A stretch of DNA of 64,000 bases. Source: Salibacterium qingdaonense. Lineage in GTDB: Bacteria > Bacillota > Bacilli > Bacillales > Marinococcaceae. Both the position numbers and the translations under genes were made by a program. Numbering within the stretch: the stretch's first letter is position 1; the number at the start of each line of letters is the position of its first letter. Shown here one piece after another: positions 1 to 64,000 of this stretch. The stretch covers positions 124,001-188,000 of the forward strand of contig NZ_FOTY01000004.1 in NCBI RefSeq assembly GCF_900114715.1. The letters are read 5' to 3'. The notes below the pieces were generated by a model. That model saw only the letters and a list, made by a program, of their open reading frames with translations. It had not been told where the DNA came from and searched no databases.

Positions 1-58
1 CAATCAGTGACAGCTGCCACCATGTCAGTCCGCTGTCTTCTTTGTTCTTCATTGTCAT
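1..58 (-). CDS. Amino-acid permease, N-terminal fragment (cut by window edge)
   Basis: Only the first 19 codons are inside the window. They begin at an ATG (56-58, reverse strand) preceded by a strong ribosome site TAAGGAGG at 63-70. The peptide ends in GLTWWQLSLI, which is the usual opening of APC-superfamily amino-acid permeases of Bacillaceae, just before the first membrane helix. The substrate cannot be told from this piece. The gene runs leftward out of the window. Confidence 0.55.
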   Translation of the reverse strand, partial: MTMKNKEDSGLTWWQLSLI

Positions 59-243
59 GTTTCCTCCTTACCCGTCCACTGATATTAGTGTTGATGTTTT
101 GTGATTCTTTATTCGATTTTGTTTAGAATAAGAGAAGCAGCACCATTTCATTGTTTTCACACATAAATTTGCTGTTTTAGAGTCAATCTAGTAAAGGAAC
201 GACATTCATTTTTCATCTTGAAGCTGATGTAAAAGGTGGTTGT

Positions 244-927
244 ATGCTTTCTTTTATTGGATCCCTGCTATTTTTATTTTTTACAGCGATTCTCGTTGTC
301 CGACTTATGGGAAAAACAGCGCTTGCCCAATTCACGCCTCATGATTTCACAGCTATATTTTTCATCATTGCTATGGCGATGAACCCAATTGATGCTGACA
401 GTATAGGAAAAGCCCTTGTTGGTATTCTGCTCATCATCACCCTTCATCTTTCTTTTGCGAGGTTGAGTTTATACAACCACCTTAACCGTTTTCTCATCGG
501 AGAACCTGCGATATTAATCAAGCACGGGAAGCTGAATCGTTCGAATCTAAAAAAAAGCCGATTTTCCCTTGCTGAACTGCTTTCGAGTGTAAGAAGTCAG
601 GGGTACAAGGATTTAACTACTATTCAATACGCCATTCTTGAGCCAAACGGTGCCATCAGCGTGCTGCCAAAAGAAAGTACAATCCCCGTTACAAAACACG
701 ACGCAGGTATCGAACCTTATTACCAAGGTTTTCCTGTTGCTGTTATCGTAGAAGGAGATATTCAGCATGAACATTTAAAAATGATTGATAAAGACGAAAC
801 ATGGCTGAAGCACGCGGTGCAAAAAGCAGGTTTTGGCAGTATCCGACACGTGTTTTTTGCCGTCGTTAAGGATCCGGAACATTCCTTAATTATAGATAAT
901 GGACACGGAGCGATCCGGGAGTATTAA
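244..927 (+). CDS. DUF421 / YetF-family membrane protein
   Basis: This 227-residue protein has hydrophobic segments at about residues 1-20, 33-50 and 55-75, followed by a soluble domain of about 150 residues. That is the architecture of the DUF421 (YetF/YdfS/YrbG) family, whose C-terminal part lies in the cytosol. Family members have been linked to spore or envelope functions, but the biochemical role is unclear. The start follows an AAGGTGG ribosome site. A 185 bp gap separates it from the divergent permease, and the cupin gene follows in the same direction after 84 bp. Confidence 0.8.
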   Translation: MLSFIGSLLFLFFTAILVVRLMGKTALAQFTPHDFTAIFFIIAMAMNPIDADSIGKALVGILLIITLHLSFARLSLYNHLNRFLIGEPAILIKHGKLNRSNLKKSRFSLAELLSSVRSQGYKDLTTIQYAILEPNGAISVLPKESTIPVTKHDAGIEPYYQGFPVAVIVEGDIQHEHLKMIDKDETWLKHAVQKAGFGSIRHVFFAVVKDPEHSLIIDNGHGAIREY

Positions 928-1011
928 TCATGCTGAAATAAGGACCTCCATGCACCCTCCCTGGGCGTGCAGCATATGATATAGAGACTGCCGAAAAGGG
1001 AGGGATCAAGT

Positions 1012-1443
1012 ATGTACTCTTATAGAGATACGCACGATTATGGATCCAATCCATATATCGTTAATATCAAAGAAGCAGCGATACAAAATCGGACATTCCG
1101 GACAGCATTGTGGACAGGGAATCATCTACAGGTAACGGTCATGAGTATTCCTGCAGGAAGCGATATCGGGCTGGAAGTACATCCTGATGTGGATCAGTTT
1201 TTACGGATTGAAGGCGGAGAAGGCCTTGTCCGGATGGGGAATTCAGAAAATAATATTTTTTTCCAGAAGAGAGTGTTTGATGATGACGCTGTCATGGTAC
1301 CAGCCGGGATATGGCATAATTTAATTAATACAGGAGATAAGCCGTTAAAACTCTATACCATTTATGCACCGCCGGAACATCCATTCGGAACCATTCATCA
1401 CACGAAAAACGATGCCGCAGCAGACGAAAACAAATATGACTGA
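1012..1443 (+). CDS. Cupin-domain protein
   Basis: This is a 143-residue single-domain cupin. Cupin motif 1 is visible around residues 50-70 (GLEVHPDVDQFLRIEGGEG), with the metal-site His and Glu partly conserved. Motif 2 (PAGIWHNLINTG) lies around residues 103-114. Such small cupins bind a divalent metal and include sugar isomerases and dioxygenase-like enzymes; the substrate cannot be read from the sequence. A GGGAGG ribosome site precedes the ATG. The C-terminal tail is Asn/Asp/Lys rich and probably disordered. It is followed by a hairpin at 1453-1484. Confidence 0.8.
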   Translation: MYSYRDTHDYGSNPYIVNIKEAAIQNRTFRTALWTGNHLQVTVMSIPAGSDIGLEVHPDVDQFLRIEGGEGLVRMGNSENNIFFQKRVFDDDAVMVPAGIWHNLINTGDKPLKLYTIYAPPEHPFGTIHHTKNDAAADENKYD

Positions 1444-1452
1444 AAAACTCAG

Positions 1453-1484
1453 GGCAGGAGTGTTATATAAAATCGACTCCTGCC
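1453..1484 (+). terminator. Hairpin downstream of the cupin gene
   Basis: A perfect 9-bp inverted repeat (GGCAGGAGT ... ACTCCTGCC) with a 14-nt loop starts 10 bp after the cupin stop. The following bases are not T-rich, so it may be a weak terminator or an mRNA-stabilising hairpin. The rest of 1485-1680 holds no gene that I can support. Confidence 0.5.
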
Positions 1485-1556
1485 GTTCAATAAAATGATA
1501 AATGTTATAGGGAGGCAGGGGAGTTCAAAGAACAAAGCAAATATCTTAAAGATCTA

Positions 1557-1590
<34 letters not shown>

Positions 1591-1680
1591 GCGGAGTGTG
1601 TTTTATTATTGTATCAAAAGTTAAGTTTACTTCAGTTTTTGAGACGGAACGAAATAATATGGATTCATTAATTTTATTTT

Positions 1681-2313
1681 TTATTCAACCAGCCATCTGG
1701 CTTCAAATATAACTACTTTTTCATCCTTGTTAATGATACGCTTTCGATGTTCTTCTTTATACCAGTTGTTTGATATTTGATCCCCTGATCTCATAATGGC
1801 CAGTGGCGATACGCCGCCTGCTTCAATGGGAATGTTTTTCACATTCGTATAAGTAGTCGAATCAAACACGAATGGCAGGTTCACTATATTCTGCGCCATC
1901 CCTTGAGATACCGTTTCCTTTTCTTTCACTTTTTTATCTCCTATGATCAGCTTCAGCGGAGTAACCTCTTCTTCCCTGCTCTGTTCCCGGTCTATACCAA
2001 AAACGATTTCCTCTAATTCCTCCTCTTCCCTGTTCATTAACCCGTACTTGAAACCACTCGTGGATGCTTCATCCAGTTTTTCTCCATTCCTGTAAACATT
2101 CATAACGAGCTCTACTGCCTGAATCTGTTCAGGAAACGTTCCCGATACATTATACGCCTCGGAATAGTTCAGCCCCATGTCAAGGTATCTTTGTTCATCA
2201 CCTGTCAGCTCCTTATGTTTGAGCTCCGGCTCTGACTGTGTTCCGCCTGCACTGCAGGCTGCCAAAAAAACTGCCAGCAATGCAGCAGTAAAAACGCCTC
2301 GTTTCATCTCCAA
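1681..2313 (-). CDS. Predicted lipoprotein of unknown function
   Basis: The 210-residue product has a lipoprotein signal peptide: basic MEMKR, a hydrophobic stretch, then the lipobox LAAC with the lipidated Cys at about residue 20. A short low-complexity linker follows (SAGGTQSEPEL). The mature part is rich in Glu and Lys and shows no motif I recognise, so it is an extracytoplasmic membrane-anchored protein of unknown role. It is monocistronic. About 600 bp without a supported gene lie upstream (2314-2913), holding a repeat element and a terminator. Confidence 0.7.
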   Translation of the reverse strand: MEMKRGVFTAALLAVFLAACSAGGTQSEPELKHKELTGDEQRYLDMGLNYSEAYNVSGTFPEQIQAVELVMNVYRNGEKLDEASTSGFKYGLMNREEEELEEIVFGIDREQSREEEVTPLKLIIGDKKVKEKETVSQGMAQNIVNLPFVFDSTTYTNVKNIPIEAGGVSPLAIMRSGDQISNNWYKEEHRKRIINKDEKVVIFEARWLVE

Positions 2314-2594
2314 AACTCTCCTCTTTTTTTATCTATTTCTTCCACTTATTAGAATAACAGGAATGGAGTAAAAGCATAAACACTTTCTTTTAAAAAAGCA
2401 GTAAGGTTGATCAGCTGCATTCCCGTGCGGACACTTCAAACGTCATCATGAACGGCTTTGCGTGACGTTTATCCGGCAATCTGTTGTAAAAAAATACGTA
2501 AGCGCCCACGCCTGTTGATTTACCATATAAAGGAATGGGAAAGGGTTCTATGAGGAGGGTGCATCTGTGATCAAAGCATGTATCCCCCTTTCTT
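2314..2594. other. Gene-poor spacer with a short inverted repeat
   Basis: No convincing coding region is present. An 8-bp inverted repeat (AAACGTCA at 2438-2445 and TGACGTTT at 2463-2470) is the only structure seen. A GAGGAGGG ribosome-site-like string near 2551 precedes a GTG, but that frame runs straight into the interspersed repeat, so it is not called. Confidence 0.4.
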
Positions 2595-2722
2595 TTTCGT
2601 TGGACGGAGCCGTCTGCCCGACTCCAGCGGGAGAAGCGTCAGCCGAAGATCACCGGGTGATTTTCCCGGTAGCTGAGGCGACGCCCGCGGAAAGCGGGCA
2701 GGAAAGGCGGAGTCCAACGAAA
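2595..2722. repeat. Bacillaceae interspersed intergenic repeat
   Basis: A 128-bp element is bounded by an 11-bp inverted repeat (TTTCGTTGGAC at 2595-2605 and GTCCAACGAAA at 2712-2722). It holds nested complementary blocks (CTGCCCG with CGGGCAG, CCGCGGAAAGCGGGC, ACTCCAGCGGGAG). Elements with this core are common between genes in halophilic and alkaliphilic Bacillaceae; I recognise the pattern from general knowledge and did not search. It is GC-richer than its surroundings and would fold into a long cruciform-like RNA. No second copy was noticed in this window. Confidence 0.65.
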
Positions 2723-2845
2723 CGCTACCTATATTTGGATAATCAACAGCCGTGGTAAGCGCCGGGTCCCGTTGTCCGCGGCAAAAACCAGGTGGGCACT
2801 GACGGAGCAATACCTCTCCCGCACGCTGGAATTCAAGGTACAATA

Positions 2846-2885
2846 AAAATTCCGAACCATACATGGAAGAATGGTTCGGAATTTT
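2846..2885. terminator. Bidirectional intrinsic terminator
   Basis: A perfect 15-bp stem (AAAATTCCGAACCAT with ATGGTTCGGAATTTT) and a 10-nt loop carry A/T tracts at both ends. It lies just downstream of the YdjM-like gene, which ends at 2914 on the reverse strand, and would also stop forward transcription from the repeat region. Confidence 0.8.
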
Positions 2886-2913
2886 ATTATCTATTCCTGG
2901 CGGTAAACCGGTA

Positions 2914-3405
2914 TTAGATAAAATGTACACCGAAATACACAATCCAGCAGAGCATGAGAAAGGAAACAGCTCCCTCGCCTGTTTTCGACCCAGTTTTTGT
3001 CGTCAGGGGAAAAGAAATTTTCTGTTTCACCGGATAGAGGAGATGGATGCCCTGCGGGGTCATCATATCGAGAAGCAGATGACTGACTGCACCGATTGTG
3101 AGCCCGTACTGAACAGCCATGCCCCAGTCGTAGGGAATTAAACCGGAGCAGAAATAAAGGAACACCATAAAGAGTATGCTGTGTGTGATGCTCCGGTGCC
3201 CGAATAATTTCTGTATCATCGTAGATACCGGACGGGTCCTTCTTCCAATCCATGAAAACGGCTGACAGATATCTGGTAACAGCCCTCCGATCAGAACGGC
3301 AGCTGTATATACAGCTGCTTCCGGGCCGGCCAAAGAAAAGGATCCAGCCCAGTATACCGCAGTTCCTGCAGCTAATGCGCCTATAGTGTGTGTACCTGCA
3401 TTCAT
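2914..3405 (-). CDS. YdjM-like membrane protein (metal-dependent hydrolase family)
   Basis: This is a 163-residue integral membrane protein. Family signatures are a GGLLPDICQP block near residue 42, FGHRSITHSI near residue 70 and SHLLLDMMTPQG near residue 110. The Asp and His residues of these blocks are the presumed metal ligands of the YdjM/DUF457 'membrane-bound metal-dependent hydrolase' family. The start chosen is the second ATG, because GGAAGGA inside the longer frame sits 9 bases before it. The substrate is unknown. It lies downstream of parC on the same strand and ends at a strong terminator. Confidence 0.75.
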   Translation of the reverse strand: MNAGTHTIGALAAGTAVYWAGSFSLAGPEAAVYTAAVLIGGLLPDICQPFSWIGRRTRPVSTMIQKLFGHRSITHSILFMVFLYFCSGLIPYDWGMAVQYGLTIGAVSHLLLDMMTPQGIHLLYPVKQKISFPLTTKTGSKTGEGAVSFLMLCWIVYFGVHFI

Positions 3406-3446
3406 GATGTCGTATCCTTCCATTGTTGTATTGCGGTATTTTGTTT

Positions 3447-5918
3447 TTAGTTATTCGACTCTTTATTCCCTTCGTTTGCTTTCTGCAGGGATTGATAATC
3501 CAGAGCCGGCCAGGCATCGGTGACTGTCCCGAGTTCTTTGGTGTCGATAACAAACGAACCATTACTGTACCGGTCACTTCGCCGCATACTTCCGACGTCT
3601 TCGGTCTTTAAAGCGCCCGTTTCCGTTTGAATCCGCAGTCCATTTTCCTTTCCATCCCACGGCTGCAGGCTTGAAATAAGATGCGGATTCTGTTTCAATT
3701 CACGAAGCATAACAAGGCCCCGCTTCGCACGGCTGGATGTATCAAATTCTTTCAGCGGCATCTTCTTCACCGCACCACGATGCGTAACAATTACTGTTTC
3801 GGGCGGACCATCCGGGGATATCGAGAATCCGTTCACCACAGAATCTCCGGTTTTCAGATCGATTCCTTTTACCCCGGCGGCACGCTGTCCTACCGGTGTC
3901 ACTTCTTCCTCTGCAAAGCGAAGGCCGTAACCAAAATTTGTAGCAATAAATATCTCTTTTGATCCATCCGTAATATCTACATTTACAAGTCTGTCGTTTT
4001 CTTTCAGCTTCACAGCCACAAGGGCTCTGGAATAACGCTGTGCCTGGTAAGCGGAAAGCACTGTCTTTTTCACCACGCCGTTTTTTGTGAAGAATGTGAG
4101 ATAATGCTCATCGGAGAATTCAGAGACCGGGATTACCCTGACAAGCGAATCATCCGCTTCAAGTGGTACAATATTGCCGATATGCTGACCGTTGTCTTTC
4201 CAGCGGATATCAGAAAGCTCATGAACCGGCATGTAAACATACTGTCCTTTTTCCGTGAACAGCAGCAATGTATCTGTCGTATTCCGCTCCGCCGCATACA
4301 AAAGATCATCCGATTCCTTCATCCCGGGCGGTTCCTCATTAGAGGCGGAATAAGACCGGTAGCTGGTTCGTTTAATATATCCTTCTTTTGTGGCACTGAC
4401 AATGACATTCTCTGACGGTACTATGACTTCCAGATCTATTTTGAGTTCTTCAATTTCCTCTTCAATGACACTGCGCCGTTCCTCATTATATGTTTTTTTC
4501 ACGTAGGCAAGCTTGTCTTTAATGACGTTAAGCAGTTTCGATTCACTCGCTAAAATGCCCCGCAGTTTCTCGATTTGTTCTGCCAGGTCTTCCGCCTCTT
4601 TTTCCAGCGTCGTAATGTCTGTGTTTGTCAGCCTGTAAAGCTGCAGCGTGACAATTGCTTCGGCCTGTTCTTCGGTGAAATCAAAGGACGCTGTCAGGTT
4701 TGTTTTGGCATCCCGTTTATCATTGGATCCTCTAATAATTTCAATAACCTGATCGAGAACCGAAATGGCCTTTTTCAGTCCTTCCACGATATGCTGCCGT
4801 CGTTCCGCTTTATTGAGTTCATATTGGGAACGATTGGTGACAACCTCTTTTTGGTGGGAGATATAGGCCTGCAGTAATTGTTTCAAGCCGAGCAGCTGCG
4901 GCGTTTTATTGTGGATGGCTACCATGTTGAAGTTGTAGGATACCTGCAGATCGGTGTTTTTATATAAGTAATTCAACACTCCCTGCGGATCTGCTTCCTT
5001 CTTCAGCTCAATCACGATACGAAGGCCGGTCCGATCCGTATCATCCCGGACTTCCGCAATCCCTTCCACCTTTTTGTCAAAACGAATTTCATCCATCCGC
5101 TTTACCAGGTTGGATTTCACGACTTCATACGGAAGTTCTGTTACAGCAATCTGCTTTCTTCCGCCTTTCAGCGTTTCAATCTCGGTTTTCGAGCGTACGA
5201 CCACTTTTCCTCTGCCTGTTTCATACGCTTTTTTGATACCGTCGGTTCCCTGAACAATACCGCCTGTCGGGAAATCCGGTCCTTTCATTACTGTCATCAG
5301 ATCATCCACTGTACAGGCTGGATTATTAATTTCCATCAGCGCAGCATCGATGACTTCTCCCAGCTGATGAGGCGGGATATCCGTCGCATAGCCCGATGAT
5401 ATTCCCGTGGATCCATTTACAAGCAGGTTCGGATACATCGCAGGAAGAACAACAGGCTCTTCAATCGAATCATCAAAGTTCGGAATGTATTCCACCGTAT
5501 TTTTTTCGATATCCTGCAGCATTTCCACTGATATGGAAGAAAGTCTTGCTTCAGTATAACGCATCGCCGCCGGCGGATCTCCATCAATGGAACCATTGTT
5601 TCCGTGCATTTCGACAAGCGGATGACGGCCCTTCCAGTCCTGACTCATCCGCACCATCGCTTCATACACAGACGAATCTCCGTGCGGATGATAATTCCCG
5701 ATAACATTTCCTACTGTTTTTGCCGCTTTCCGGAACGGTTTATCAGCAGTATTGCCGTCCTGCAGCATCGCATAAAGAATACGACGCTGCACCGGCTTCA
5801 GTCCGTCTCTTGCATCAGGAAGCGCCCGCTCCTGAATAATGTATTTACTATAACGGCCGAAACGGTCGCCGAGCACTTCCTCCAGTGGTAAATCCAGGTG
5901 TTTTTCTGCCTCAGTCAC
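3447..5918 (-). CDS. parC: DNA topoisomerase IV subunit A
   Basis: ParC (823 residues) is the DNA-cleaving subunit that, with ParE, decatenates chromosomes after replication. The N-terminal winged-helix and breakage-rejoining domain holds the [14 protein letters not shown] segment around residues 72-85, the quinolone-resistance region, with Ser and Glu at the wild-type positions. The catalytic Tyr lies near residue 120 in [11 protein letters not shown]. The C-terminal beta-pinwheel begins around residue 500. Length matches Bacillus ParC (about 806). The gene starts 3 bp after the parE stop, so the two are translationally linked. ParC rather than GyrA is chosen from the parE neighbour and gene order. 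Confidence 0.96.
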
Positions 5919-5921
5919 GAT

Positions 5922-7928
<2,007 letters not shown>

Positions 7929-8045
7929 CTATAACACATAAATCCAGAACGTACGTTTTATTTTTTTATAATCTGAAAATAAAACCCCCGGCGGAAAACG
8001 TAATCTATCCACCGGTATATTATTCTTTTTCCGCTGTGCAATGAG

Positions 8046-8076
8046 AAACGCTCATCTGCAAAAAGGATGAGCGTTT
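8046..8076. terminator. Intrinsic terminator after yneT
   Basis: An 11-bp perfect stem (AAACGCTCATC with GATGAGCGTTT) lies 9 bp beyond the yneT stop on the reverse strand and insulates yneT from parE. Confidence 0.75.
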
Positions 8077-8084
8077 GTCCATCA

Positions 8085-8507
8085 TCAAGATAACCGCGCA
8101 AGTTCAACCTTGATACACTTATCCATAATGACCATCATCCCGGCCTGCTCAGCAGTACGCGCAGCTTCCTCGCTCACCAGTTCCAGCTGGGTCCAGAAAA
8201 CATCCGGAACATCAGGCATCGCAGCAGCTTCAGCCGCAACTTCCGGAAGATGCTCTCTACGCCGGAACACATTGACGATATCAACGTGTTCCTCAATATC
8301 ACCAAGGCGGGCAGCTGCTTTTTCTCCGAGCACTTCGCGGGCGTTGGGATTGACGGGGATAATGCGGTACCCCGCTTCCTGTGCCGCCTTACTGACCTGC
8401 CAGGAGGTCCGGGAGGGTTTATCGGAAAGGCCGACAACTGCAATGGTGGTGCTTTTGTTCAATATAGCAGCTGTTCTGTCTTCGGAAGGATTCTGAAATG
8501 TAACCAT
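8085..8507 (-). CDS. yneT: CoA-binding domain protein YneT
   Basis: This 140-residue single-domain protein has a Rossmann CoA-binding fold. The glycine-rich start IAVVGLSDKPSRTSW (residues 22-36) and IIPVNPNAREVLG (residues 49-61) are typical of the YneT/YccU family. The role is unknown; homologues resemble the CoA-binding domain of succinyl-CoA synthetase without the catalytic part. In B. subtilis it sits directly before parE-parC, as here. The upstream neighbour plsY (yneS) of B. subtilis is replaced by the opuF genes. Confidence 0.85.
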   Translation of the reverse strand: MVTFQNPSEDRTAAILNKSTTIAVVGLSDKPSRTSWQVSKAAQEAGYRIIPVNPNAREVLGEKAAARLGDIEEHVDIVNVFRRREHLPEVAAEAAAMPDVPDVFWTQLELVSEEAARTAEQAGMMVIMDKCIKVELARLS

Positions 8508-8532
8508 TTCTTATCTTCTCCTTTTCTATAGA

Positions 8533-10065
8533 TTAGTCAAAAAATCCATTATCCGTCAAGTACTCTCTAGCAACAATGCTTGGATCCGCGTCATTATAAT
8601 CGACCATATAGTTCATCTGCTGCATTTCTTCATTGGTGATTTCACCGGAAAGCTGGTTTAAAATACGATCCAGTTCCGGATGGGCATCCAGAGTTTTCTG
8701 TTTCATAAGCGGAGCACCTTGGTAAGGCGGGAACAGATTTTCATTATCTTCGAGAACGCGCATGTTGTATTCCACGATGTCGGCACTGGTGAAATAGGCG
8801 TCAATAATATCGACTTCTCCTGCTTCCAGCGCACGGGCGCGCAGTCCTGCATCCATCGTTTCCACATTCTCAAACGTTAAACCATACACGTCCTGAATAC
8901 CCAGATACCCATCTTGGCGGTCGGCGAATTCAAACGTGAATCCCGGCGTTAACTGATCCGTATACGGTCCTAAATCTGAAATGGTTTCAATGTCCAGTTC
9001 CTGTGCCTGCTGTTCTCTCATAGCAAGAGCATACGTATTGTTGAACTGCATCGGTTCAAGGTATGCCATATTGTATTCCCGGGCCATGCCCTTGGCAGCA
9101 CGTTCATATACTTCCTCTTCCGTACTTCCCGATGAAGCAGTCTGATCCAGCAGGGCTGCCATGGCAGTGCCGGTGAATTCGGGGTAGATATCTATTTCAT
9201 CAACCTGCAGTGCATTAAAGGCAGCATCGGTACTGCCAAAGCCGGACTGCACTTCTACATTCAAATCTGTCTCATTTTCTATCAAATGATGGTACATATT
9301 GGCGATAATCTCCGGTTCTGCCCCCATCTTACCACCGATGACAAGATCGGGTTTTTGATTAAAGGAAAAAAGCGGGACCGCGACAACAAGAAGAGACGCA
9401 CCGAGCACAGCGGCAACCGGGGTCAAGGCTTTACCCTTGGACGTTTTTTCAGTTACCCGGAGTATAAAATCAAAAAACAGTGCAAGTAAAGCAGCAGGTA
9501 TAGCTCCAAGCAGAATATAAGCGTTATCCGCCCGATCGATGCCGGTCATAATAAAGTCACCGAGTCCTCCCGCGCTGATCAGTGCAGCCAGGGTGGCGGT
9601 TCCAACGATAAGCACCATGGATGTTCGGATACCAGCCATAATAACCGGGATCGCCATCGGGAGCTCTACTTTGCGCAAGCGGCGGAAGGAAGACATTCCC
9701 ATACCGGTGGCTGCTTCTTTAATCGCGGGGTCGACTTCGCTGATTCCCGTATACGTATTTCGCAGAATAGGCAGGAGTGCATAAGCCGTCAGAGCAACAA
9801 CGGCCGGCAGCGTACCGATTTCATTAAGAATAAGAATCATAAAGCCTAGCAATGCAAGACTTGGAATTGTCTGAAGTACCGCAGCAGCACCGATAACCGG
9901 TTCTGCCACCCGTTTTTTCCTGGATAGGTAGATACCGAGTGGCACCGATATAAAAACAGCACATAACAAAGCAAGCAGTGACATATGTATGTGCTCCCAA
10001 AGCAGTGTCCAGAACATGTTCTGCCGGTTCTGGAAAAGGTCCAGCATCTCCTGGAAAATTCCCAT
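8533..10065 (-). CDS. opuFB: Osmoprotectant ABC transporter, fused permease and substrate-binding protein
   Basis: This 510-residue hybrid protein combines two modules. Residues 1-215 form a permease with about six membrane helices and a coupling segment near residues 107-150. Residues 235-510 form a periplasmic-type substrate-binding domain of the QAT (OpuCC/ProX) class, starting at PDLVIGGKMGAEPEI. Fusion of binding protein to the transmembrane subunit is the hallmark of the OpuF system for glycine betaine and related compatible solutes. The ATG directly abuts the stop of the ATPase gene upstream, so the pair is one operon. No separate binding-protein gene is adjacent. Confidence 0.88.
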   Translation of the reverse strand: MGIFQEMLDLFQNRQNMFWTLLWEHIHMSLLALLCAVFISVPLGIYLSRKKRVAEPVIGAAAVLQTIPSLALLGFMILILNEIGTLPAVVALTAYALLPILRNTYTGISEVDPAIKEAATGMGMSSFRRLRKVELPMAIPVIMAGIRTSMVLIVGTATLAALISAGGLGDFIMTGIDRADNAYILLGAIPAALLALFFDFILRVTEKTSKGKALTPVAAVLGASLLVVAVPLFSFNQKPDLVIGGKMGAEPEIIANMYHHLIENETDLNVEVQSGFGSTDAAFNALQVDEIDIYPEFTGTAMAALLDQTASSGSTEEEVYERAAKGMAREYNMAYLEPMQFNNTYALAMREQQAQELDIETISDLGPYTDQLTPGFTFEFADRQDGYLGIQDVYGLTFENVETMDAGLRARALEAGEVDIIDAYFTSADIVEYNMRVLEDNENLFPPYQGAPLMKQKTLDAHPELDRILNQLSGEITNEEMQQMNYMVDYNDADPSIVAREYLTDNGFFD

Positions 10066-11133
10066 CTATACAGACTCCTTTCCTGATTCCATATGAAACT
10101 GCTGCATGTACCGTACGATATCTTTATAACTCAGCACACCGATCAACTTCCCGTTTTCGATAACCGGAAGTGCATCGACATCGCTTGTTTCAAAGTACTC
10201 TACCGCTTTTTTCAGCACCGTCTCCGGTGACACTGTGATGGAGTGATCTTCTATTTTCCCTTCTCTGCTGCGTCCAAGAAATTGGTGATCGCTGTCGAAA
10301 ATATAAAGCGGAGCCGGGTATAGTGGGATGTTCGGAAGATCGGCCACATTTGCGCTGTGTTCGCTTTCCCGGCTCATCATCCTTTTGACAGGCGTATCCC
10401 ACTCATTGGTCCGGTCTCCAATAAAGTCCCGGACAAAGTCATTGACAGGATGATGAGTGAGCTCATGCGGTGTCCCTGTCTGAATGATCCGGCCTGATTC
10501 CATCAGGCAGATACGATCCCCGATTGCCAGAGCTTCGTCCATATCGTGGGTGACAAAGACAATGGTTTTCTGGATCCGGGATTGAAGATCCTTAATATCT
10601 TTTTGAAGCTGTTCTCTGGTTATTGGATCAAGTGCACTGAAAGGCTCGTCCATGATTAAAATTCCGGGGTCGGCTGCCAATGCGCGGGCAACCCCGACAC
10701 GCTGCTGTTCCCCGCCGGATAATTCCTTTGGCATCCGGCGCCTGTAAACGGATGGATCGAGTTCCACCATGTTCATCAGTTCGTCCACCCGCTCGGAAAT
10801 CTCATTTTTGCTCCACTTACGCATTTCCGGAACGACAGCGATATTTTCTTCGATTGTCATCGTCGGAAACAACGCAATCTGCTGGAGGACGTATCCGATA
10901 TTCCAGCGCAGTTCCTGCAGGTTCCAATCTTTTAACTCGTTTTCCTCGATGTAGAGCGTACCCGATGACGGTTCTATCAACCGATTGATCATTTTCAGCG
11001 TCGTTGTTTTCCCGCATCCGCTGGGACCGATTAAGACAAACAGTTCCCCTTTGTTTATTTCAGCCGTGAAATGATCAACAGCTTTTGTTCCATCTGGAAA
11101 AGATTTTGTAATGTTTTCAAACGTAATCATCAT
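10066..11133 (-). CDS. opuFA: Osmoprotectant ABC transporter ATP-binding protein
   Basis: This 355-residue ABC ATPase shows Walker A GPSGCGKTTT near residue 37, Q-loop VLQQIALFP, signature LSGGEQQRVGVARAL near residue 140, and Walker B ILIMDEPFSALD. After about residue 250 comes a CBS-type region ending in a well-formed repeat (DVDALPVIENGKLIGVLSY), as in OpuCA/OpuFA, where CBS domains sense ionic strength or nucleotides. It powers uptake through the fused opuFB product, whose start codon follows its stop codon immediately. It is first gene of the pair, with about 120 bp of leader before it. Confidence 0.9.
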   Translation of the reverse strand: MMITFENITKSFPDGTKAVDHFTAEINKGELFVLIGPSGCGKTTTLKMINRLIEPSSGTLYIEENELKDWNLQELRWNIGYVLQQIALFPTMTIEENIAVVPEMRKWSKNEISERVDELMNMVELDPSVYRRRMPKELSGGEQQRVGVARALAADPGILIMDEPFSALDPITREQLQKDIKDLQSRIQKTIVFVTHDMDEALAIGDRICLMESGRIIQTGTPHELTHHPVNDFVRDFIGDRTNEWDTPVKRMMSRESEHSANVADLPNIPLYPAPLYIFDSDHQFLGRSREGKIEDHSITVSPETVLKKAVEYFETSDVDALPVIENGKLIGVLSYKDIVRYMQQFHMESGKESV

Positions 11134-11256
11134 ACCGTTCCCCTCTTGTCAACAATAAGTAATCCGTGATACCTGTTCATATCACGTTTTTGGATTTTTT
11201 AAACCCGCTGCCGTACAGGCAGGTGAAATATACAGCTGCTTTCCGGCAGCTCATGC

Positions 11257-12771
11257 TTACAGCGAATACAGGTTTCGGTATTTTGTTTCAAGGTAATCAA
11301 GCAGGTAATCCGGATTAATGGATTCACCTGTTGCCTCTTTTATGATTTCGGCCGGTGTCTTCTTTTTTCCGTATTGGTGTACGTGATTTGTCATCCACTG
11401 TTTAACCGGGGCAAGGTTTCCTTCACGCAGATGTGTATCAAACTCAGGAATATCACGGCGGACAGCATGATAAAATTGAGCGGCGTACATATAGCCGAGC
11501 GCATAAGAAGGAAAATAACCAAATGCACCAAACGACCAGTGTACATCCTGCAGCACGCCGCTGCTGTGGTCGGGCGGTGTGATACCGAGATATTTCTGCA
11601 TCTTTTCGTTCCATATCTCTGGCAGATCCTTCACTTCAATGTCTCCGTTTATCAGTTGTTTTTCTATTTCATAACGAAGCATAATGTGGAGCGTGTACGT
11701 GAGTTCATCGGCTTCAATTCGAATGAGGGAAGGTCCTGCTGTGTTAACCGCGCGATAGAATGCATCCAGTGTCACACCGTCAAATGCTTGGCCTGCTTCT
11801 TCCCGGAGCATCTCGTAATTATTTTCCCAGAAGGCTTTGGAACGCCCGACAATGTTTTCCCAAAACAACGACTGCGATTCATGAATACCCATGGAAGCAC
11901 CATCACTGAGTACCGTAGACTTCCATTGCTGCGGAAGATTCTGTTCATATAAAGCATGACCGCCTTCATGAATGGTTCCAAAAAGCGCAGTTCTAAAATC
12001 CCTTTCGTCATAGCTTGTCGTCACACGGACGTCTGAAGGATTCAGGCCGAGAGCAAACGGATGGGCCGTTTCATCGAGCCTTCCTGCTTCAAAGTCATAC
12101 GTCATCTGCCGCAGAATGTTACTGCTGACAGCCGTCTGCTTCTCTTTGGAAAACGGTTCAAACAGAAAGGATGTATCCGGTTTGACCGGTGAAGAAGCAA
12201 CCTCATCCACAAGCGGCTGCAGCCGTTTGTGCAGGCGGCTGAACACATCATCGAGCACCTGGGTTGTCATATCCGGTTCATAATCTACCAGAAGAGCATC
12301 ATAAGGGTGCTTCTCGTATCCCCAATATTCGGCAAATCTTCGGTTGAAATCCACCAGTTTTTCAAGGTACGGGCGAAGCATCTCAAAGTCATTGGCTTCT
12401 TTTGCTTTTTCCCATACCGCTTCGGATTTCGCTGTTAAAATACTGTATTCCCGATACTCTTCCGACGGAATCTGGACGGAACGATCATACTGTTTTTTTA
12501 GTTCCTCCGCAGCTTTGCGGATCCAGGGCGTTACTTCTTCCTCGTTACAGGCCAGAATATTTTCGAGAAAGTACGCAGTTTTATCAGAAGTCGTTAATTG
12601 AAAAAGCTCCGTCGACAGTCTGCCGACGGCTTCTGCGCGGTCGTCTGCACCTTTATCCGGGATTTTTGTCCTCGCATCCCATTCCATCAAGCCGAGAGCT
12701 TGTTCATAAGCATTCATTGTATACATGTGTTCCAGAAACTGCTGTTCGAGTTGATCGTTGGTTTCACTCAT
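11257..12771 (-). CDS. ypwA: Metallocarboxypeptidase of peptidase family M32 (YpwA-like)
   Basis: The 504-residue protein carries the M32 zinc motif HEGGH (in FGTIHEGGHALYEQ, about residue 260), with the third ligand Glu in the following HESQSLFWEN block. M32 enzymes remove C-terminal residues from peptides in the cytosol. Length fits the family (about 500). The start is placed at the ATG of MSETND, 10 bases after AAGGAG; an upstream in-frame ATG adds 21 residues without a ribosome site. It is monocistronic and divergent from yneR, with a 120 bp intergenic region. Confidence 0.9.
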   Translation of the reverse strand: MSETNDQLEQQFLEHMYTMNAYEQALGLMEWDARTKIPDKGADDRAEAVGRLSTELFQLTTSDKTAYFLENILACNEEEVTPWIRKAAEELKKQYDRSVQIPSEEYREYSILTAKSEAVWEKAKEANDFEMLRPYLEKLVDFNRRFAEYWGYEKHPYDALLVDYEPDMTTQVLDDVFSRLHKRLQPLVDEVASSPVKPDTSFLFEPFSKEKQTAVSSNILRQMTYDFEAGRLDETAHPFALGLNPSDVRVTTSYDERDFRTALFGTIHEGGHALYEQNLPQQWKSTVLSDGASMGIHESQSLFWENIVGRSKAFWENNYEMLREEAGQAFDGVTLDAFYRAVNTAGPSLIRIEADELTYTLHIMLRYEIEKQLINGDIEVKDLPEIWNEKMQKYLGITPPDHSSGVLQDVHWSFGAFGYFPSYALGYMYAAQFYHAVRRDIPEFDTHLREGNLAPVKQWMTNHVHQYGKKKTPAEIIKEATGESINPDYLLDYLETKYRNLYSL

Positions 12772-12891
12772 TATGCCATGGCTCCTTTTTCCTTGTGTTA
12801 CGGTAAGCGTATCATAAACCTTTATCGTTATCATTTTTGAAAGACCACGGATTCCGTGTTATAACAGACAAGGAAAGGGAGGAGATATGTA

Positions 12892-13197
12892 GTGGCCTCG
12901 TTTACGGTAAAAAAAGAAGCAGCCCGGTTGTACAAACAGGAAATGGAACTAGAAGAAGGGGATTATGTGCGGCTCTTTGTGAGGGTTGGAGGCGTAGGGT
13001 CAGGAGGTTACTCCATGGGGGTTGCCAAAGAAAAACCTGAAGCAGGATCCGATGTGCTTCAGGCAGATGGCATTTATTTTTTTGTGAATCCGCAGGATCA
13101 GTGGTATATGAACGGAATGGTGATATCCTATGATCCACAGATCGACTTACTGACATTTGAAAATCCCAATATACAGGATGTCACCAATCCGCGTTAA
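12892..13197 (+). CDS. yneR: HesB-like protein YneR
   Basis: This 101-residue protein starts at GTG after GGGAGGAG. It has the HesB/YadR fold pattern (YVRLFVRVGGVGSGGYSMGV at about residues 25-44, then FFVNPQDQWYMNGMVISYD), but no cysteine at any A-type ligand position. It therefore belongs to the Cys-less YneR branch, and an Fe-S scaffold role is unlikely. B. subtilis keeps yneR in the yneP-yneT group; here it has moved to lie divergent from the carboxypeptidase. Compare the two Sec-containing HesB-like genes at 24-25.6 kb. Confidence 0.8.
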   Translation: MASFTVKKEAARLYKQEMELEEGDYVRLFVRVGGVGSGGYSMGVAKEKPEAGSDVLQADGIYFFVNPQDQWYMNGMVISYDPQIDLLTFENPNIQDVTNPR

Positions 13198-13199
13198 CA

Positions 13200-13391
13200 T
13201 CATGACCATCTTCGGTGCAGGTGGTAATTCCACGCTCGGTCAAGCTGTTTTTTCGCCTGGTTGATGGCCTGTTCCTTCGGTTCAGGCGACGCAGGTTCTT
13301 CCGGAACGTTCAACACTTTTTCGGCGTTTCCGATCGCCTGTTCAATCTTCAATAACGATTGCAGCTCCTCTGCGTTCTGAATATAATGCAA
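13200..13391 (-). CDS. Small Glu/Gln-rich protein of unknown function
   Basis: A 63-codon frame starts at TTG, 7 bases after GGGAGGGG. The peptide is helical in character (ELQSLLKIEQAIGNAEKVL) with a Pro/Glu linker in the middle, and shows no signal peptide or membrane segment. It ends 3 bp from the convergent yneR stop. No family is recognised; coding status rests on the ribosome site and the otherwise empty gap. Confidence 0.45.
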   Translation of the reverse strand: MHYIQNAEELQSLLKIEQAIGNAEKVLNVPEEPASPEPKEQAINQAKKQLDRAWNYHLHRRWS

Positions 13392-13453
13392 TCCTGTTCC
13401 CCTCCCTGAAACATACTACTCTATAAGCATATACAAAGAAGGGGCCGATTATG

Positions 13454-14593
13454 CTATTCTTTTGGCGGACGCTGTCCCCAGAATTGATAATAGTCGGTCT
13501 TGATTTTCCCGTTATACAGCTTTCTCTTTTTTGTGGCACTGCTTCCGTAAAAACTTTCAAAAGCTTCGTTGGAAGTCAGAATGTAAACAGACCAGGTATC
13601 GAGTGGACGAAATACTCTTCCAATGTCTTCGTATAACGTTTCCACTTCTTCCTTTCCGCTGAGGCGTTCTCCATACGGCGGATTGGATACAAGACAGCCG
13701 TATGGTTTGTCCGCTGTGAAGTCAACAGCCTGCATCTGTTTGAAATTCACTACCCCGTAAAGCCCTGCTTCCATGGCATTTTCCCGGGCCAGTTCCACAA
13801 TACGATGGTCTATATCTGATCCCTGTATGTCGAGCGGCTGATCATAATCTGCTTTGTCTTCGGCCTCTTCCCGCGCCTCTTTCCACATATCCGCCCCAAG
13901 CCACTGCCAGGACTCAGCGGCAAATTCCCGGTTGAATCCAGGTGCAATCTGCTGGCCGATCAAAGCGGCTTCAATCGGTATTGTTCCCGACCCGCAGAAT
14001 GGGTCGGCAAACGGACGATCCGGATGCCAGTTTGTCAGCATGACAAGGGATGCCGCCAATGTCTCCTTCAGCGGGGCGGTGTTTTGAACACTGCGGTATC
14101 CGCGTTTATGCAGACCTGCTCCGGAGGTGTCAATGGTAAGGGTGACGGTATCTTTATGGAGTGCAGCTTCCATTTTATATAAGCCGCCGTTTTCGGGAAA
14201 CCATTCTTTTTGATACGTTTGCTTCAACCGTTCGACCACGGCTTTTTTGACGATGGACTGACAGTCCGGCACACTATACAATGTTGATTTTACCGAACGG
14301 CCGACGACCGGAAATTCCGCATTTGCCGGAAGAAAGGTTTCCCATGGAACGGCTTTTGTTTTTTCAAACAGTTCATCAAACGACACGGCTGTAAATTCGG
14401 CTGCTTTCAGTTTCACCCGGTCCGCTGTCCGAAGCCACATGTTTGTTCTTGCTATCGCTTGGAGCGGGGCCTGAAATTCAATCCGGCCGTTCTCCACCTG
14501 AACGTCTGTATAACCGAGCGCCTTCACTTCCCGCGCAACCAAAGCCTCAAGCCCCATTGTTGCGGTTGCTATTAAGGTGACGTGTTCACTCAT
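13454..14593 (-). CDS. ypsC: THUMP-domain RNA methyltransferase (YpsC/RlmL-like)
   Basis: The 379-residue enzyme starts with a ferredoxin-like and THUMP RNA-binding region (residues 1-155). It ends with a Rossmann methyltransferase domain holding FADPFCGSGTIPIEAALI (near residue 195) and the catalytic SNPPYGERL (near residue 307). These N6-adenine/N2-guanine-type motifs are those of RlmL, which modifies 23S rRNA. B. subtilis YpsC is the single-domain homologue and also sits next to rnpB and gpsB, as here. A transcript from gpsB or rnpB could read into it, but the terminator at 14654-14676 intervenes. Confidence 0.9.
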   Translation of the reverse strand: MSEHVTLIATATMGLEALVAREVKALGYTDVQVENGRIEFQAPLQAIARTNMWLRTADRVKLKAAEFTAVSFDELFEKTKAVPWETFLPANAEFPVVGRSVKSTLYSVPDCQSIVKKAVVERLKQTYQKEWFPENGGLYKMEAALHKDTVTLTIDTSGAGLHKRGYRSVQNTAPLKETLAASLVMLTNWHPDRPFADPFCGSGTIPIEAALIGQQIAPGFNREFAAESWQWLGADMWKEAREEAEDKADYDQPLDIQGSDIDHRIVELARENAMEAGLYGVVNFKQMQAVDFTADKPYGCLVSNPPYGERLSGKEEVETLYEDIGRVFRPLDTWSVYILTSNEAFESFYGSSATKKRKLYNGKIKTDYYQFWGQRPPKE

Positions 14594-14653
14594 TGCATCT
14601 GCTCCTCTATTTTACGGCTTTTCTCATCTCGTTTTTCTGTTCCTGTTATAAAG

Positions 14654-14676
14654 AAAAAACCCCTGTAACAGGGGTT
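14654..14676 (-). terminator. Terminator of RNase P RNA
   Basis: On the reverse strand AACCCCTG-TTA-CAGGGGTT is followed by a T run, just downstream of the rnpB 3' end. Confidence 0.8.
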
Positions 14677-14680
14677 GACC

Positions 14681-15089
14681 AATGCCGTGACATTCATATA
14701 AGCCATGTTCTGTCCCGTTGTGCTTCATGCGGTTGTTCACCTCGCACGCCGGTGGCAGTCATCTATCTGCAGGGAGGTTATCCCTGCCCTTTCGTTCCGT
14801 TGCATTCCTTCTGAAAGGTTCCCCTACCAATATTTGGGTTTCCCGCTCGAGGGGTTTACCGCGTTCCACTCTGTTTGTTTCCAAACAGACTACGTCACTG
14901 TGGCACTTTAAAGGTAATACGGCCATATCCAGTCAGGACACAGGCCGGTTCCCCGCCATCGGTCCGGAACGCCGGACCGTCCCGGCTTATTTTTTCGCCG
15001 GGCACGAACACTACAGCCGTCTCAGGCTGTGCGAGCATGGACTTTCCTCTACGCATGTCAGCGCAGCGACTGCCCGAATGTCATCAGCA
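14681..15089 (-). ncRNA. rnpB: RNase P RNA, type B
   Basis: This is the catalytic RNA that removes tRNA 5' leaders. On the reverse strand the conserved blocks appear in order: GAGGAAAGTCCATGC near the 5' end, AAAGTGCCACAGTGACG in the middle, GTAAACCCCTCGAGCG, AACCCAAAT..TTGGTAGGGG (the Bacillus-type P10.1/P12 region), and ACATGGCTTA near the 3' end. The terminal helix P1 is formed by TGACATTC (5') and GAATGTCA (3', 14688-14695). Length of about 409 nt fits type B (B. subtilis 401). Ends are estimated from P1. The location between gpsB and ypsC is the same as in B. subtilis. Confidence 0.95.
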
Positions 15090-15153
15090 TCATTTTACGG
15101 CACAGATTATTATATCCTTTTATGTCCGGTTTGACAAGCCATATCAGTAAAAT

Positions 15154-15555
15154 TCAGAAGGAACTGTTATTCATCCGTACCGCTTCTTTGGACAACCGGT
15201 CGGCGGTACGGTTACGGGTGGATGGAATCCATTTAACAAAACAGAGGCTGCACTGCTCAAATAGTTCCAGCACTTCTCCCAGCAGCGGCCTGTAAAGCGG
15301 ATGTCTGGTGTGCTGCTTTTCCACTGCTTCATCCACGAGCTGGGAATCCGTATGAATCGATACACCAGTCCATTCTCTTTCCACACATATTCTCAAAGCT
15401 TCCCGTAATGCAGCAAACTCGGCTTCGTGATTAGTCATTGTTTCAAGCGGCAGGACGTGATGTTCGCTGTCTTCTCCCGGACGTACAATAAAAATGCCGG
15501 CACCGGACGGACCGGGATTTCCTGCACTGGCTCCATCAATGAAAAGTTTAATCAA
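15154..15555 (-). CDS. RNase HI-like protein (YpeP/YpdQ type)
   Basis: This 133-residue RNase H fold protein has the four acidic catalytic positions in place: Asp7 (LFIDGAS), Glu in NHEAEFAALREAL, Asp in IHTDSQLV and Asp in NRTADRLSKEA. It should therefore be able to cleave RNA in RNA:DNA hybrids, unlike B. subtilis YpdQ, which is reported inactive. Residue 18 onward (PGPSGAGIFIV) is the usual second strand. It follows gpsB after 21 bp and lies just upstream of rnpB. Confidence 0.85.
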   Translation of the reverse strand: MIKLFIDGASAGNPGPSGAGIFIVRPGEDSEHHVLPLETMTNHEAEFAALREALRICVEREWTGVSIHTDSQLVDEAVEKQHTRHPLYRPLLGEVLELFEQCSLCFVKWIPSTRNRTADRLSKEAVRMNNSSF

Positions 15556-15576
15556 ACCTGATCCCCCGCCGCTTCC

Positions 15577-15900
15577 TTATTCATATGATTTTTTTCCGAA
15601 GACCTCTTTTTCAAGATTTGAAAGACGCTTTAAAATATCATAATTCGTGCCGCCAGCCTGGGCCATTCCCTGGGCAGATGTTTCTTCCTGGGACTGCCCG
15701 TTACCGCGGGTTTCACGACGGGAACCGGAGCGGGCCTGTTCCAGCTGCTGTTCCAGATCCCTCACCCGTTGTTCATACGCTTCATAATCCTGAATAACGG
15801 TGTCAAGAAACTGATCCACTTCATCTTTATTATAGCCCTTCATGCTGCTTTTAAAATCCTGATCCAAAATATCTTTTCCGGTTAATTGTATATTACTCAT
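15577..15900 (-). CDS. gpsB: Cell-division regulator GpsB
   Basis: GpsB (107 residues) is a DivIVA-like cytosolic coiled-coil adaptor linking penicillin-binding protein 1 to division and elongation sites. The N-terminal membrane-binding motif (LTGKDILDQDFKSSMKGYN, residues 5-23) and the following coiled coil (EVDQFLDTVIQDYEAYEQRV) are typical. A Ser/Gly/Gln linker leads to the short C-terminal hexamerisation segment (NYDILKRLSNLEKEVFG). The ATG of MSNIQL is chosen; an upstream frame adds 8 residues. It lies between ypsA and the RNase H gene, followed by rnpB. Confidence 0.95.
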   Translation of the reverse strand: MSNIQLTGKDILDQDFKSSMKGYNKDEVDQFLDTVIQDYEAYEQRVRDLEQQLEQARSGSRRETRGNGQSQEETSAQGMAQAGGTNYDILKRLSNLEKEVFGKKSYE

Positions 15901-15996
15901 TATATCCTTCACCCCGAATACCATAGCATTTTGATAGAAGTTGATATTCTACATTTTTTCAAACCTTCACTGAAAAGTCAATTTTCATTCGTTTTA

Positions 15997-16560
15997 CTAT
16001 TCCATGTCATCAGACATCCGCAGCATTTCTTCTTCCACTGTCTGCTGCAGATCATCCGGAGTGATGCGGTACACAAGATAATGTCCGGAGGCTGCCTTAC
16101 GCTCTGCCGCTTCCAGATAATATTCCGGACTGCCCGGCTGTTCTTCTGTGTATAACACAAGCAGTCCATCGGTTTTCCTAATGATAAAGTCGTTTTTGGC
16201 GCGGAGCTGTCCTGGGTTTTCATATTCTTTTTTCGAAACGGCTTCAACATAGTCAGCCTTGGCAATGATTTTTTGATACCGCTCCCGGGCGTGGTCGGGC
16301 CATATGCTGTCCTGGTGAAGAAACGGCGGCAGGACAGCAAGGCGGATGTTTTGCCCTTCTTCTTTCAACTCTATCACCACTTCCGCTGTCCATTGTTCCA
16401 CTCCTGGCTGACCGGATACCACAACCCATTCCAGCCCTTCTTCCAGGAAGCCGCCGATTTTTGCCTGTATGGTTTTCTTTATATAAGTAATTTCGTCGGC
16501 ATCCGGGCTGAAAATTCCCAGTTCACGTGGTTTATACCCGCTTACCGCAAGCACCTTCAT
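15997..16560 (-). CDS. ypsA: YpsA, SLOG-superfamily protein (DUF1273)
   Basis: This 187-residue protein begins MKVLAVSGYKPRELGIF, the nucleotide-binding start of the YpsA family, and carries WVVVSGQPGVEQWTAEV near residue 50, the second Gly-rich ligand loop of SLOG proteins. YpsA overproduction affects cell division in Bacillus, and the gene neighbours gpsB here as in B. subtilis. The ATG chosen follows a GGGGGAAA ribosome site; the longer frame adds 22 residues with no such site. Confidence 0.9.
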   Translation of the reverse strand: MKVLAVSGYKPRELGIFSPDADEITYIKKTIQAKIGGFLEEGLEWVVVSGQPGVEQWTAEVVIELKEEGQNIRLAVLPPFLHQDSIWPDHARERYQKIIAKADYVEAVSKKEYENPGQLRAKNDFIIRKTDGLLVLYTEEQPGSPEYYLEAAERKAASGHYLVYRITPDDLQQTVEEEMLRMSDDME

Positions 16561-16714
16561 TCTTATTTCCCCCCGTTTGTCATCCTGCCACAGCGGAATG
16601 TTTTCTTTTTCGACAATACTTTTCACAATCGGCGGAGTAAAGAGAGAGCGGCATTGTCCAACAATGCCGATTCAGCACGGATAACAGAAGTTTATGCGCT
16701 TGCCCGGGAAATAA

Positions 16715-17971
16715 TCAAATGAACGATTTCCCCGGACGTATTTTCCCGCTGAGCCGTCTTCTTCGTTTCTCCAGATCATCCCGAAGGTCCGTGTTCCGGG
16801 AAAGAGTGTATGCTTCCTCGGTATAATGAAAAGCTTTCTCTGCGTCTTTAAGCTCATGTTCCATATATTTGGCCAGTTCCACCGCTGCATCGGCAGCATG
16901 TTTGCCCCGGTTCTGCCATACGCTCACCAGATAAGGCAGAGCTTCAGCCATCTGTTTCTGTTTTTTCAGAACAAGAGCAAGAGCGTACACATAGACCGCA
17001 TTCCACTCCCTTGAAGTACGGATCGCTTTGTGATAGCACCAGGATGCTTTATTCCACTCTTTCATCTGTTCAAACCAGCGTCCGATTTCATATGTTTCCT
17101 CCGGGGTCGTCCCTCCTTCGAGAACACGTTCGGACAATTCGATATAAAGTGAAATGAGAGAGAGCACATCCTGCTCGTTATGTCCGATAACACCTTTAAT
17201 AAAGACAGGGTTCTGTTCTTTTAGGTAATCGAAGTACAACATGGGAGCAAGGTAGCCCGGCGTATCATTTTCCCGGTGGAGACCAAGAATTTCTTCTTCC
17301 ACGACAGACAAACGGCAGGACGGGAGCACACGCTTAAACAGGCGGCGTGCGGCATGGAGCAGGTCAAAATGCCCGAATTCAGGAAGCTTCGGTACTTCAT
17401 GACGGACGAATGTATGCCTTGTTTTTACCTGCGGCCAGTCGAAGGCCTTTCCATTATAGGTAGCGAGATGGTGAATGGAATGTTCCATCTCTGTTAAAAA
17501 GTGATAGTAAAAAGCGGCTTCTGACTCCGGTCCGGGCAGAAAATACTGCGTCACATGCACGCAGTCCTCTGAAAGCCATGCGCCGCCGAGCAGATATATC
17601 ATATTCCCGGCACCGCTGTTCAGCCCCGTCGTTTCGGTATCAAAAAAAAGAAGATCCTGAGGCCGGCGCCCGTCCGGCTTCAGAGGATGATCCGCTGTTT
17701 CCTGCGCCCACCGTCTAAACACCTGAAAAATGTCACCAAGACGGCGGCTGCCGTACCGGTAATCAAGACTGTACTGTATCTCCCGGCGAAGCACGTACTG
17801 GTCATCGAGATACAACGGGACAGCATTCATTTCCTCCCATTCAGCTTGAAACGGAATGTCCTGCCGGCCCTCCTGCTGCTGGTTCTTTTCCTGTTCAGGC
17901 TCTGCCGATGTCTCTGCCCCGTCATGGCTCATATGATGCTTCATACGTTTCAGCTTATGCTTTTGCTTCAA
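16715..17971 (-). CDS. mrfB: Mitomycin repair exonuclease MrfB (YprB)
   Basis: The 418-residue protein has a basic, His/Glu-rich N terminus of about 60 residues. A DnaQ/RNase-T-like exonuclease domain follows, with LLFFDTETTGLNSG near residue 108 (first Asp/Glu pair), NGKAFDWPQ near residue 174 and GHNEQDVLSL near residue 268 for the last acidic ligand. TPR-like helices form the C terminus. In B. subtilis MrfA helicase and MrfB nuclease repair mitomycin C adducts independently of UvrABC. The start overlaps the mrfA end by 17 bp, so the two are cotranslated. Confidence 0.88.
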   Translation of the reverse strand: MKQKHKLKRMKHHMSHDGAETSAEPEQEKNQQQEGRQDIPFQAEWEEMNAVPLYLDDQYVLRREIQYSLDYRYGSRRLGDIFQVFRRWAQETADHPLKPDGRRPQDLLFFDTETTGLNSGAGNMIYLLGGAWLSEDCVHVTQYFLPGPESEAAFYYHFLTEMEHSIHHLATYNGKAFDWPQVKTRHTFVRHEVPKLPEFGHFDLLHAARRLFKRVLPSCRLSVVEEEILGLHRENDTPGYLAPMLYFDYLKEQNPVFIKGVIGHNEQDVLSLISLYIELSERVLEGGTTPEETYEIGRWFEQMKEWNKASWCYHKAIRTSREWNAVYVYALALVLKKQKQMAEALPYLVSVWQNRGKHAADAAVELAKYMEHELKDAEKAFHYTEEAYTLSRNTDLRDDLEKRRRRLSGKIRPGKSFI

Positions 17972-20252
17972 TCTGCTGTTCCTCCTCTAAGATACGGATC
18001 AGGCGCAGCGACAGCCATTTGGCTTCTTCATCAAGGTTCAGATCAGAACCAACACAGGACGGACATCCGGAAGTACACGGACAGGAGCGAATCAGCTTTC
18101 TGCAGTCGTTCAGAATGTTTTTCATGTCTTTGTAGACAGCCGAAGACAAACCGACCCCTCCTGGATACCTGTCATATAAAAAGATAGTGGGACGTTCAGA
18201 ATGGGTCGCTTTCATCTGCGGAACAACATGAAGGTCACTTCGGTCGCACATGACGTGGATAGGGGCAGTATGACGGAGCACGTTGGCGCATCCTATCAAG
18301 GCCTGTTCAAGAGAATTCCTCCCAAACTCCTTTACTGTCTCCCCGGGAAAGCTGATCCAGCATGCGTTGGTATGCAGTTCTTCTTCCGGAAGATGAATCG
18401 GACCGGACCCGACGTTTTCAAAGGTCGTCATTTTGATTTTTTTGAAGACTATGGCTTTCGCATTGACCATGACATCCCCAAAGGCTGTCGTGAAAGACGT
18501 GTGTTCAGATTTTCTGTCTTCTTCCAGCACTTTCAGATCAACAGCAAGGTTGGCATCGGTGTAGTATTCCACCTCCACCTCTTCCACGTAAGCCTTCTTT
18601 TCCTCCCAGTCAAGTTCCCGGACCTGGTACTGAATGCCCTGATGCAGGTAAATGGCGTTGTCATGAAGAAGCGTCATTGCGCTGAACCGGTCCATTTCTC
18701 CAATCACTTTGGCTGATCCGGCTTGTGTCTGGTCTATAATGACCACATTTTCCTGGGAAGCCGAACGAAGGCTGACGCCATGAGCCGGAAAGGCATCATT
18801 CATCCAGTACCATTTATGTCCCCGCGGGTGAAGCACTTGTTCCTCGGATAGATAATCCAGCACCTCCCGTATATCAACGCCGTCGAATGTTTCTCCATCT
18901 TGAAACGGCAGTTCAAATGCAGCACATTTCACATGATCGACGAGAATAATGAGGTTGTCCGGATCAATCCGTGCTGACTCCGGATTCTGTTCCAGAAAGA
19001 AATCCGGCTGCTGGATCATATACTGATCGACCGGAGTGGAATTTGCCACCATTACTATCAAAGACTCGTCCTGTCTTCTGCCGGCACGTCCGGCCTGCTG
19101 CCAGGCACTTGCAACAGACCCCGGGTACCCCGTCATAAGACATACCTGCAGCTGGCCGATATCTACGCCAAGCTCCAGTGCGTTGGTGCTCACAACACCC
19201 ATCACATCACCTGTGCGGAGCCCGTTTTCAATCTCGCGGCGCTGTTTTGGCAGATAGCCGCCGCGGTATCCCTGTATCGATTTTGGGCCAAGTTCCCTTT
19301 TTACAAGCTCCTGCAGATGGGTTAAAATCACTTCCACCGTCACTCTGCTTCTTGCGAACACAATCGTCTGAATGTTCTCTTTTAGAAAGCGGGAAGCAAG
19401 AGCATGGACTTCCGATACCGCCCCTTTTCTGATATTCAGTGCTTCATGAACCACAGGGGGGTTATAGAATACAAAATGTTTTCTGCCGCGGGGTGCCCCG
19501 TTTTCATCAATTAAGTGAAACGGTTCTCCAGTCAGCGTTTCAGCCAGTTCGCGCGGGTTCGCAATGGTAGCGGACGTGCAGATAAACACCGGGGAGCTTC
19601 CGTAATACTCGGCGATCCGTTTCAGACGGCGGATGACATTGGCGGTATGACTTCCAAACACACCCCGGTACGTGTGGATTTCGTCTATAACAATGTATTT
19701 CAGATTTTCAAAGAGGGATACCCATTTTGTATGATGCGGAAGCACTGCCGAATGAAGCATATCCGGGTTGGTCATGACCACGTGTCCTGCTTTTCGGATC
19801 ACCTGTCTGATACCCGCATCGGTGTCCCCGTCATACGTATAGCTTCTGATATCTTCCCCCATGTCCGCGATTAATTCATTCATCTCACTCTTCTGGTCCT
19901 GGGCAAGTGCTTTTGTCGGGAATAAATACAGCGCCCGGCTCTCTTTGTCCTGAAGAATAGACTGAAGTACAGGAAGGTTGTAGCAGAGCGTTTTGCCTGA
20001 TGCGGTGGGAGTAACCGCCACAGTATTCCGGTCCTGCGTGCCACTTTTTTGCAGCGCCTGCGCCTGATGAATATACATCTCAGATATACCACGCTGTTCA
20101 AGCGCCTTTTTCAGTCTGCTATCCAGTGTGTCCGGAAACGGCGACGTTCTGGGCGGTTTTTCTTCTATTGTATGCCAGTATTCGATCCGGCTGCTGATCT
20201 CCGGGTCGTTTTTCATCCAGTTCATTACTTGTTGAAGGTTCTGCTTCTGCAT
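17955..20252 (-). CDS. mrfA: DEAD/DEAH-box helicase MrfA (YprA)
   Basis: This 765-residue superfamily-2 helicase shows Walker A TPTASGKT near residue 85, DEIH (VIDEIHTYRG) near residue 190, SAT motif (CTSATIANP) near residue 225, and motif VI QQAGRAGRRQDES near residue 387. The C-terminal DUF1998 region carries four cysteines in CPCTSGCPSC, a metal site characteristic of MrfA. It translocates on DNA in mitomycin-damage repair together with MrfB, encoded immediately downstream with an overlapping start. The promoter region is 20253-20383. Confidence 0.92.
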   Translation of the reverse strand: MQKQNLQQVMNWMKNDPEISSRIEYWHTIEEKPPRTSPFPDTLDSRLKKALEQRGISEMYIHQAQALQKSGTQDRNTVAVTPTASGKTLCYNLPVLQSILQDKESRALYLFPTKALAQDQKSEMNELIADMGEDIRSYTYDGDTDAGIRQVIRKAGHVVMTNPDMLHSAVLPHHTKWVSLFENLKYIVIDEIHTYRGVFGSHTANVIRRLKRIAEYYGSSPVFICTSATIANPRELAETLTGEPFHLIDENGAPRGRKHFVFYNPPVVHEALNIRKGAVSEVHALASRFLKENIQTIVFARSRVTVEVILTHLQELVKRELGPKSIQGYRGGYLPKQRREIENGLRTGDVMGVVSTNALELGVDIGQLQVCLMTGYPGSVASAWQQAGRAGRRQDESLIVMVANSTPVDQYMIQQPDFFLEQNPESARIDPDNLIILVDHVKCAAFELPFQDGETFDGVDIREVLDYLSEEQVLHPRGHKWYWMNDAFPAHGVSLRSASQENVVIIDQTQAGSAKVIGEMDRFSAMTLLHDNAIYLHQGIQYQVRELDWEEKKAYVEEVEVEYYTDANLAVDLKVLEEDRKSEHTSFTTAFGDVMVNAKAIVFKKIKMTTFENVGSGPIHLPEEELHTNACWISFPGETVKEFGRNSLEQALIGCANVLRHTAPIHVMCDRSDLHVVPQMKATHSERPTIFLYDRYPGGVGLSSAVYKDMKNILNDCRKLIRSCPCTSGCPSCVGSDLNLDEEAKWLSLRLIRILEEEQQIEAKA

Positions 20253-20383
20253 TCATTCGTTCACCTCTATCATTACATTATACCGAATATACGTTTGATT
20301 TCCAACGCATCCACCCCACTAAAGGAATATTTATATAAAAACCGTTCTTTTTCAAATCATTTGTTCTGTATTAGTACAGTGAA

Positions 20384-20416
20384 TAAAAAAACAATAACGG
20401 GCGCCCGTTATTGTAG
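20384..20416 (-). terminator. Intrinsic terminator of the 36-residue gene
   Basis: A 22-bp perfect palindrome (CAATAACGGGC/GCCCGTTATTG, 20392-20413) is followed on the reverse strand by a run of seven T. It separates the small gene at 20434 from mrfA. Confidence 0.8.
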
Positions 20417-20433
20417 AAGATTGTATCTTGGTT

Positions 20434-20544
20434 TTATCTAAGGGTGTGATAGTCGTTGATCATCTCGAGAACGGTTTCTTCCTCTTCCTGAACTTTTTCT
20501 TCCTGTTGTTTCATCCTTCTCTCCATCCGTTGCATCACGCTCAT
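20434..20544 (-). CDS. Small charged helical protein, unknown
   Basis: A 36-codon frame starts at ATG, 4 bases after GGAGG, and ends at TAA just before a strong terminator. The peptide MSVMQRMERRMKQQ continues into a Glu-rich stretch (EEKVQEEEETVLEMINDY). It would form a single amphipathic helix with a basic N-terminal half and an acidic C-terminal half. The own ribosome site and own terminator support it. No family is recognised. Confidence 0.5.
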   Translation of the reverse strand: MSVMQRMERRMKQQEEKVQEEEETVLEMINDYHTLR

Positions 20545-20679
20545 CACGCCTCCATCTTTTATAATTGTTATAGTGTACTTCTCATTATACAAAGTTGTTA
20601 TAAAACAGTCAACTTATTTTTCAGAAATTTTCTACTATACATAGAGGGATTGTTTTATGTTGGTTATTCCATGATGCTT

Positions 20680-20726
20680 CGTATGAAAACACCCTGCAGC
20701 GGTATGCTGCAGGGTGTTTTCATACG
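20680..20726. terminator. Long hairpin terminator after cheV
   Basis: A perfect 21-bp stem with a 5-nt loop (GGTAT) lies 6 bp beyond the cheV stop. Its core is ACACCCTGCAGC/GCTGCAGGGTGT with A/T tracts on both sides. Confidence 0.85.
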
Positions 20727-20732
20727 AATAAT

Positions 20733-21644
20733 TTATTCTTCACTCAAAATCATGGAATCAATATGGTCTACCAGATTTACAATTTCCGGTTTGCTTATCT
20801 GGGCATCTGCTCCGACTTTTTCTCCTTTATGATAAAGATCATCTGTGATCAGAGAGGAGAAAATGACAACGGGCAGCTGTTTTAGAGCCGGGTGATTTTT
20901 TATTTTGTATGTTAAATGATGTCCGTCCATTTTGGGCATTTCAAGATCTGTAATTATAAGATCCGGAAGGGCTGGTGCATTTTCCTGCATCGATTCAATA
21001 AAGTCCCAGGCTTCTTTGCCGTCTTCATAGATATGGGAATTCACGTAACCGGACTCTTCCAGAACATCTTCAAGCATCTGCCTGAGTATCGGGGAGTCTT
21101 CTACAATCATCAGCTGCTTCTGGGTCCGGTCTTTGTATTGAATGCTTTTCGCCTTAGGCATACTGATGCCGGATTCCGGTGCAATATCCATTACGATTTT
21201 TTCATAGTCCAACAGCAGAGATATGTTATCTTCCATCTTCACGATACCGATTGTATTAGCGTCATGACCTTGGGACAGTTCACCCGGTTTTTCAATCTGT
21301 TCCCATGAAATCCGGTGAATCCTGGAGACAGAATGCACATGAAAAGCTACTTTCAGCTGATTCAGCTCCGAAATAATAAATTTATCATTTTCAGGATCTT
21401 CCGACGGAGGATACCCGAGCACTTTGGCCAGGTCCACCACTGGAATGACTTCATCCCGCAGACGTGCTACCCCCTCGAGGTGTGCGTGACGGTTCGGCGT
21501 TTCGGTTACTTCCACCGGCTGTATAATCTCTCTCACCTTTAAAACATTAATCCCGAACATGCCGCTTCCTACGTTGAACATCACAATTTCCAGCTCATTC
21601 GTTCCGCTTTCGAGCAGAATGTCGGTTTGATTTGTAAGTGCCAT
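20733..21644 (-). CDS. cheV: Chemotaxis coupling/adaptation protein CheV
   Basis: This 303-residue two-domain protein has a CheW-like coupling domain at residues 1-165 (signature FGINVLKVREIIQPVEVTE). A receiver domain at residues 175-303 has the acidic pocket (VEDSP), the phosphoacceptor Asp in LIITDLEMPKMDG and the conserved Lys in ISKPEIV. CheV couples chemoreceptors to CheA and tunes adaptation through phosphorylation. No other chemotaxis gene lies nearby. Length matches B. subtilis CheV (303). Confidence 0.95.
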   Translation of the reverse strand: MALTNQTDILLESGTNELEIVMFNVGSGMFGINVLKVREIIQPVEVTETPNRHAHLEGVARLRDEVIPVVDLAKVLGYPPSEDPENDKFIISELNQLKVAFHVHSVSRIHRISWEQIEKPGELSQGHDANTIGIVKMEDNISLLLDYEKIVMDIAPESGISMPKAKSIQYKDRTQKQLMIVEDSPILRQMLEDVLEESGYVNSHIYEDGKEAWDFIESMQENAPALPDLIITDLEMPKMDGHHLTYKIKNHPALKQLPVVIFSSLITDDLYHKGEKVGADAQISKPEIVNLVDHIDSMILSEE

Positions 21645-21689
21645 GCTTTTACCCCCAACTGTTCATACAGCATTAGTACTTTTGTCTCT

Positions 21690-21717
21690 ATTTTACCGGA
21701 TTGACAGCGAACTGCAA
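21690..21717 (-). promoter_or_regulatory. Sigma-A-type promoter of cheV
   Basis: On the reverse strand TTGCAG (21712-21717), a 16-bp spacer and TAAAAT (21690-21695) lie 46 bp before the cheV start codon. Confidence 0.45.
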
Positions 21718-21813
21718 GATATATTTTTATTTTCTTTAGTAAAATAGAACTTTTCTACTGATTTTTCAGCACTAAAAAAGTGTTCAGGGGCTGAATTTTA
21801 TTTTAACTGATTG

Positions 21814-22620
21814 TCAGGAGAACTGGTTTCTTATAAGAAGCCAGGGGCGCTCTTCTTCCCAATGCACTCTGCCGTTCACTTCAAAGGTGTTTTTGATATT
21901 CCTGTCATTCAACACCGTTTTTTTCTCCCCTTTTTGAACGATTTCAGCATTTTTTAATAATATGATGTTGTCCACGGAAGCGGGTATTTCCTCTATATGG
22001 TGAGTGACATATAAAAGGGCTGGAGCGTCTTCAAGGGACATGAGGGCCTCAACAGAGGATAAAAACTCTTCCCGTCCTTTGACATCGAGTCCGGTACAGG
22101 GTTCATCAAGCAGTAACAATTTTGGTTCAGCCATCCATGCTCTGGCAAGCATCGTTCTTCGTTTTTCACCTTGTGACAGGCTGGAAAACGCTCGTTGCTG
22201 CAAACCTTCAATTCCGAAAAAAGACATCCAGGAAACTGCTTTTTCCCTATCTTCTTCCGTTGTTTTTTCAAAAAGGCCGACCGAAGCATAAAGACCGCTC
22301 AGCACAACATCAAGCGCGCTGTCGCTTGAACGGGTCCGGTAACGATCATCCAGTGCGTCGCTGACCCATCCGATGTCACGGCGTAAAGCGGGAATATTTA
22401 TTCTGCCGTACTGTCCTTTCCAGCTTGTCACCGTTCCTGATGTCGGCCACACGTAACCTGCGATAATCTGGAGCAATGTTGTTTTACCAGAACCATTCAG
22501 TCCAAGCAGCCCCCACTGTTCTCCTTTGTTCATTTCAAATGTTATGTTCTTGAGTCTGGATTTGCCTCCGGAGGTGACATCGACGTGGTCGAAGGTTAGA
22601 AGCGGTGAAGAATCATTCAT
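21814..22620 (-). CDS. ABC transporter ATP-binding protein (YlmA/ModF-like)
   Basis: This 268-residue single ABC ATPase has Walker A GLNGSGKTT near residue 40, signature SLSQGEKRRTMLARAW near residue 146, and Walker B LLLLDEPCTGLD. The SQGEKRR signature and the HHIEEIP switch-histidine region resemble B. subtilis YlmA and the ModF-type free-standing ATPases. No permease gene is adjacent, so the partner and substrate are unknown. It is monocistronic. Confidence 0.75.
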   Translation of the reverse strand: MNDSSPLLTFDHVDVTSGGKSRLKNITFEMNKGEQWGLLGLNGSGKTTLLQIIAGYVWPTSGTVTSWKGQYGRINIPALRRDIGWVSDALDDRYRTRSSDSALDVVLSGLYASVGLFEKTTEEDREKAVSWMSFFGIEGLQQRAFSSLSQGEKRRTMLARAWMAEPKLLLLDEPCTGLDVKGREEFLSSVEALMSLEDAPALLYVTHHIEEIPASVDNIILLKNAEIVQKGEKKTVLNDRNIKNTFEVNGRVHWEEERPWLLIRNQFS

Positions 22621-22769
22621 AGTATCCCTGCCTTATTGATTGCTGATTTTTTTCTAAGCGTAACAAATTCAAGTGTTGATTTACAGAACAACCCTCTTTG
22701 AATAAGAATTAAAATTTTTCTATACTCTATCATGAAGGAACTGAGAATCTATTTCCCTTGTACATCTAT

Positions 22770-22797
22770 TTGACTTTTATTGAAATCGTGTTAAATT
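22770..22797 (+). promoter_or_regulatory. Candidate promoter of the betaine-binding lipoprotein gene
   Basis: TTGACT (22770-22775), a 16-bp spacer and TAAATT (22792-22797) lie 175 bp before the start codon, leaving a long untranslated leader that contains the inverted repeat at 22831-22878. Confidence 0.45.
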
Positions 22798-22830
22798 AAA
22801 AGTGTTAAAAAAATATTTAATTAATCTAAC

Positions 22831-22878
22831 AATCTTAACAACAGGAAAGGGTGAAATGTTAACAGATGTGTTAAGATT
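22831..22878. promoter_or_regulatory. Inverted-repeat operator candidate
   Basis: AATCTTAACA (22831-22840) and its exact complement TGTTAAGATT (22869-22878) enclose an 8-bp palindrome TGTTAACA (22857-22864). Three TTAACA-type half sites in 48 bp downstream of the promoter look like an operator for a dimeric repressor. GbsR/OpcR-type regulators control betaine genes in Bacillus, but assignment to them here is a guess. Confidence 0.45.
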
Positions 22879-22971
22879 ATCATTTCCGGGTGATTGTTTA
22901 GACATCACACTGTCAACTATTGTATTTTGCTGCACTATGTACATCACCAAATTGAAGGAGGATCCATAAAT

Positions 22972-23946
22972 ATGTGGAAACGTACTATGCAATCTGTAAC
23001 AGCTGCATTGATGCTGACTGGACTGGCTGCCTGTGGCAGTGATAGTTCAAGCGGCGAAAATGAAAATACAAATGAAAGTGCAAATGAAAGTGCAAATGAA
23101 AGTGAAAGTACAAATGAGAGCGCAAATGAAAGTGAAAATAATCAATCCAGTTCGGAAACGGAAAACAGCAGTGAAACCCTGCAGATGGGCCAGATCAACT
23201 GGGCTGAAAATATAGCCGTTACGAATATGTGGAAAGTTATTCTGGAAAACAGAGGATACGACGTGACATTCAATAACCTGAATATGGGGACAACCATGAA
23301 AAGCGTGTCTGAGGGAAGTCTTGATATCAGTCTTGAAGTATGGCTTCCTGTTCAGGATCAAAATTACGTGGAAGAATACGACGATCAAATTAACTTTGCT
23401 GATGTGTCCTGGTATGATAACGCCAAAGTCGGTCTCGTCGTTCCAGAATACATGGAAGACATAAACAGTATCGAAGATCTTAATGCAAATGTGGAAAAAT
23501 TCGAGGGTGAGATTGTTGGTTTTGACCCGGGTGCCGGTACAATGGAAGTAACAGAAGAAATGATTAACGAATATAACCTGGACTTTGAACTGTTCCCAAG
23601 TTCAGAGCCTGCCATGCTGGAAGAAATCAATCAGGCAATTTCCAGCGAAGCACCTATCGTTGCTCCACTATGGAAGCCTCACCGGGTTTTTTCCCAGCAT
23701 GATCTGAAATTCCTTGAGGATCCAAAGAACGTGTACGGCGAATCCGAACAGATTTATCATGCGACCAGACAAGGGTTTGCGGAAGATTATCCAAAACTGG
23801 ATCAATGGTTTAAAAACTGGAAAATGAACGATGAGGATATAGGTACACTGATGACGGCGGTAAATGAGGCGGAAAAACCGCTTGACGGCGCCGAAAATTG
23901 GGTGGAGAATAACCAGGATCTCGTTAAAGAGTGGGTGGAAGAATAA
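22972..23946 (+). CDS. Glycine betaine-type substrate-binding lipoprotein (OpuAC-like, orphan)
   Basis: The 324-residue product starts at an ATG 9 bases after AAGGAGG. It has a lipobox LAAC (Cys near residue 22), then an unusual linker of tandem Asn-Glu-Ser-Ala units at about residues 28-58. The binding domain is of the OpuAC class (LQMGQINWAENIAVTNMWK at about residue 64, WLPVQD and WYDNAKVGLVVP). These bind quaternary-amine osmoprotectants on the outer membrane face through aromatic residues. No permease or ATPase gene is next to it, so it must work with a transporter encoded elsewhere. Own promoter and terminator. Confidence 0.85.
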   Translation: MWKRTMQSVTAALMLTGLAACGSDSSSGENENTNESANESANESESTNESANESENNQSSSETENSSETLQMGQINWAENIAVTNMWKVILENRGYDVTFNNLNMGTTMKSVSEGSLDISLEVWLPVQDQNYVEEYDDQINFADVSWYDNAKVGLVVPEYMEDINSIEDLNANVEKFEGEIVGFDPGAGTMEVTEEMINEYNLDFELFPSSEPAMLEEINQAISSEAPIVAPLWKPHRVFSQHDLKFLEDPKNVYGESEQIYHATRQGFAEDYPKLDQWFKNWKMNDEDIGTLMTAVNEAEKPLDGAENWVENNQDLVKEWVEE

Positions 23947-23947
23947 T

Positions 23948-23990
23948 AAAACGGGCCAGGCGGTACGAATACTCCGCCGGGGCCGTTTTT
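23948..23990. terminator. Bidirectional terminator between convergent genes
   Basis: AAAACGGGCC..GGCGG pairs with CCGCC..GGCCGTTTT with small interior mismatches. It lies between the stop codons of the OpuAC-like gene and the HesB-like selenoprotein gene. Confidence 0.75.
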
Positions 23991-23995
23991 ATTGA

Positions 23996-24286
23996 TTAAC
24001 AGCAGTCGCTGCCGGGAGCGCCGCTCATAACAAGCCCAGGTTCCCCATCTTCAGACGATTCTATATCGAGGGTGACACCCTCCACGTGGGAAAGAATCTG
24101 CTGCTCAATTGCTACCTGGATGCCATTAATTTCTCTTTTTTCGTCGTCTTCTGCCGGCTCATCCAGAGCCAGACCAATATTCGGACCGCTTCAGCCCATC
24201 CCGGAGAATACGACACGAATCGCATCCATGTCATGTTCTTCCATAACACCTTCGAGAAATTGTTTTGCTTGATCAGAAATCTGCAT
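23996..24286 (-). CDS. HesB-like selenoprotein (UGA at codon 32 read as Sec)
   Basis: This 97-codon frame starts at ATG after an AGAGGTGAG ribosome site and ends at TAA. An in-frame TGA at 24191-24193 falls in GMG-U-SGPNIGLALDEP. HesB/IscA proteins have Cys here, the first metal ligand, and a HesB-like selenoprotein family with this motif is established. The tail GSDCC supplies two cysteines matching the C-terminal CxC ligands of IscA. A hairpin at 24154-24172 fits a bacterial SECIS. The product probably binds iron or an Fe-S cluster. Conventional calling would split or miss the gene. It lies 63 bp downstream of the dipeptidase gene. Confidence 0.88.
24154..24172 (-). promoter_or_regulatory. 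bSECIS element of the first HesB-like gene
   Basis: In the mRNA a 7-bp stem CTGGCTC/GAGCCGG closes a UGGAU loop that starts 25 nt after the UGA. Bacterial SECIS hairpins lie just after the UGA and have a G early in the loop; this one fits. It overlaps codons for LALDEP. Confidence 0.7.
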
Positions 24287-24349
24287 GTGTACTCACCTCT
24301 TTCTTGCTCCCATTGTAGAGGAAACGCACCCGTTTGAAAAGAACAACGC

Positions 24350-25222
24350 CTATAAAGCGCGCCGGTGCCGGAAACGGTTAAAATTAACTCCTGCTATCCC
24401 TTTTACCGTGTCCTCATCAAAACGCTGCAGCAGCCATTCCAAAAGAGCAGGAAAACCGGCTGGAGATTCCATGCCGCTCACCGTTTTGGCAATACCGTCA
24501 AAATCAGAACCAAAACCGGTAATAGAATCTGCCCCTAAACTGCAAAGATGTTCCACCTGCCTGCCAACATCTGAAAAATCAGCCTGGTCTGTTCCATTAA
24601 TAAAATACGGATAAAATGTGAGACCAATAAATCCTTCCTGATGTACAAGGGCACGGATCTGCTCATCCGTGAGATTGCGGGGATGGTCATGCAGGGATCT
24701 GACGTTCGTATGACTGACTGCTGTTTTACCTGCATATTCAAGAGCCTGCCAGAAACTCTGTTCATTCAGGTGGGCTGCATCCAGTACAATAGCGTGATGA
24801 TTCATCCATTCAATGATGTTTTTACCTTTATCCGTCAGTCCAAATTTATTGGACTGTTCACTGCCGGCTGCAAGCTGATTTTTTTCATTCCAGGTCAGCC
24901 CGGCCATCTCCAGTCCGGCCTCCTTCAATCTGGCCCACTCTTTCAGATCGTCTTCAATAAGGGAAGCTCCTTCAAGAGACAGCATATAATCCGGATTCTG
25001 GTCATTCGAGTTCTGTTCCGGCTGTGTCATTTGCTGAAAAATCCGGAGTTCTTTATTCAACAGAGCATACTGTCTGTTCTTCGGCAGAGAAGGAGGAACA
25101 AACAGAGCGGCATTCTGGAGATTCACTCCTCCTTGACGAAGAGTGTCCACGTTGACAACAGAAGCAGCATTCTCCGCTGCTTTCCAAAGCACATCACAAT
25201 GCGTGTCTGCAGTAAACATCAT
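24350..25222 (-). CDS. Membrane-dipeptidase-family peptidase (M19)
   Basis: The 290-residue protein carries M19 zinc-site signatures: DTHCDVLWK at residues 6-14, the bridging Glu in YMLSLEGA, His in VLDAAHLNE near residue 150, and SHTNVRSLHDHPRNL near residue 172, with the Asp of GSDFDGI near residue 242. M19 enzymes hydrolyse dipeptides, including Cys-Gly-type products in some organisms. No signal peptide is seen, so it is cytosolic. It sits between two HesB-like selenoprotein genes (39 bp after one, 63 bp before the other), which suggests one transcript. Confidence 0.88.
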   Translation of the reverse strand: MMFTADTHCDVLWKAAENAASVVNVDTLRQGGVNLQNAALFVPPSLPKNRQYALLNKELRIFQQMTQPEQNSNDQNPDYMLSLEGASLIEDDLKEWARLKEAGLEMAGLTWNEKNQLAAGSEQSNKFGLTDKGKNIIEWMNHHAIVLDAAHLNEQSFWQALEYAGKTAVSHTNVRSLHDHPRNLTDEQIRALVHQEGFIGLTFYPYFINGTDQADFSDVGRQVEHLCSLGADSITGFGSDFDGIAKTVSGMESPAGFPALLEWLLQRFDEDTVKGIAGVNFNRFRHRRAL

Positions 25223-25261
25223 TTATCGAATCCTTTTTTAGTCATGGTATGCAGAGAGGAC

Positions 25262-25564
25262 TCAAACCTTTCTTATCACTTTCAGGCCTGCTGCCACCAC
25301 TTCGTTCTTATTTTTCACCATCCAGCCGAGTGTTGGGTGATACTCAAGAAACGGCTCCGGTTTAAGGTGAAACAAAGAAGCTTCATCCGTAAAAGCATAT
25401 ACCGGCGTTGATGTGTCACTTTGTGCTGGTTCTTCCAGAACCAGGCGTACATCTACGTCACCAGCTCACGAGCCGGACCACGCTGCCTCGATTCTTATGG
25501 CAGCCGGAACACAGAATGCTGCTGCAGCATGCTCCGCTCTGTCTGTCATATTCATACGTATCAT
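25262..25564 (-). CDS. Second HesB-like candidate selenoprotein (UGA at codon 33)
   Basis: The 101-codon frame has a strong AAGGAGGAG ribosome site 9 bases before the ATG. In-frame TGA lies at 25466-25468, in WSGS-U-AGDVDVRLVLEEP. This aligns with the other HesB-like gene around Sec (U-x-G, then L-x-L-[DE]-E-P-A). The second half (YAFTDEASLFHLKPEPFLEY) differs, and only one other Cys (residue 18) is present, so the C-terminal ligand pair is missing. The hairpin 28 nt after the UGA matches that of its neighbour. It may be a diverged HesB-like selenoprotein; I do not recognise it as a described family. No other gene fits this 400 bp gap. Confidence 0.75.
25426..25444 (-). promoter_or_regulatory. 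bSECIS element of the second HesB-like gene
   Basis: A perfect 7-bp stem CTGGTTC/GAACCAG closes a UGGAA loop, 28 nt after the UGA. Stem position, stem length and loop are nearly the same as in the first HesB-like gene. Confidence 0.68.
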
Positions 25565-25593
25565 CTTTCATCTCCTCCTTCGTGCAACAGGAA

Positions 25594-25622
25594 TAAAAAA
25601 GCCGCCTGCAGTGCAGACAGCT
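25594..25622 (-). terminator. Terminator after the receiver-like gene
   Basis: On the reverse strand AGCTGTCTGCA pairs with TGCAGGCGGCT (11 bp with G-U pairs), followed by TTTTTT. It separates the receiver-like gene from the HesB-like/dipeptidase group. Confidence 0.7.
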
Positions 25623-25631
25623 TTTCTGCAT

Positions 25632-25970
25632 TTATGAAAATGTCAACGGCAAAGGTCTTAACGTTACTTTTACCCTTTCAGGTAAGGTGCCTTTTCTTTT
25701 TCCTTCGAGTAAGTGCTGGTACATTTTTTTCCCAGCGGCAGCATTCGCTGAATGTATTGTAATTCGATCTGGGTATTGATTATTTTCCAGCAGATATAAA
25801 ACAACTTCAAATCCATTACTTTTCTTACTGCCAAGATCATGGTCAAGTGACAGATGAGAAACATGCTGGTCATCCTCGAGCAGCAGTATACATTCTTCCG
25901 CTATTTTAACAAGAATATGGTCTTCAGGTCCAGGCCTCACATCGTCAAGGAAAATGTTACGTCGTTCCAT
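25632..25970 (-). CDS. Cyclic-phosphate-processing receiver-domain protein
   Basis: This 112-residue receiver-like fold has IFLDDVRPGP at residues 5-14, HLSLDHDLGSKKSNGFEV near residue 39 and IHSANAAAGKKMY near residue 71. These are the signatures of the 'cyclic-phosphate processing receiver' family, which keeps the Asp residues of response regulators but also has conserved His residues. The family is predicted to act on nucleotide cyclic phosphates; direct function is unproven. The ATG chosen lies 8 bases after AAAGGA; a start three codons upstream overlaps the ribosome site. Own terminator, no clear operon partner. Confidence 0.75.
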   Translation of the reverse strand: MERRNIFLDDVRPGPEDHILVKIAEECILLLEDDQHVSHLSLDHDLGSKKSNGFEVVLYLLENNQYPDRITIHSANAAAGKKMYQHLLEGKRKGTLPERVKVTLRPLPLTFS

Positions 25971-26068
25971 TTCAATCATCCTTTACTACCTTGATAACCC
26001 TGGGAACGGACCGATAATGATACCTTTTCTCTTTATTCTATCAAAATTCCGACGTAAATCCAACCAGC

Positions 26069-29000
26069 CTATAACAATTTCTGGAGACCTTCGACGGCTT
26101 TTGTCAACTGTTTTTGCATGTTGGCGTCCTGCTTCTCATAAAACGACTGGTAAAGGTCATCTGCCAATCGTTCATACCATTTCAAAGCATCTTCCCACTC
26201 CAATGTCATCCAGTCTGCATAACGCTTTTTCAGTTCATCCTGATATTTTTTTATATATGCATCTCCGTGGGGGCGCAGCGCCTGTTCCAGTTCATCCTTA
26301 AGCTGTTTGTACTCTCCCTGGGTGAAAAAATCACGGTAAGAACGGTATTTCTGTATAAACGAAAAATTCTTCACGGCATCAGGAGGAAAAGAGTGAACAT
26401 CTGCTTCTGGTATCTGCTGCTCTTTGTCTTTTTTTACAAAGGCTTCTGCAAGCTCTTTCGGAAATGCGTGGGCAGCGTCTTCCTGCAGACTCTTCCATTT
26501 GCGGTTCAGGAAGTATTCCATGCGTATCATCGTCGCACGTACTTCCTCAGCAAAAAGATGGAATAACAAAGTAATGAGCTCGTTGACATAACGGTGGAGC
26601 TGCGAGGAGAAATATTCTTTCTGAAAACGGCCTGCATGCAGCAGTTCCTTATATTCATCAAAATACCTGTAAAATACGCGCTGCTTTACGTAAAACATCA
26701 ATTCATCCAGTTCCTGCTCCACTTCTTTCCTGTCAATCGATATATCATATTGCTGGATCCACGTTTGAAAGGATAGGGTTTTCTTCCTTACCTTTTCTTT
26801 TTCGATCTCCTTTTCGTTCTCTTTCTGCTGGAGAAAGAGCTGATGATTTTTCAGGGCTCCTGCAGCAGATTCTATTTCCCCGTACAGCTCGTTCTGCAGC
26901 GTTTCCTGCAGACGTTCTTCAGTGAAAGCGTGGAATAAGTCGAGAAAATGCCGCAGACCGGATGTCCGCTGTTCTCCCCGGACGGCTTTTCCTGCCGAAA
27001 CCGGGTAGACCCGCGGGGAAGCAATTCCCAGCCGTTCGAGCTGATTGAAGGCATAGTTCAGCACATCCTGCAACTCCCTTTCAGAAGAAGCAAGGTCCGC
27101 TGCATTAACGAGAAAAAACATTTTATCATAAGAGAAATATTCTTTCGTCCGGCCGATCTGTTTTAAAAATTCCTGATCCGCCTTAGAAAAGGCATGGTTG
27201 TAATAACTGACGTAAAGGAGAGCATCTGCTTCTTTCAGTTCACGAAATGCGGTCTCTGAATGTCGTCTGTAAACCGATCCAATGCCTGGGGTATCTGTCA
27301 GTATGCAGCCGGAGCGGGTAAATTCACAGTCGTAATATATCGTAGCCGAATCAATGAGCAGTAGTTCTTCCTGCCTCCCAATTATGTTCCTGTATGTTTC
27401 TTCATCCGTTACCTGATGCAGGCCCATCCGGCTCCTGTTCATCAAAGCCGTATGGTGATACATATCGAGCAGCTCTATTTCATCGGGATCTAACAGGTCC
27501 AGTACAGAAGCGGTTTCCACTGTTTCATGCTTTTTTTCTTTCTCATTCTCCTCAAAAAGCCGGCTGTTCCTCATATTTTCCTTTTGCTCCGGCCAGTCCT
27601 GGAATGTTTGCAGTTTATATCCGGCTCCGCCCAGAATATCATTCATGTCGTTCGTGATTCCGTCCGTTGACTTGTATACGAGTTCAACACTTCGATGAGG
27701 ATGCTCACGGTCCGGGAATTGAATCCGCTGCACACAGGCTGTCGTAGGATTCGCGGCGACACCCAGCACCTGCTCACCCAGGATGGCATTGGCAAGTGTG
27801 GATTTGCCCGCACTGAAACTTCCGAAAAGGGAGACACGCCAGTCTTTTTCCCGCATCCGTTCCGCTTTTTTATGCAGAGAATGCGTCCGCTGCTGCATCT
27901 GCGGCATGTCCTGTATAAGGGATACGGCCTGATCTGCCAGATGCGCTGTTCCAAGACTGGATTGCCGGTGGAAAAGACCGGTTCCACCTGAAACAGCCGG
28001 GTATAATGCCCCGATGTTAATGGAGGGAGCGTCGTAAAACGTTGAAACAAAACGACTGTCTTCCTTCTCTAATGTATCATAAGAAACAGCCGCCCGCGGC
28101 ACGGCACTGCTTAACAGCCGATTTAGATAATAACCCGATCTGTCTTCAAGCCATGATATCTTTTGGTCGATTCGAATGCGCATTTCCCGGGCTTCAAGCC
28201 AAAGTCTGTATTCTGTTTGCAAACGTTCTGTTTCTATCTTTTGGATTGTACCAAGAGCGTGTTTCCATTCGGGTATCCATTCCCGCAGCATTGCTTTATA
28301 ATTTTTTCTCACCTGCTCCGCAAGGCTCCGGCAGAATACGGCGCTGTAGTTTTCCCCGTGGCGGGATCCGCTGCGGCGCGCTTCGGTGATTAACGTTTCA
28401 TCCGGTTCCCAGTATAAGGAGAACAACGTTTTTTTATGCTTCTGCTCTTGCAGATTGTAATGCTGCATAATCTTTTGCATTTCCTGCTGAAGCGGAATAT
28501 CGATATAGCTCTGTACATTTTCCCGGAGGTTATCCAGCAGCCGTTTTTTGGCTTCTTCGAGTGCTGCATTCACTCGTTTGGGCTGCAGCCATTTTCTCCA
28601 TACAGAGGTTTCCTGAAGAGAAGTGAGATAATCTTTTGCTGCATCTCTCGTATGATATGGAGTGATTTTGGCATTTTCGAAGAGACGGTCCACCATCTTC
28701 ATGACATAATATTCGAACTGCTGCGCCCAGAAAGGCACCGATTGAATCCGGGTATCCAAGTCCGTTATCACCTGATCGATTTCACGTGCGCTGTGTTTGG
28801 CTCTCTCGTTTTCATGATGCGAGGTTTCTTTTGATTTGTGATAATGGACTGCCTCTTCCACAATGCGGTATGTTTCAAGGGCAGCGCGCTGGTTCATCAA
28901 ATATCCGGCTTCTTCCTCACCAGGATGAAAAAGCCGGCAGAGAGAAGCCCATTCCCCGGGTGAAGCATCGGGAAATTTGGCGGAAACGTAATACACTCCT

Positions 29001-29737
29001 GACACGTAAACCCGGCGCCTGCTCCACGAATCCATAATGTTTTGGTGAAACGTTTCAAAAGACTGCTCCTGCTCATCGTGCTTATCCACTTGGTTCACGA
29101 TCAGCTTGGGAGACATGCCGCGTTCATTGATTTCTTTTAAAAGATCTTCGTTGCCGGCGGATTCCACATGCTGATAATCAGTGACACAGCAGACGATATC
29201 TGCCTGGCTGAGCGAAGAGAGGGCTTTTCTGCGGTGCAGTGGGTCTGTTGAATCCATACCGGGCGTATCCATGATTTTGACATGTTCCGGGAGGTGGACA
29301 TGTGGTGATTGAATGGACAATTCCTCCACGTGATCTGAAAGAAACCAGGTGTCAAGATCATCACCAGGCGGGATCTCATTCCAATGCCGTGTTTCTGTAT
29401 CACGATATTGATAGAGTGTTTTGGTGCTGTATTGCAGATGAACGATATTTGCACTCGTCGGCACAGGATGGGAGGGCAGAATGTCCGAGTTCATGATTTG
29501 GTTAAGAAGCGTGGATTTGCCGGCGGAAAAATGCCCGCAGCAAGCAATCGTCAAAAAGGAAGCAGAAAGTTTCTCCACGGCCGACGCTGCCTGCTGTTTC
29601 AGTGCCGGTATGTGCTGAATGAGCGGATCATGCGGCAGTTCATAAAGCAGGCTGATTAAAACGTCTTTTGGAAATTGACAGCGTTCAAAGTAATCCATGC
29701 GTTCCTTTTTTCCCATCCACTTTTCTTTTCGCGTCAT
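26069..29737 (-). CDS. dynA: Dynamin-like membrane GTPase with two GTPase modules
   Basis: This 1222-residue protein matches B. subtilis DynA (YpbR, about 1190), a fusion of two bacterial dynamins. Module 1 has P-loop GHFSAGKST near residue 68, DTPGMDSTD near residue 155 and NQVDKHD near residue 205. Module 2 has GSFSAGKST near residue 625, LTDTPGIGSVY near residue 810 and VNAADLAS. Long helical stalk regions follow each. DynA tethers and fuses membranes and helps resist pore-forming agents and phage. The start follows AGGAGGGG by 8 bases. It is a single gene between two terminated neighbours. Confidence 0.93.
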   Translation of the reverse strand: MTRKEKWMGKKERMDYFERCQFPKDVLISLLYELPHDPLIQHIPALKQQAASAVEKLSASFLTIACCGHFSAGKSTLLNQIMNSDILPSHPVPTSANIVHLQYSTKTLYQYRDTETRHWNEIPPGDDLDTWFLSDHVEELSIQSPHVHLPEHVKIMDTPGMDSTDPLHRRKALSSLSQADIVCCVTDYQHVESAGNEDLLKEINERGMSPKLIVNQVDKHDEQEQSFETFHQNIMDSWSRRRVYVSGVYYVSAKFPDASPGEWASLCRLFHPGEEEAGYLMNQRAALETYRIVEEAVHYHKSKETSHHENERAKHSAREIDQVITDLDTRIQSVPFWAQQFEYYVMKMVDRLFENAKITPYHTRDAAKDYLTSLQETSVWRKWLQPKRVNAALEEAKKRLLDNLRENVQSYIDIPLQQEMQKIMQHYNLQEQKHKKTLFSLYWEPDETLITEARRSGSRHGENYSAVFCRSLAEQVRKNYKAMLREWIPEWKHALGTIQKIETERLQTEYRLWLEAREMRIRIDQKISWLEDRSGYYLNRLLSSAVPRAAVSYDTLEKEDSRFVSTFYDAPSINIGALYPAVSGGTGLFHRQSSLGTAHLADQAVSLIQDMPQMQQRTHSLHKKAERMREKDWRVSLFGSFSAGKSTLANAILGEQVLGVAANPTTACVQRIQFPDREHPHRSVELVYKSTDGITNDMNDILGGAGYKLQTFQDWPEQKENMRNSRLFEENEKEKKHETVETASVLDLLDPDEIELLDMYHHTALMNRSRMGLHQVTDEETYRNIIGRQEELLLIDSATIYYDCEFTRSGCILTDTPGIGSVYRRHSETAFRELKEADALLYVSYYNHAFSKADQEFLKQIGRTKEYFSYDKMFFLVNAADLASSERELQDVLNYAFNQLERLGIASPRVYPVSAGKAVRGEQRTSGLRHFLDLFHAFTEERLQETLQNELYGEIESAAGALKNHQLFLQQKENEKEIEKEKVRKKTLSFQTWIQQYDISIDRKEVEQELDELMFYVKQRVFYRYFDEYKELLHAGRFQKEYFSSQLHRYVNELITLLFHLFAEEVRATMIRMEYFLNRKWKSLQEDAAHAFPKELAEAFVKKDKEQQIPEADVHSFPPDAVKNFSFIQKYRSYRDFFTQGEYKQLKDELEQALRPHGDAYIKKYQDELKKRYADWMTLEWEDALKWYERLADDLYQSFYEKQDANMQKQLTKAVEGLQKLL

Positions 29738-29774
29738 CGATTTGACCCCTCCTGCTGTCTGCGTTCTGACAATA

Positions 29775-29807
29775 GTAAAACCGGCTTGTGCTGCACGCCG
29801 GTTTTAC
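29775..29807 (-). terminator. Terminator overlapping the ykuI stop
   Basis: An 11-bp stem (GTAAAACCGGC with GCCGGTTTTAC) includes the ykuI stop codon. Confidence 0.65.
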
Positions 29808-31021
29808 AGTAAAAAATCTTTTTCAAAGAGGTAGGAATAGGGGATATCAACAAACACATACAGATTTTCATTGATTGGATAGGAATAGGTGCGTATACGC
29901 TCTTCCTTATGAATGTCTGTATAAAGGTCTGACAGAATCCCCTTTTTCTCAATGTTCATCCGTACGATATTTTCAAGAAAATAAGGGCGCCAGCTCCAGT
30001 TCCGGTTCTTTTCTTCAAACTGATACTGCCACGCTCCTTCTTCATCGAGAAATGCATTCCCTGACTGCTGGAACCCTTCATAATTACACAGGTATACCCG
30101 AAACGAAAGGTCCTTTAACCCCTCAGCGATATGAAGGGTTAATTCATCAATGTCTTCCGGGTTCTGTTTATCATGTACCGCCTGCTTCAGGCGTTTGGAT
30201 AATGTATCCGTCAATTCTATCTGTGCTTCGATTTTCTTTTTTTCAAAGAATAGAAAATCATTAAAATGTTTTCTCAATGTTTCAGCAAATGTCATTTTAT
30301 CAAGAAATGAAGATGCCGGACGTCCGAGGTAGGAACCTTGAAAATAACGGGCTCCATGCTTCCATGCAAAATGCAGCTGATTGAATTCATTGATATTTTC
30401 AAAAAGAAGCGATGCACCGATTTTTCCGGAAAGGACAGAAAGAGAATGCAGGGCTTCCCTGTACATTTCAGGAAAGGATTGATCAGCAAGAAAACCGAGA
30501 TCCACCTTTACAATATCGGGGTTCAGATAAGCAATCTCTTCAAGCGGCGTACTGCTCCCCCCTACATCATCAAGAGCTGTACGTATTCCCATGCTTTGTA
30601 CGTATTGGATAAAATGCTTCAGCCGGGAGAGATCTCCTTCGAACTCGTGTTCTTTACATTCAAGGACGAGCCGTGAGAAAGATAAGCCATGTTCTTTGTA
30701 GGAGGAAAGTCTTTCAAAGAAGTGCTCGCCGCCATCGGCCAGAATCAAGTCTACATCTATGTTCAGAAAAATTAATTCGCTGCGGTGCTCTTCCAGAAAA
30801 TAAGTGAGAGCCTGATGATGAATCTGTTCTTCTATTTCCCGTCGATATTCTTCGGGTATCGATTTATCCTGAAAAAATGGACGGAGACTCACCGTGCTTT
30901 CTTCGTCCTGATAACGTCCAAGGACTTCATATCCTGTAATTTCCTGCCTGTCCGCACTTATAATGGGCTGCAGGTAAGGTATGACGTTCTGTTTATTCAT
31001 AACAATATCAAGTGCATCCAT
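29804..31021 (-). CDS. ykuI: EAL-domain protein YkuI
   Basis: The 405-residue protein has an EAL domain at residues 1-245. The canonical EAL triad reads EVL in GYEVLGR (about residue 31), as in B. subtilis YkuI, and LDDVGGSS supplies the metal-site DD. The C-terminal PAS-like YkuI domain runs from residue 250 (WSWRPYFLENI near residue 355). B. subtilis YkuI binds c-di-GMP with little or no hydrolysis. The ATG with AAAGGTG upstream is preferred to an in-frame GTG three codons earlier. Monocistronic. Confidence 0.9.
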   Translation of the reverse strand: MDALDIVMNKQNVIPYLQPIISADRQEITGYEVLGRYQDEESTVSLRPFFQDKSIPEEYRREIEEQIHHQALTYFLEEHRSELIFLNIDVDLILADGGEHFFERLSSYKEHGLSFSRLVLECKEHEFEGDLSRLKHFIQYVQSMGIRTALDDVGGSSTPLEEIAYLNPDIVKVDLGFLADQSFPEMYREALHSLSVLSGKIGASLLFENINEFNQLHFAWKHGARYFQGSYLGRPASSFLDKMTFAETLRKHFNDFLFFEKKKIEAQIELTDTLSKRLKQAVHDKQNPEDIDELTLHIAEGLKDLSFRVYLCNYEGFQQSGNAFLDEEGAWQYQFEEKNRNWSWRPYFLENIVRMNIEKKGILSDLYTDIHKEERIRTYSYPINENLYVFVDIPYSYLFEKDFLL

Positions 31022-31070
31022 CTTGATCACCTTTACTTTTTGTACAATCTGTCAATCTGAAAAACAGAAA

Positions 31071-31100
31071 GGTCTGTATAATCGTGCTGTTATACAGACC
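31071..31100. terminator. Terminator after metA
   Basis: A perfect 11-bp stem GGTCTGTATAA/TTATACAGACC with an 8-nt loop lies 14 bp past the metA stop; T-rich sequence follows on the reverse strand. Confidence 0.75.
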
Positions 31101-31114
31101 AAAGGAGAAACAAG

Positions 31115-32023
31115 TCACGCAAAATCATACGGAGTCTGCTGGTACACAAAGTAGTTCAGCCAATTTAAAAATAATAAATTGGAATGCGCACGCCAGCGCA
31201 GCGGTGGATGCATCAGATGATTGTCTTCCGGGAAATAATTGTCAGGAAGTTTGGTGGAAATACCCCGCCTTGCATCTCTTTCAAATTCGTCCCGAAGCGT
31301 CTCTGCATCATATTCGCTGTGCCCCGTAATAAAAATCTGCCTGCCATCCTTGGAAGCGGCCAGATAAACTCCTGCTTCATCGGATTCAGATAAAATGTCA
31401 AGCTCGGGAACCTGCTCCACATCTTCTCTTCTCGTTTCGGTATAACGGGAGTGCGGGGCGTTGAATATATCATCAAACCCCCGCATCAGACTGTGATACG
31501 GTTTGTTTATATGATGCTGGAAGACGCCGAACAGTTTTTTATCCATCGGATGTTTTGGAATTCCGTAATGATAATACAGTGCTGCCTGAGCCCCCCAGCA
31601 GATATGCAGGGTGGATGTCACATTGGTTTTGCTCCACTCCAGGATTTTTTTCATTTCATCCCAGTAGTCCACCTGTTCAAACGGAAGTTTTTCAACCGGT
31701 GCTCCCGTTATAATCATACCGTCAAACGTGCTGCTGCTTATTTCATCGATGGTTTTGTAAAAAGCAGCCAAATGTTCCTGAGGTGTATTTTTGGAGCGGT
31801 GGGTGTCCGGGTGAAGCAGAGAAACATCAAGCTGCAGCGGTGTATTTCCAAGCATTCGTAAAATCTGTGTTTCAGTCGTTTCTTTTAAGGGCATCAAATT
31901 TAGAATAAGAATTTTAAGAGGGCGGATGTCCTGGGTGTAGGCACGACTTTCATTCATCACGAAAATATTTTCCTGAGTTAATATATCTTTTGCCGGTAAA
32001 TGATCGGGTACTTTAATTGGCAT
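31115..32023 (-). CDS. metA: Homoserine O-acyltransferase (MetA/MetAA)
   Basis: MetA (302 residues) acylates homoserine in the first committed step of methionine synthesis. The catalytic Cys is in [17 protein letters not shown] (near residue 142), with the His and Glu in [12 protein letters not shown] near residue 235. Bacillus enzymes of this sequence type use acetyl-CoA. Length fits (about 301). AAGGAG lies 11 bases upstream of the ATG. No S-box riboswitch consensus is seen; instead a 16-bp inverted repeat (32042-32119) lies directly before the ribosome site. Confidence 0.94.
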
Positions 32024-32041
32024 ACGTCTCTCTTACTCCTT

Positions 32042-32119
32042 ATTCTTTTTCTATTTCCGTTATCTTCTGCAGGATCAACTTTCTTAATTCTACAAAATAT
32101 CATGAAATAGAAAAAGAAT
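32042..32119. repeat. Long inverted repeat in the metA leader
   Basis: ATTCTTTTTCTATTTC (32042-32057) and its exact complement (32104-32119) are 46 bp apart. In the metA mRNA the second arm ends immediately before the AAGGAG ribosome site, so pairing could affect initiation. It could also terminate the gene upstream, since the first transcribed arm is T-rich. Confidence 0.6.
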
Positions 32120-32159
32120 CAATCGCCGCGAAATAAGCATTATATAACTGCAGACAGCA

Positions 32160-32672
32160 TCAGGATCCAGCAGATCTGTTTTCAGGGATTGCGAGATTCC
32201 ATGCAGCCAGTCCGCTTCCGCTGTGATTGGTATAAGACAGTTCGTAATGGCTGGAATCATCCACTTCAAACGCAAGGGTCCCTCTCCGGAGTCCCCCTGC
32301 ACGGATTTGTCCGCCGACGAGCCGCTGATCGTCATAGGAAGACAAATTTTCATACGTATGTCCATCTCCGTCAGTCACGAGTATATTAAACAGCGGAATC
32401 TCCTGCGGATCTTCCGCCAGATTTTGAAATGAAAGATCTGCGACTAGAACTTCTGAGTTTTGTTCACTGGAAACGTAGGCATCATGGACCGTAATGTTGA
32501 AGTTACCGACTTCAGCAGTTTCACCAATCTCAAGAAGTCCGCTGGAACTGGCGGAAGCTGTCTGTTCAAACGATTGCTGATCCCCCGCTGTACGCTGGGA
32601 CTGAATAAACATCCCGCTGAAAAAACCCAGGATAAGAATAAGTCCCAAAAGCAGCCATAATTTTTTATCCAT
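32160..32672 (-). CDS. DUF4352-type secreted or membrane-anchored protein
   Basis: The 170-residue protein has a single N-terminal membrane segment (LWLLLGLILILGFFSGMF, residues 5-22), then a Ser/Ala-rich linker. An immunoglobulin-like domain of the DUF4352 type follows (NFNITVHDAYVSSEQ near residue 53, LVADLSFQNLAEDPQEIP, LAFEVDDSSHYEL). Such domains are extracytoplasmic; function unknown. The ATG chosen follows AAAAGGAA. Monocistronic between nadE and metA. Confidence 0.7.
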   Translation of the reverse strand: MDKKLWLLLGLILILGFFSGMFIQSQRTAGDQQSFEQTASASSSGLLEIGETAEVGNFNITVHDAYVSSEQNSEVLVADLSFQNLAEDPQEIPLFNILVTDGDGHTYENLSSYDDQRLVGGQIRAGGLRRGTLAFEVDDSSHYELSYTNHSGSGLAAWNLAIPENRSAGS

Positions 32673-32751
32673 TTCCTTTTCTATCCATTTCTCCTGGTGT
32701 ATCTTTAGCATGCATGCATAACACAGCGCATGTTACTTCCCGTCCTGCGCG

Positions 32752-33576
32752 TTATTTCCACCAGTTATCGTGAACCGTGACCGGAAGCTGTCTTTTATGT
32801 TCGGTTTGTCTGTACCGGCGGATAATCTGGTTTTTCACGTCTGCGTCAATGTCTCTGCCTTCAAGAAAGTCATCTATCTGATCATAGCTGAATCCAAGGG
32901 CTTCTTCATCCGGAAGGCCGGGTTTGTCACTTTCAAGATCTGCTGTTGGAACCTTTTCAAATGTAACAGCGGGAGCCTCCAGTACTCGAAGAAGCTCTTT
33001 GCCCTGCCGTTTATCCAAACCATATAAAGGAGCTACATCGCAGGCCCCGTCGCCATGTTTTGTATAAAAGCCTGTCAACGCTTCCGCTGCATGATCTGTT
33101 CCAATAACGAGGCAGTTGAATGCAGCGGCAATGTCATATTGCACTTTCATACGCTCCCTGGCTTTGGTATTTCCTTTGGTGAAATCGCTCATTTCCTTTC
33201 CTACTGCTTCGCGAAACGCTTCTTCCGATGCATCAACAGCTTTTTTTATGTTGACGGTAATTGTTGACCCGGGATTGATATATTCCATCGCAGCTGCAGC
33301 ATCTTCTTCATCAAACTGTATGCCGTATGGAAGACGAAGGGCTGCGAAAGTATAGGACTTTGTTTCTTCTTTATTCAGCTCTGTCACAGCCATCTGTGCT
33401 ATTTTTCCAGCAAGCGTAGAGTCCTGTCCTCCTGATATGCCGAGCACATATCCATCCATACCTGTATGTTTCAAATAGGTTTTAAGAAAGTTTTTTCGTT
33501 CTTCTATTTCTTTTTCAGGATCGATAGAAGGTTTAACTTCCAATTCCTGTACGATTGTTTTTTGATCAGCTTCCAT
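32752..33576 (-). CDS. nadE: NH3-dependent NAD+ synthetase
   Basis: NadE (274 residues) amidates nicotinic acid adenine dinucleotide to NAD+ using ATP and ammonia. The PP-loop motif ISGGQDSTLAG lies at about residue 48. FTKGNTKARERMK near residue 137 and GTDHAAEALTGFYTKHGDG near residue 158 match the bacterial NadE family. No glutaminase domain is present, so free ammonia is the donor. GGAGGGAAAAGG precedes the start. Confidence 0.95.
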   Translation of the reverse strand: MEADQKTIVQELEVKPSIDPEKEIEERKNFLKTYLKHTGMDGYVLGISGGQDSTLAGKIAQMAVTELNKEETKSYTFAALRLPYGIQFDEEDAAAAMEYINPGSTITVNIKKAVDASEEAFREAVGKEMSDFTKGNTKARERMKVQYDIAAAFNCLVIGTDHAAEALTGFYTKHGDGACDVAPLYGLDKRQGKELLRVLEAPAVTFEKVPTADLESDKPGLPDEEALGFSYDQIDDFLEGRDIDADVKNQIIRRYRQTEHKRQLPVTVHDNWWK

Positions 33577-33627
33577 CCTTTTCCCTCCTGTTTCCTTCTC
33601 TGTTTATTTACCTGTTGTGGTCATATT

Positions 33628-33945
33628 TTAAACATAATCGGCAGATGTTTCTGTAAAGCGGTGAAGTTGGGACAGCATTCCTTCTTTTTTCATAATATCG
33701 GTTTGGGTGCTGCCCAGCAGATCAAAATGAGGATACGCTGCGCGGTGATGAATCCATTCCGGTTTCAAACCGTACTGTTCCCCCCATTCCGCTAATTTAC
33801 AAACATCGCTGCAACCTGCCTTTGTCACTGAATCATATTCAGGGAAGCGTTTATCATACCAAAAATGTGTAATGAACGAGATCTCCCCGTTCTGTACGCT
33901 TTCTTTCCATTCGTTCAATTCACTTCTTGTAATGCCAAACGCCAA
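33628..33945 (-). CDS. yneQ: YneQ-like conserved protein
   Basis: This 105-residue cytosolic protein starts at TTG after AAAGGGGG. It begins MAFGITRSELNEWK and continues THFWYDKRFPEYDSVTKAGC, as I recall for Bacillus YneQ. It lies next to the yneP thioesterase gene in the same order as B. subtilis. No catalytic motif is evident; two Cys (CSDVC) and several His/Trp are conserved-looking. Function unknown. Confidence 0.65.
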   Translation of the reverse strand: MAFGITRSELNEWKESVQNGEISFITHFWYDKRFPEYDSVTKAGCSDVCKLAEWGEQYGLKPEWIHHRAAYPHFDLLGSTQTDIMKKEGMLSQLHRFTETSADYV

Positions 33946-34020
33946 GGTTGTTCCCCCTTTCTGTTATATCACATGTGAGATGTGTCTTTGCTGTGAAAGG
34001 CAGAAAATATGACATGCCCA

Positions 34021-34437
34021 TTATTTCTTATACCATTCATACGCTTCATGCCAGGCGGGCAGATGTTTTCTTATCGACAGCGGCCGGAAAGATTTCTGAT
34101 CCACACACACATGAGTGCTCGTCCCTTCTGCACAGCGCCGGCCTTCCCCGTTGATAATGGAATAACCGTAAATGACGCGGACGCCGTCATATTTTTCAAT
34201 CCACGTATGGAGCTTGACTTTGTCTCCGTAACGGACCGGAATCTTATAATGCAGATCGATGTTAGTAACGGGAGAGATGATCCCTGCGTCTTCAAGTTCT
34301 TTATATGTAAAGCCCAGCTTTTTTATTAAATGAGTACGTCCAAGTTCACACCAGACGACATAGTTGGAGTGGTGTACAATGCCCATCTGGTCCGTTTCTA
34401 CGTACCTTACTTCAATATCAGTCACTGCTTCTTCCAT
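34021..34437 (-). CDS. yneP: Acyl-CoA thioesterase, hot-dog fold (YneP)
   Basis: This 138-residue single hot-dog domain has the 4-hydroxybenzoyl-CoA thioesterase-type signature RYVETDQMGIVHHSNYVVW at residues 10-28, in which the Asp is the catalytic residue. It probably hydrolyses acyl-CoA in the cytosol. The ATG of MEEAVT is chosen for the GGGAGGA ribosome site; the longer frame overlaps the upstream AAA gene. It starts 19 bp after the twin-AAA ATPase stop. Confidence 0.85.
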   Translation of the reverse strand: MEEAVTDIEVRYVETDQMGIVHHSNYVVWCELGRTHLIKKLGFTYKELEDAGIISPVTNIDLHYKIPVRYGDKVKLHTWIEKYDGVRVIYGYSIINGEGRRCAEGTSTHVCVDQKSFRPLSIRKHLPAWHEAYEWYKK

Positions 34438-34456
34438 GAAGTAGTCCTCCCTTTTC

Positions 34457-36787
34457 CTATTGCTTATTATCCCAGGCAGCATCGACATCATCTACAGTAA
34501 GGAGACGGAGTTTTCGTTCCGTATCCGCCTGCTCCTCCGAAATGCGAAGGGCCTGCTGCTGAAACAATTCTTCACTTACATCTTCTGCCATTCTGGCATT
34601 TCCGGATGTATCCACTTCATTATACATAGCAGCAAGTTTCTGCTGTGCTTTTTCATCCAGTATATATCCATATCGGCTGCAGTATTGTGTGGTGATCCGC
34701 AGAAGATCTTCCGGTGGAAATGAAGGGAAATAGAAAGATTTTTTAAAGCGGGACTCAAGCCCCGGGTTTAGTTGAAACAATTCTTCCATAGGAGCGGGGT
34801 ATCCCGATAGAATGACAACGAGATTTTCCTCGTGTTTAGTCATTTCTTCGACAAGCGTATCGAGTGCTTCCCTTCCAAAATCGGTTTTAGCAGTACCACC
34901 CAGTGCATAAGCCTCATCTATAAAAAGAACTCCACCGAGTGCCTCGCGTACTTTTCGTTTTGTTTTCATGGCTGTCTGTCCGGTATATTCTGCTACGAGA
35001 TCGCTTCTTCCTGCAATAATCAAATGGCCGCGTTTCAACAGTCCCAGTTCTCTCAGGATGCCGGCGTAAATACTGGCTACTGTTGTTTTTCCCGTTCCGG
35101 GCGGGCCGCGGAAAACCGTGTGAAGCTGAATTGGTGCAGCGGGGAGATTTTTCTGTCTACGCTGATTCTGGACCTGTATAAAGGCAGCCAGTTTCTTCAT
35201 TTCCTGCTTTACATCTTCCAGACCAATCAATTCATCCAGTTGCTCCATCGGCTGTTCTTCTTTTTCATTACGTTCTTCCAGAACAGGATCTTTAACATCA
35301 TCCCCGGTAAGAATGGCAAAGTCATCAATCGAGCCATTAGACGTACGGCCTACCGATGCTCCTTTTTGAAAGATGGCATCCATAATAATGTCTTTCACCG
35401 ATCTGGCGTTTCCAAAACTTTCGTCCACCTGCACATTCTCGATTCGTTTCTGTAATTCCTGTATGCCGTCCTCTCTCAATACAAAATCGTTATCCAGAGC
35501 CGTCTGCTCGGCAATACGTATTAACTCATCCATCGAATAATCGGGCAGATAGATATGATTAGTTTCAGGAAAACGGCTGCGAAGCCCGGGATTTGCACGT
35601 AAAAACTGCCTCATCTCATCGGGATAGCCGGCCATAATAACTGCAAACGTACCTGCATATTCACTACTTGTCATTGCTGTTATTAATGTGTCTATGGCAG
35701 TCTGCCCAAAATCATTAGAACCCATTCCATCCCGCTTAAGGCTGTAAGCTTCATCAATAAACAATACGCCGCCTACTGCTTCTTTGACAAGATTCATTGT
35801 CTTCTCTTCGGTCTGTCCAACGTAAGCACCCACAAGATGAGAACGGTCTGCTTCCAGCACTTCACTGCGCTGCAGCAGACCGAGTCTTTTATATATGGCT
35901 GCCAGAAGGTGGGCAAGCATCGTTTTGCCGGTCCCTGGATTTCCGGTCAAAATCATGTGAAGACTTCGTTCATCATGAAGGTTGTATCCTTTTTCTTTTC
36001 TGATTCTCTGGTACTGCAGATAATGATACAGGCGGTGTACCCGGTGTTTAACACTTTCCATTCCAATGACCTGATCAAGTGTTGTAAGTGGATCCTCTTC
36101 TGCCCGGGAGGACAAACTCTCGTGATTTATTAACTCCTGCCAGCGACGGCTGTAGTCCATCAACTCATTCAAAACCGATTTCATCTTCTTCACCTGCTCC
36201 GGGGAGTAAAAAGAACCGGATACAGTATGAAGGTATTCCTCTGCAGCTTCCTTAAGTTGATGGTATCCGGAAAAAGCCTCTTCCAGCAGATCACGAAGCG
36301 CAGAAAGATCCACATCATAAGCCAGTGCCGTTTTTTCAAGGTAGTCATCCGGATAATCGACCCATTCCTTTACTACTTTCAGATTTTCTATCTCGTGGTT
36401 TGCTGCGTGTTTCAACTGTTCTGCTGCCTTTTTTCTGGCACTGCTCTGATCCGTTTCCCTTATGGAGGGAAGAGGATAGGTGAATACAGCATCTTTCATC
36501 GTGAAAAGCTGCTGCACTCTGGAAAGCCTCTGCAGCACAGGTTCATTGCTGAATAGTGTTTCCCCTTTTTGAATCCAGCTTTTCACAAGCGGGTCAAATC
36601 GATGATACTGGGAAAATCGGTCCCGCGCCATCAACCCATAAAATTTTGAAGCCAGTTTCCGCTCTTCCTGGTTATCCTCTCTTAACTGCTCAAGCCATCC
36701 CTGAGTGTCTTCAAGAGACATGGAAATCCGCCCGGCTTCCCAGTCTTCAGCTGCCGAAACTGCCTGCTGAAATTCCTTTTCGTCCAA
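34457..36787 (-). CDS. Twin AAA+ ATPase, SpoVK/CbbX-like
   Basis: This 776-residue protein has an N-terminal helical region of about 230 residues and two AAA+ modules of the CbbX/SpoVK type. Module 1 has GNPGTGKTM near residue 285 and GGVLFIDEAYSLKRDG near residue 345. Module 2 has GPPGTGKTT near residue 560 and GGVLFIDEAYALGG near residue 620. Both carry arginine-finger-like blocks (NPGLRSRFP, NPGLESRFK). Such ATPases remodel protein partners as hexamers; the target is unknown. SpoVK itself is encoded at 61052-61966. It probably forms an operon with yneP. Confidence 0.82.
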   Translation of the reverse strand: MDEKEFQQAVSAAEDWEAGRISMSLEDTQGWLEQLREDNQEERKLASKFYGLMARDRFSQYHRFDPLVKSWIQKGETLFSNEPVLQRLSRVQQLFTMKDAVFTYPLPSIRETDQSSARKKAAEQLKHAANHEIENLKVVKEWVDYPDDYLEKTALAYDVDLSALRDLLEEAFSGYHQLKEAAEEYLHTVSGSFYSPEQVKKMKSVLNELMDYSRRWQELINHESLSSRAEEDPLTTLDQVIGMESVKHRVHRLYHYLQYQRIRKEKGYNLHDERSLHMILTGNPGTGKTMLAHLLAAIYKRLGLLQRSEVLEADRSHLVGAYVGQTEEKTMNLVKEAVGGVLFIDEAYSLKRDGMGSNDFGQTAIDTLITAMTSSEYAGTFAVIMAGYPDEMRQFLRANPGLRSRFPETNHIYLPDYSMDELIRIAEQTALDNDFVLREDGIQELQKRIENVQVDESFGNARSVKDIIMDAIFQKGASVGRTSNGSIDDFAILTGDDVKDPVLEERNEKEEQPMEQLDELIGLEDVKQEMKKLAAFIQVQNQRRQKNLPAAPIQLHTVFRGPPGTGKTTVASIYAGILRELGLLKRGHLIIAGRSDLVAEYTGQTAMKTKRKVREALGGVLFIDEAYALGGTAKTDFGREALDTLVEEMTKHEENLVVILSGYPAPMEELFQLNPGLESRFKKSFYFPSFPPEDLLRITTQYCSRYGYILDEKAQQKLAAMYNEVDTSGNARMAEDVSEELFQQQALRISEEQADTERKLRLLTVDDVDAAWDNKQ

Positions 36788-36840
36788 TCTCTCCCTCTCC
36801 TTTCTTTCTGCCGAGTTTCATTTCAAACTGTCACTCACAG

Positions 36841-37362
36841 TTACATACTATCCTTTTGCAGTTCTCCGGTTCGAAAACGCGGCAGCCATCTGCGAACAAC
36901 CATAACCAGCAAAAGACCGGTTATTCCTCCAAGAGTATTCAGTAAAACATCGTCTACATTAGCCACGCGGTGGGTGAAAATGTATTGGTTTATTTCAATA
37001 AACAATGAAAGAAGAACAGATAACCCCGGCACAAGCCACCATGCTTTTTTACTATGTATCAGAAGCAGCGCCGTTAGTACCCCGAAAGGAAAAAACATCA
37101 CAATATTGCCACCCAGAATGACGACAGGATCTACTACATCCGAACTGTATACGGCGATACTGTAAATGCTGCGGAAAAGTTCCAAATTATAGTTCCTGTC
37201 CCCCGGCCCCACAGGTCCATAAGAAGAACCATAATTCCAGGCAAACAGTGTAACATAAAATAAAACGGCCAGATAAAGCAGAAGCAGTATTATAATGACC
37301 GGTTTTGCTTTTAAGACAAGCCGTTCTGTCTTATTTGAGTTATTCATATTTAAACATCCCAT
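36841..37362 (-). CDS. VanZ-family membrane protein
   Basis: This 173-residue protein has about four membrane helices and the VanZ-like pattern NIVMFFPFGVLTALL near residue 85, SLFIEINQYIFTHRVANVDDVLLNTLGG near residue 118. The acidic/Asn-rich segment before the last helix is the family signature. VanZ-like proteins give low teicoplanin resistance in some species; the general role is unknown. AGGAG lies 7 bases before the ATG. Confidence 0.8.
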   Translation of the reverse strand: MGCLNMNNSNKTERLVLKAKPVIIILLLLYLAVLFYVTLFAWNYGSSYGPVGPGDRNYNLELFRSIYSIAVYSSDVVDPVVILGGNIVMFFPFGVLTALLLIHSKKAWWLVPGLSVLLSLFIEINQYIFTHRVANVDDVLLNTLGGITGLLLVMVVRRWLPRFRTGELQKDSM

Positions 37363-37515
37363 TTGTCCACTCCTGAATAATCGCTACCTGTCCCTTTTAC
37401 TATTATCTGTTCTGCCTGCTTGTTTGACAAGTGAAATGCTGAATTTTATTTTGTTTGGTTCTTTGTTTTGTTTATATTATAAATTACGGTACGTGAAAAT
37501 TTATAAGGACACAAT

Positions 37516-37542
37516 GGAAAAACCGGGCCCAGTCAGGCCCGG
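37516..37542 (-). terminator. Terminator after citB
   Basis: On the reverse strand CCGGGCC-TGACTG-GGCCCGG is followed by TTTTT, 11 bp past the citB stop. Confidence 0.85.
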
Positions 37543-37552
37543 CTTTATTCTG

Positions 37553-40291
37553 TTACACTCTCTTTTCCTGTCCCACTTCTGCAAGCTTGTCACGAAGGAC
37601 GAGCTGCAGAATGCCGCCGTGACGGTAATAATCCATTTCAACATCACTGTCAAAGCGGGCTACTGCCTTAAACGTGGTTTTCGTGCCATCCGGTGCGGCG
37701 GCTTCCACTTCAACAAGTTCGTGCGGCGTGACATTATTGTCTACCTTCACGTTAAACGTTTCTTCTCCGGTGAGTCCTAATGTTTCCGCATTCTCCCCTT
37801 CCTGGAACTGAAGCGGGAGTACACCCATCAATACGAGGTTACTGCGGTGGATACGTTCAAAGCTTTCGGCAATGACGGTCTTAATGCCGAGAAGGTTGGT
37901 ACCCTTAGCAGCCCAGTCACGGGAACTTCCCATGCCGTAGTCCTTTCCGGCAATAACCATCAGGCCGGTGTTATCCTCTTTGTACTTCATGGCGGCGTCA
38001 TAAATGGCCATCACATCGCCGGTCGGCCAGTATGTGGTGTACCCGCCTTCTGTACCCGGAGCCAGCTGGTTTCTGATACGGATATTGGCGAACGTCCCGC
38101 GCATCATGACTTCGTGGTTACCGCGTCTTGACCCGTAGGAATTAAACTGGGACGGTTTCAAACCTTTTTCTGTCAGGTATCTGCCGGCCGGACTGTCTTT
38201 TGCAATTGCTCCAGCCGGAGAGATATGGTCCGTTGTAACCGAGTCTCCGAATTTCCCGATAACACGCAGTTCATTCAGCGGTTTGATGTCATCCGGTTCT
38301 TCCGACATTTCTTCAAAGAACGGCGGATTCTGAATGTAGGTGGACTCTTCATCCCAGTCATACAGTTCAGGGTTATCGTCGGACTGAAGTCTGTTCCAGC
38401 GTTCGTTATTGTCAAACACGCTGTCATACTCGTCTTTGAAAAGCTGCGGCGAAACATTTTCATGAACAAAGTTCTTGATTTCTTCGGCGGAAGGCCAGAG
38501 ATCTTCAAAATACACATCGTTTCCGTTTTTATCTTTGCCGAAGGATTCATTGTTCATGTCAAAGTTCACGTTTCCTGCCAGCGCATACGCCACAACAAGC
38601 GGCGGGGAAGCAAGATAGTTGGCTTTGACAAGGGGATGAATCCGGCCTTCAAAGTTACGGTTTCCGCTGAGTACCGATGAAACGAGCATGTCGTTATCGG
38701 CAATGGCTTTTTCAATTTCTTCAGGAAGCGGTCCGCTGTTACCGATACAGGTCGTACAGCCGTATCCGACAAGGTTAAAGCCAAGTTCGTTCAAGTACGG
38801 CATCAGACCTGAATCTTCCAGATAGCGGGTGACAACTTTGGACCCCGGAGCGAGCGAAGTCTTCACATATTCCGGAACATCGAGGCCTTTTTCCACGGCA
38901 TTTTTCGCGAGCAGTCCGGCTCCGATCATGACGTATGGGTTCGATGTATTCGTACAGCTTGTAATAGCTGCAATCGTCAGAGCGCCTGTTTCCATTTCAG
39001 ACTCTCTGCCGTTTGGATGCGTGACTTTGACTTTCTTATCCACATCTTCCGGTGCCAGTCCGAATCCCTGGTTGCCTGCAGGGGCGGTAAGCGCCTCATT
39101 GAATGTCTTTTTCATTTCGGACATCGCAATGAGATCCTGCGGCCGTTTCGGTCCGGAAAGACTTGGTTCAATGGTGGAAAGGTCAAGTTCCACCACTTTG
39201 GTGAATTCCGGTTCTTCGGCTCCGTCTTCATAGAACATGTCGTTTGCTTTTGCATAAGCTTCGACCATATCAATATGTTCTTCGGAACGGCCTGTCAGAC
39301 GCATGTAATTCAGCGATTCCTGATCCACCGGGAAGAAACCACAGGTCGCTCCGTATTCCGGTGCCATATTGGAAATGGTGGCACGATCTGCAAGCGGCAT
39401 TTCTTTCAGTCCGGGACCGAAGAATTCAACAAACTTGCCTACTACATTCGTTTCACGTAGAAGTTGTGTCGCTCTCAATGCCAGGTCGGTAGCAGTGGAG
39501 CCGTTCGGAAGAGATCCTTTCAGGCGGACACCTACGACTTCCGGAGCCGGAAAATAAGACGGCTGCTGCAGCATGCCTGCTTCCGCTTCGATGCCGCCGA
39601 CACCCCAGCCGAGAACACCCAGGCCGTTAATCATGGTTGTATGGGAGTCTGTTCCGACAAGTGTGTCCGGGAATGTGTCCACTTCCCCGTTCTCTGTTTC
39701 TTTTGTATGAACGACAGAAGCCAGATACTCCAGGTTCACCTGGTGCACGATACCGGTAGCCGGTGGAACGGCGCGGTAGTTATCAAATGCTTTCGTAGCC
39801 CAGCTGAGCAGTTTGTAGCGTTCTTCATTGCGTTCGAATTCGAGATTCATGTTCTGTTCCAGTGAATCCGATGTCCCAAACCGGTCTACCTGGACAGAAT
39901 GGTCCACTACAAGATCAACCGGAATGGCCGGATTGATTTTGTCTGCGCTGCCGTTCATGTCGGCCATTGCTTTACGCAGAGAAGCAAGGTCCACCACAGC
40001 AGGTACACCTGTGAAGTCCTGAAGGATGACGCGGGACGGCTTGAATGGTACGTCTTCGCTGCCTCCATCTTTTGTTCCCCAACCAGCAAGACTCTCCACA
40101 TGTTCTTTTTTGATGACTTTGCCGTCGAGCTGTCTAAGTAACGACTCAAGCAGCACTTTCACTGAATACGGAAGTTTCGATACATTACCGGAACCGGCTT
40201 CCTCCAGTGCTTTAATGTCATAATAGTGATACGTTGTTCCGTTGGACGTAAACGTCTTACGGGCGTTAAATACATCCTGATAAGCACTCAT
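37553..40291 (-). CDS. citB: Aconitate hydratase (aconitase A)
   Basis: Aconitase (912 residues) converts citrate to isocitrate in the TCA cycle. The 4Fe-4S ligands are in [12 protein letters not shown] near residue 440 and [14 protein letters not shown] near residue 506. The swivel domain carries the substrate-binding SSRDWAAKG near residue 780. Bacillus CitB also binds iron-responsive RNAs when apo. GAGGAGGGA precedes the ATG. It is the left flank of the selenium locus: selA ends 160 bp upstream of it on the same strand. Confidence 0.97.
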
Positions 40292-40343
40292 ATGTAGTCC
40301 CTCCTCTTAAACTATGATAGAACAGAAACGAAAAAATGTCGAA

Positions 40344-40372
40344 ATAAATGATTTCCACGTTCTGTTTGTCAA
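40344..40372 (-). promoter_or_regulatory. Candidate citB promoter
   Basis: On the reverse strand a perfect TTGACA (40367-40372) is followed after 17 bp by a weak ATTTAT (40344-40349), 52 bp before the start codon. Confidence 0.4.
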
Positions 40373-40451
40373 AAAGCCAGGGCTTTCCCTATTTAAGAAT
40401 AGCAAAACTTCCATCAAATATAAATAATTTTTTTAAGAAAAAACCGTTTTC

Positions 40452-41894
40452 CTACTGCTGTTGGTTCATTTTTTCAATCCTGGAAAGCGCTTGTGCCGTC
40501 ACTTTCATTTCTTCTTCTGTCAGCGTACGCATATCAACCAGTATTTTTTCATTTTTTACCCTGACTGCGATAGGAGGATCGGAATACGTACGAAGACACG
40601 CAGCCGCTTCCTCGGCAGAGACAGTAGATGGAGTAATGGCGGCAACGGCCGTTGGAAGTTCCACTTCCGGCATCGTTCCACCTCCGACTCTGGAGTATTC
40701 ATCTTCCACAGCCGCTTCCCACGTCAACAGCTGCAGGGAATCCAGAAATGTTTCGGCACGCTCTTTCACTTCCTCTTTTGTTTCAAGTACCATACGCACA
40801 GCCGGTATCTCTGTTTCCCTGTTCCCTGCGTAGGCTTTTAATGTTTCTTCAAGCGCCGCAATTGTCATTTTATCCACACGCAGCACCCGTGCCAGCTGAT
40901 GTTTTTTTAAACGGTCGATCCATTTTTTGCGGCCCGCTATAATTCCTGCCTGCGGACCGCCGAGAAGTTTGTCCCCGGAAAAAGTCACCAGGTCGGCACC
41001 TGTGGCAAGCGCTTCTTTCACAGTCGGTTCCGATCCAATGCCGTGCTCTTTAAAATCATACAGAGCACCACTCCCAAGATCCTCATAAACAATCATTTCC
41101 TGCTGCTGTTCGGCAGCCACCTCTGTGAGCTTTGAAAGCGGTACTTCTTCGGTGAATCCAATCGTTTTGAAGTTACTGGTGTGTACCTTCATCAGCATCG
41201 CTGTATCCGGACCAACTGCCCTTTCATAATCACTGCGGTGGGTTTTATTCGTCGTGCCTACTTCCACCAGCTTTGCTCCGCTTTCTTCCATGATAGAAGA
41301 TACACGAAACGAACCGCCTATTTCAACGAGCTGTCCGCGGGAGACGATCACTTCTTTTGTTTCAGCCAGTGCTTTTAACACCATGTAAACAGCAGCGGCA
41401 TTATTGTTAACAACCATGGCAGCTTCAGCACCGGTGACGGTCTGAATCAAATCTTCCAGAATATCATGCCGTGATCCGCGCCTGCCCGAAGCGATATCAT
41501 ATTCAAGACTGGAGTAGCCCGCAGCTGCTTCTCCGGCTTTTTTGACCGCTTCCGTGCTCATGTTGGCCCTTCCGAGGTTCGTATGGAGAATAGTGCCGGA
41601 CGCATTAATAACCCGCTTCAACCGGCTTTCACCGAAGGCATGAAGACGGTCGGATACCTGCTGAAACAAATAGGTTTCAACCTCTTCCCGGGAAGAAAGA
41701 TCAGGGCCTGATTCCTGAAGCCACCCTTCTCTCAGCATCTTTATTTCTGCGCGGAACCAATCTGTCAACAGACTTTCATTTCCCAGTTCTTCCTTTAACC
41801 ACTGAAACCTATCCTTATTCTGCAAATCGTGCACAGGGGGTATCCATCTCAGCTTATCTTTCACGTTGGGTTCACCTGCACTTTCGGGAGTCAT
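40452..41894 (-). CDS. selA: L-seryl-tRNA(Sec) selenium transferase
   Basis: SelA (up to 480 residues) is the PLP-dependent enzyme that turns Ser-tRNA(Sec) into Sec-tRNA(Sec) using selenophosphate. Signatures: INASGTILHTNLGRANMS near residue 91, YEDLGSGALYDF near residue 250, and the PLP Lys in VTFSGDKLLGGPQAG near residue 288. The family length is about 465, so the GTG at codon 11 (41864) is an alternative start; neither start has a textbook ribosome site. It follows the SelW-like gene by 53 bp on the same strand. No obvious terminator follows before citB. Confidence 0.96.
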   Translation of the reverse strand: MTPESAGEPNVKDKLRWIPPVHDLQNKDRFQWLKEELGNESLLTDWFRAEIKMLREGWLQESGPDLSSREEVETYLFQQVSDRLHAFGESRLKRVINASGTILHTNLGRANMSTEAVKKAGEAAAGYSSLEYDIASGRRGSRHDILEDLIQTVTGAEAAMVVNNNAAAVYMVLKALAETKEVIVSRGQLVEIGGSFRVSSIMEESGAKLVEVGTTNKTHRSDYERAVGPDTAMLMKVHTSNFKTIGFTEEVPLSKLTEVAAEQQQEMIVYEDLGSGALYDFKEHGIGSEPTVKEALATGADLVTFSGDKLLGGPQAGIIAGRKKWIDRLKKHQLARVLRVDKMTIAALEETLKAYAGNRETEIPAVRMVLETKEEVKERAETFLDSLQLLTWEAAVEDEYSRVGGGTMPEVELPTAVAAITPSTVSAEEAAACLRTYSDPPIAVRVKNEKILVDMRTLTEEEMKVTAQALSRIEKMNQQQ

Positions 41895-41947
41895 ATGCCG
41901 GAAAAAAACAGCCGGCTTGTTTCATAACCCGCACCGTCTGTCCGCTT

Positions 41948-42184
41948 TCATCCATGCTCCCTGCCTATTTCTTCAGCCAGTTTATTTTCATCCGGAAATG
42001 TGCGGGTTTCTTTCTTGGAATAAACTTTTTTATTATCCACGGTCACTTCAAATACACCGCCGGAACCGGTGATAAGTTCTATCGAATCGATGGCTGCTCC
42101 GTGAACGTTGTATAAAGTATCCGCGAGACCCACGGCTTTTGGAGCATAATTTCACTGCATGCAGAATTCAATGGTGATTTTCAT
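41948..42184 (-). CDS. SelW/Rdx-family selenoprotein (UGA at codon 11)
   Basis: The 79-codon frame starts at ATG after AAGGAAG. In-frame TGA at 42152-42154 gives IEFCMQ-U-NYAPKA, the CxxU redox motif in the N-terminal strand-loop position of the SelW/SelT/SelH (Rdx, thioredoxin-like) family. ELITGSGGVFEVTVDNKKVYSK is the usual following hairpin. The length of 78 residues is normal for bacterial SelW-like proteins. It is probably a thiol/selenol redox protein. Ordinary calling would begin it at the GTG at 42133 and lose the active site. First gene of a unit with selA, divergent from selD. Confidence 0.92.
42121..42135 (-). promoter_or_regulatory. bSECIS element of the SelW-like gene
   Basis: In the mRNA CCGTG/CGCGG (5 bp, one G-U) closes a GGUCU loop that starts 21 nt after the UGA. 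A further AAAG/CTTT pairing with an ATA bulge extends it. Confidence 0.6.
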
Positions 42185-42234
42185 GTTTATCTTCCTTTCT
42201 AAACCTGATTTTTAACCTAATTTTAGTGTATTGA

Positions 42235-42264
42235 TTGTGTACATGCAAACAAACCAATTATACT
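42235..42264 (+). promoter_or_regulatory. Candidate selD promoter in the shared divergent region
   Basis: TTGTGT (42235-42240), an 18-bp spacer and TATACT (42259-42264) lie 33 bp before the selD GTG. The 113-bp region 42185-42297 must also hold the promoter for the SelW-like gene and selA. Confidence 0.45.
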
Positions 42265-42297
42265 GATGGTAATGAAATCAGCGAGGAGGTGGATGCA

Positions 42298-43350
42298 GTG
42301 AGCAGAGGCGAAGAAATAAAATTAACCAGCCTTTCTACAAAAGCTGGTTGAGGATGCAAAATCGGTCCTGAGGACCTGACGCAGGTACTGCGTCATTTGC
42401 CGCAACGAGAAAAAGATCCCAACCTTATTGTAGGGGTGGATACATCCGATGACGGCGGTGTTTATAAATTAACCGATGACATCGCTCTCGTTCAGTCCGT
42501 CGACTATTTCACTCCGATTGTCGATGATCCTTATATGTTCGGCCAGATTGCCGCAGCAAATGCATTGAGCGACATTTATGCGATGGGCGGAAAACCGACC
42601 ACTGTTCTTAATATTGTCGGCTTCCCGATTAACGATCTTCCCGACGAAATTCTAGCCGGGATTATGAAAGGATCGGCCGATAAAGTCGATGAGTCCGGAG
42701 CAGCTATTACAGGCGGCCATTCGATTGATGATCAGGAGCCAAAATTTGGATTAGCCGCTACCGGCGTCGTTCATCCGGACAAGGTATGGGCCAACAAAGG
42801 AGCCCGGCCCGGTGACGCGCTTGTGTTAACGAAGCCGATAGGTGTCGGCATACTTACAACGGCTATTAAACGAAATCTGATCACCCCCGGACAGGAAGAA
42901 AAAGTGACCAATGTGATGGCGGAGCTCAATGATACCGCCGCGGAAACATTACAGTCTTTCCATCCGCATGCCGTAACGGATGTTACCGGCTTCGGACTGC
43001 TTGGACACGGTTTTGAAATGGCGGATGCCTCCGATGTAACATTTACTTTTTACGCAGGTGATGTGCCGGTTCTTGAAGGGGCATACGAGCTGGCTGAGGA
43101 TGGAGTGATGCCTGGAGGCTCTAAAGCCAATGCATCCTATCTGAAAGAACAGATAGGCAGAGACGAAAGCGTATCCGAAATCACCGGCAGCATTCTTTGT
43201 GATGCGGTTACGTCAGGCGGACTGCTTGCTGCAATGGACCCTGAAGAGGCAGACCAGTACGTAAAAGCCATGCACCAGCAGGGAAAAACCGACACGGCCG
43301 TCATCGGCGTAGTGGAGCAGCAAAAAAACCACCCCATTCAAATAAAATAA
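42298..43350 (+). CDS. selD: Selenophosphate synthetase with Sec in the active site (UGA at codon 18)
   Basis: SelD makes selenophosphate from selenide and ATP, the selenium donor for SelA. The gene starts at GTG, 7 bases after GAGGAGGT; 351 codons fit SelD (about 347). In-frame TGA at 42349-42351 gives TKAG-U-GCKIGPEDL, the place of the catalytic Cys/Sec in the conserved GxGCK loop, followed by Lys. The substrate-binding DTSDDGGVY and ITGGHSIDDQEPKFG near residue 143 are present. The enzyme is itself a selenoprotein, so it depends on the pathway it feeds. Normal calling would start at 42397 and remove the active site. Confidence 0.96.
42377..42395 (+). promoter_or_regulatory. bSECIS element of selD
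   Basis: A perfect stem TGACGCA/TGCGTCA closes a GGUAC loop (an eighth G-C pair is possible) that starts 32 nt after the UGA. Confidence 0.72.
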
Positions 43351-43395
43351 GGTTTTAGGGAACGCAAACTGGGATATAACAGCCTTTGAAGAGGT

Positions 43396-43441
43396 AAAAA
43401 ACGCTTCCGATTATTGCTATTGATAATCGGAAGCGTTTTTT
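43396..43441. terminator. Bidirectional terminator between selD and the transporter
   Basis: AAAAACGCTTCCGATTAT pairs perfectly with ATAATCGGAAGCGTTTTT around a short loop. It ends selD (+) and the phnC-like gene (-). Confidence 0.88.
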
Positions 43442-43496
43442 AGAATTTCCATTTTATATGGACATCGGTCTCTGGTGCCCAGTACAGTTTTTTTCT

Positions 43497-44252
43497 TCAA
43501 GCATGGATCGCTTTTCCATAAATCATTTCCAAATTACGGCTGTCCAGTTTATCCGGCGGGCCGTCATAAATCATTTCCCCGCCGACAAGCCCAATGACCC
43601 TTGTCGCAAAGGATTTGGCTAAAGCAACATCATGGACATTAATGAGCGACATCAATTGTTGTTTGTCATGTACGTCTTTCAGTATGCCAAACACTGACCG
43701 GGCCGTTCCCGGATCCAGGCTTGCCACCGGCTCATCTCCAAGAAACACCTCCGGTTCCTGCATAAGAGCGCGCGCAATACCAACGCGCTGTTTCTGTCCG
43801 CCGCTTAATGCTTCTACCCGGCGCCGGGCCATATCAACCAATCCCACTTTTTTGAGGACGCGTTCAGCTTTTTCCTTTTCCCTCTGACTGAAAAAGCCGG
43901 CGGCATTCAAAAATGCCCGGCGTTTTCCAAACAATCCCGTTAGTACATTCTGCTGTACCGTCAATCTTGGAATCAGATGAAAATGCTGAAAAATCATACC
44001 TGCCCGGCTGCGCCACGCCCGCTTTTGTGCTTCGGACATCTCATCTACATTTTCCCCCTGGATGAGTACCTGCCCGTATGTGACCGGCTGAAGCGCATTT
44101 ATAGTACGGATTAATGTTGATTTGCCGGCACCGCTTGGGCCGAGAACGCACACAAACTCCCCGGGCTGAAGCGAGAGATTCACGCGGCTCACAGCCGGCT
44201 CCTCTGCTTTTGGGTAATATACTGTCACATCGTCCAGCTCAATCAATCCCAT
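43497..44252 (-). CDS. PhnC-type ABC transporter ATP-binding protein
   Basis: This 251-residue ABC ATPase shows Walker A GPSGAGKST near residue 38, Q-loop MIFQHFHLIPR, signature LSGGQKQRVGIARAL near residue 150 and Walker B VFLGDEPVASLD. It is closest in pattern to PhnC of phosphonate/phosphite importers. It lies 17 bp after the permease gene in a D-E-C cassette. The location between selD and selB raises the possibility that the cargo is a selenium compound; phosphonate, phosphite or another oxyanion are the default alternatives. Confidence 0.85.
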   Translation of the reverse strand: MGLIELDDVTVYYPKAEEPAVSRVNLSLQPGEFVCVLGPSGAGKSTLIRTINALQPVTYGQVLIQGENVDEMSEAQKRAWRSRAGMIFQHFHLIPRLTVQQNVLTGLFGKRRAFLNAAGFFSQREKEKAERVLKKVGLVDMARRRVEALSGGQKQRVGIARALMQEPEVFLGDEPVASLDPGTARSVFGILKDVHDKQQLMSLINVHDVALAKSFATRVIGLVGGEMIYDGPPDKLDSRNLEMIYGKAIHA

Positions 44253-44269
44253 CCCTCTTTTCCATCAGG

Positions 44270-45031
44270 CTAAATAACACGTTTCCGGACAAAAGCCCCG
44301 AACAGGTCCACTGCGATAACAAGCACCATAATAAACAGGACTTCAACGGTCACAGCTGTGTAGTTAAAGCTGTTGAAATCATTAATCAGCTGCTGACCGA
44401 TCCCGCCGCCTCCGATGAAACCAAGAATCAAAGACGTCCGGATCGCCACTTCAAACCGGTAGAAGTAATGTGATAAAACGTTTGGCCAGATTTGGGGGAC
44501 CACCGCGAAAAGATTACCGATCCGCCGTCCGGATCCGACCGATTTCATTGCTTCCTGAGGGCCCGGATCAGCCGCTTCAATAAGCTCCGAAATCAGTTTG
44601 CCGAGAACACCTATATTGTGAAGCAGAATCGCAATCACCGCCGGAAACGGTCCAAGCCCGAGGACAACGACGAAGATAAGCCCGAACACAATTTCAGGAA
44701 TAGACCTGAGAATCGACAGAAAAAAACGGAGCAGGTAATACAGAACCGGATTTGCGGCGGTATTTTTGGCTGCCGCAAAACTGAGCGGAACCGCAATCAA
44801 AAGTGCAAAAAACGTACCGAGAAATGCAATCGCAAGCGTTACCAGTGCCGGATCAATCAAATTCGGGGATATGTCCCAGGAAGGTGGATAAAACTGTTCG
44901 CGCACAAATGTAACAGCATTACCGAACTCCTGGAATTTGCTCCATTCAAATTCGGTTTTTTTCATACTCCACCAAGTAAACACGACAAGCAGAAGTCCGT
45001 ATACCCACGCTCTTTTTTTTAACCAGGTCAT
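44270..45031 (-). CDS. PhnE-type ABC transporter permease
   Basis: This 253-residue inner-membrane permease has about six hydrophobic helices. The PhnE-type coupling region EAADPGPQEAMKSVGSGRR lies near residue 140. The ending FIGGGGIGQQLINDFNSFNY near residue 200 is typical of phosphonate-class permeases. It forms the channel for the PhnD-like binding protein, 29 bp upstream, and is energised by the PhnC-like ATPase downstream. Confidence 0.85.
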   Translation of the reverse strand: MTWLKKRAWVYGLLLVVFTWWSMKKTEFEWSKFQEFGNAVTFVREQFYPPSWDISPNLIDPALVTLAIAFLGTFFALLIAVPLSFAAAKNTAANPVLYYLLRFFLSILRSIPEIVFGLIFVVVLGLGPFPAVIAILLHNIGVLGKLISELIEAADPGPQEAMKSVGSGRRIGNLFAVVPQIWPNVLSHYFYRFEVAIRTSLILGFIGGGGIGQQLINDFNSFNYTAVTVEVLFIMVLVIAVDLFGAFVRKRVI

Positions 45032-45060
45032 TTCTTCTGCTCCTTTACATCATACGGCCG

Positions 45061-45987
45061 CTATTCTTCGACACTGTTCATGTTCAGCATGCCAAAGTCT
45101 GAAGCTGCCTGGGCAATATCTTCATAACTGCTGTGATCCGTTTCCACAAAGGCCGACGCGCCACCGAAGATGTCAAGAATCTGTTCATCTTCAATGGACG
45201 TAAAAGCGTCCTGAAACTGCTGTTTGAGCTCATCACTCATGCCGGACCGCGCCGCCCATGGGTACTGATAAATCTGATCCGACTGCCAGATTTTTTTTAC
45301 ATTACTCTCATCAATCGTACCTGCTTCTACAAGCTCATTGTAAATCGCACTGTCAATCGCACCGGCATCCACTTTATTATTTACTACGGCGTTGGCTGTC
45401 ACATCGTGGGATCCGGTATAACGAACCGAGGCAAATTCATTGTTTTCCTCCGATTCAAAAACCCCGCGGTCCCTCAGCTCAAGGCCCGGCATTAACGAAC
45501 CGGAAGTAGAAGATACACTGCCGAACGCAAAATTGACGTCACCCGGCTGCTCCAGCATTTCATCAAGACTGTTCCAAGGCTTGTCAACATGGGAGATAAT
45601 ATAGGAGTAGTAGTACGGCTTGCCGTCAATTTCCTGGGTGAGGATCGCTTCGGCCCCGCTTTCTTCATTGGCAATGACGTACGTGAGCGGACCTAAATAA
45701 GCAAGATCGATACGGCCGAAATTCAAGGCTTCCACCACCGCGTTATAGCTTGGATAGTGATCCACCGAGACACCGCTGTCCATCGACTCATTCAACGTGG
45801 TCTCAAGAGCATCCAGCCCGTCCTGCATTTCCCCTGCCGACTGGGCGGGGATCACAGCTACCTCCAATTGTTCACCGGAATCACTGCTGCTTGATCCCTC
45901 GTTTCCTGCTTCGCCTTCTGTTCCCCCGCCACATGCTCCCAGCATAAGCACAAACGAAGCAAATACTCCGATTAATGGCTTTTTCAT
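45061..45987 (-). CDS. PhnD-type substrate-binding lipoprotein
   Basis: The 308-residue protein has a lipoprotein signal with lipobox LGAC (Cys at residue 19), then a Gly/Ser/Glu-rich tether. The PhnD-like binding domain follows (LEVAVIPAQSAGEMQDGLDAL, near residue 41; GRIDLAYLGPLTYVIA near residue 91; FGSVSSTSGSLMPGLEL near residue 155). In PhnD the Tyr-Leu-Gly-Pro and Ser-x-S-T-S-G segments line the oxyanion pocket. The ligand is unknown; the genomic setting suggests selenite or an organic selenium compound as a candidate. First gene of its transcript. Confidence 0.85.
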   Translation of the reverse strand: MKKPLIGVFASFVLMLGACGGGTEGEAGNEGSSSSDSGEQLEVAVIPAQSAGEMQDGLDALETTLNESMDSGVSVDHYPSYNAVVEALNFGRIDLAYLGPLTYVIANEESGAEAILTQEIDGKPYYYSYIISHVDKPWNSLDEMLEQPGDVNFAFGSVSSTSGSLMPGLELRDRGVFESEENNEFASVRYTGSHDVTANAVVNNKVDAGAIDSAIYNELVEAGTIDESNVKKIWQSDQIYQYPWAARSGMSDELKQQFQDAFTSIEDEQILDIFGGASAFVETDHSSYEDIAQAASDFGMLNMNSVEE

Positions 45988-46055
45988 TTTTTATGTACCC
46001 CCTGTTTTGGTATCTTTGTTTTCTCTATTCGGTCATCGAACAAGAACGCGCAGAT

Positions 46056-46084
46056 AAAGTATCATTATTCAGGATATATGTAAA
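46056..46084 (-). promoter_or_regulatory. Promoter of the PhnD-like operon
   Basis: On the reverse strand TTTACA (46079-46084), a 17-bp spacer and TACTTT (46056-46061) lie 69 bp before the PhnD-like start, inside the 125-bp gap after the glycosyltransferase gene. Confidence 0.5.
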
Positions 46085-46112
46085 GAAATACGATGTGCCG
46101 GGGAATGGGTAC

Positions 46113-47138
46113 TCACTGCCGGAGCGAATCATACAGCGCCGTGTACCTGGCCGCTTCTTCTTCCGGGTGATGGTACCGGACAGCGTATTTTTCGGCTCCC
46201 CCGGCAACCCGGCGGTACAATAAAGAATCCTGCATCAACGCATCAAGAATCTCCACGAAAGCTTCTGGTGATGAAAACAGCCAGCCGTTGCTGCCGGATT
46301 CTATAATGCTTTCATTGCCGCCATTTTTTCTCGCAAGAGCAGGAACCCCGAGAACCATACCTTCGAGCAGACTCATCGGCTGCCCCTCCGAAACTGAGGT
46401 GTTCAGCACGACATCCGCCCATTCATAAAATGCCTTCATACTCGTTCGTTTAACAGGCGGATGCCAGGAGAACCAGGGCAGCTCCGCTTCCATTTTCTCC
46501 ACATTCTGCTGCACCTGTTCATCCATCCCCTCTCCTACGACCAGTAACTGAAGGCCCGGGAACCGGGAGATGTTCTCCTGCAGAGCGCCGCATACATAAA
46601 ATATGTCTTTTACTGGCCGCAGACCGGCCGGAAGGAGTAGTTTCGGTGATCCTGCCGGTAAAAACCGGGGCGCTTCCGGCTCTCCTTCCGGCACATCCAC
46701 AGCCTGGGGTATGACCGTCACTTTATCTGAAAGCCACGGAAAACCTTTCAGTATTTCCTGCTTTGCATCTTCGGTAAACACTGTTAACGCGCCGGCTCTC
46801 ATCAGCAGCCATTCCATGTTCTGCTTTTTTTCGGTATCGTGCAGATCAATATTAATATCTGTCCCGCCGCTCGTTAATACAAGCGGCTGTTTGATATGCA
46901 GGCCGTACGCTTCCACAAATTCCGCGGTCCGCCGTACATGAAGGGCGTGCACAATATCTGCTTGTTCAAGCTTCTCATCCAATGGCTCTTCCTCTTCTTC
47001 AAACGCATGCACCAACACACGGTGCCCTGCTTGTTCCAGGTGGGTTTTCATGCGCTGAGCTGTGGCCGCGTTTCCTCTTCCGGTATAATAATACGGCGTC
47101 AAATAAAGAATCTCGAGCGGATCAGACATGGCTGTCAT
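46113..47138 (-). CDS. GT4-family glycosyltransferase, SenB-like (candidate selenosugar synthase)
   Basis: This 341-residue GT-B glycosyltransferase has RGNAATAQRMKTHLEQAGH near residue 18, ALHVRRT near residue 64, LTSGGTDINIDLHD near residue 88, LRPVKD near residue 178 and the family-4 E-x7-E region NTSVSEGQPMSLLEGM near residue 265. The N-terminal GN-x2-TA-x-R-x-L-x-GH, LH-x-R, GTD-x3-D and LRPVKD blocks are what I recall of SenB, which makes a selenosugar from UDP-sugar and selenophosphate. The start follows TGGAG by 8 bases and overlaps selB by 17 bp, so the two are cotranslated. Other GT4 roles, such as lipid or thiol glycosylation, remain possible. Confidence 0.7.
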   Translation of the reverse strand: MTAMSDPLEILYLTPYYYTGRGNAATAQRMKTHLEQAGHRVLVHAFEEEEEPLDEKLEQADIVHALHVRRTAEFVEAYGLHIKQPLVLTSGGTDINIDLHDTEKKQNMEWLLMRAGALTVFTEDAKQEILKGFPWLSDKVTVIPQAVDVPEGEPEAPRFLPAGSPKLLLPAGLRPVKDIFYVCGALQENISRFPGLQLLVVGEGMDEQVQQNVEKMEAELPWFSWHPPVKRTSMKAFYEWADVVLNTSVSEGQPMSLLEGMVLGVPALARKNGGNESIIESGSNGWLFSSPEAFVEILDALMQDSLLYRRVAGGAEKYAVRYHHPEEEAARYTALYDSLRQ

Positions 47139-49038
47139 ATAGGTTTCTCCAGACTCGTTGTTCTTCTTCCCATTTTGTCCATTTCTGTTCATCAAGCCAC
47201 TCCAGAAAAGGAACGAGAAACTTTCTCGACACAGGCAGCACCTCTTTTGCCTGCTGCAAGGTAAAGGCCGCCGGATAGGCAGCATGAAGCATGTCCGCTG
47301 CCTCCTGCAGTTTCGAAACATCTCTTATATGCCTGTCATCCATGGATGAAGCCTCGCCGGACTGAAGAAGTGCATAGCGAAATTCGCTTCTCAAGTTTTC
47401 CGGTATCCCCTGTGCTTCCATGTATTCATCCCAAGGCTTCGGAGCGATGCCGTCCTGATGCCAGCTGCTTCGGGCCTGTTCCATTCTGCGTTCCCATCCT
47501 TTTGGATAGGAAGGAGTATGAGAAAAAGCTGCAACGTATTGTTTCTGCCGTGATATTTCCTTTTGTTCCACAGCTTCTTCCAAAAAACGTTCGGCGAGTT
47601 CCTTAGGCAGCTCCCCTGACGCAAAAAGAGAGAGCTCCTGTTTATTTTTCCCGATGCGGAGGGGGTATTGCTCGTGGAAAGTATGAAGCTCCGACAGCAT
47701 GTCCCCGATGTATTCGTCATAAAGCTCCTGCAGAACCGTTTTTTTGTTATCATACGTTTTAGCCCGGCCCTTTTGAGACAGGTTTGCCACAACTGCCTCG
47801 GCATCTTCGTGCAGCAGTCCGGTTTCCTTTGCCAGCTGTTCGACGTTCAACCACTTATGCTCGCGGAGCGCTTCTTTCACGTGCTCTTCCGGAGTGCCCT
47901 GCTTTTCCTGCTCCAGCTTTTCGATAGACTCCCGGCCAAAACGCATTCGTTCAGCATTTGGATTCAGAACCCAGCCTCCTCCAATCGTTTCCATCGGGGA
48001 AGGCCTTCGTAAAATAAAACGATCCGCCCTTTTTGTTACGACCGGATCGTCCAGCACAAGCTGACATAACACTTCCTGTTTTCCGCCGGCATCCAGCGCA
48101 TTCCGGTCAAAAAAAACGATTGTGCCGAACACCTCGGCCGTACCGAGGTGAAGTTTTACCTGGCCGCGCTGTTTCAGCGCATATACTGCTTCTTTTGAGG
48201 TATAAAGCACGACGTTCAACCGTGTGGTCGTTACGTAATGTTCCGCCGAGACAACAACGTCACCCCGCTTCAGCTCTTCTTTATCCACTCCACCCAGGTT
48301 CATGGCCAGGCGCTGACCTGCCATCCCTTTTGGTACGCGGACACCGTGACGCTGAAGCTGGCGGATCTTTCCTTTTTTTCGCAGGGGCAGCATCTGCACT
48401 ATGTCTCCTTCTGCAATCTGACCTTCATACACTGTGCCGCGCACGATGGTTCCCTGCCCATGAACAGAAAACACTTGATCAATCGGCAGACGAAAAGCTC
48501 CTCTGGCGTCACGGACAACCAGACGGTCCAGCATATCCGTCATAACCGTCCGCGTCTGTTCTATACCGTTTCCGGTCATACTGTCGACAAATACCATTTC
48601 CGCCTGTTCAAAAGGAGTACCCTGCACCTCACTCCGGATATCCTCCCCGGCCAGTTCCAGAAGATCGTCCTCCACTTTATCTGCTTTTGTGACGGCAATC
48701 AGCCCCCCGGTTACGCCAAGAAGAGATAATATTTCAAGATGTTCTTTCGTCTGCGGCATAACGCCTTCATCTGCCGCAACTGTCAACACGACCGCATCAA
48801 TACCCGCTACCCCGGCGATCATCTGCCGGATAAAACGTTCATGCCCCGGAACATCGATAATGGAAACTTCCATATCCTCTCTCAATTGGAGCGGGGCAAA
48901 CCCGGGTTCTATCGAAACATTCCGCTCCTTTTCTTCTTTTAAACGGTCGGTGTCATAATTTGTAAGTGCTTTGGTCAGCGCCGTTTTCCCGTGATCAATA
49001 TGTCCGGCCATCCCAATGGTATACATACGCTTTGCCAT
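47122..49038 (-). CDS. selB: Selenocysteine-specific elongation factor SelB
   Basis: SelB (638 residues) delivers Sec-tRNA(Sec) to the ribosome at UGA codons marked by a SECIS. The EF-Tu-like half has GHIDHGKTALTKAL at residues 12-25, IDVPGHERFIRQM near residue 60 and VTKADKVED near residue 115. Domains II-III follow to about residue 370. The C-terminal half is made of winged-helix repeats, the last binding the SECIS loop. AAGGCGGG precedes the ATG. It is first in a unit with the glycosyltransferase and divergent from selC. Confidence 0.97.
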   Translation of the reverse strand: MAKRMYTIGMAGHIDHGKTALTKALTNYDTDRLKEEKERNVSIEPGFAPLQLREDMEVSIIDVPGHERFIRQMIAGVAGIDAVVLTVAADEGVMPQTKEHLEILSLLGVTGGLIAVTKADKVEDDLLELAGEDIRSEVQGTPFEQAEMVFVDSMTGNGIEQTRTVMTDMLDRLVVRDARGAFRLPIDQVFSVHGQGTIVRGTVYEGQIAEGDIVQMLPLRKKGKIRQLQRHGVRVPKGMAGQRLAMNLGGVDKEELKRGDVVVSAEHYVTTTRLNVVLYTSKEAVYALKQRGQVKLHLGTAEVFGTIVFFDRNALDAGGKQEVLCQLVLDDPVVTKRADRFILRRPSPMETIGGGWVLNPNAERMRFGRESIEKLEQEKQGTPEEHVKEALREHKWLNVEQLAKETGLLHEDAEAVVANLSQKGRAKTYDNKKTVLQELYDEYIGDMLSELHTFHEQYPLRIGKNKQELSLFASGELPKELAERFLEEAVEQKEISRQKQYVAAFSHTPSYPKGWERRMEQARSSWHQDGIAPKPWDEYMEAQGIPENLRSEFRYALLQSGEASSMDDRHIRDVSKLQEAADMLHAAYPAAFTLQQAKEVLPVSRKFLVPFLEWLDEQKWTKWEEEQRVWRNLYDSHV

Positions 49039-49125
49039 ATCTATTCCCGCCTTTTTTCGGTCAAGCGCCTTCTTTATCTTTTATCTTACTACACGTAAAA
49101 AACCAACGAAAATGAAACGGAGTTG

Positions 49126-49154
49126 TTGCATTGTTTTTGAGGAAGGCGTAAAAT
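49126..49154 (+). promoter_or_regulatory. Promoter of selC
   Basis: TTGCAT (49126-49131), a 17-bp spacer and TAAAAT (49149-49154) lie 19 bp before the mature tRNA 5' end. Confidence 0.55.
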
Positions 49155-49173
49155 ACATCCCGTGTCGAAATAC

Positions 49174-49269
49174 GGGGCCGGTTGCGATGCTGGTGCACGC
49201 CAAAGTCTTCAAAACTTCCGGGAGGCGCGTGACGTCTCCGCTGGGTTCGATTCCCAGACGGTCCCGCCA
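49174..49269 (+). tRNA. selC: tRNA-Sec (anticodon UCA)
   Basis: This 96-nt tRNA has the anticodon loop CTTCAAA with TCA at 49209-49211 and a long variable arm (GGAGGC/GTCTCC around GCGTGAC). The T arm is CTGGG-TTCGATT-CCCAG, and CCA is encoded at 49267-49269. The acceptor stem GGGGCCG/CGGTCCC plus one weak eighth pair fits the 8+5 architecture of bacterial tRNA-Sec, with the G73 discriminator. The anticodon stem has only four good pairs. Its 3' end is 4 bp from the convergent yueI stop, with no terminator between. Confidence 0.95.
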
Positions 49270-49273
49270 TTTC

Positions 49274-49708
49274 TTATCCCAGACCGAACAGTTTTTTCCA
49301 CCACGGTTTTTGCTCTTCCTCACGTCCCTGTTCTGTTTCGGTTTCCTCTACAAATATTTCTTCTTTGTGAACAGCTTCCCCTTTGGCAAGCACGAGCCCT
49401 ATATCACTTTGTTTATCAAGAGACGTTATCCGCTGCGATTCCACCCCGTACGAGGAGGCCAGTTTCGTGTAGGCCGAAAGCGCTTTATACCCAAGCTTTC
49501 CGTTCACAACCATCACCGCATCAGGGTGGTCATGAAGCATCTGTTCCACTTCCGGAAATGTTCCTTTTTTCATCACCTGTTTTTTCGTCAACGCAAGCAG
49601 TACCCTTTCTCTGAATGTTCCCAGAAACCTGCGTTTTTCATCCGGTTTTAACTCCTTCGGACCATAAATACCTTCTTCCAGATAATCGTTCACATTTTTT
49701 TCAGCCAT
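49274..49708 (-). CDS. yueI: YueI-family protein (DUF1694)
   Basis: This 144-residue cytosolic protein matches the YueI family: NVNDYLEEGIYGPKELKPDEKRRFLGTFRERV at the N terminus and DHPDAVMVVNGKLGYKA near residue 58. It is alpha/beta, with a Glu-rich linker and the tail KPWWKKLFGLG, a short membrane-surface-type amphipathic end. Function unknown. It ends head-on against selC. Confidence 0.8.
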   Translation of the reverse strand: MAEKNVNDYLEEGIYGPKELKPDEKRRFLGTFRERVLLALTKKQVMKKGTFPEVEQMLHDHPDAVMVVNGKLGYKALSAYTKLASSYGVESQRITSLDKQSDIGLVLAKGEAVHKEEIFVEETETEQGREEEQKPWWKKLFGLG

Positions 49709-49844
49709 GATTCTCTCCTTTCTGCCGTTTTCAGTGTACCAGAAGTCCCGGTACGTATAATATAAAAATGAAAGCCCGGTCTATGTTTTTTAAAACTGTT
49801 TATGATAAAATATCGTTAGGATGAACGAAGACGAGGTGAAACAG

Positions 49845-50273
49845 ATGCCTTCTGATATGTTTATGTGGTTTATTGTGGCTTGGTCGGTATTTTTAACGGT
49901 CATGATGTTTATCGGCGGGTATTTCATGTTTCGCAAATTTCTGCAAAGGCTCCCCAAAGAAGACGGCCGTTCCATCCTCGACTGGCAGGATCATTATCTC
50001 GAAAAAACCATCCATTTGTGGCCGCAGGATAAAAAAGACCTCCTGGAAGAATTGGTGGAACCGGTGCCGGAACTTTTCCGCGATACCGCCCGGGAGAAAA
50101 TAGCCGGTAAGGTCGGGGAAATTGCACTTGAAGAGCGCGCCCGGCGGATTGATGAGGACCTGCTGATACGCGGGTACATTACGGCCACTCCGAAGCGGGA
50201 TCATAAATTCCTTCGAAAGAAACTGGATGAAAAACAGATTGATGTATCCCCCTATGAACATTTATTTCTATAA
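49845..50273 (+). CDS. yneK: YneK (DUF2621) membrane protein
   Basis: The 142-residue protein has one N-terminal membrane helix (MFMWFIVAWSVFLTVMMFIGGYF) and a charged cytosolic domain with PVPELFRDTAREKIAGKVGEIAL near residue 82. This is the DUF2621/YneK family, found next to ccdC in Bacillus. The ATG with GAGGTG 6 bases upstream is preferred to one 8 codons earlier. Function unknown. It is convergent with ccdC and shares a terminator with it. Confidence 0.8.
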   Translation: MPSDMFMWFIVAWSVFLTVMMFIGGYFMFRKFLQRLPKEDGRSILDWQDHYLEKTIHLWPQDKKDLLEELVEPVPELFRDTAREKIAGKVGEIALEERARRIDEDLLIRGYITATPKRDHKFLRKKLDEKQIDVSPYEHLFL

Positions 50274-50281
50274 CCCGTGCG

Positions 50282-50313
50282 AAAGACCGCTCCAATCAAA
50301 CGAAGCGGTCTTT
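50282..50313. terminator. Bidirectional terminator between yneK and ccdC
   Basis: AAAGACCGCT pairs with AGCGGTCTTT around a 12-nt loop, with T tracts on both strands. Confidence 0.85.
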
Positions 50314-50817
50314 TTAATGCGAATGCGCCGGAGCTTGTCTACTGCTCTGCAGCCTTTTTTTCTTTTCCACTTTTTTGAACTGAACGAGCATGAAAATGCG
50401 CCACGGAATAATCATGCCATAGGCAAGAATAAAGAACATCCCCGCCAGCTCCTCCACGTTAATAGCATCTCCTATCAGCAGCTTAAACACGATTCTTGCT
50501 GCGAGCAGCGTGAAAAGAAGAAACACAAACGCTTTGGAACGGACCATGTAAATGTCACTGTCCCGTATTTCAAAACGGGAGGTTTTCATGAGAAGCAGGG
50601 AGAAAACGACCCCGACACTGAATGCTTCAAAAATCTGCGAAGGTTCGAGCCTGGTCGGTTCGTATACAAACATAAGAAAACCAGTGGACATGAAAAATGG
50701 CGGAAGTATGATTTTTTTTACCGTTGCCGGTCTCTTGATGGCTTTCATGCGGATAAAAATGGCGGCTAGTGCCACCATCGCAGCCCCGGCAGTGGATAAC
50801 AGCAGCATGGCATTCAT
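50314..50817 (-). CDS. ccdC: Cytochrome c biogenesis protein CcdC
   Basis: This 167-residue polytopic protein of about five helices includes IKRPATVKKIILPPFFMSTGF near residue 28 and IPWRIFMLVQFKKV near the C terminus. The Bacillus ccdA-yneI-ccdC-yneK set is required for cytochrome c and spore-cortex redox chemistry; ccdA and yneI are not in this window. The ATG MNAMLL is taken; the longer frame opens at a TTG with no ribosome site. Confidence 0.85.
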   Translation of the reverse strand: MNAMLLLSTAGAAMVALAAIFIRMKAIKRPATVKKIILPPFFMSTGFLMFVYEPTRLEPSQIFEAFSVGVVFSLLLMKTSRFEIRDSDIYMVRSKAFVFLLFTLLAARIVFKLLIGDAINVEELAGMFFILAYGMIIPWRIFMLVQFKKVEKKKRLQSSRQAPAHSH

Positions 50818-50942
50818 AATTAAGGCCAACTCCCATTCCCTGACTGCCAAAGCAGCAGGGTTATCTACTACATGTCATTATTTCCATGATACAACGAAAA
50901 AAAGCCGGGATGCAATCTCATCCCGGAAAAACCTCAAGCAGA

Positions 50943-50993
50943 GGCTGCTTTCCCGGCAGCCGTTTTATACCGTCTGCGTCCGGAAAAGCAGCC
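50943..50993 (-). terminator. Terminator after yneF
   Basis: GGCTGCTTTcCCGG pairs with CCGGAAAAGCAGCC with one mismatch, 9 bp past the yneF stop. A second hairpin, CCGGGATG/CATCCCGG at 50905-50926, follows. Confidence 0.65.
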
Positions 50994-51001
50994 TTATTGA
51001 G

Positions 51002-51235
51002 CTATTTTTTATCCTGTTGTTTCTGCATAGCTTTCATCATTTGATTTATCTTCTTCTGTGATGGGTTTTGTCCCATCTGCATCATCATGACCCGGAGCAT
51101 CTGCTCATTAATGGGTGGATTCTTCTTTAAGTAATTCATCATTGTTTTGCGGGCGATAAAAAACCCTAATGCAGCACCCGCCAATAAACAAAGAACACCG
51201 ACGAGTACAAACCAAAGCCAGTCCATCCCGTTCAT
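51002..51235 (-). CDS. yneF: YneF (UPF0154) small membrane protein
   Basis: The 77-residue protein has one N-terminal membrane helix ([24 protein letters not shown]) and the highly conserved tail [32 protein letters not shown]. This is the UPF0154 family, whose function is unknown. It keeps the B. subtilis neighbourhood sirA-yneF. Confidence 0.92.
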
Positions 51236-51344
51236 TTCCTCCTTCTACTACGTTACAGCGATACGTATATCATCATTACAATAATTCACCTTCATAATTA
51301 TAACGTATCCCCGGACTGTTGGAAAGAGAAACTCCTTTTTTTGC

Positions 51345-51773
51345 TCATAAAACGGAATATACTTTAAGTGGCTTAAGCCATCCATACGTCTGTTTTTTCA
51401 TATTTACCGCAAAGAAGTAAGGAGAAATTTTCTTGAAGCAGTCAAACACCTGCCACTCTTCTCTGGCATCTCCGGCATGATTAAAAATAATCTGCCGGTC
51501 GTCCAGAAAAATCGTGCTGCCGGTTTGCGCCCGCGTGTAAGCGTCACGGTTTTTTTTCAGAAACCCTGCTTTTTGCAAATCTTCATCGAGTGAATGGATG
51601 AAGTATGGATACAACAGAGGCTCGGTGATATAGTAAATCTGTTTTTCCAGAAGTGGGCGCGCCCATTCATAAGCCTGATGGTAATCGAGAAATAAACGGT
51701 AAAGCTTGTCCTCGGCCTGGTAATATTGAAGCGCCACTTCTTTTGTAATGATAATCAGTTGATATCTTGTCAT
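51345..51773 (-). CDS. sirA: Sporulation inhibitor of replication SirA (YneE)
   Basis: This 142-residue protein has KEVALQYYQAEDKLYRLFLDYH near residue 11, KQIYYITEPLLYP near residue 44 and KISPYFFAVNMKKQTYGWLKPLK at the C terminus, matching SirA. SirA binds domain I of DnaA and blocks replication initiation in sporulating cells. A Spo0A box upstream fits the known Spo0A activation of sirA. It implies that the organism, or its recent ancestor, sporulates. Confidence 0.9.
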   Translation of the reverse strand: MTRYQLIIITKEVALQYYQAEDKLYRLFLDYHQAYEWARPLLEKQIYYITEPLLYPYFIHSLDEDLQKAGFLKKNRDAYTRAQTGSTIFLDDRQIIFNHAGDAREEWQVFDCFKKISPYFFAVNMKKQTYGWLKPLKVYSVL

Positions 51774-51889
51774 GGATATGCACTCCTTTCACCTCTTATC
51801 GGGAGCAGCGGCTGGTGTGATGTACAAGACCAGCATAACCAATAATGCGTGAAAGACCTGTCATTTTCTGAATATAAAAACAACTTTTT

Positions 51890-51897
51890 TTGTCGAA
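51890..51897 (+). promoter_or_regulatory. Spo0A box upstream of sirA
   Basis: TTGTCGAA is a perfect 0A box, 117 bp before the sirA start. A second imperfect CTCGACG lies at 51910-51916 in the opposite orientation. Confidence 0.55.
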
Positions 51898-51941
51898 TAC
51901 CTCTTTTTTCTCGACGTAACGAAAGGACCTATTGTCAAAAT

Positions 51942-51996
51942 AAAAAAAAAAGACTGCCCTTCTCTGGAATGTCCGTCCAGAAAAAGACAGTCTCTT
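51942..51996 (-). terminator. Terminator after tkt
   Basis: AAAGACTG pairs with CAGTCTCTTT, and an inner TCTGGA/TCCAGA hairpin stacks inside. A poly-T run follows on the reverse strand, 6 bp past the tkt stop. Confidence 0.7.
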
Positions 51997-52001
51997 TGTC
52001 A

Positions 52002-53999
52002 TCACTTGGAATCAAGAAGGGTTTTCACCCGGGCCGTGACGTTTTCGACCGTGAATCCAAAATTCTCGATGTTGACATCACCTGGTGCTGATGCACCAAA
52101 ACGGTCAATACCGAGCACGCCTCCGTAAGCTCCTGTGTATTTATACCAGCCGTGGGAAGCCCCCATTTCAACAGCCAGCGCCGGCACGCCTTCCGGAAGT
52201 ACCTCACGCTGATAGGAGACAGGCTGTTGATCAAAGGCATGCCAGCTCGGCATGCTGATCACATTCGCCTGAACGCCCTCTTTCTCCAGTGCCTGTGCCG
52301 CCTTCAATACAAGGGATACTTCCGATCCGGAAGCAAGAAGTAATACGTCGGGGCTCGCGTTGGTTTCAGCGAGAATATAAGCCCCTTTTCTGACACCGTC
52401 TTCCGCATTTTCAGCCGTGCCGGGCAGTGTAGGCACACCCTGCCTTGTCAGCACCAGCGCTGTCGGAGTGTGGGTGCTCTGCAGAGCCGCCTTCCATGCA
52501 GCGACCGTTTCATTTCCGTCTGCCGGACGAATCACGTTTAGATTCGGAATGGCACGAAGAGAAGATGTCTGCTCAATCGGTTCATGGGTCGGACCATCTT
52601 CTCCGACGGCAATGCTGTCATGGGTGAATACGTACGTGACCGGGAGTTCCATTAAAGCGCTGAGACGCAGAGCGGGACGCAGATAATCCGAGAACACCAA
52701 GAACGTGGAAACATACGGATGAACACCGCCGTGGAGCTTCAGTCCATTTCCTGCTGCTGCCATGGCGAACTCACGTACACCGAACCAGATATTACGTCCC
52801 CGGTAATTATCTCTGCTGAAATCCGTTTCTTCCTTAATCAGCGTTTTGTTGGAGCCGGAAAGGTCGGCCGAACCGCCGAACAACGAAGGCACCGATTTTG
52901 ACAATGCCTGAAGTGCCTCCCCGGACACTGCACGTGTTGCCGCTTTTTCATCTGTGTAGACAGGAAGATGCTGTGCCCAGTCCTCTGGAAGGTCTCCTTG
53001 AACAGCAAGTCGGAACTGTTCTGCAAGCTCTGGATATGTTTCTTTATATTTATTAAACAGCTTGTTCCATTCTTTCTCTTTTTCTGCTCCTTTTGCTTTC
53101 AGACCGGCAAAGTGTTCTGTTACTTCCGGAGGAATATAAAAAGAATCTTCATAGGACCATTTATAGGAGTCCTTTGCAAGTTTCACTTCATCTTCCCCTA
53201 GCGGAGCTCCGTGGGCCGCACTTGAACCGCCTTTGTTCGGGGCACCAAAACCAATTTCCGTTTTCACTTCAATAAGGGATGGGCGGTCACTGTCTTTTGC
53301 TTCCTGCAATGCTTTTTCAATACTTGCCAGATCCGTGCCGTCTTCAACGAAAACGGTGTGCCAGCCGTAAGCTTCATACCGCTTCAGAACATCTTCTGAA
53401 AAAGCCTGATGAAGATCTCCGTCCAGGGATACATCGTTGGAGTCATACATGAGAATAAGACGGCTTAACTGCAGGTGGCCTGCAAGCGAAGCCGATTCAG
53501 CAGATATGCCTTCCATCAGATCCCCGTCGCCGCATAAAACGTACGTGTAATGATCGACAAGGGGGAAATCCTGGGTATTATAAGTTGCTGCAAGCTGACG
53601 TTCTGCCATCGCCATTCCGACAGCCATACCGATACCCTGTCCAAGCGGACCGGTAGTCGCTTCCACTCCCGGGGTGTCGCCAAACTCCGGATGGCCTGGT
53701 GTTTTACTGCCCCACTGCCGGAAATTTTTGAGTTCCTCCAGCGGAAGATCATAGCCTGAGAGATGAAGAAGGCTGTACAAAAGCATAGAACCGTGACCTG
53801 CCGACAACACGAAACGGTCTCTGTTAAACCAGTCCGGGTTGTCCGGATTATGGTTCATAAATGTGGACCAGAGTTTATACGCCATCGGTGCCGCCCCCAT
53901 CGGGAGACCGGGATGGCCTGAGTTTGCTTTTTCCACGCTGTCTATCGATAGGGTTCGTATCGTATTGACGGCGAGTTCTTCTACATTGTTTGCGCTCAT
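52002..53999 (-). CDS. tkt: Transketolase
   Basis: Tkt (665 residues) transfers two-carbon ketol units in the pentose phosphate pathway using thiamine diphosphate. [17 protein letters not shown] lies at residue 25, the ThDP/Mg2+ motif [20 protein letters not shown] near residue 155, and the transketolase signature [12 protein letters not shown] near residue 470. Length is normal (about 667). Monocistronic with its own terminator; position next to sirA and ynzC as in B. subtilis. Confidence 0.97.
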
Positions 54000-54121
54000 T
54001 ATGTTCCCTGCCTTTCTTTTCGGAAAACGTTATATGTATATTGTACCTCTTCTATTATCATAAATGTAAATGCCCGAATGCACAAGCCTGGACAAAACAC
54101 CAATGATAGGAGGAACCTTAA

Positions 54122-54157
54122 AAAACCCTGATGAATGAAGCAGCTCATCAGGGTTTT
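54122..54157. terminator. Terminator after ynzC
   Basis: AAAACCCTGATGA pairs perfectly with TCATCAGGGTTTT around a 10-nt loop, between ynzC and the tkt promoter region. Confidence 0.85.
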
Positions 54158-54196
54158 ACAATTTTGTAATCTATAAGCAGTTGAAAGACTTTGCTG

Positions 54197-54436
54197 TTAA
54201 CTGCGGTAATGAGGATTGTTTCGTTTCGCTTTTTCCAGTTTCTGAGGCGTGACATCGTCCCCTTCGGGATCCACCACTTTAACAGACTGCAGCTGACTTT
54301 TGAACGAGGAACGGAATTTCGCCAGGTATTCATTACGAAGTTCATGCTGCTCGTTTTCTTCCTGCTCTGTCAATCCTGTCGTTTTGGACCGGCGGGCCAG
54401 TTCATTTATCCGGTCAATCTTTTCCTGAGAAAGCAT
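54197..54436 (-). CDS. ynzC: YnzC (UPF0291)
   Basis: The 79-residue protein begins with a helical hairpin (MLSQEKIDRINELARRSKTTGLTEQEENEQHELR), the fold known for YnzC, and ends with a basic tail. It is a cytosolic DUF896 family protein, part of the SOS yneA-yneB-ynzC operon of B. subtilis. The gap to yneB is 131 bp here. Function unknown. Confidence 0.93.
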   Translation of the reverse strand: MLSQEKIDRINELARRSKTTGLTEQEENEQHELRNEYLAKFRSSFKSQLQSVKVVDPEGDDVTPQKLEKAKRNNPHYRS

Positions 54437-54567
54437 AGGCCTAGATTACCCTCCCTTTGCTCCTTAATCATTCCACATTCAATGTAAATCAGAACGTTTT
54501 GAAATGCAAACGAATCTGCTTACAGTGAGGGTGCATGAAAAGCAGTCCACTATACTGAAAAGCACGT

Positions 54568-55453
<886 letters not shown>

Positions 55454-55502
55454 TTCGACCCCTCCAACTATGAGAATATCTGTTCTGCCTTCAACTAATA
55501 TC

Positions 55503-55532
55503 AGTATATAAAAGAACTATTGTTCCCGTCAA
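55503..55532 (-). promoter_or_regulatory. Promoter of the yneA-like/yneB unit
   Basis: On the reverse strand TTGACG (55527-55532), an 18-bp spacer and TATACT (55503-55508). The whole spacer is filled by a LexA box. Confidence 0.65.
55513..55526. promoter_or_regulatory. LexA (SOS) box 1
   Basis: AGAACTATTGTTCC matches the Bacillus SOS box core GAAC-N4-GTTC and sits between the -35 and -10 of the yneA-side promoter. Confidence 0.8.
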
Positions 55533-55541
55533 GGAAAAATT

Positions 55542-55555
55542 AGAACGGGTGTTTG
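55542..55555. promoter_or_regulatory. LexA (SOS) box 2
   Basis: AGAACGGGTGTTTG matches CGAACRNRYGTTYG at all but the first position and overlaps the lexA -35. Confidence 0.78.
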
Positions 55556-55581
55556 CGGACGTATGTTTTCCATGATATAAT
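55552..55581 (+). promoter_or_regulatory. lexA promoter
   Basis: TTTGCG (55552-55557), an 18-bp spacer and a perfect TATAAT (55576-55581) lie 36 bp before the lexA start. Confidence 0.6.
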
Positions 55582-55617
55582 AAACACAATAAATTTATGG
55601 AAAAAGAGGTGCAGCCT

Positions 55618-56241
55618 ATGCCTAAGCTTTCAAAAAGACAACAGCAGATTCTCGACTATATAAAAGATGAAGTAAAACTGAAGGGCTATCCTCCTTCCGT
55701 CCGGGAAATAGGTGAGTCGGTCGGACTTGCTTCAAGCTCCACCGTCCACGGCCATCTTGCCAGACTGGAAAACAAAGGTTATATACGCCGCGACCCGACG
55801 AAACCGCGGGCTATTGAAGTTCTTGAACTGGAAGATGACAATGTATCCATATCTGAAAGTCAGGCGGTCTACGTTCCGGTTCTCGGGAAAGTCACGGCCG
55901 GGGAGCCGATTACAGCGGTGGAAAACATTGATGAGTATATTCCTCTACCTGATCGTATGGTTTCCGATGAAAAAGTATTCGTCCTGACAATTGAAGGGGA
56001 CAGCATGATCGAAGCCGGGATTTATGACGGGGACATGGTTATCGTAAAACAGCAGCAGACAGCTGATAACGGAGATATTATCGTCGCGATGACAGAAGAG
56101 CTTGAAGCGACAGTGAAACGGTTCTACAAAGAAGATAATTATATCCGTCTCCAGCCGGAAAATGCTGCAATGGAACCTATTATTCTTGATAACTGTACTA
56201 TTCTCGGAAAAGTATCCGGCGTATTCCGCAACCTGCATTAA
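55618..56241 (+). CDS. lexA: SOS repressor LexA
   Basis: LexA (207 residues) represses SOS genes and self-cleaves when RecA is activated. The winged-helix DNA-binding domain covers residues 1-65 ([24 protein letters not shown]). The Ala-Gly cleavage site lies in KVTAGEPI near residue 92, the catalytic Ser in GDSMIEAGI near residue 127 and the Lys in EATVKRFYK near residue 165. The ATG with AGAGGTG upstream is chosen; a TTA-preceded ATG 7 codons earlier has no site. Divergent from the yneA-like gene, with two LexA boxes between. Confidence 0.97.
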
Positions 56242-56281
56242 TACTTATACCGCCGGATGGAATCATTTATCACGCAGCAGT

Positions 56282-56317
56282 CAGGCCCCGTTCCACATTT
56301 TTGTGGAACGGGGCCTG
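56282..56317. terminator. Terminator after lexA
   Basis: A perfect 16-bp stem CAGGCCCCGTTCCACA/TGTGGAACGGGGCCTG has a TTTT loop. Confidence 0.88.
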
Positions 56318-56548
56318 TCTTATACACCTCAATCACTTTACCACCCCCCTTTTTTCTTCCATCAGCCAAAACCAAACATAAATGAAAAGTCCGTAGAAAA
56401 CGAGTGCTTTTTTCTTTGGTTCCCGGGGTTTTTGTATCGATTTCATTCTATATGGATTCCAAAGCGTTCCTTCCTTTTCTCTATTAGATCCCACGCATTT
56501 ACCCATCAATATGCGCTCATACCAGCTCACTCAGCACTCAAACACAGA
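56318..56548. other. Spacer with one doubtful small frame
   Basis: Between the lexA and glnA terminators a reverse-strand 65-codon frame (56333-56530) ends with a hydrophobic stretch (KKKALVFYGLFIYVWFWLM). A possible ribosome site AAGGAAGG lies too far from its internal ATG. It is not called as a gene. Confidence 0.35.
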
Positions 56549-56581
56549 AAACCCCTGCCACCACATTGGTGACAGGGGTTT
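56549..56581 (-). terminator. Terminator after glnA
   Basis: On the reverse strand AAACCCCTG..CACC pairs with GGTG..CAGGGGTTT (one mismatch) and is followed by T, 8 bp past the glnA stop. Confidence 0.75.
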
Positions 56582-56588
56582 ATACGTT

Positions 56589-57935
56589 TTAGTACGTGGA
56601 AAGGAACTGCTCTCTTTCCCAAGGATGAACCTGGGAGCGGAACATATCCCATTCAATTTCTTTTGCTTCGGCAAAGTGCTCGATGGCATGGGAGCCGATA
56701 GCGTTGACGAGTGTTTCATCGCCGAGAAGGTTATCAAGTGCAGCGCGCAGATCTCCCGGGAGATCCTTGATTCCTTCTTCTTCCCGTTCTTCTCTCGTCA
56801 TAACGTAAATGTTGCGGTCTGTCGGTTCCGGAGCGCTGAGTTTGCGCTTGATGCCGTCAAGTCCGGCTGCAAGCATGGAAGCCATAGCAAGGTATGGGTT
56901 GGCCGACGGGTCCGGACTTCTTACTTCAATACGCGTGCTCATGCCGCGGGAAGATGGAATCCGGACGAGCGGACTTCTGTTTCGAAGCGACCATGCAACA
57001 TATACAGGAGCCTCAAAGCCTGGCACAAGACGCTTGTAGGAGTTAACAATCGGATTCGTAAGTGCAGTAAAAGCCTGAGCATGCTCAAGGATGCCGGCGA
57101 GGAACTGCATAGCTGTTTCACTGAGCTGGGAATCGGTTTTCTTGTCATAAAACGCGTTTTCCTTGCCTTTGAAAAGGGACATGTTGCAGTGCATACCGGA
57201 GCCGTTCACGCCAAACAGCGGTTTTGGCATAAAGGTTGCGTGCAGTCCGTGTTTTCTTGCGATTGTCTTAACAACCAGCTTAAACGTCTGGATATTGTCA
57301 CACGTCGTTACAGCATCTGCATATTTGAAGTCAATCTCATGCTGTCCCGGTGCCACTTCGTGGTGCGACGCTTCGATTTCAAATCCCATGTCTTCGAGTT
57401 CAAGAACGATATCGCGGCGGCAGTTTTCCCCGAGGTCGGTCGGAGCAAGGTCGAAGTAACCGCCTTTGTCGTTGAGTTCCATGGTAGGCTCGCCGTTTTC
57501 ATCGTTTTTGAAAAGGAAGAATTCCGGCTCCGGTCCAATATTGAAGTCTGTATAACCGAGGTTCTCCGCTTCTTTCAGCACGCGTTTCAACACACCGCGC
57601 GGATCTCCTTCAAACGGCTTCGGTTCTTCGCCGGGAGCGCCTGGTTCATATATGTCGCAGATGAGACGTGCCACTTTGCCTTTTTCCGGAGTCCACGGGA
57701 ACACAACCCATGTTTCAAGATCCGGGTATAAGTACATGTCGGATTCTTCGATGCGGACGAAACCTTCAATGGAGGATCCGTCGAACATCATCAGGTTGTC
57801 CAGCGCTTTATCAAGCTGGTCGTACGGGATCTCCACGTTCTTGATAATCCCCTGGAGATCGGTGAACTGCAGACGAATAAATTTTACGTTTTCTTCCTCA
57901 GCCATTCTCATAATGTCTTTTTTTGTAGTGGCCAT
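56589..57935 (-). CDS. glnA: Glutamine synthetase, type I-alpha
   Basis: GlnA (448 residues) condenses glutamate and ammonia with [22 protein letters not shown] near residue 53, GPEPEFFLF near residue 130, the ATP-binding [18 protein letters not shown] near residue 250 and NRSPLVRIP near residue 318 mark the enzyme. The short length, with no adenylylation-loop Tyr, is that of the Bacillus feedback-inhibited form, which also controls GlnR and TnrA by direct contact. The start is the ATG before ATTKKD. It lies 74 bp after glnR in the usual operon. Confidence 0.97.
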
Positions 57936-58009
57936 GACGTAATCTCCTCTCTTGTAGATAAAATGAATATGAAATCCTCCGCCGGACGGCAGAAGAAGGT
58001 TCATCAAAA

Positions 58010-58408
58010 CTAATGAAAAAATCGTGAAAGCTGTCCCTGAATCATAGAGGACCTGCCCTGGGATCCAGCCATCATCACTTCTTTCTGCAGATGGCGCCTC
58101 AGTTCTTTGTCACTCATGCTTTCGGTGTTTTTAAGCGCCGGCGCAGGTTTCTTCTGTTCTTGTTCAACCCGGAGTTCGAAAATTTCCCTGATACCGGAAA
58201 TATTCACTCCCCGTTCGATCAGGCTTTTAATCTCGAGCAGTTTATCGACATCATTGAAAGAAAACTGGCGCTGGTTTCCTTCCGAACGGGAGGGATGAAC
58301 CAATCCATTTTCTTCATAATACCGAATCTGCCTGGCCGACAGCTCTGTCAGTTTTTTCACAATACTTATAGGAAATAAAGGCATGTTCCGCCGGATATGA
58401 TCATTCAT
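58010..58408 (-). CDS. glnR: Nitrogen regulator GlnR
   Basis: This 132-residue MerR-family repressor has the helix-turn-helix [26 protein letters not shown] (about residues 11-36) and a C-terminal tail (SRFFH) that senses feedback-inhibited glutamine synthetase. GlnR represses its own operon when nitrogen is plentiful. The ATG MNDHIR follows AAAGGAGG. First gene of glnRA, with a GlnR box upstream. Confidence 0.96.
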
Positions 58409-58442
58409 CTGGCTGCCTCCTTTCCTCATTTAAGTTATGTTT

Positions 58443-58471
58443 ATCTTACACGATGTAAGGTTTTTAGTCAA
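58443..58471 (-). promoter_or_regulatory. glnRA promoter
   Basis: On the reverse strand TTGACT (58466-58471), a 17-bp spacer and TAAGAT (58443-58448), a good sigma-A promoter 34 bp before glnR. CTTACATCGTGTAAG forms a palindrome across the spacer end and -10. Confidence 0.7.
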
Positions 58472-58476
58472 TGACA

Positions 58477-58493
58477 TGTTAACTATTTTTACA
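58477..58493. promoter_or_regulatory. GlnR/TnrA box
   Basis: On the reverse strand TGTAAAAATAGTTAACA matches the TGTNAN7TNACA consensus and ends just before the -35. Confidence 0.75.
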
Positions 58494-58500
58494 TGAAAAA

Positions 58501-59775
58501 TCACATATCCGATTCTGCCGGGAGTGTAATCAGTTTTTCCTGAAGCAGCGTCTCGATTCCGTGTGTCACCGCATAAATGACATGGGCGGCGGTCAGACCA
58601 CCCTGCACGTAAGCCCGGTACGGCGGACGCAGCGGTCCGTCTGCTGTCAGTTCAATGCTCGACCCTTGAATAAACGTTCCGGCAGCCATGATGACGTCAT
58701 CGGCGTATCCGGGCATCGGTGACGGCTGGGGCTGCACCATCGCATCCACCGGTGATGCTTCCTGCACCGCCTGGCAGAACCGGACCATTCTCTGTTTTTC
58801 TTTAAATTCCACAGCCTGCACGATATCGGTCCGTGCTTCGCTGGTTGAAGGGAACGTTTTTAACCCGGTCTGTTCAAAAAGAGCAGAGGTGAACAACGCT
58901 CCTTTCAGTGCTTGTCCGACAACGTGCGGCGCCATAAACAGTCCCTGATACATCTCAGGAAGGGTGTTGAACATGGCTCCGCCCTCAAGACCAATTCCCG
59001 GCGCGGCAAAACGTGACGATGCCTGTTCCACAAGCGGCTGCGCCCCCGCGATATAGCCGCCGCTTCGGACGATGCCGCCTCCAGGGTTTTTTATTAAAGA
59101 GCCGGCAATCAGGTCTGCACCGGCATGACCCGGCTCCTCTTCTTCGGCAAACTCGCCGTAGCAGTTATCCACAAACACAATAATATCCGGACGGTGCGCT
59201 TTGAGGCGGGAAATGGTGTCTTTTAGTTTCGTTATCGACAGAGACGGCCGGTCATCATATCCTTTGGAGCGCTGCAGCGCGACGACTTTCGTATTCTTCT
59301 CGAGACACGAAAGCAGGATCTCCGGGTCAGGAACCCCATTCTTATCAAGTGGTGCAATCGAGCATTCCATCCCGTACTCTTTCATCGTTCCTGCTTCTTC
59401 ATTATTCAGCCCGACTGCCGTCTGAAGGGTATCATACGGCGCTCCTGCATAAAGAAGGTGGTCACCGGGGCGTAGTACTCCAAACAACGCAGCGGTAATG
59501 GCGTGCGTTCCCGAAATGAAATGGGGCCGCACGATGGCCGCTTCGGTTCCAAATACATCGGCATATATATTATCCAGTGTTTCCCGTCCGATATCATCGT
59601 ACCCGTATCCACTTGATGCCTGCTGTATATGAACAGAAGACGCCTTATGTTTATGAAAAATCTGAAGCAGGCGGCGCTGATTGGCTTCCGCCGTTCTTTC
59701 CACCGCCCTATACCCTGGTGCCGCTGTTTTTTCCGCCTGTTCACGCAGAACATTCACTTTATCCGTTACAAACAT
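58501..59775 (-). CDS. ynbB: PLP-dependent protein YnbB (methionine gamma-lyase-like, 'aluminium resistance')
   Basis: This 424-residue fold-type I PLP enzyme has GTHAITAALFGVLRPGDHLL near residue 88, IIVFVDNCYGEFAEEEEPG near residue 200 (PLP Asp) and the Schiff-base Lys in AGSLIKNPGGGI near residue 225. The family is annotated as aluminium resistance or methionine gamma-lyase-like, but the reaction is unproven. It follows hflX by 15 bp and precedes glnR, the order of B. subtilis. Confidence 0.88.
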   Translation of the reverse strand: MFVTDKVNVLREQAEKTAAPGYRAVERTAEANQRRLLQIFHKHKASSVHIQQASSGYGYDDIGRETLDNIYADVFGTEAAIVRPHFISGTHAITAALFGVLRPGDHLLYAGAPYDTLQTAVGLNNEEAGTMKEYGMECSIAPLDKNGVPDPEILLSCLEKNTKVVALQRSKGYDDRPSLSITKLKDTISRLKAHRPDIIVFVDNCYGEFAEEEEPGHAGADLIAGSLIKNPGGGIVRSGGYIAGAQPLVEQASSRFAAPGIGLEGGAMFNTLPEMYQGLFMAPHVVGQALKGALFTSALFEQTGLKTFPSTSEARTDIVQAVEFKEKQRMVRFCQAVQEASPVDAMVQPQPSPMPGYADDVIMAAGTFIQGSSIELTADGPLRPPYRAYVQGGLTAAHVIYAVTHGIETLLQEKLITLPAESDM

Positions 59776-59790
59776 GGTATGGTTTCCTTT

Positions 59791-61038
59791 CTATTTTTTC
59801 CATTGCTGAAGTGTCCCCTGGACCGGATGATCCAAAAAGGCAGACCCGGTAAAGATTACGTACCGGCTGTCATCACTCATCTCTTCTGTATCAACCATCG
59901 TTAACCGCTGAATATCGGCAATGGCTTTCCCTTCTTCTACGGGCACTTTCACTTTGTAATACTGCATTTGTTCCCTGAGCGTCTTCTCCATCAGATGCCG
60001 CAGGGAATCGACATCCTCTTCTTCAAGGGCCGACATATAAATAAACGGATGCTTCGATGCGGTCGTTACGTAATTTCCATTCATCTCATCCGCCTTGTTA
60101 AAAATGGTGATCGCCGGAATCGTATGGGCATCCAGTTCTTCAAGCAGCTTGTCCACAGTGTCAATATGGTCGTCCGCCGAAGGATCGGAGGCATCGACAA
60201 CATGAATAAGCACATCTGCTTCTTTCACCTCTTCGAGTGTAGAGCGGAACGCTGCGATAAGTGTAGTGGGAAGATTCCTTATAAAACCAACCGTATCTGT
60301 AAGCAGCACCGGGTAGCCGGAGGGCAGCTGCGTCTGCCGGGTCAGCGGATCCAGTGTTGCAAAAAGCAGATCCTCCTTAAACGTCTCCGCACCGGAAAGG
60401 CTGCTTAACAGTGTCGACTTGCCGGCGTTTGTGTAACCAACGAGGGCAAACTGAACAGCTTTATTTCTTCGGCGCTGTTTCCGGTAGTTTTCCCGTTGCT
60501 CTTTCACTTCCTGCAGCCGGGCTTTTAAATCATCCATTCGTTTCAATAAATACCGCCGGTCCGTTTCCAGTTTTGTCTCACCGGGACCGCGTGTTCCGAT
60601 ACCTCCTCCAAGCCTGGAGAAAGATTCTCCCTGCCCGGCAAGCCTGGGAAGAAGGTATGAAAGTTGAGCGAGTTCCACCTGAATCTTCCCTTCTTTGGTA
60701 TGGGCCCGCCCGGCAAAAATATCGAGAATCAGTTGTGTCCGGTCGATGACACGGACCGGAATTTCCCGGTCCAAATTCCGGATCTGCCCCGGGGATAACT
60801 CATCATTAAACACAACCAAATCCGCTTCCTGCTCTTCGACCGCATGATTGATTTCTTCAATTTTCCCTTTTCCGATAAACGTGGCCGGATCCGGTTTTTG
60901 TCTTGCCTGGATAAAGCGTTCCTGCACCTGCCCGTTGACGGTATGAACAAGGGCGGTTAATTCTTCCAGACTTTTCTCCAAATCCTCTTCCGAAACACCC
61001 GGAAATCGACATCCGGCTGTTATTACTTTTTCAGTCAT
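59791..61038 (-). CDS. hflX: Ribosome-associated GTPase HflX (YnbA)
   Basis: HflX (415 residues) splits stalled or stress-inactivated ribosomes. The N-terminal domain (DELSPGQIRNLDREIPVRVIDRTQLILDIF near residue 80) and Gly-rich linker GGGIGTRGPGETKLE lead to the GTPase domain with GYTNAGKST near residue 203, DTVGFIRNLP near residue 248 and NKAD near residue 313. The ATG MTEKVI follows AAAGGAGTAAAG. It starts 13 bp after spoVK. Confidence 0.94.
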   Translation of the reverse strand: MTEKVITAGCRFPGVSEEDLEKSLEELTALVHTVNGQVQERFIQARQKPDPATFIGKGKIEEINHAVEEQEADLVVFNDELSPGQIRNLDREIPVRVIDRTQLILDIFAGRAHTKEGKIQVELAQLSYLLPRLAGQGESFSRLGGGIGTRGPGETKLETDRRYLLKRMDDLKARLQEVKEQRENYRKQRRRNKAVQFALVGYTNAGKSTLLSSLSGAETFKEDLLFATLDPLTRQTQLPSGYPVLLTDTVGFIRNLPTTLIAAFRSTLEEVKEADVLIHVVDASDPSADDHIDTVDKLLEELDAHTIPAITIFNKADEMNGNYVTTASKHPFIYMSALEEEDVDSLRHLMEKTLREQMQYYKVKVPVEEGKAIADIQRLTMVDTEEMSDDSRYVIFTGSAFLDHPVQGTLQQWKK

Positions 61039-61051
61039 TTCTTTACTCCTT

Positions 61052-61966
61052 TCATGCATCGGGCATATCTACTTCTTCGAGTGTCATCAGTGCGTGTTTA
61101 TTCATCGTTACCGGTTCTTCCAGAAGACGAAGGGCATGGCGGCGGATGATGCGTTCCACCAAGTTTCTCACGTATCGGCCATTTTGACGAAAATCCGCTT
61201 CCCGCAGCATCTGAAAATGACGGGACAATTTCTGCCGCATTCGAGCTGTAGGCTGATACTGCTTTTCCTCCATCAGCTGTTCCGTCAGTGTAAGCATATC
61301 AGCTCCGGAAAAATCACGGAATGAAAGCGTATTGGGAAATCTTGAGGGCAGACCGGGATTCAGCTTTAAAAACTGTTTCATTTCATCAGGGTACCCAGCC
61401 AGAATCAAAACAAATTTATGCTGCCTGTCTTCCATTGCTTTTACAAGGGCATCAACGGCTTCCCTGCCGAAGTCTTTTTCACCGCCCCGTGCCAGCGAAT
61501 AAGCTTCATCAATGAATAGAATGCCTCCTTCCGCTTTTTTTACGATATCTTTTGTTTTTTGTGCCGTCTGGCCGATATATTCCCCTACAAGATCCGCCCG
61601 GTCCGCTTCAATAAAGTGACCTTCTTCCAGAACATTCATATCTTTGAGCATGGAGGCCATAATCCGGGCAACTGTCGTTTTTCCTGTGCCTGGGTTTCCT
61701 GTGAAAAGCATATGGTAATTCTGGGGGGATATCGTCATCCCTAATTTTCTTCTGCATTCATTCACATAGACGAGCGCATACATTTCCCGGATAAAGGTCT
61801 TCACCGGATCCATCCCGATCATGCCGCTGATCCGCTTTTCTGCTTTTAACAGAGGATAATGCGTCGTCTCCGAAAAGCCTTCCCGTCTTTCGGCCGGTTC
61901 TATATTTTCCTGATTCAGCTGTATTTGTATTTTCCTGCTGTCTTTCATCTGTACCATCACAGTCAT
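61052..61966 (-). CDS. spoVK: Stage V sporulation protein K (AAA+ ATPase)
   Basis: SpoVK (304 residues) is a single AAA+ module of the CbbX family: GNPGTGKTTVARIMA near residue 90, EADRADLVGEYIGQTAQKT pore loop near residue 120, GGILFIDEAYSLARGG Walker B near residue 147 and NPGLPSRFP arginine finger. It is required for late spore maturation in B. subtilis. It heads the spoVK-hflX-ynbB group. It is related to each half of the 776-residue twin-AAA protein at 34.5 kb. Confidence 0.92.
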   Translation of the reverse strand: MTVMVQMKDSRKIQIQLNQENIEPAERREGFSETTHYPLLKAEKRISGMIGMDPVKTFIREMYALVYVNECRRKLGMTISPQNYHMLFTGNPGTGKTTVARIMASMLKDMNVLEEGHFIEADRADLVGEYIGQTAQKTKDIVKKAEGGILFIDEAYSLARGGEKDFGREAVDALVKAMEDRQHKFVLILAGYPDEMKQFLKLNPGLPSRFPNTLSFRDFSGADMLTLTEQLMEEKQYQPTARMRQKLSRHFQMLREADFRQNGRYVRNLVERIIRRHALRLLEEPVTMNKHALMTLEEVDMPDA

Positions 61967-62087
61967 CCCCTCTTTCTGAGCACAATATCCTGTGGGCGTC
62001 TACCTATACTATACGTTTATCCATAGTGATTGGTGAATCAGGAGTCTGATATAATGGATACACGACCTTATGGAAAGGAAGAAAAGA

Positions 62088-63083
62088 ATGACGGAAAACA
62101 TGTATGCTCTCCCTTCACCGGCGCAGGAGTTTCTTGAATATCTGAAAACCAGAGGGAGAAAAGACAGCACGATCACCCGTTACCATTATGATCTTGCCGA
62201 TTTTTTCCGATTTGTTGAAGTGTCTGCCGGTGCGGATCGCTTATCTGCTCTGGACGAAGCAACAACGCACCGGATTGAAGAGTATTTCGCGTTTCTCGTT
62301 CAGAGCAGGGACTACCAACAGCGCACGATAAAACGAATTCACACCGTGCTGAAACAGCACTTCGAATATCTTCACAGCACAGGCAGACGAAAAGACAACC
62401 CAATGAAAGCGTTCGATCCGGCGGAGTTAACCGGGGATGAGTTCACCTCCGATGATCTTATCCATCCTTCAGAAGAAAAAAAATTAATGAAAACCCTGCA
62501 GTCCGATGCAGGACTGAGTGAAAAGCAAGCAGCGGCACGTCCGCTGCTTGCTCCGAGAAATCTGGTTATTATCCGCTGGTTTCTCCGTTACGGCCTTCGT
62601 CTGCAGGAACTGGCTTCTCTTTGTCTCAAAGACATGAACCAGGGACAGGGGCAGCTTTTCATTCCGGAATCCACCGGTAACCCCCGCGTGGTTTCTTTAT
62701 CCAAAAAAGATCAGTCTTTATTGTATCATTATTTTCAGGTTATTCCGAAACCAGTCCGTCCATTTCTTGAGGATCATCCGGTTTTTGCCGCCTTTGATTT
62801 CCAGCGTCGGACGTACCGGTGGAGTTATGAAGAAGACCGCCCCAAGCAGTTAACCGAAGTGGCTATTCAGAAAATGATACGCATGGAAAGGAAAAGGGCC
62901 GGCATTGAGCGTTCCATTTCATCGAAGCACCTCCGCAACACGTTTATTGTGCGTGCACTGGAATCAGGTCTAAGCCCTGAGTACATTCAGGAGACGCTCG
63001 GCCTGAACACGATCCTGACATTAACAAAGTACATAGACTATGCCGCCCGGAACAACAGTACTTCCAAGAACAGCAGTTTCTGA
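62088..63083 (+). CDS. Tyrosine recombinase (integrase family)
   Basis: The 331-residue protein has a SAM-like core-binding domain at residues 1-110 and a catalytic domain. Its active-site residues are Arg in RWFLRYGLRLQELASL (near residue 165), H-x-x-R in SISSKHLRNTFIV near residue 282, and Tyr in ILTLTKYIDYA near residue 312. This is the complete R-H-R-Y set of a working recombinase. It lies between spoVK and hfq, a stable backbone place. No phage or transposon genes and no att repeats are seen, so a housekeeping recombination role is possible. Confidence 0.85.
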   Translation: MTENMYALPSPAQEFLEYLKTRGRKDSTITRYHYDLADFFRFVEVSAGADRLSALDEATTHRIEEYFAFLVQSRDYQQRTIKRIHTVLKQHFEYLHSTGRRKDNPMKAFDPAELTGDEFTSDDLIHPSEEKKLMKTLQSDAGLSEKQAAARPLLAPRNLVIIRWFLRYGLRLQELASLCLKDMNQGQGQLFIPESTGNPRVVSLSKKDQSLLYHYFQVIPKPVRPFLEDHPVFAAFDFQRRTYRWSYEEDRPKQLTEVAIQKMIRMERKRAGIERSISSKHLRNTFIVRALESGLSPEYIQETLGLNTILTLTKYIDYAARNNSTSKNSSF

Positions 63084-63136
63084 AAAAGCGCTGCTGCTTC
63101 GCTTTCACATAAGTCTGTGTTATGTACACGCATCGA

Positions 63137-63166
63137 AAAAGCTTCCAGGCAACCCTGGAAGCTTTT
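63137..63166. terminator. Bidirectional terminator between the recombinase gene and hfq
   Basis: AAAAGCTTCCAGG pairs perfectly with CCTGGAAGCTTTT around a 4-nt loop. Confidence 0.88.
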
Positions 63167-63168
63167 GT

Positions 63169-63423
63169 TTATTTTTCGGTGCCGGAGTCTGTGGATTCCG
63201 CTTCTACCTGCAGCGACACCTGACGCTGGGGTGCAAAGGTAGATATCGCGTGCTTATAAATAAGCTGCTGTTTGCCGTCGCTGTCCAGTACGACGGTGAA
63301 ATTATCAAAAGCTTTAACATGCCCCCGCAGTTGAAAACCATTCAGAAGAAAAACAGTGACAGGTATTTTCTCTCTGCGCAGCGTGTTAAGGAATTGATCC
63401 TGAATATTAACCGGCTGTTTCAT
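63169..63423 (-). CDS. hfq: RNA chaperone Hfq
   Basis: Hfq (84 residues) is an Sm-fold hexameric RNA-binding protein. It has the Sm1 part ([34 protein letters not shown]) and the Sm2 signature YKHAISTF, in which the Lys-His lines the proximal RNA pore. A short Glu/Ser tail follows. It lies 31 bp after miaA in the classical miaA-hfq order. Confidence 0.96.
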
Positions 63424-63454
63424 GACATAACGTCCTCCTCATCATACTCTGCCT

Positions 63455-64000
63455 CTATTCATACCTATTCGACGGCGGATCATATTCTCCTTCTATCAAC
63501 TGAATCATTTTCTCGATTTTTTCTTCATGAAGGCGGTCTGTCATGTCGAACCAGTTCACATCTTCTTTATTGCGAAACCATGTTAACTGCCGTTTGGCAT
63601 ACTGTCTGGAATGCTGTTTCAGTGTCTCCACTGCTTCAGTGAATGAACAACGCCCTTCAAAGTATGGAAAGAATTCTTTATATCCGATGGCCTGGGCCGC
63701 CTGAGCATGATGCGGATACTCATCATACAGCCATTTTGCTTCGTCAATAAGCCCCTCATGAATCATCTGTTCCACTCTCGCATTGATGCGTTGGTACAAT
63801 ACACTTCGTTCCATCGTCAAACCGATCATGAGGTGGTGATACGGGGTAGCGGATTCTGATTCGAAAGACCGCGCCGCCTGTCCCCCGATATGTTGGATTT
63901 CCAACGCTCGAATCGTTTTTTTTATATTATTTGGATGAATACGGCCTGCACTTTCTTCGTCGATTCTCCGCAGTTTGTCATGAAGCGCGCGGGCGCCGTA
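63455..64000 (-). CDS. miaA: tRNA dimethylallyltransferase, C-terminal part (cut by window edge)
   Basis: The frame stays open from the right edge. The segment RIHPNNIKKTIRALEI at 63905-63960, followed by the insertion domain and QAIGYKEFFPYFEG near 63680 and the tail KRQLTWFRNKEDVNWFD, matches MiaA. MiaA adds an isopentenyl group to A37 of tRNAs reading UNN codons. The substrate-binding P-loop half lies beyond the window. Confidence 0.93.
   Translation of the reverse strand, partial: YGARALHDKLRRIDEESAGRIHPNNIKKTIRALEIQHIGGQAARSFESESATPYHHLMIGLTMERSVLYQRINARVEQMIHEGLIDEAKWLYDEYPHHAQAAQAIGYKEFFPYFEGRCSFTEAVETLKQHSRQYAKRQLTWFRNKEDVNWFDMTDRLHEEKIEKMIQLIEGEYDPPSNRYE

Follow-up and report, generated by a model that had tools for sequence, protein, structure and literature searches.

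Salibacterium qingdaonense carries, directly after its gene for the selenocysteine (Sec)-specific elongation factor SelB, a gene for a GT4 glycosyltransferase, P0001, with a SenB-like acceptor site. We propose that P0001 probably joins selenophosphate to a UDP-sugar, and that it would act in a selenosugar pathway that includes a deacetylase in most relatives and is independent of SenA and selenoneine. This proposal was derived from sequence comparisons. The occurrence of the gene follows that of selB and selD in the genome samples searched, and in most of these genomes it is accompanied by an N-deacetylase gene.

The glycosyltransferase gene and its selenium locus

We analyzed a window of 64 kb of S. 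qingdaonense DNA. The open reading frame of P0001 (341 aa) runs on the minus strand from an ATG at 47138-47136 to a stop at 46113, with GGAG 8 nt upstream of the ATG. A first-pass annotation of this DNA had described a 17-bp overlap between the start of the gene and the stop of selB, together with four motif blocks, and we found all of these on the minus strand. The two genes share 17 bp (8 bp if an alternative in-frame ATG at 47129 is used), and the blocks read GNAATAQR, LHVR, GTDINID, and LRPVKD. The last was listed there as a SenB block; it is present in P0001 but is not specific to SenB, as BshA has LRPVKD too. The window contains the following features.

40452-41894, minus strand: selA, selenocysteine synthase (TIGR00474, 538.9 bits, cut-off 267.9)
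41948-42184, minus strand: SelW-like selenoprotein of the SelW/SelT/SelH family, CMQU, 78 aa (TIGR02174, 57.3, cut-off 34.2)
42298-43350, plus strand: selD, selenophosphate synthetase (TIGR00476, 400.4 bits; one TGA inside)
43497-44252, minus strand: PhnC-type ABC ATPase (TIGR02315, 280.2, above the cut-off of 266.1)
44270-45031, minus strand: PhnE-type ABC permease (TIGR01097, 259.1, above the cut-off of 216.7)
45061-45987, minus strand: PhnD-type ABC substrate-binding lipoprotein (TIGR01098, 185.7, above the cut-off of 112)
46113-47138, minus strand: SenB-like GT4 glycosyltransferase P0001, predicted Se-glycosyltransferase, 341 aa (motifs, tree, profile scores)
47122-49038, minus strand: selB, Sec-specific elongation factor (TIGR00475, 336.5 bits, cut-off 242.25)
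49174-49269, plus strand: tRNA-Sec, anticodon TCA (tRNA call)

The neighbourhood of P0001 is a full and genuine selenocysteine-decoding locus. SelD itself needs Sec, as its gene has an in-frame TGA at 42349-42351 in the context AG-U-GCK (the start was taken as GTG at 42298, with GTG at 42289 also possible). The SelW-like selenoprotein gene sits between selA and selD, and its product passes TIGR02174 once the TGA is translated as Sec.

A PhnCDE-type ABC transporter (43497-45987, minus strand) is embedded in the locus, and the PhnD cluster was found in 34 of 54 fetched stretches. The PhnD-type lipoprotein scored 162.2 against TIGR04553, a 'putative selenate' model with a cut-off of 250, and the cut-off of the PhnD model was also missed. 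Might the transporter carry selenite, selenate, or a selenosugar? The gene-cluster counts over the 54 stretches come from mechanical picking of open reading frames, which missed the glycosyltransferase in the S. qingdaonense stretch itself and similarly affected GC-rich loci; the deacetylase count over 80 loci, given below, was redone in six frames.

Family placement and active site

The best NCBIfam model for P0001 was NF038229 (221.9 bits, cut-off 400 not reached). Scores against the SenB model TIGR04348 (88.6 bits) and the BshA model TIGR03999 (57 bits) were also below the cut-offs of 300 and 273.7, respectively. The annotation had named a better score to another characterised GT4 family as a point to check; none was found for P0001. 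As controls, the Hydrogenophaga SenB scored 415.4 against TIGR04348, and the BshA encoded in the S. qingdaonense genome scored 552.2 against TIGR03999. The second-best family of the true SenB was NF038229 (103.7 bits), and it had no BshA match at E 1e-8. A Clostridial member (L160) scored higher for BshA (69.6) than for SenB (59.9), and a profile of 11 family members scored 83-95 bits with BshA and 69-74 bits with SenB in the PDB. At two loci (L191 and L233), the glycosyltransferase was broken into two open reading frames.

We constructed a tree of 54 rows, in which the glycosyltransferase family and SenB were split from BshA (two rows) and other GT4 proteins (five rows) with support of 97/99. 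A topology that placed the family with BshA and left SenB outside received a p-AU of 0.0148, for groups that were named after the tree was seen. The exact position of SenB in the tree is unsure, with long branches. In pairwise comparisons, SenB aligned with residues 8-95 of P0001, the N-terminal acceptor half (32% over 90 aa), and BshA aligned with residues 86-337. The AlphaFold model of P0001 (pLDDT 93.7) was matched by Foldseek to SenB with UDP-Glc and PO4 first (E 1.0e-18) and to BshA next (E 3.2e-18), while VIA gave Z scores of 34.7 for BshA and 32.7 for SenB. Fold comparison was dropped as a judge between the two because of this near tie. That P0001 is simply the BshA of this genome was ruled out, as the genome carries its own bshB1-bshA pair.

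To compare the active sites, we took the roles of SenB residues from the mutagenesis described in the excerpted text of PMC10891094 and numbered the P0001 equivalents by motif. SenB N20, T23, H58, R61, T85, and D86 correspond to N23, T26, H67, R70, T93, and D94 of P0001, and R155, K158, E231, and E239 correspond to R174, K177, E251, and E259. The sugar-binding triad N20/T23/E231 is kept in P0001 as N23, T26, and E251. Five of the six residues of the selenophosphate pocket (N20/H58/R61/T83/T85/R155) are kept as N23, H67, R70, T93, and R174. The sixth, T83, is Gly in P0001 and in all 18 aligned group A proteins, and is kept elsewhere in the family. SenB H235 is not kept, with EGGAHV replaced by EGQPMS. 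The lysine that cleaves the Se-P bond, K158, is K177 in P0001; it is not diagnostic of SenB, because Lys also occupies this position in the rows of BshA and other GT4 proteins. BshA shares R155 with SenB as well, and the R-x-V-K within LRPVKD is also found in BshA.

Conservation of these residues varied among groups of the family. R61 and H58 were each kept in 5 of 8 group B proteins; R61 was kept in none of the 3 group C and none of the 8 Clostridial group D proteins, and H58 in 5 of the latter 8. At SenB N20/T23/H58/R61/T83, the corresponding residues are S, V, Y, P, and H in both BshA proteins and N, T, H, R, and G in P0001. The contrast between SenB and BshA therefore lies on the acceptor side, where the family is mostly SenB-like, most firmly at N20 and T23. 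The description of P0001 as a SenB-like glycosyltransferase thus held with respect to its tie to selenium and its grouping with SenB in the tree, but did not extend to SenB itself: the TIGR04348 score stays far under its cut-off, NF038229 fits better, and both EGGAHV and T83 are lost.

Association with selenium genes and deacetylases

In the host family, the glycosyltransferase was found in 14 of 29 genomes, exactly the 14 with selB and selD over the curated cut-offs, and it directly followed selB in all 14. At a threshold of E 1e-25 or better, 51 of 199 genomes of an order sample had the gene, and all 51 had both selD and selB. Its neighbour was selB in 34 of these and selD in 10; in the other 7 it lay near neither. 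It was found in none of the 85 genomes of this sample that lack selD and in none of the 18 that have selD without selB; several of those 18 have a selD lacking the in-frame TGA. Two checks put forward in the annotation came out in favor of a link to selenium: the selB-glycosyltransferase pair recurs elsewhere, and the gene is absent from relatives lacking selD, including all 15 in the host family.

A phylum sample gave NF038229 matches (E 1e-30 or better) in 18 of 299 genomes, all 18 of which have selD, compared with 198 of the 299 overall. Fourteen matches scored 197-293 bits, and four were weak (107-111 bits); the two weak ones inspected (L165 and L166) resemble other GT4 proteins, L166 being like BshA. 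None of the 299 genomes exceeded the NF038229 cut-off of 400. Across the samples, which partly overlap and in which related genomes are not independent, adjacency of the glycosyltransferase and selB is far beyond chance, and the genomic link of the glycosyltransferase to selenium is very strong.

We also examined other neighbours of the gene. A LysR-like gene follows the glycosyltransferase in two of four Candidatus Methylomirabilota stretches (L199 and L227); of the other two, L192 has a LysR-like piece of 68 bits and L193 has none. The L227 protein scored 293.3 bits against NF040786, 'selenium metabolism-associated', passing the cut-off of 250. One LysR cluster occurred near the glycosyltransferase in 15 of 50 stretches bearing it, and both proteins tested pass NF040786. 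The neighbour listings showed selD, the transporter, and LysR beside the glycosyltransferase, and no other gene recurred widely there. The genomes of L130, L131, L167, and L168 each have a divergent selD as a second copy, containing an in-frame TGA and located near a LysR of the selenium-type cluster; this selD lies beside a CE4 deacetylase gene in L130 and near one in L167, and L167 and L168 also encode a 109-aa protein (DsrE-like, tested in L167). The group C genes (L106, L108, and L109), which have no sel linkage, adjoin a flavin reductase gene (PF01613, tested in L108); as a general partner the flavin reductase was rejected, being confined to these three loci. Plasmid records contained one glycosyltransferase of this kind, in Streptomyces, along with four weaker GT4 matches and three annotated SenB. 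The Streptomyces plasmid gene (L133) lies beside genes for an alpha/beta hydrolase, a HAD hydrolase, and an MFS transporter and has no annotated selenium gene nearby, so the fold may serve other acceptors.

A CE4 deacetylase was a frequent partner of the glycosyltransferase. The operon order in group B is GT-selD-phnDEC-CE4, and in L094, L096, L098, and L107 the pair GT-CE4 occurs alone. The partner is a NodB-type protein of ~196 aa (PF01522) starting with MYDS-D. By eye, the CE4 blocks are kept (DD, HxxxH, RPPFG, and a late His) and no signal peptide is seen. Using a profile built from 13 sequences and a threshold of E 1e-50, we found CE4 in 42 of the 51 order-sample genomes with the glycosyltransferase and in none of the 148 without it. 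Among seven families that include Sec decoders with and without the glycosyltransferase, CE4 was present in 17 of 20 genomes with it and 0 of 17 without it. In the host family, CE4 was found in 9 of 14 genomes with the glycosyltransferase and 0 of 15 without it, the gap falling between E 2.7e-46 and 1.5e-40; one of the nine copies (G020) is truncated and was left out of the order count. The CE4 gene of G152 has an in-frame TAG.

The association extends to unlinked genes. Of the 34 genomes in which the glycosyltransferase adjoins selB, 25 carry CE4 on a different contig or separated from the glycosyltransferase by 46 kb or more. We examined the neighbours of 20 unlinked CE4 copies (20 genomes, one copy truncated), and the most frequent recurring cluster, ABC ATPase-like, was found around 4 of 20. 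Without a recurrent neighbour, linkage is no explanation of the association there. A conserved third pathway gene was rejected on the same count.

In the S. qingdaonense genome the partner CE4 is absent, the best match (119.8 bits) being within the general CE4 range. It is also missing from 8 other genomes among the 51. Within the genus, G018 has an intact copy, G020 (L269) has a truncated one (an open reading frame of 127 aa), and G019 and G000 have none, a pattern that suggests ongoing loss of the partner there. The only PIG-L deacetylase found in the S. qingdaonense genome is BshB1, in the bshB1-bshA pair.

PIG-L proteins take the place beside the glycosyltransferase in Syntrophomonas-type genomes. 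The stronger phylum matches gave 13 stretches, in 7 of which a PIG-L gene precedes the glycosyltransferase and in 1 of which a CE4 gene follows it; two PIG-L neighbours were tested, and both match PF02585 and are nearest to BshB1. PIG-L presence alone was rejected as a marker, as each of the 29 host-family genomes has at least one. Among the best 80 of 156 loci found via the glycosyltransferase alone, a deacetylase gene lay within 8 kb in 63 (CE4 in 42 and PIG-L in 21), 7 were beside selB without CE4 or PIG-L, and 10 had no deacetylase, selB, or selD nearby, some of them on short contigs. In L159 and L164, the gene next to the glycosyltransferase encodes a protein (456-485 aa) whose N terminus is NodB-like; this protein barely passes PF01522 in L159 (24.6 bits, cut-off 23.1) and has no Pfam match in L164, and this is a possible third deacetylase type. 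That the glycosyltransferase is accompanied by two or three unrelated or distant types of N-deacetylase is a new observation.

Proposed pathway, alternatives, and known systems

The deacetylase partners say most about the product of the glycosyltransferase. One glycosyltransferase with unrelated deacetylases is expected if it makes an N-acetylated sugar conjugate that needs deacetylation, as in bacillithiol and mycothiol synthesis. Given the SenB-like acceptor site and a strict dependence on the presence of selenium genes, 1-seleno-GlcNAc would be the simplest product, followed by 1-seleno-glucosamine. We infer that SelD would supply selenophosphate as the acceptor for a cytoplasmic GT-B enzyme, with a UDP-sugar, most likely UDP-GlcNAc, as the donor. 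The enzyme would form the C-Se bond and free phosphate, as SenB does, to give 1-seleno-GlcNAc. In most relatives that have the glycosyltransferase, this would be converted to 1-seleno-glucosamine by a cytoplasmic N-deacetylase dedicated to the step, of the CE4 type in Bacillales and of the PIG-L type in Syntrophomonadales; such a two-step logic, with no SenA, resembles that of BshA/BshB or MshA/MshB. With CE4 missing in S. qingdaonense, the product there may stay acetylated, the acetylated selenosugar being the end product, or BshB1 may fill in.

In cells that decode Sec, the small selenol or selenosugar would buffer selenium or act as a reductant. More tentatively, with the odds close to even but slightly against, many Bacillota that decode Sec may possess a selenium counterpart of bacillithiol synthesis, in which two enzymes, a glycosyltransferase dependent on selenophosphate and an N-deacetylase, yield a selenol of low molecular weight (1-seleno-glucosamine or a derivative) that would store or hand over selenium. 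Two or three types of deacetylase (CE4, PIG-L, and perhaps the NodB-like protein of 456-485 aa) would have been recruited to it separately. A selenol that stores selenium or hands it to selenocysteine synthesis would explain why the occurrence of the glycosyltransferase follows selB rather than just selD.

Three other explanations were weighed. A BshA-like enzyme could transfer GlcNAc onto a non-selenium acceptor, such as a small acid or polyol, and together with the deacetylase yield the precursor of a thiol cofactor that reduces or carries selenium, so that the connection with selenium would be indirect. P0001 shares the fold and the R-x-V-K donor site of BshA, the PIG-L partners in Clostridial genomes are nearest to BshB1, and the 11-sequence profile favours BshA. 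However, the acceptor half aligns with SenB and BshA aligns only from residue 86 onward, the five acceptor-side positions differ between BshA and P0001, and the topology joining the family to BshA without SenB had the low p-AU given above. S. qingdaonense also has its separate bshB1-bshA pair, and in the neighbour listings no gene beyond selD, the transporter, and LysR is widely recurrent beside the glycosyltransferase. We consider this explanation unlikely, though it is the strongest of the three.

The GT4 and CE4 families act mostly on glycans. The glycosyltransferase could accordingly act on a macromolecule or envelope glycan and move as a block with the sel genes, with CE4 deacetylating the glycan, and in group B operons some of the co-occurrence does follow from linkage alone. 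This is very improbable: CE4 is unlinked in 25 of 34 genomes with a selB-adjacent glycosyltransferase, yet occurs in 0 of 148 genomes without the glycosyltransferase; it has no visible signal peptide, unlike secreted glycan deacetylases; and the 7 of 51 glycosyltransferase genes near neither selB nor selD are still found exclusively in Sec decoders. Least probable of all, and barely credible to us, is a plain SenB that makes a selenosugar for selenoneine with an unlinked SenA. The SenB-like residues and the tree position agree with it, and the search for SenA was confined to the window and the fetched stretches. That search, a phmmer run with two SenA sequences in which the positive control was found, recovered no SenA-like gene in the window or in 259 other stretches (~2.55 Mb, overlapping), in line with the absence of a SenA-like partner noted in the annotation. 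P0001 is also far under the TIGR04348 cut-off, and the selenoneine pathway, as presented in the excerpted text of PMC10702425, has no step for a dedicated deacetylase. The annotation's suggestion that a SenB-like glycosyltransferase without senA points to a selenometabolite other than selenoneine is thus supported by the selenium link and by the lack of a SenA in these stretches. A selenosugar pathway with a deacetylase in most relatives remains our preferred reading.

If true, this proposal would place another dedicated selenometabolite pathway alongside that of selenoneine, extend the selenocysteine metabolism of Gram-positive bacteria by a new branch or store, and assign a function to a family of glycosyltransferases for which none is currently stated. 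Ovoselenol is a later selenium metabolite. According to the excerpted text of PMC10702425, the sen cluster was the first dedicated selenometabolite pathway, and its discoverers expect others (PMC9814287). Because the analysis names an enzyme pair with its probable donor and acceptor, as well as genera that host it (Planococcus, Rossellomorea, Cytobacillus, and Syntrophomonas), the 'selenometabolome' question can now be tested directly.

The open full-text papers searched contained no mention of NF038229, and 'GPMC system' was absent from them among the matches listed. Likewise, no SenB-like enzyme in Sec-decoding Bacillota, or with a deacetylase, was described among the matches listed. The closest paper among these was PMC5322559, on the selenium LysR, whose excerpted text mentions a glycosyltransferase a single time, in a STRING table beside YedE. 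The main text of PMC2432076 does not contain glycosyl, deacetylase, Bacillus, or phosphonate.

Among known systems, the selenium-linked regulator LysR_Se (NF040786; excerpted text of PMC5322559) has a relative near the glycosyltransferase. NF038229, the 'GPMC system family 4 glycosyltransferase', is the nearly full-length best match of the glycosyltransferases scanned (222-286 bits), but every sequence tested missed its cut-off of 400, and its name tells no reaction. The model (short name Glyco4_Geo_Pelo) seems to be named for Geobacter and Pelobacter, neither of which appeared in the record titles of the best 80 of 156 loci. BshA/BshB (TIGR03999/TIGR04001) and MshA/MshB share the two-step logic of a GT4 glycosyltransferase and an N-deacetylase; the donor domain of BshA is similar to that of the family, but the acceptor site differs. 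SenB (TIGR04348; PDB 8FBX, 8JJN, and 8K5U) resembles P0001 in its GT-B fold, in the acceptor residues N20/T23/H58/R61/T85, in R155/K158 and E231/E239, and in being tied to selenophosphate synthetase. Unlike SenB, P0001 scores 88.6 against a cut-off of 300, has Gly for T83 and EGQ for EGGAH, and belongs to a family whose partners in the fetched stretches are selB or selD and deacetylases, with no SenA.
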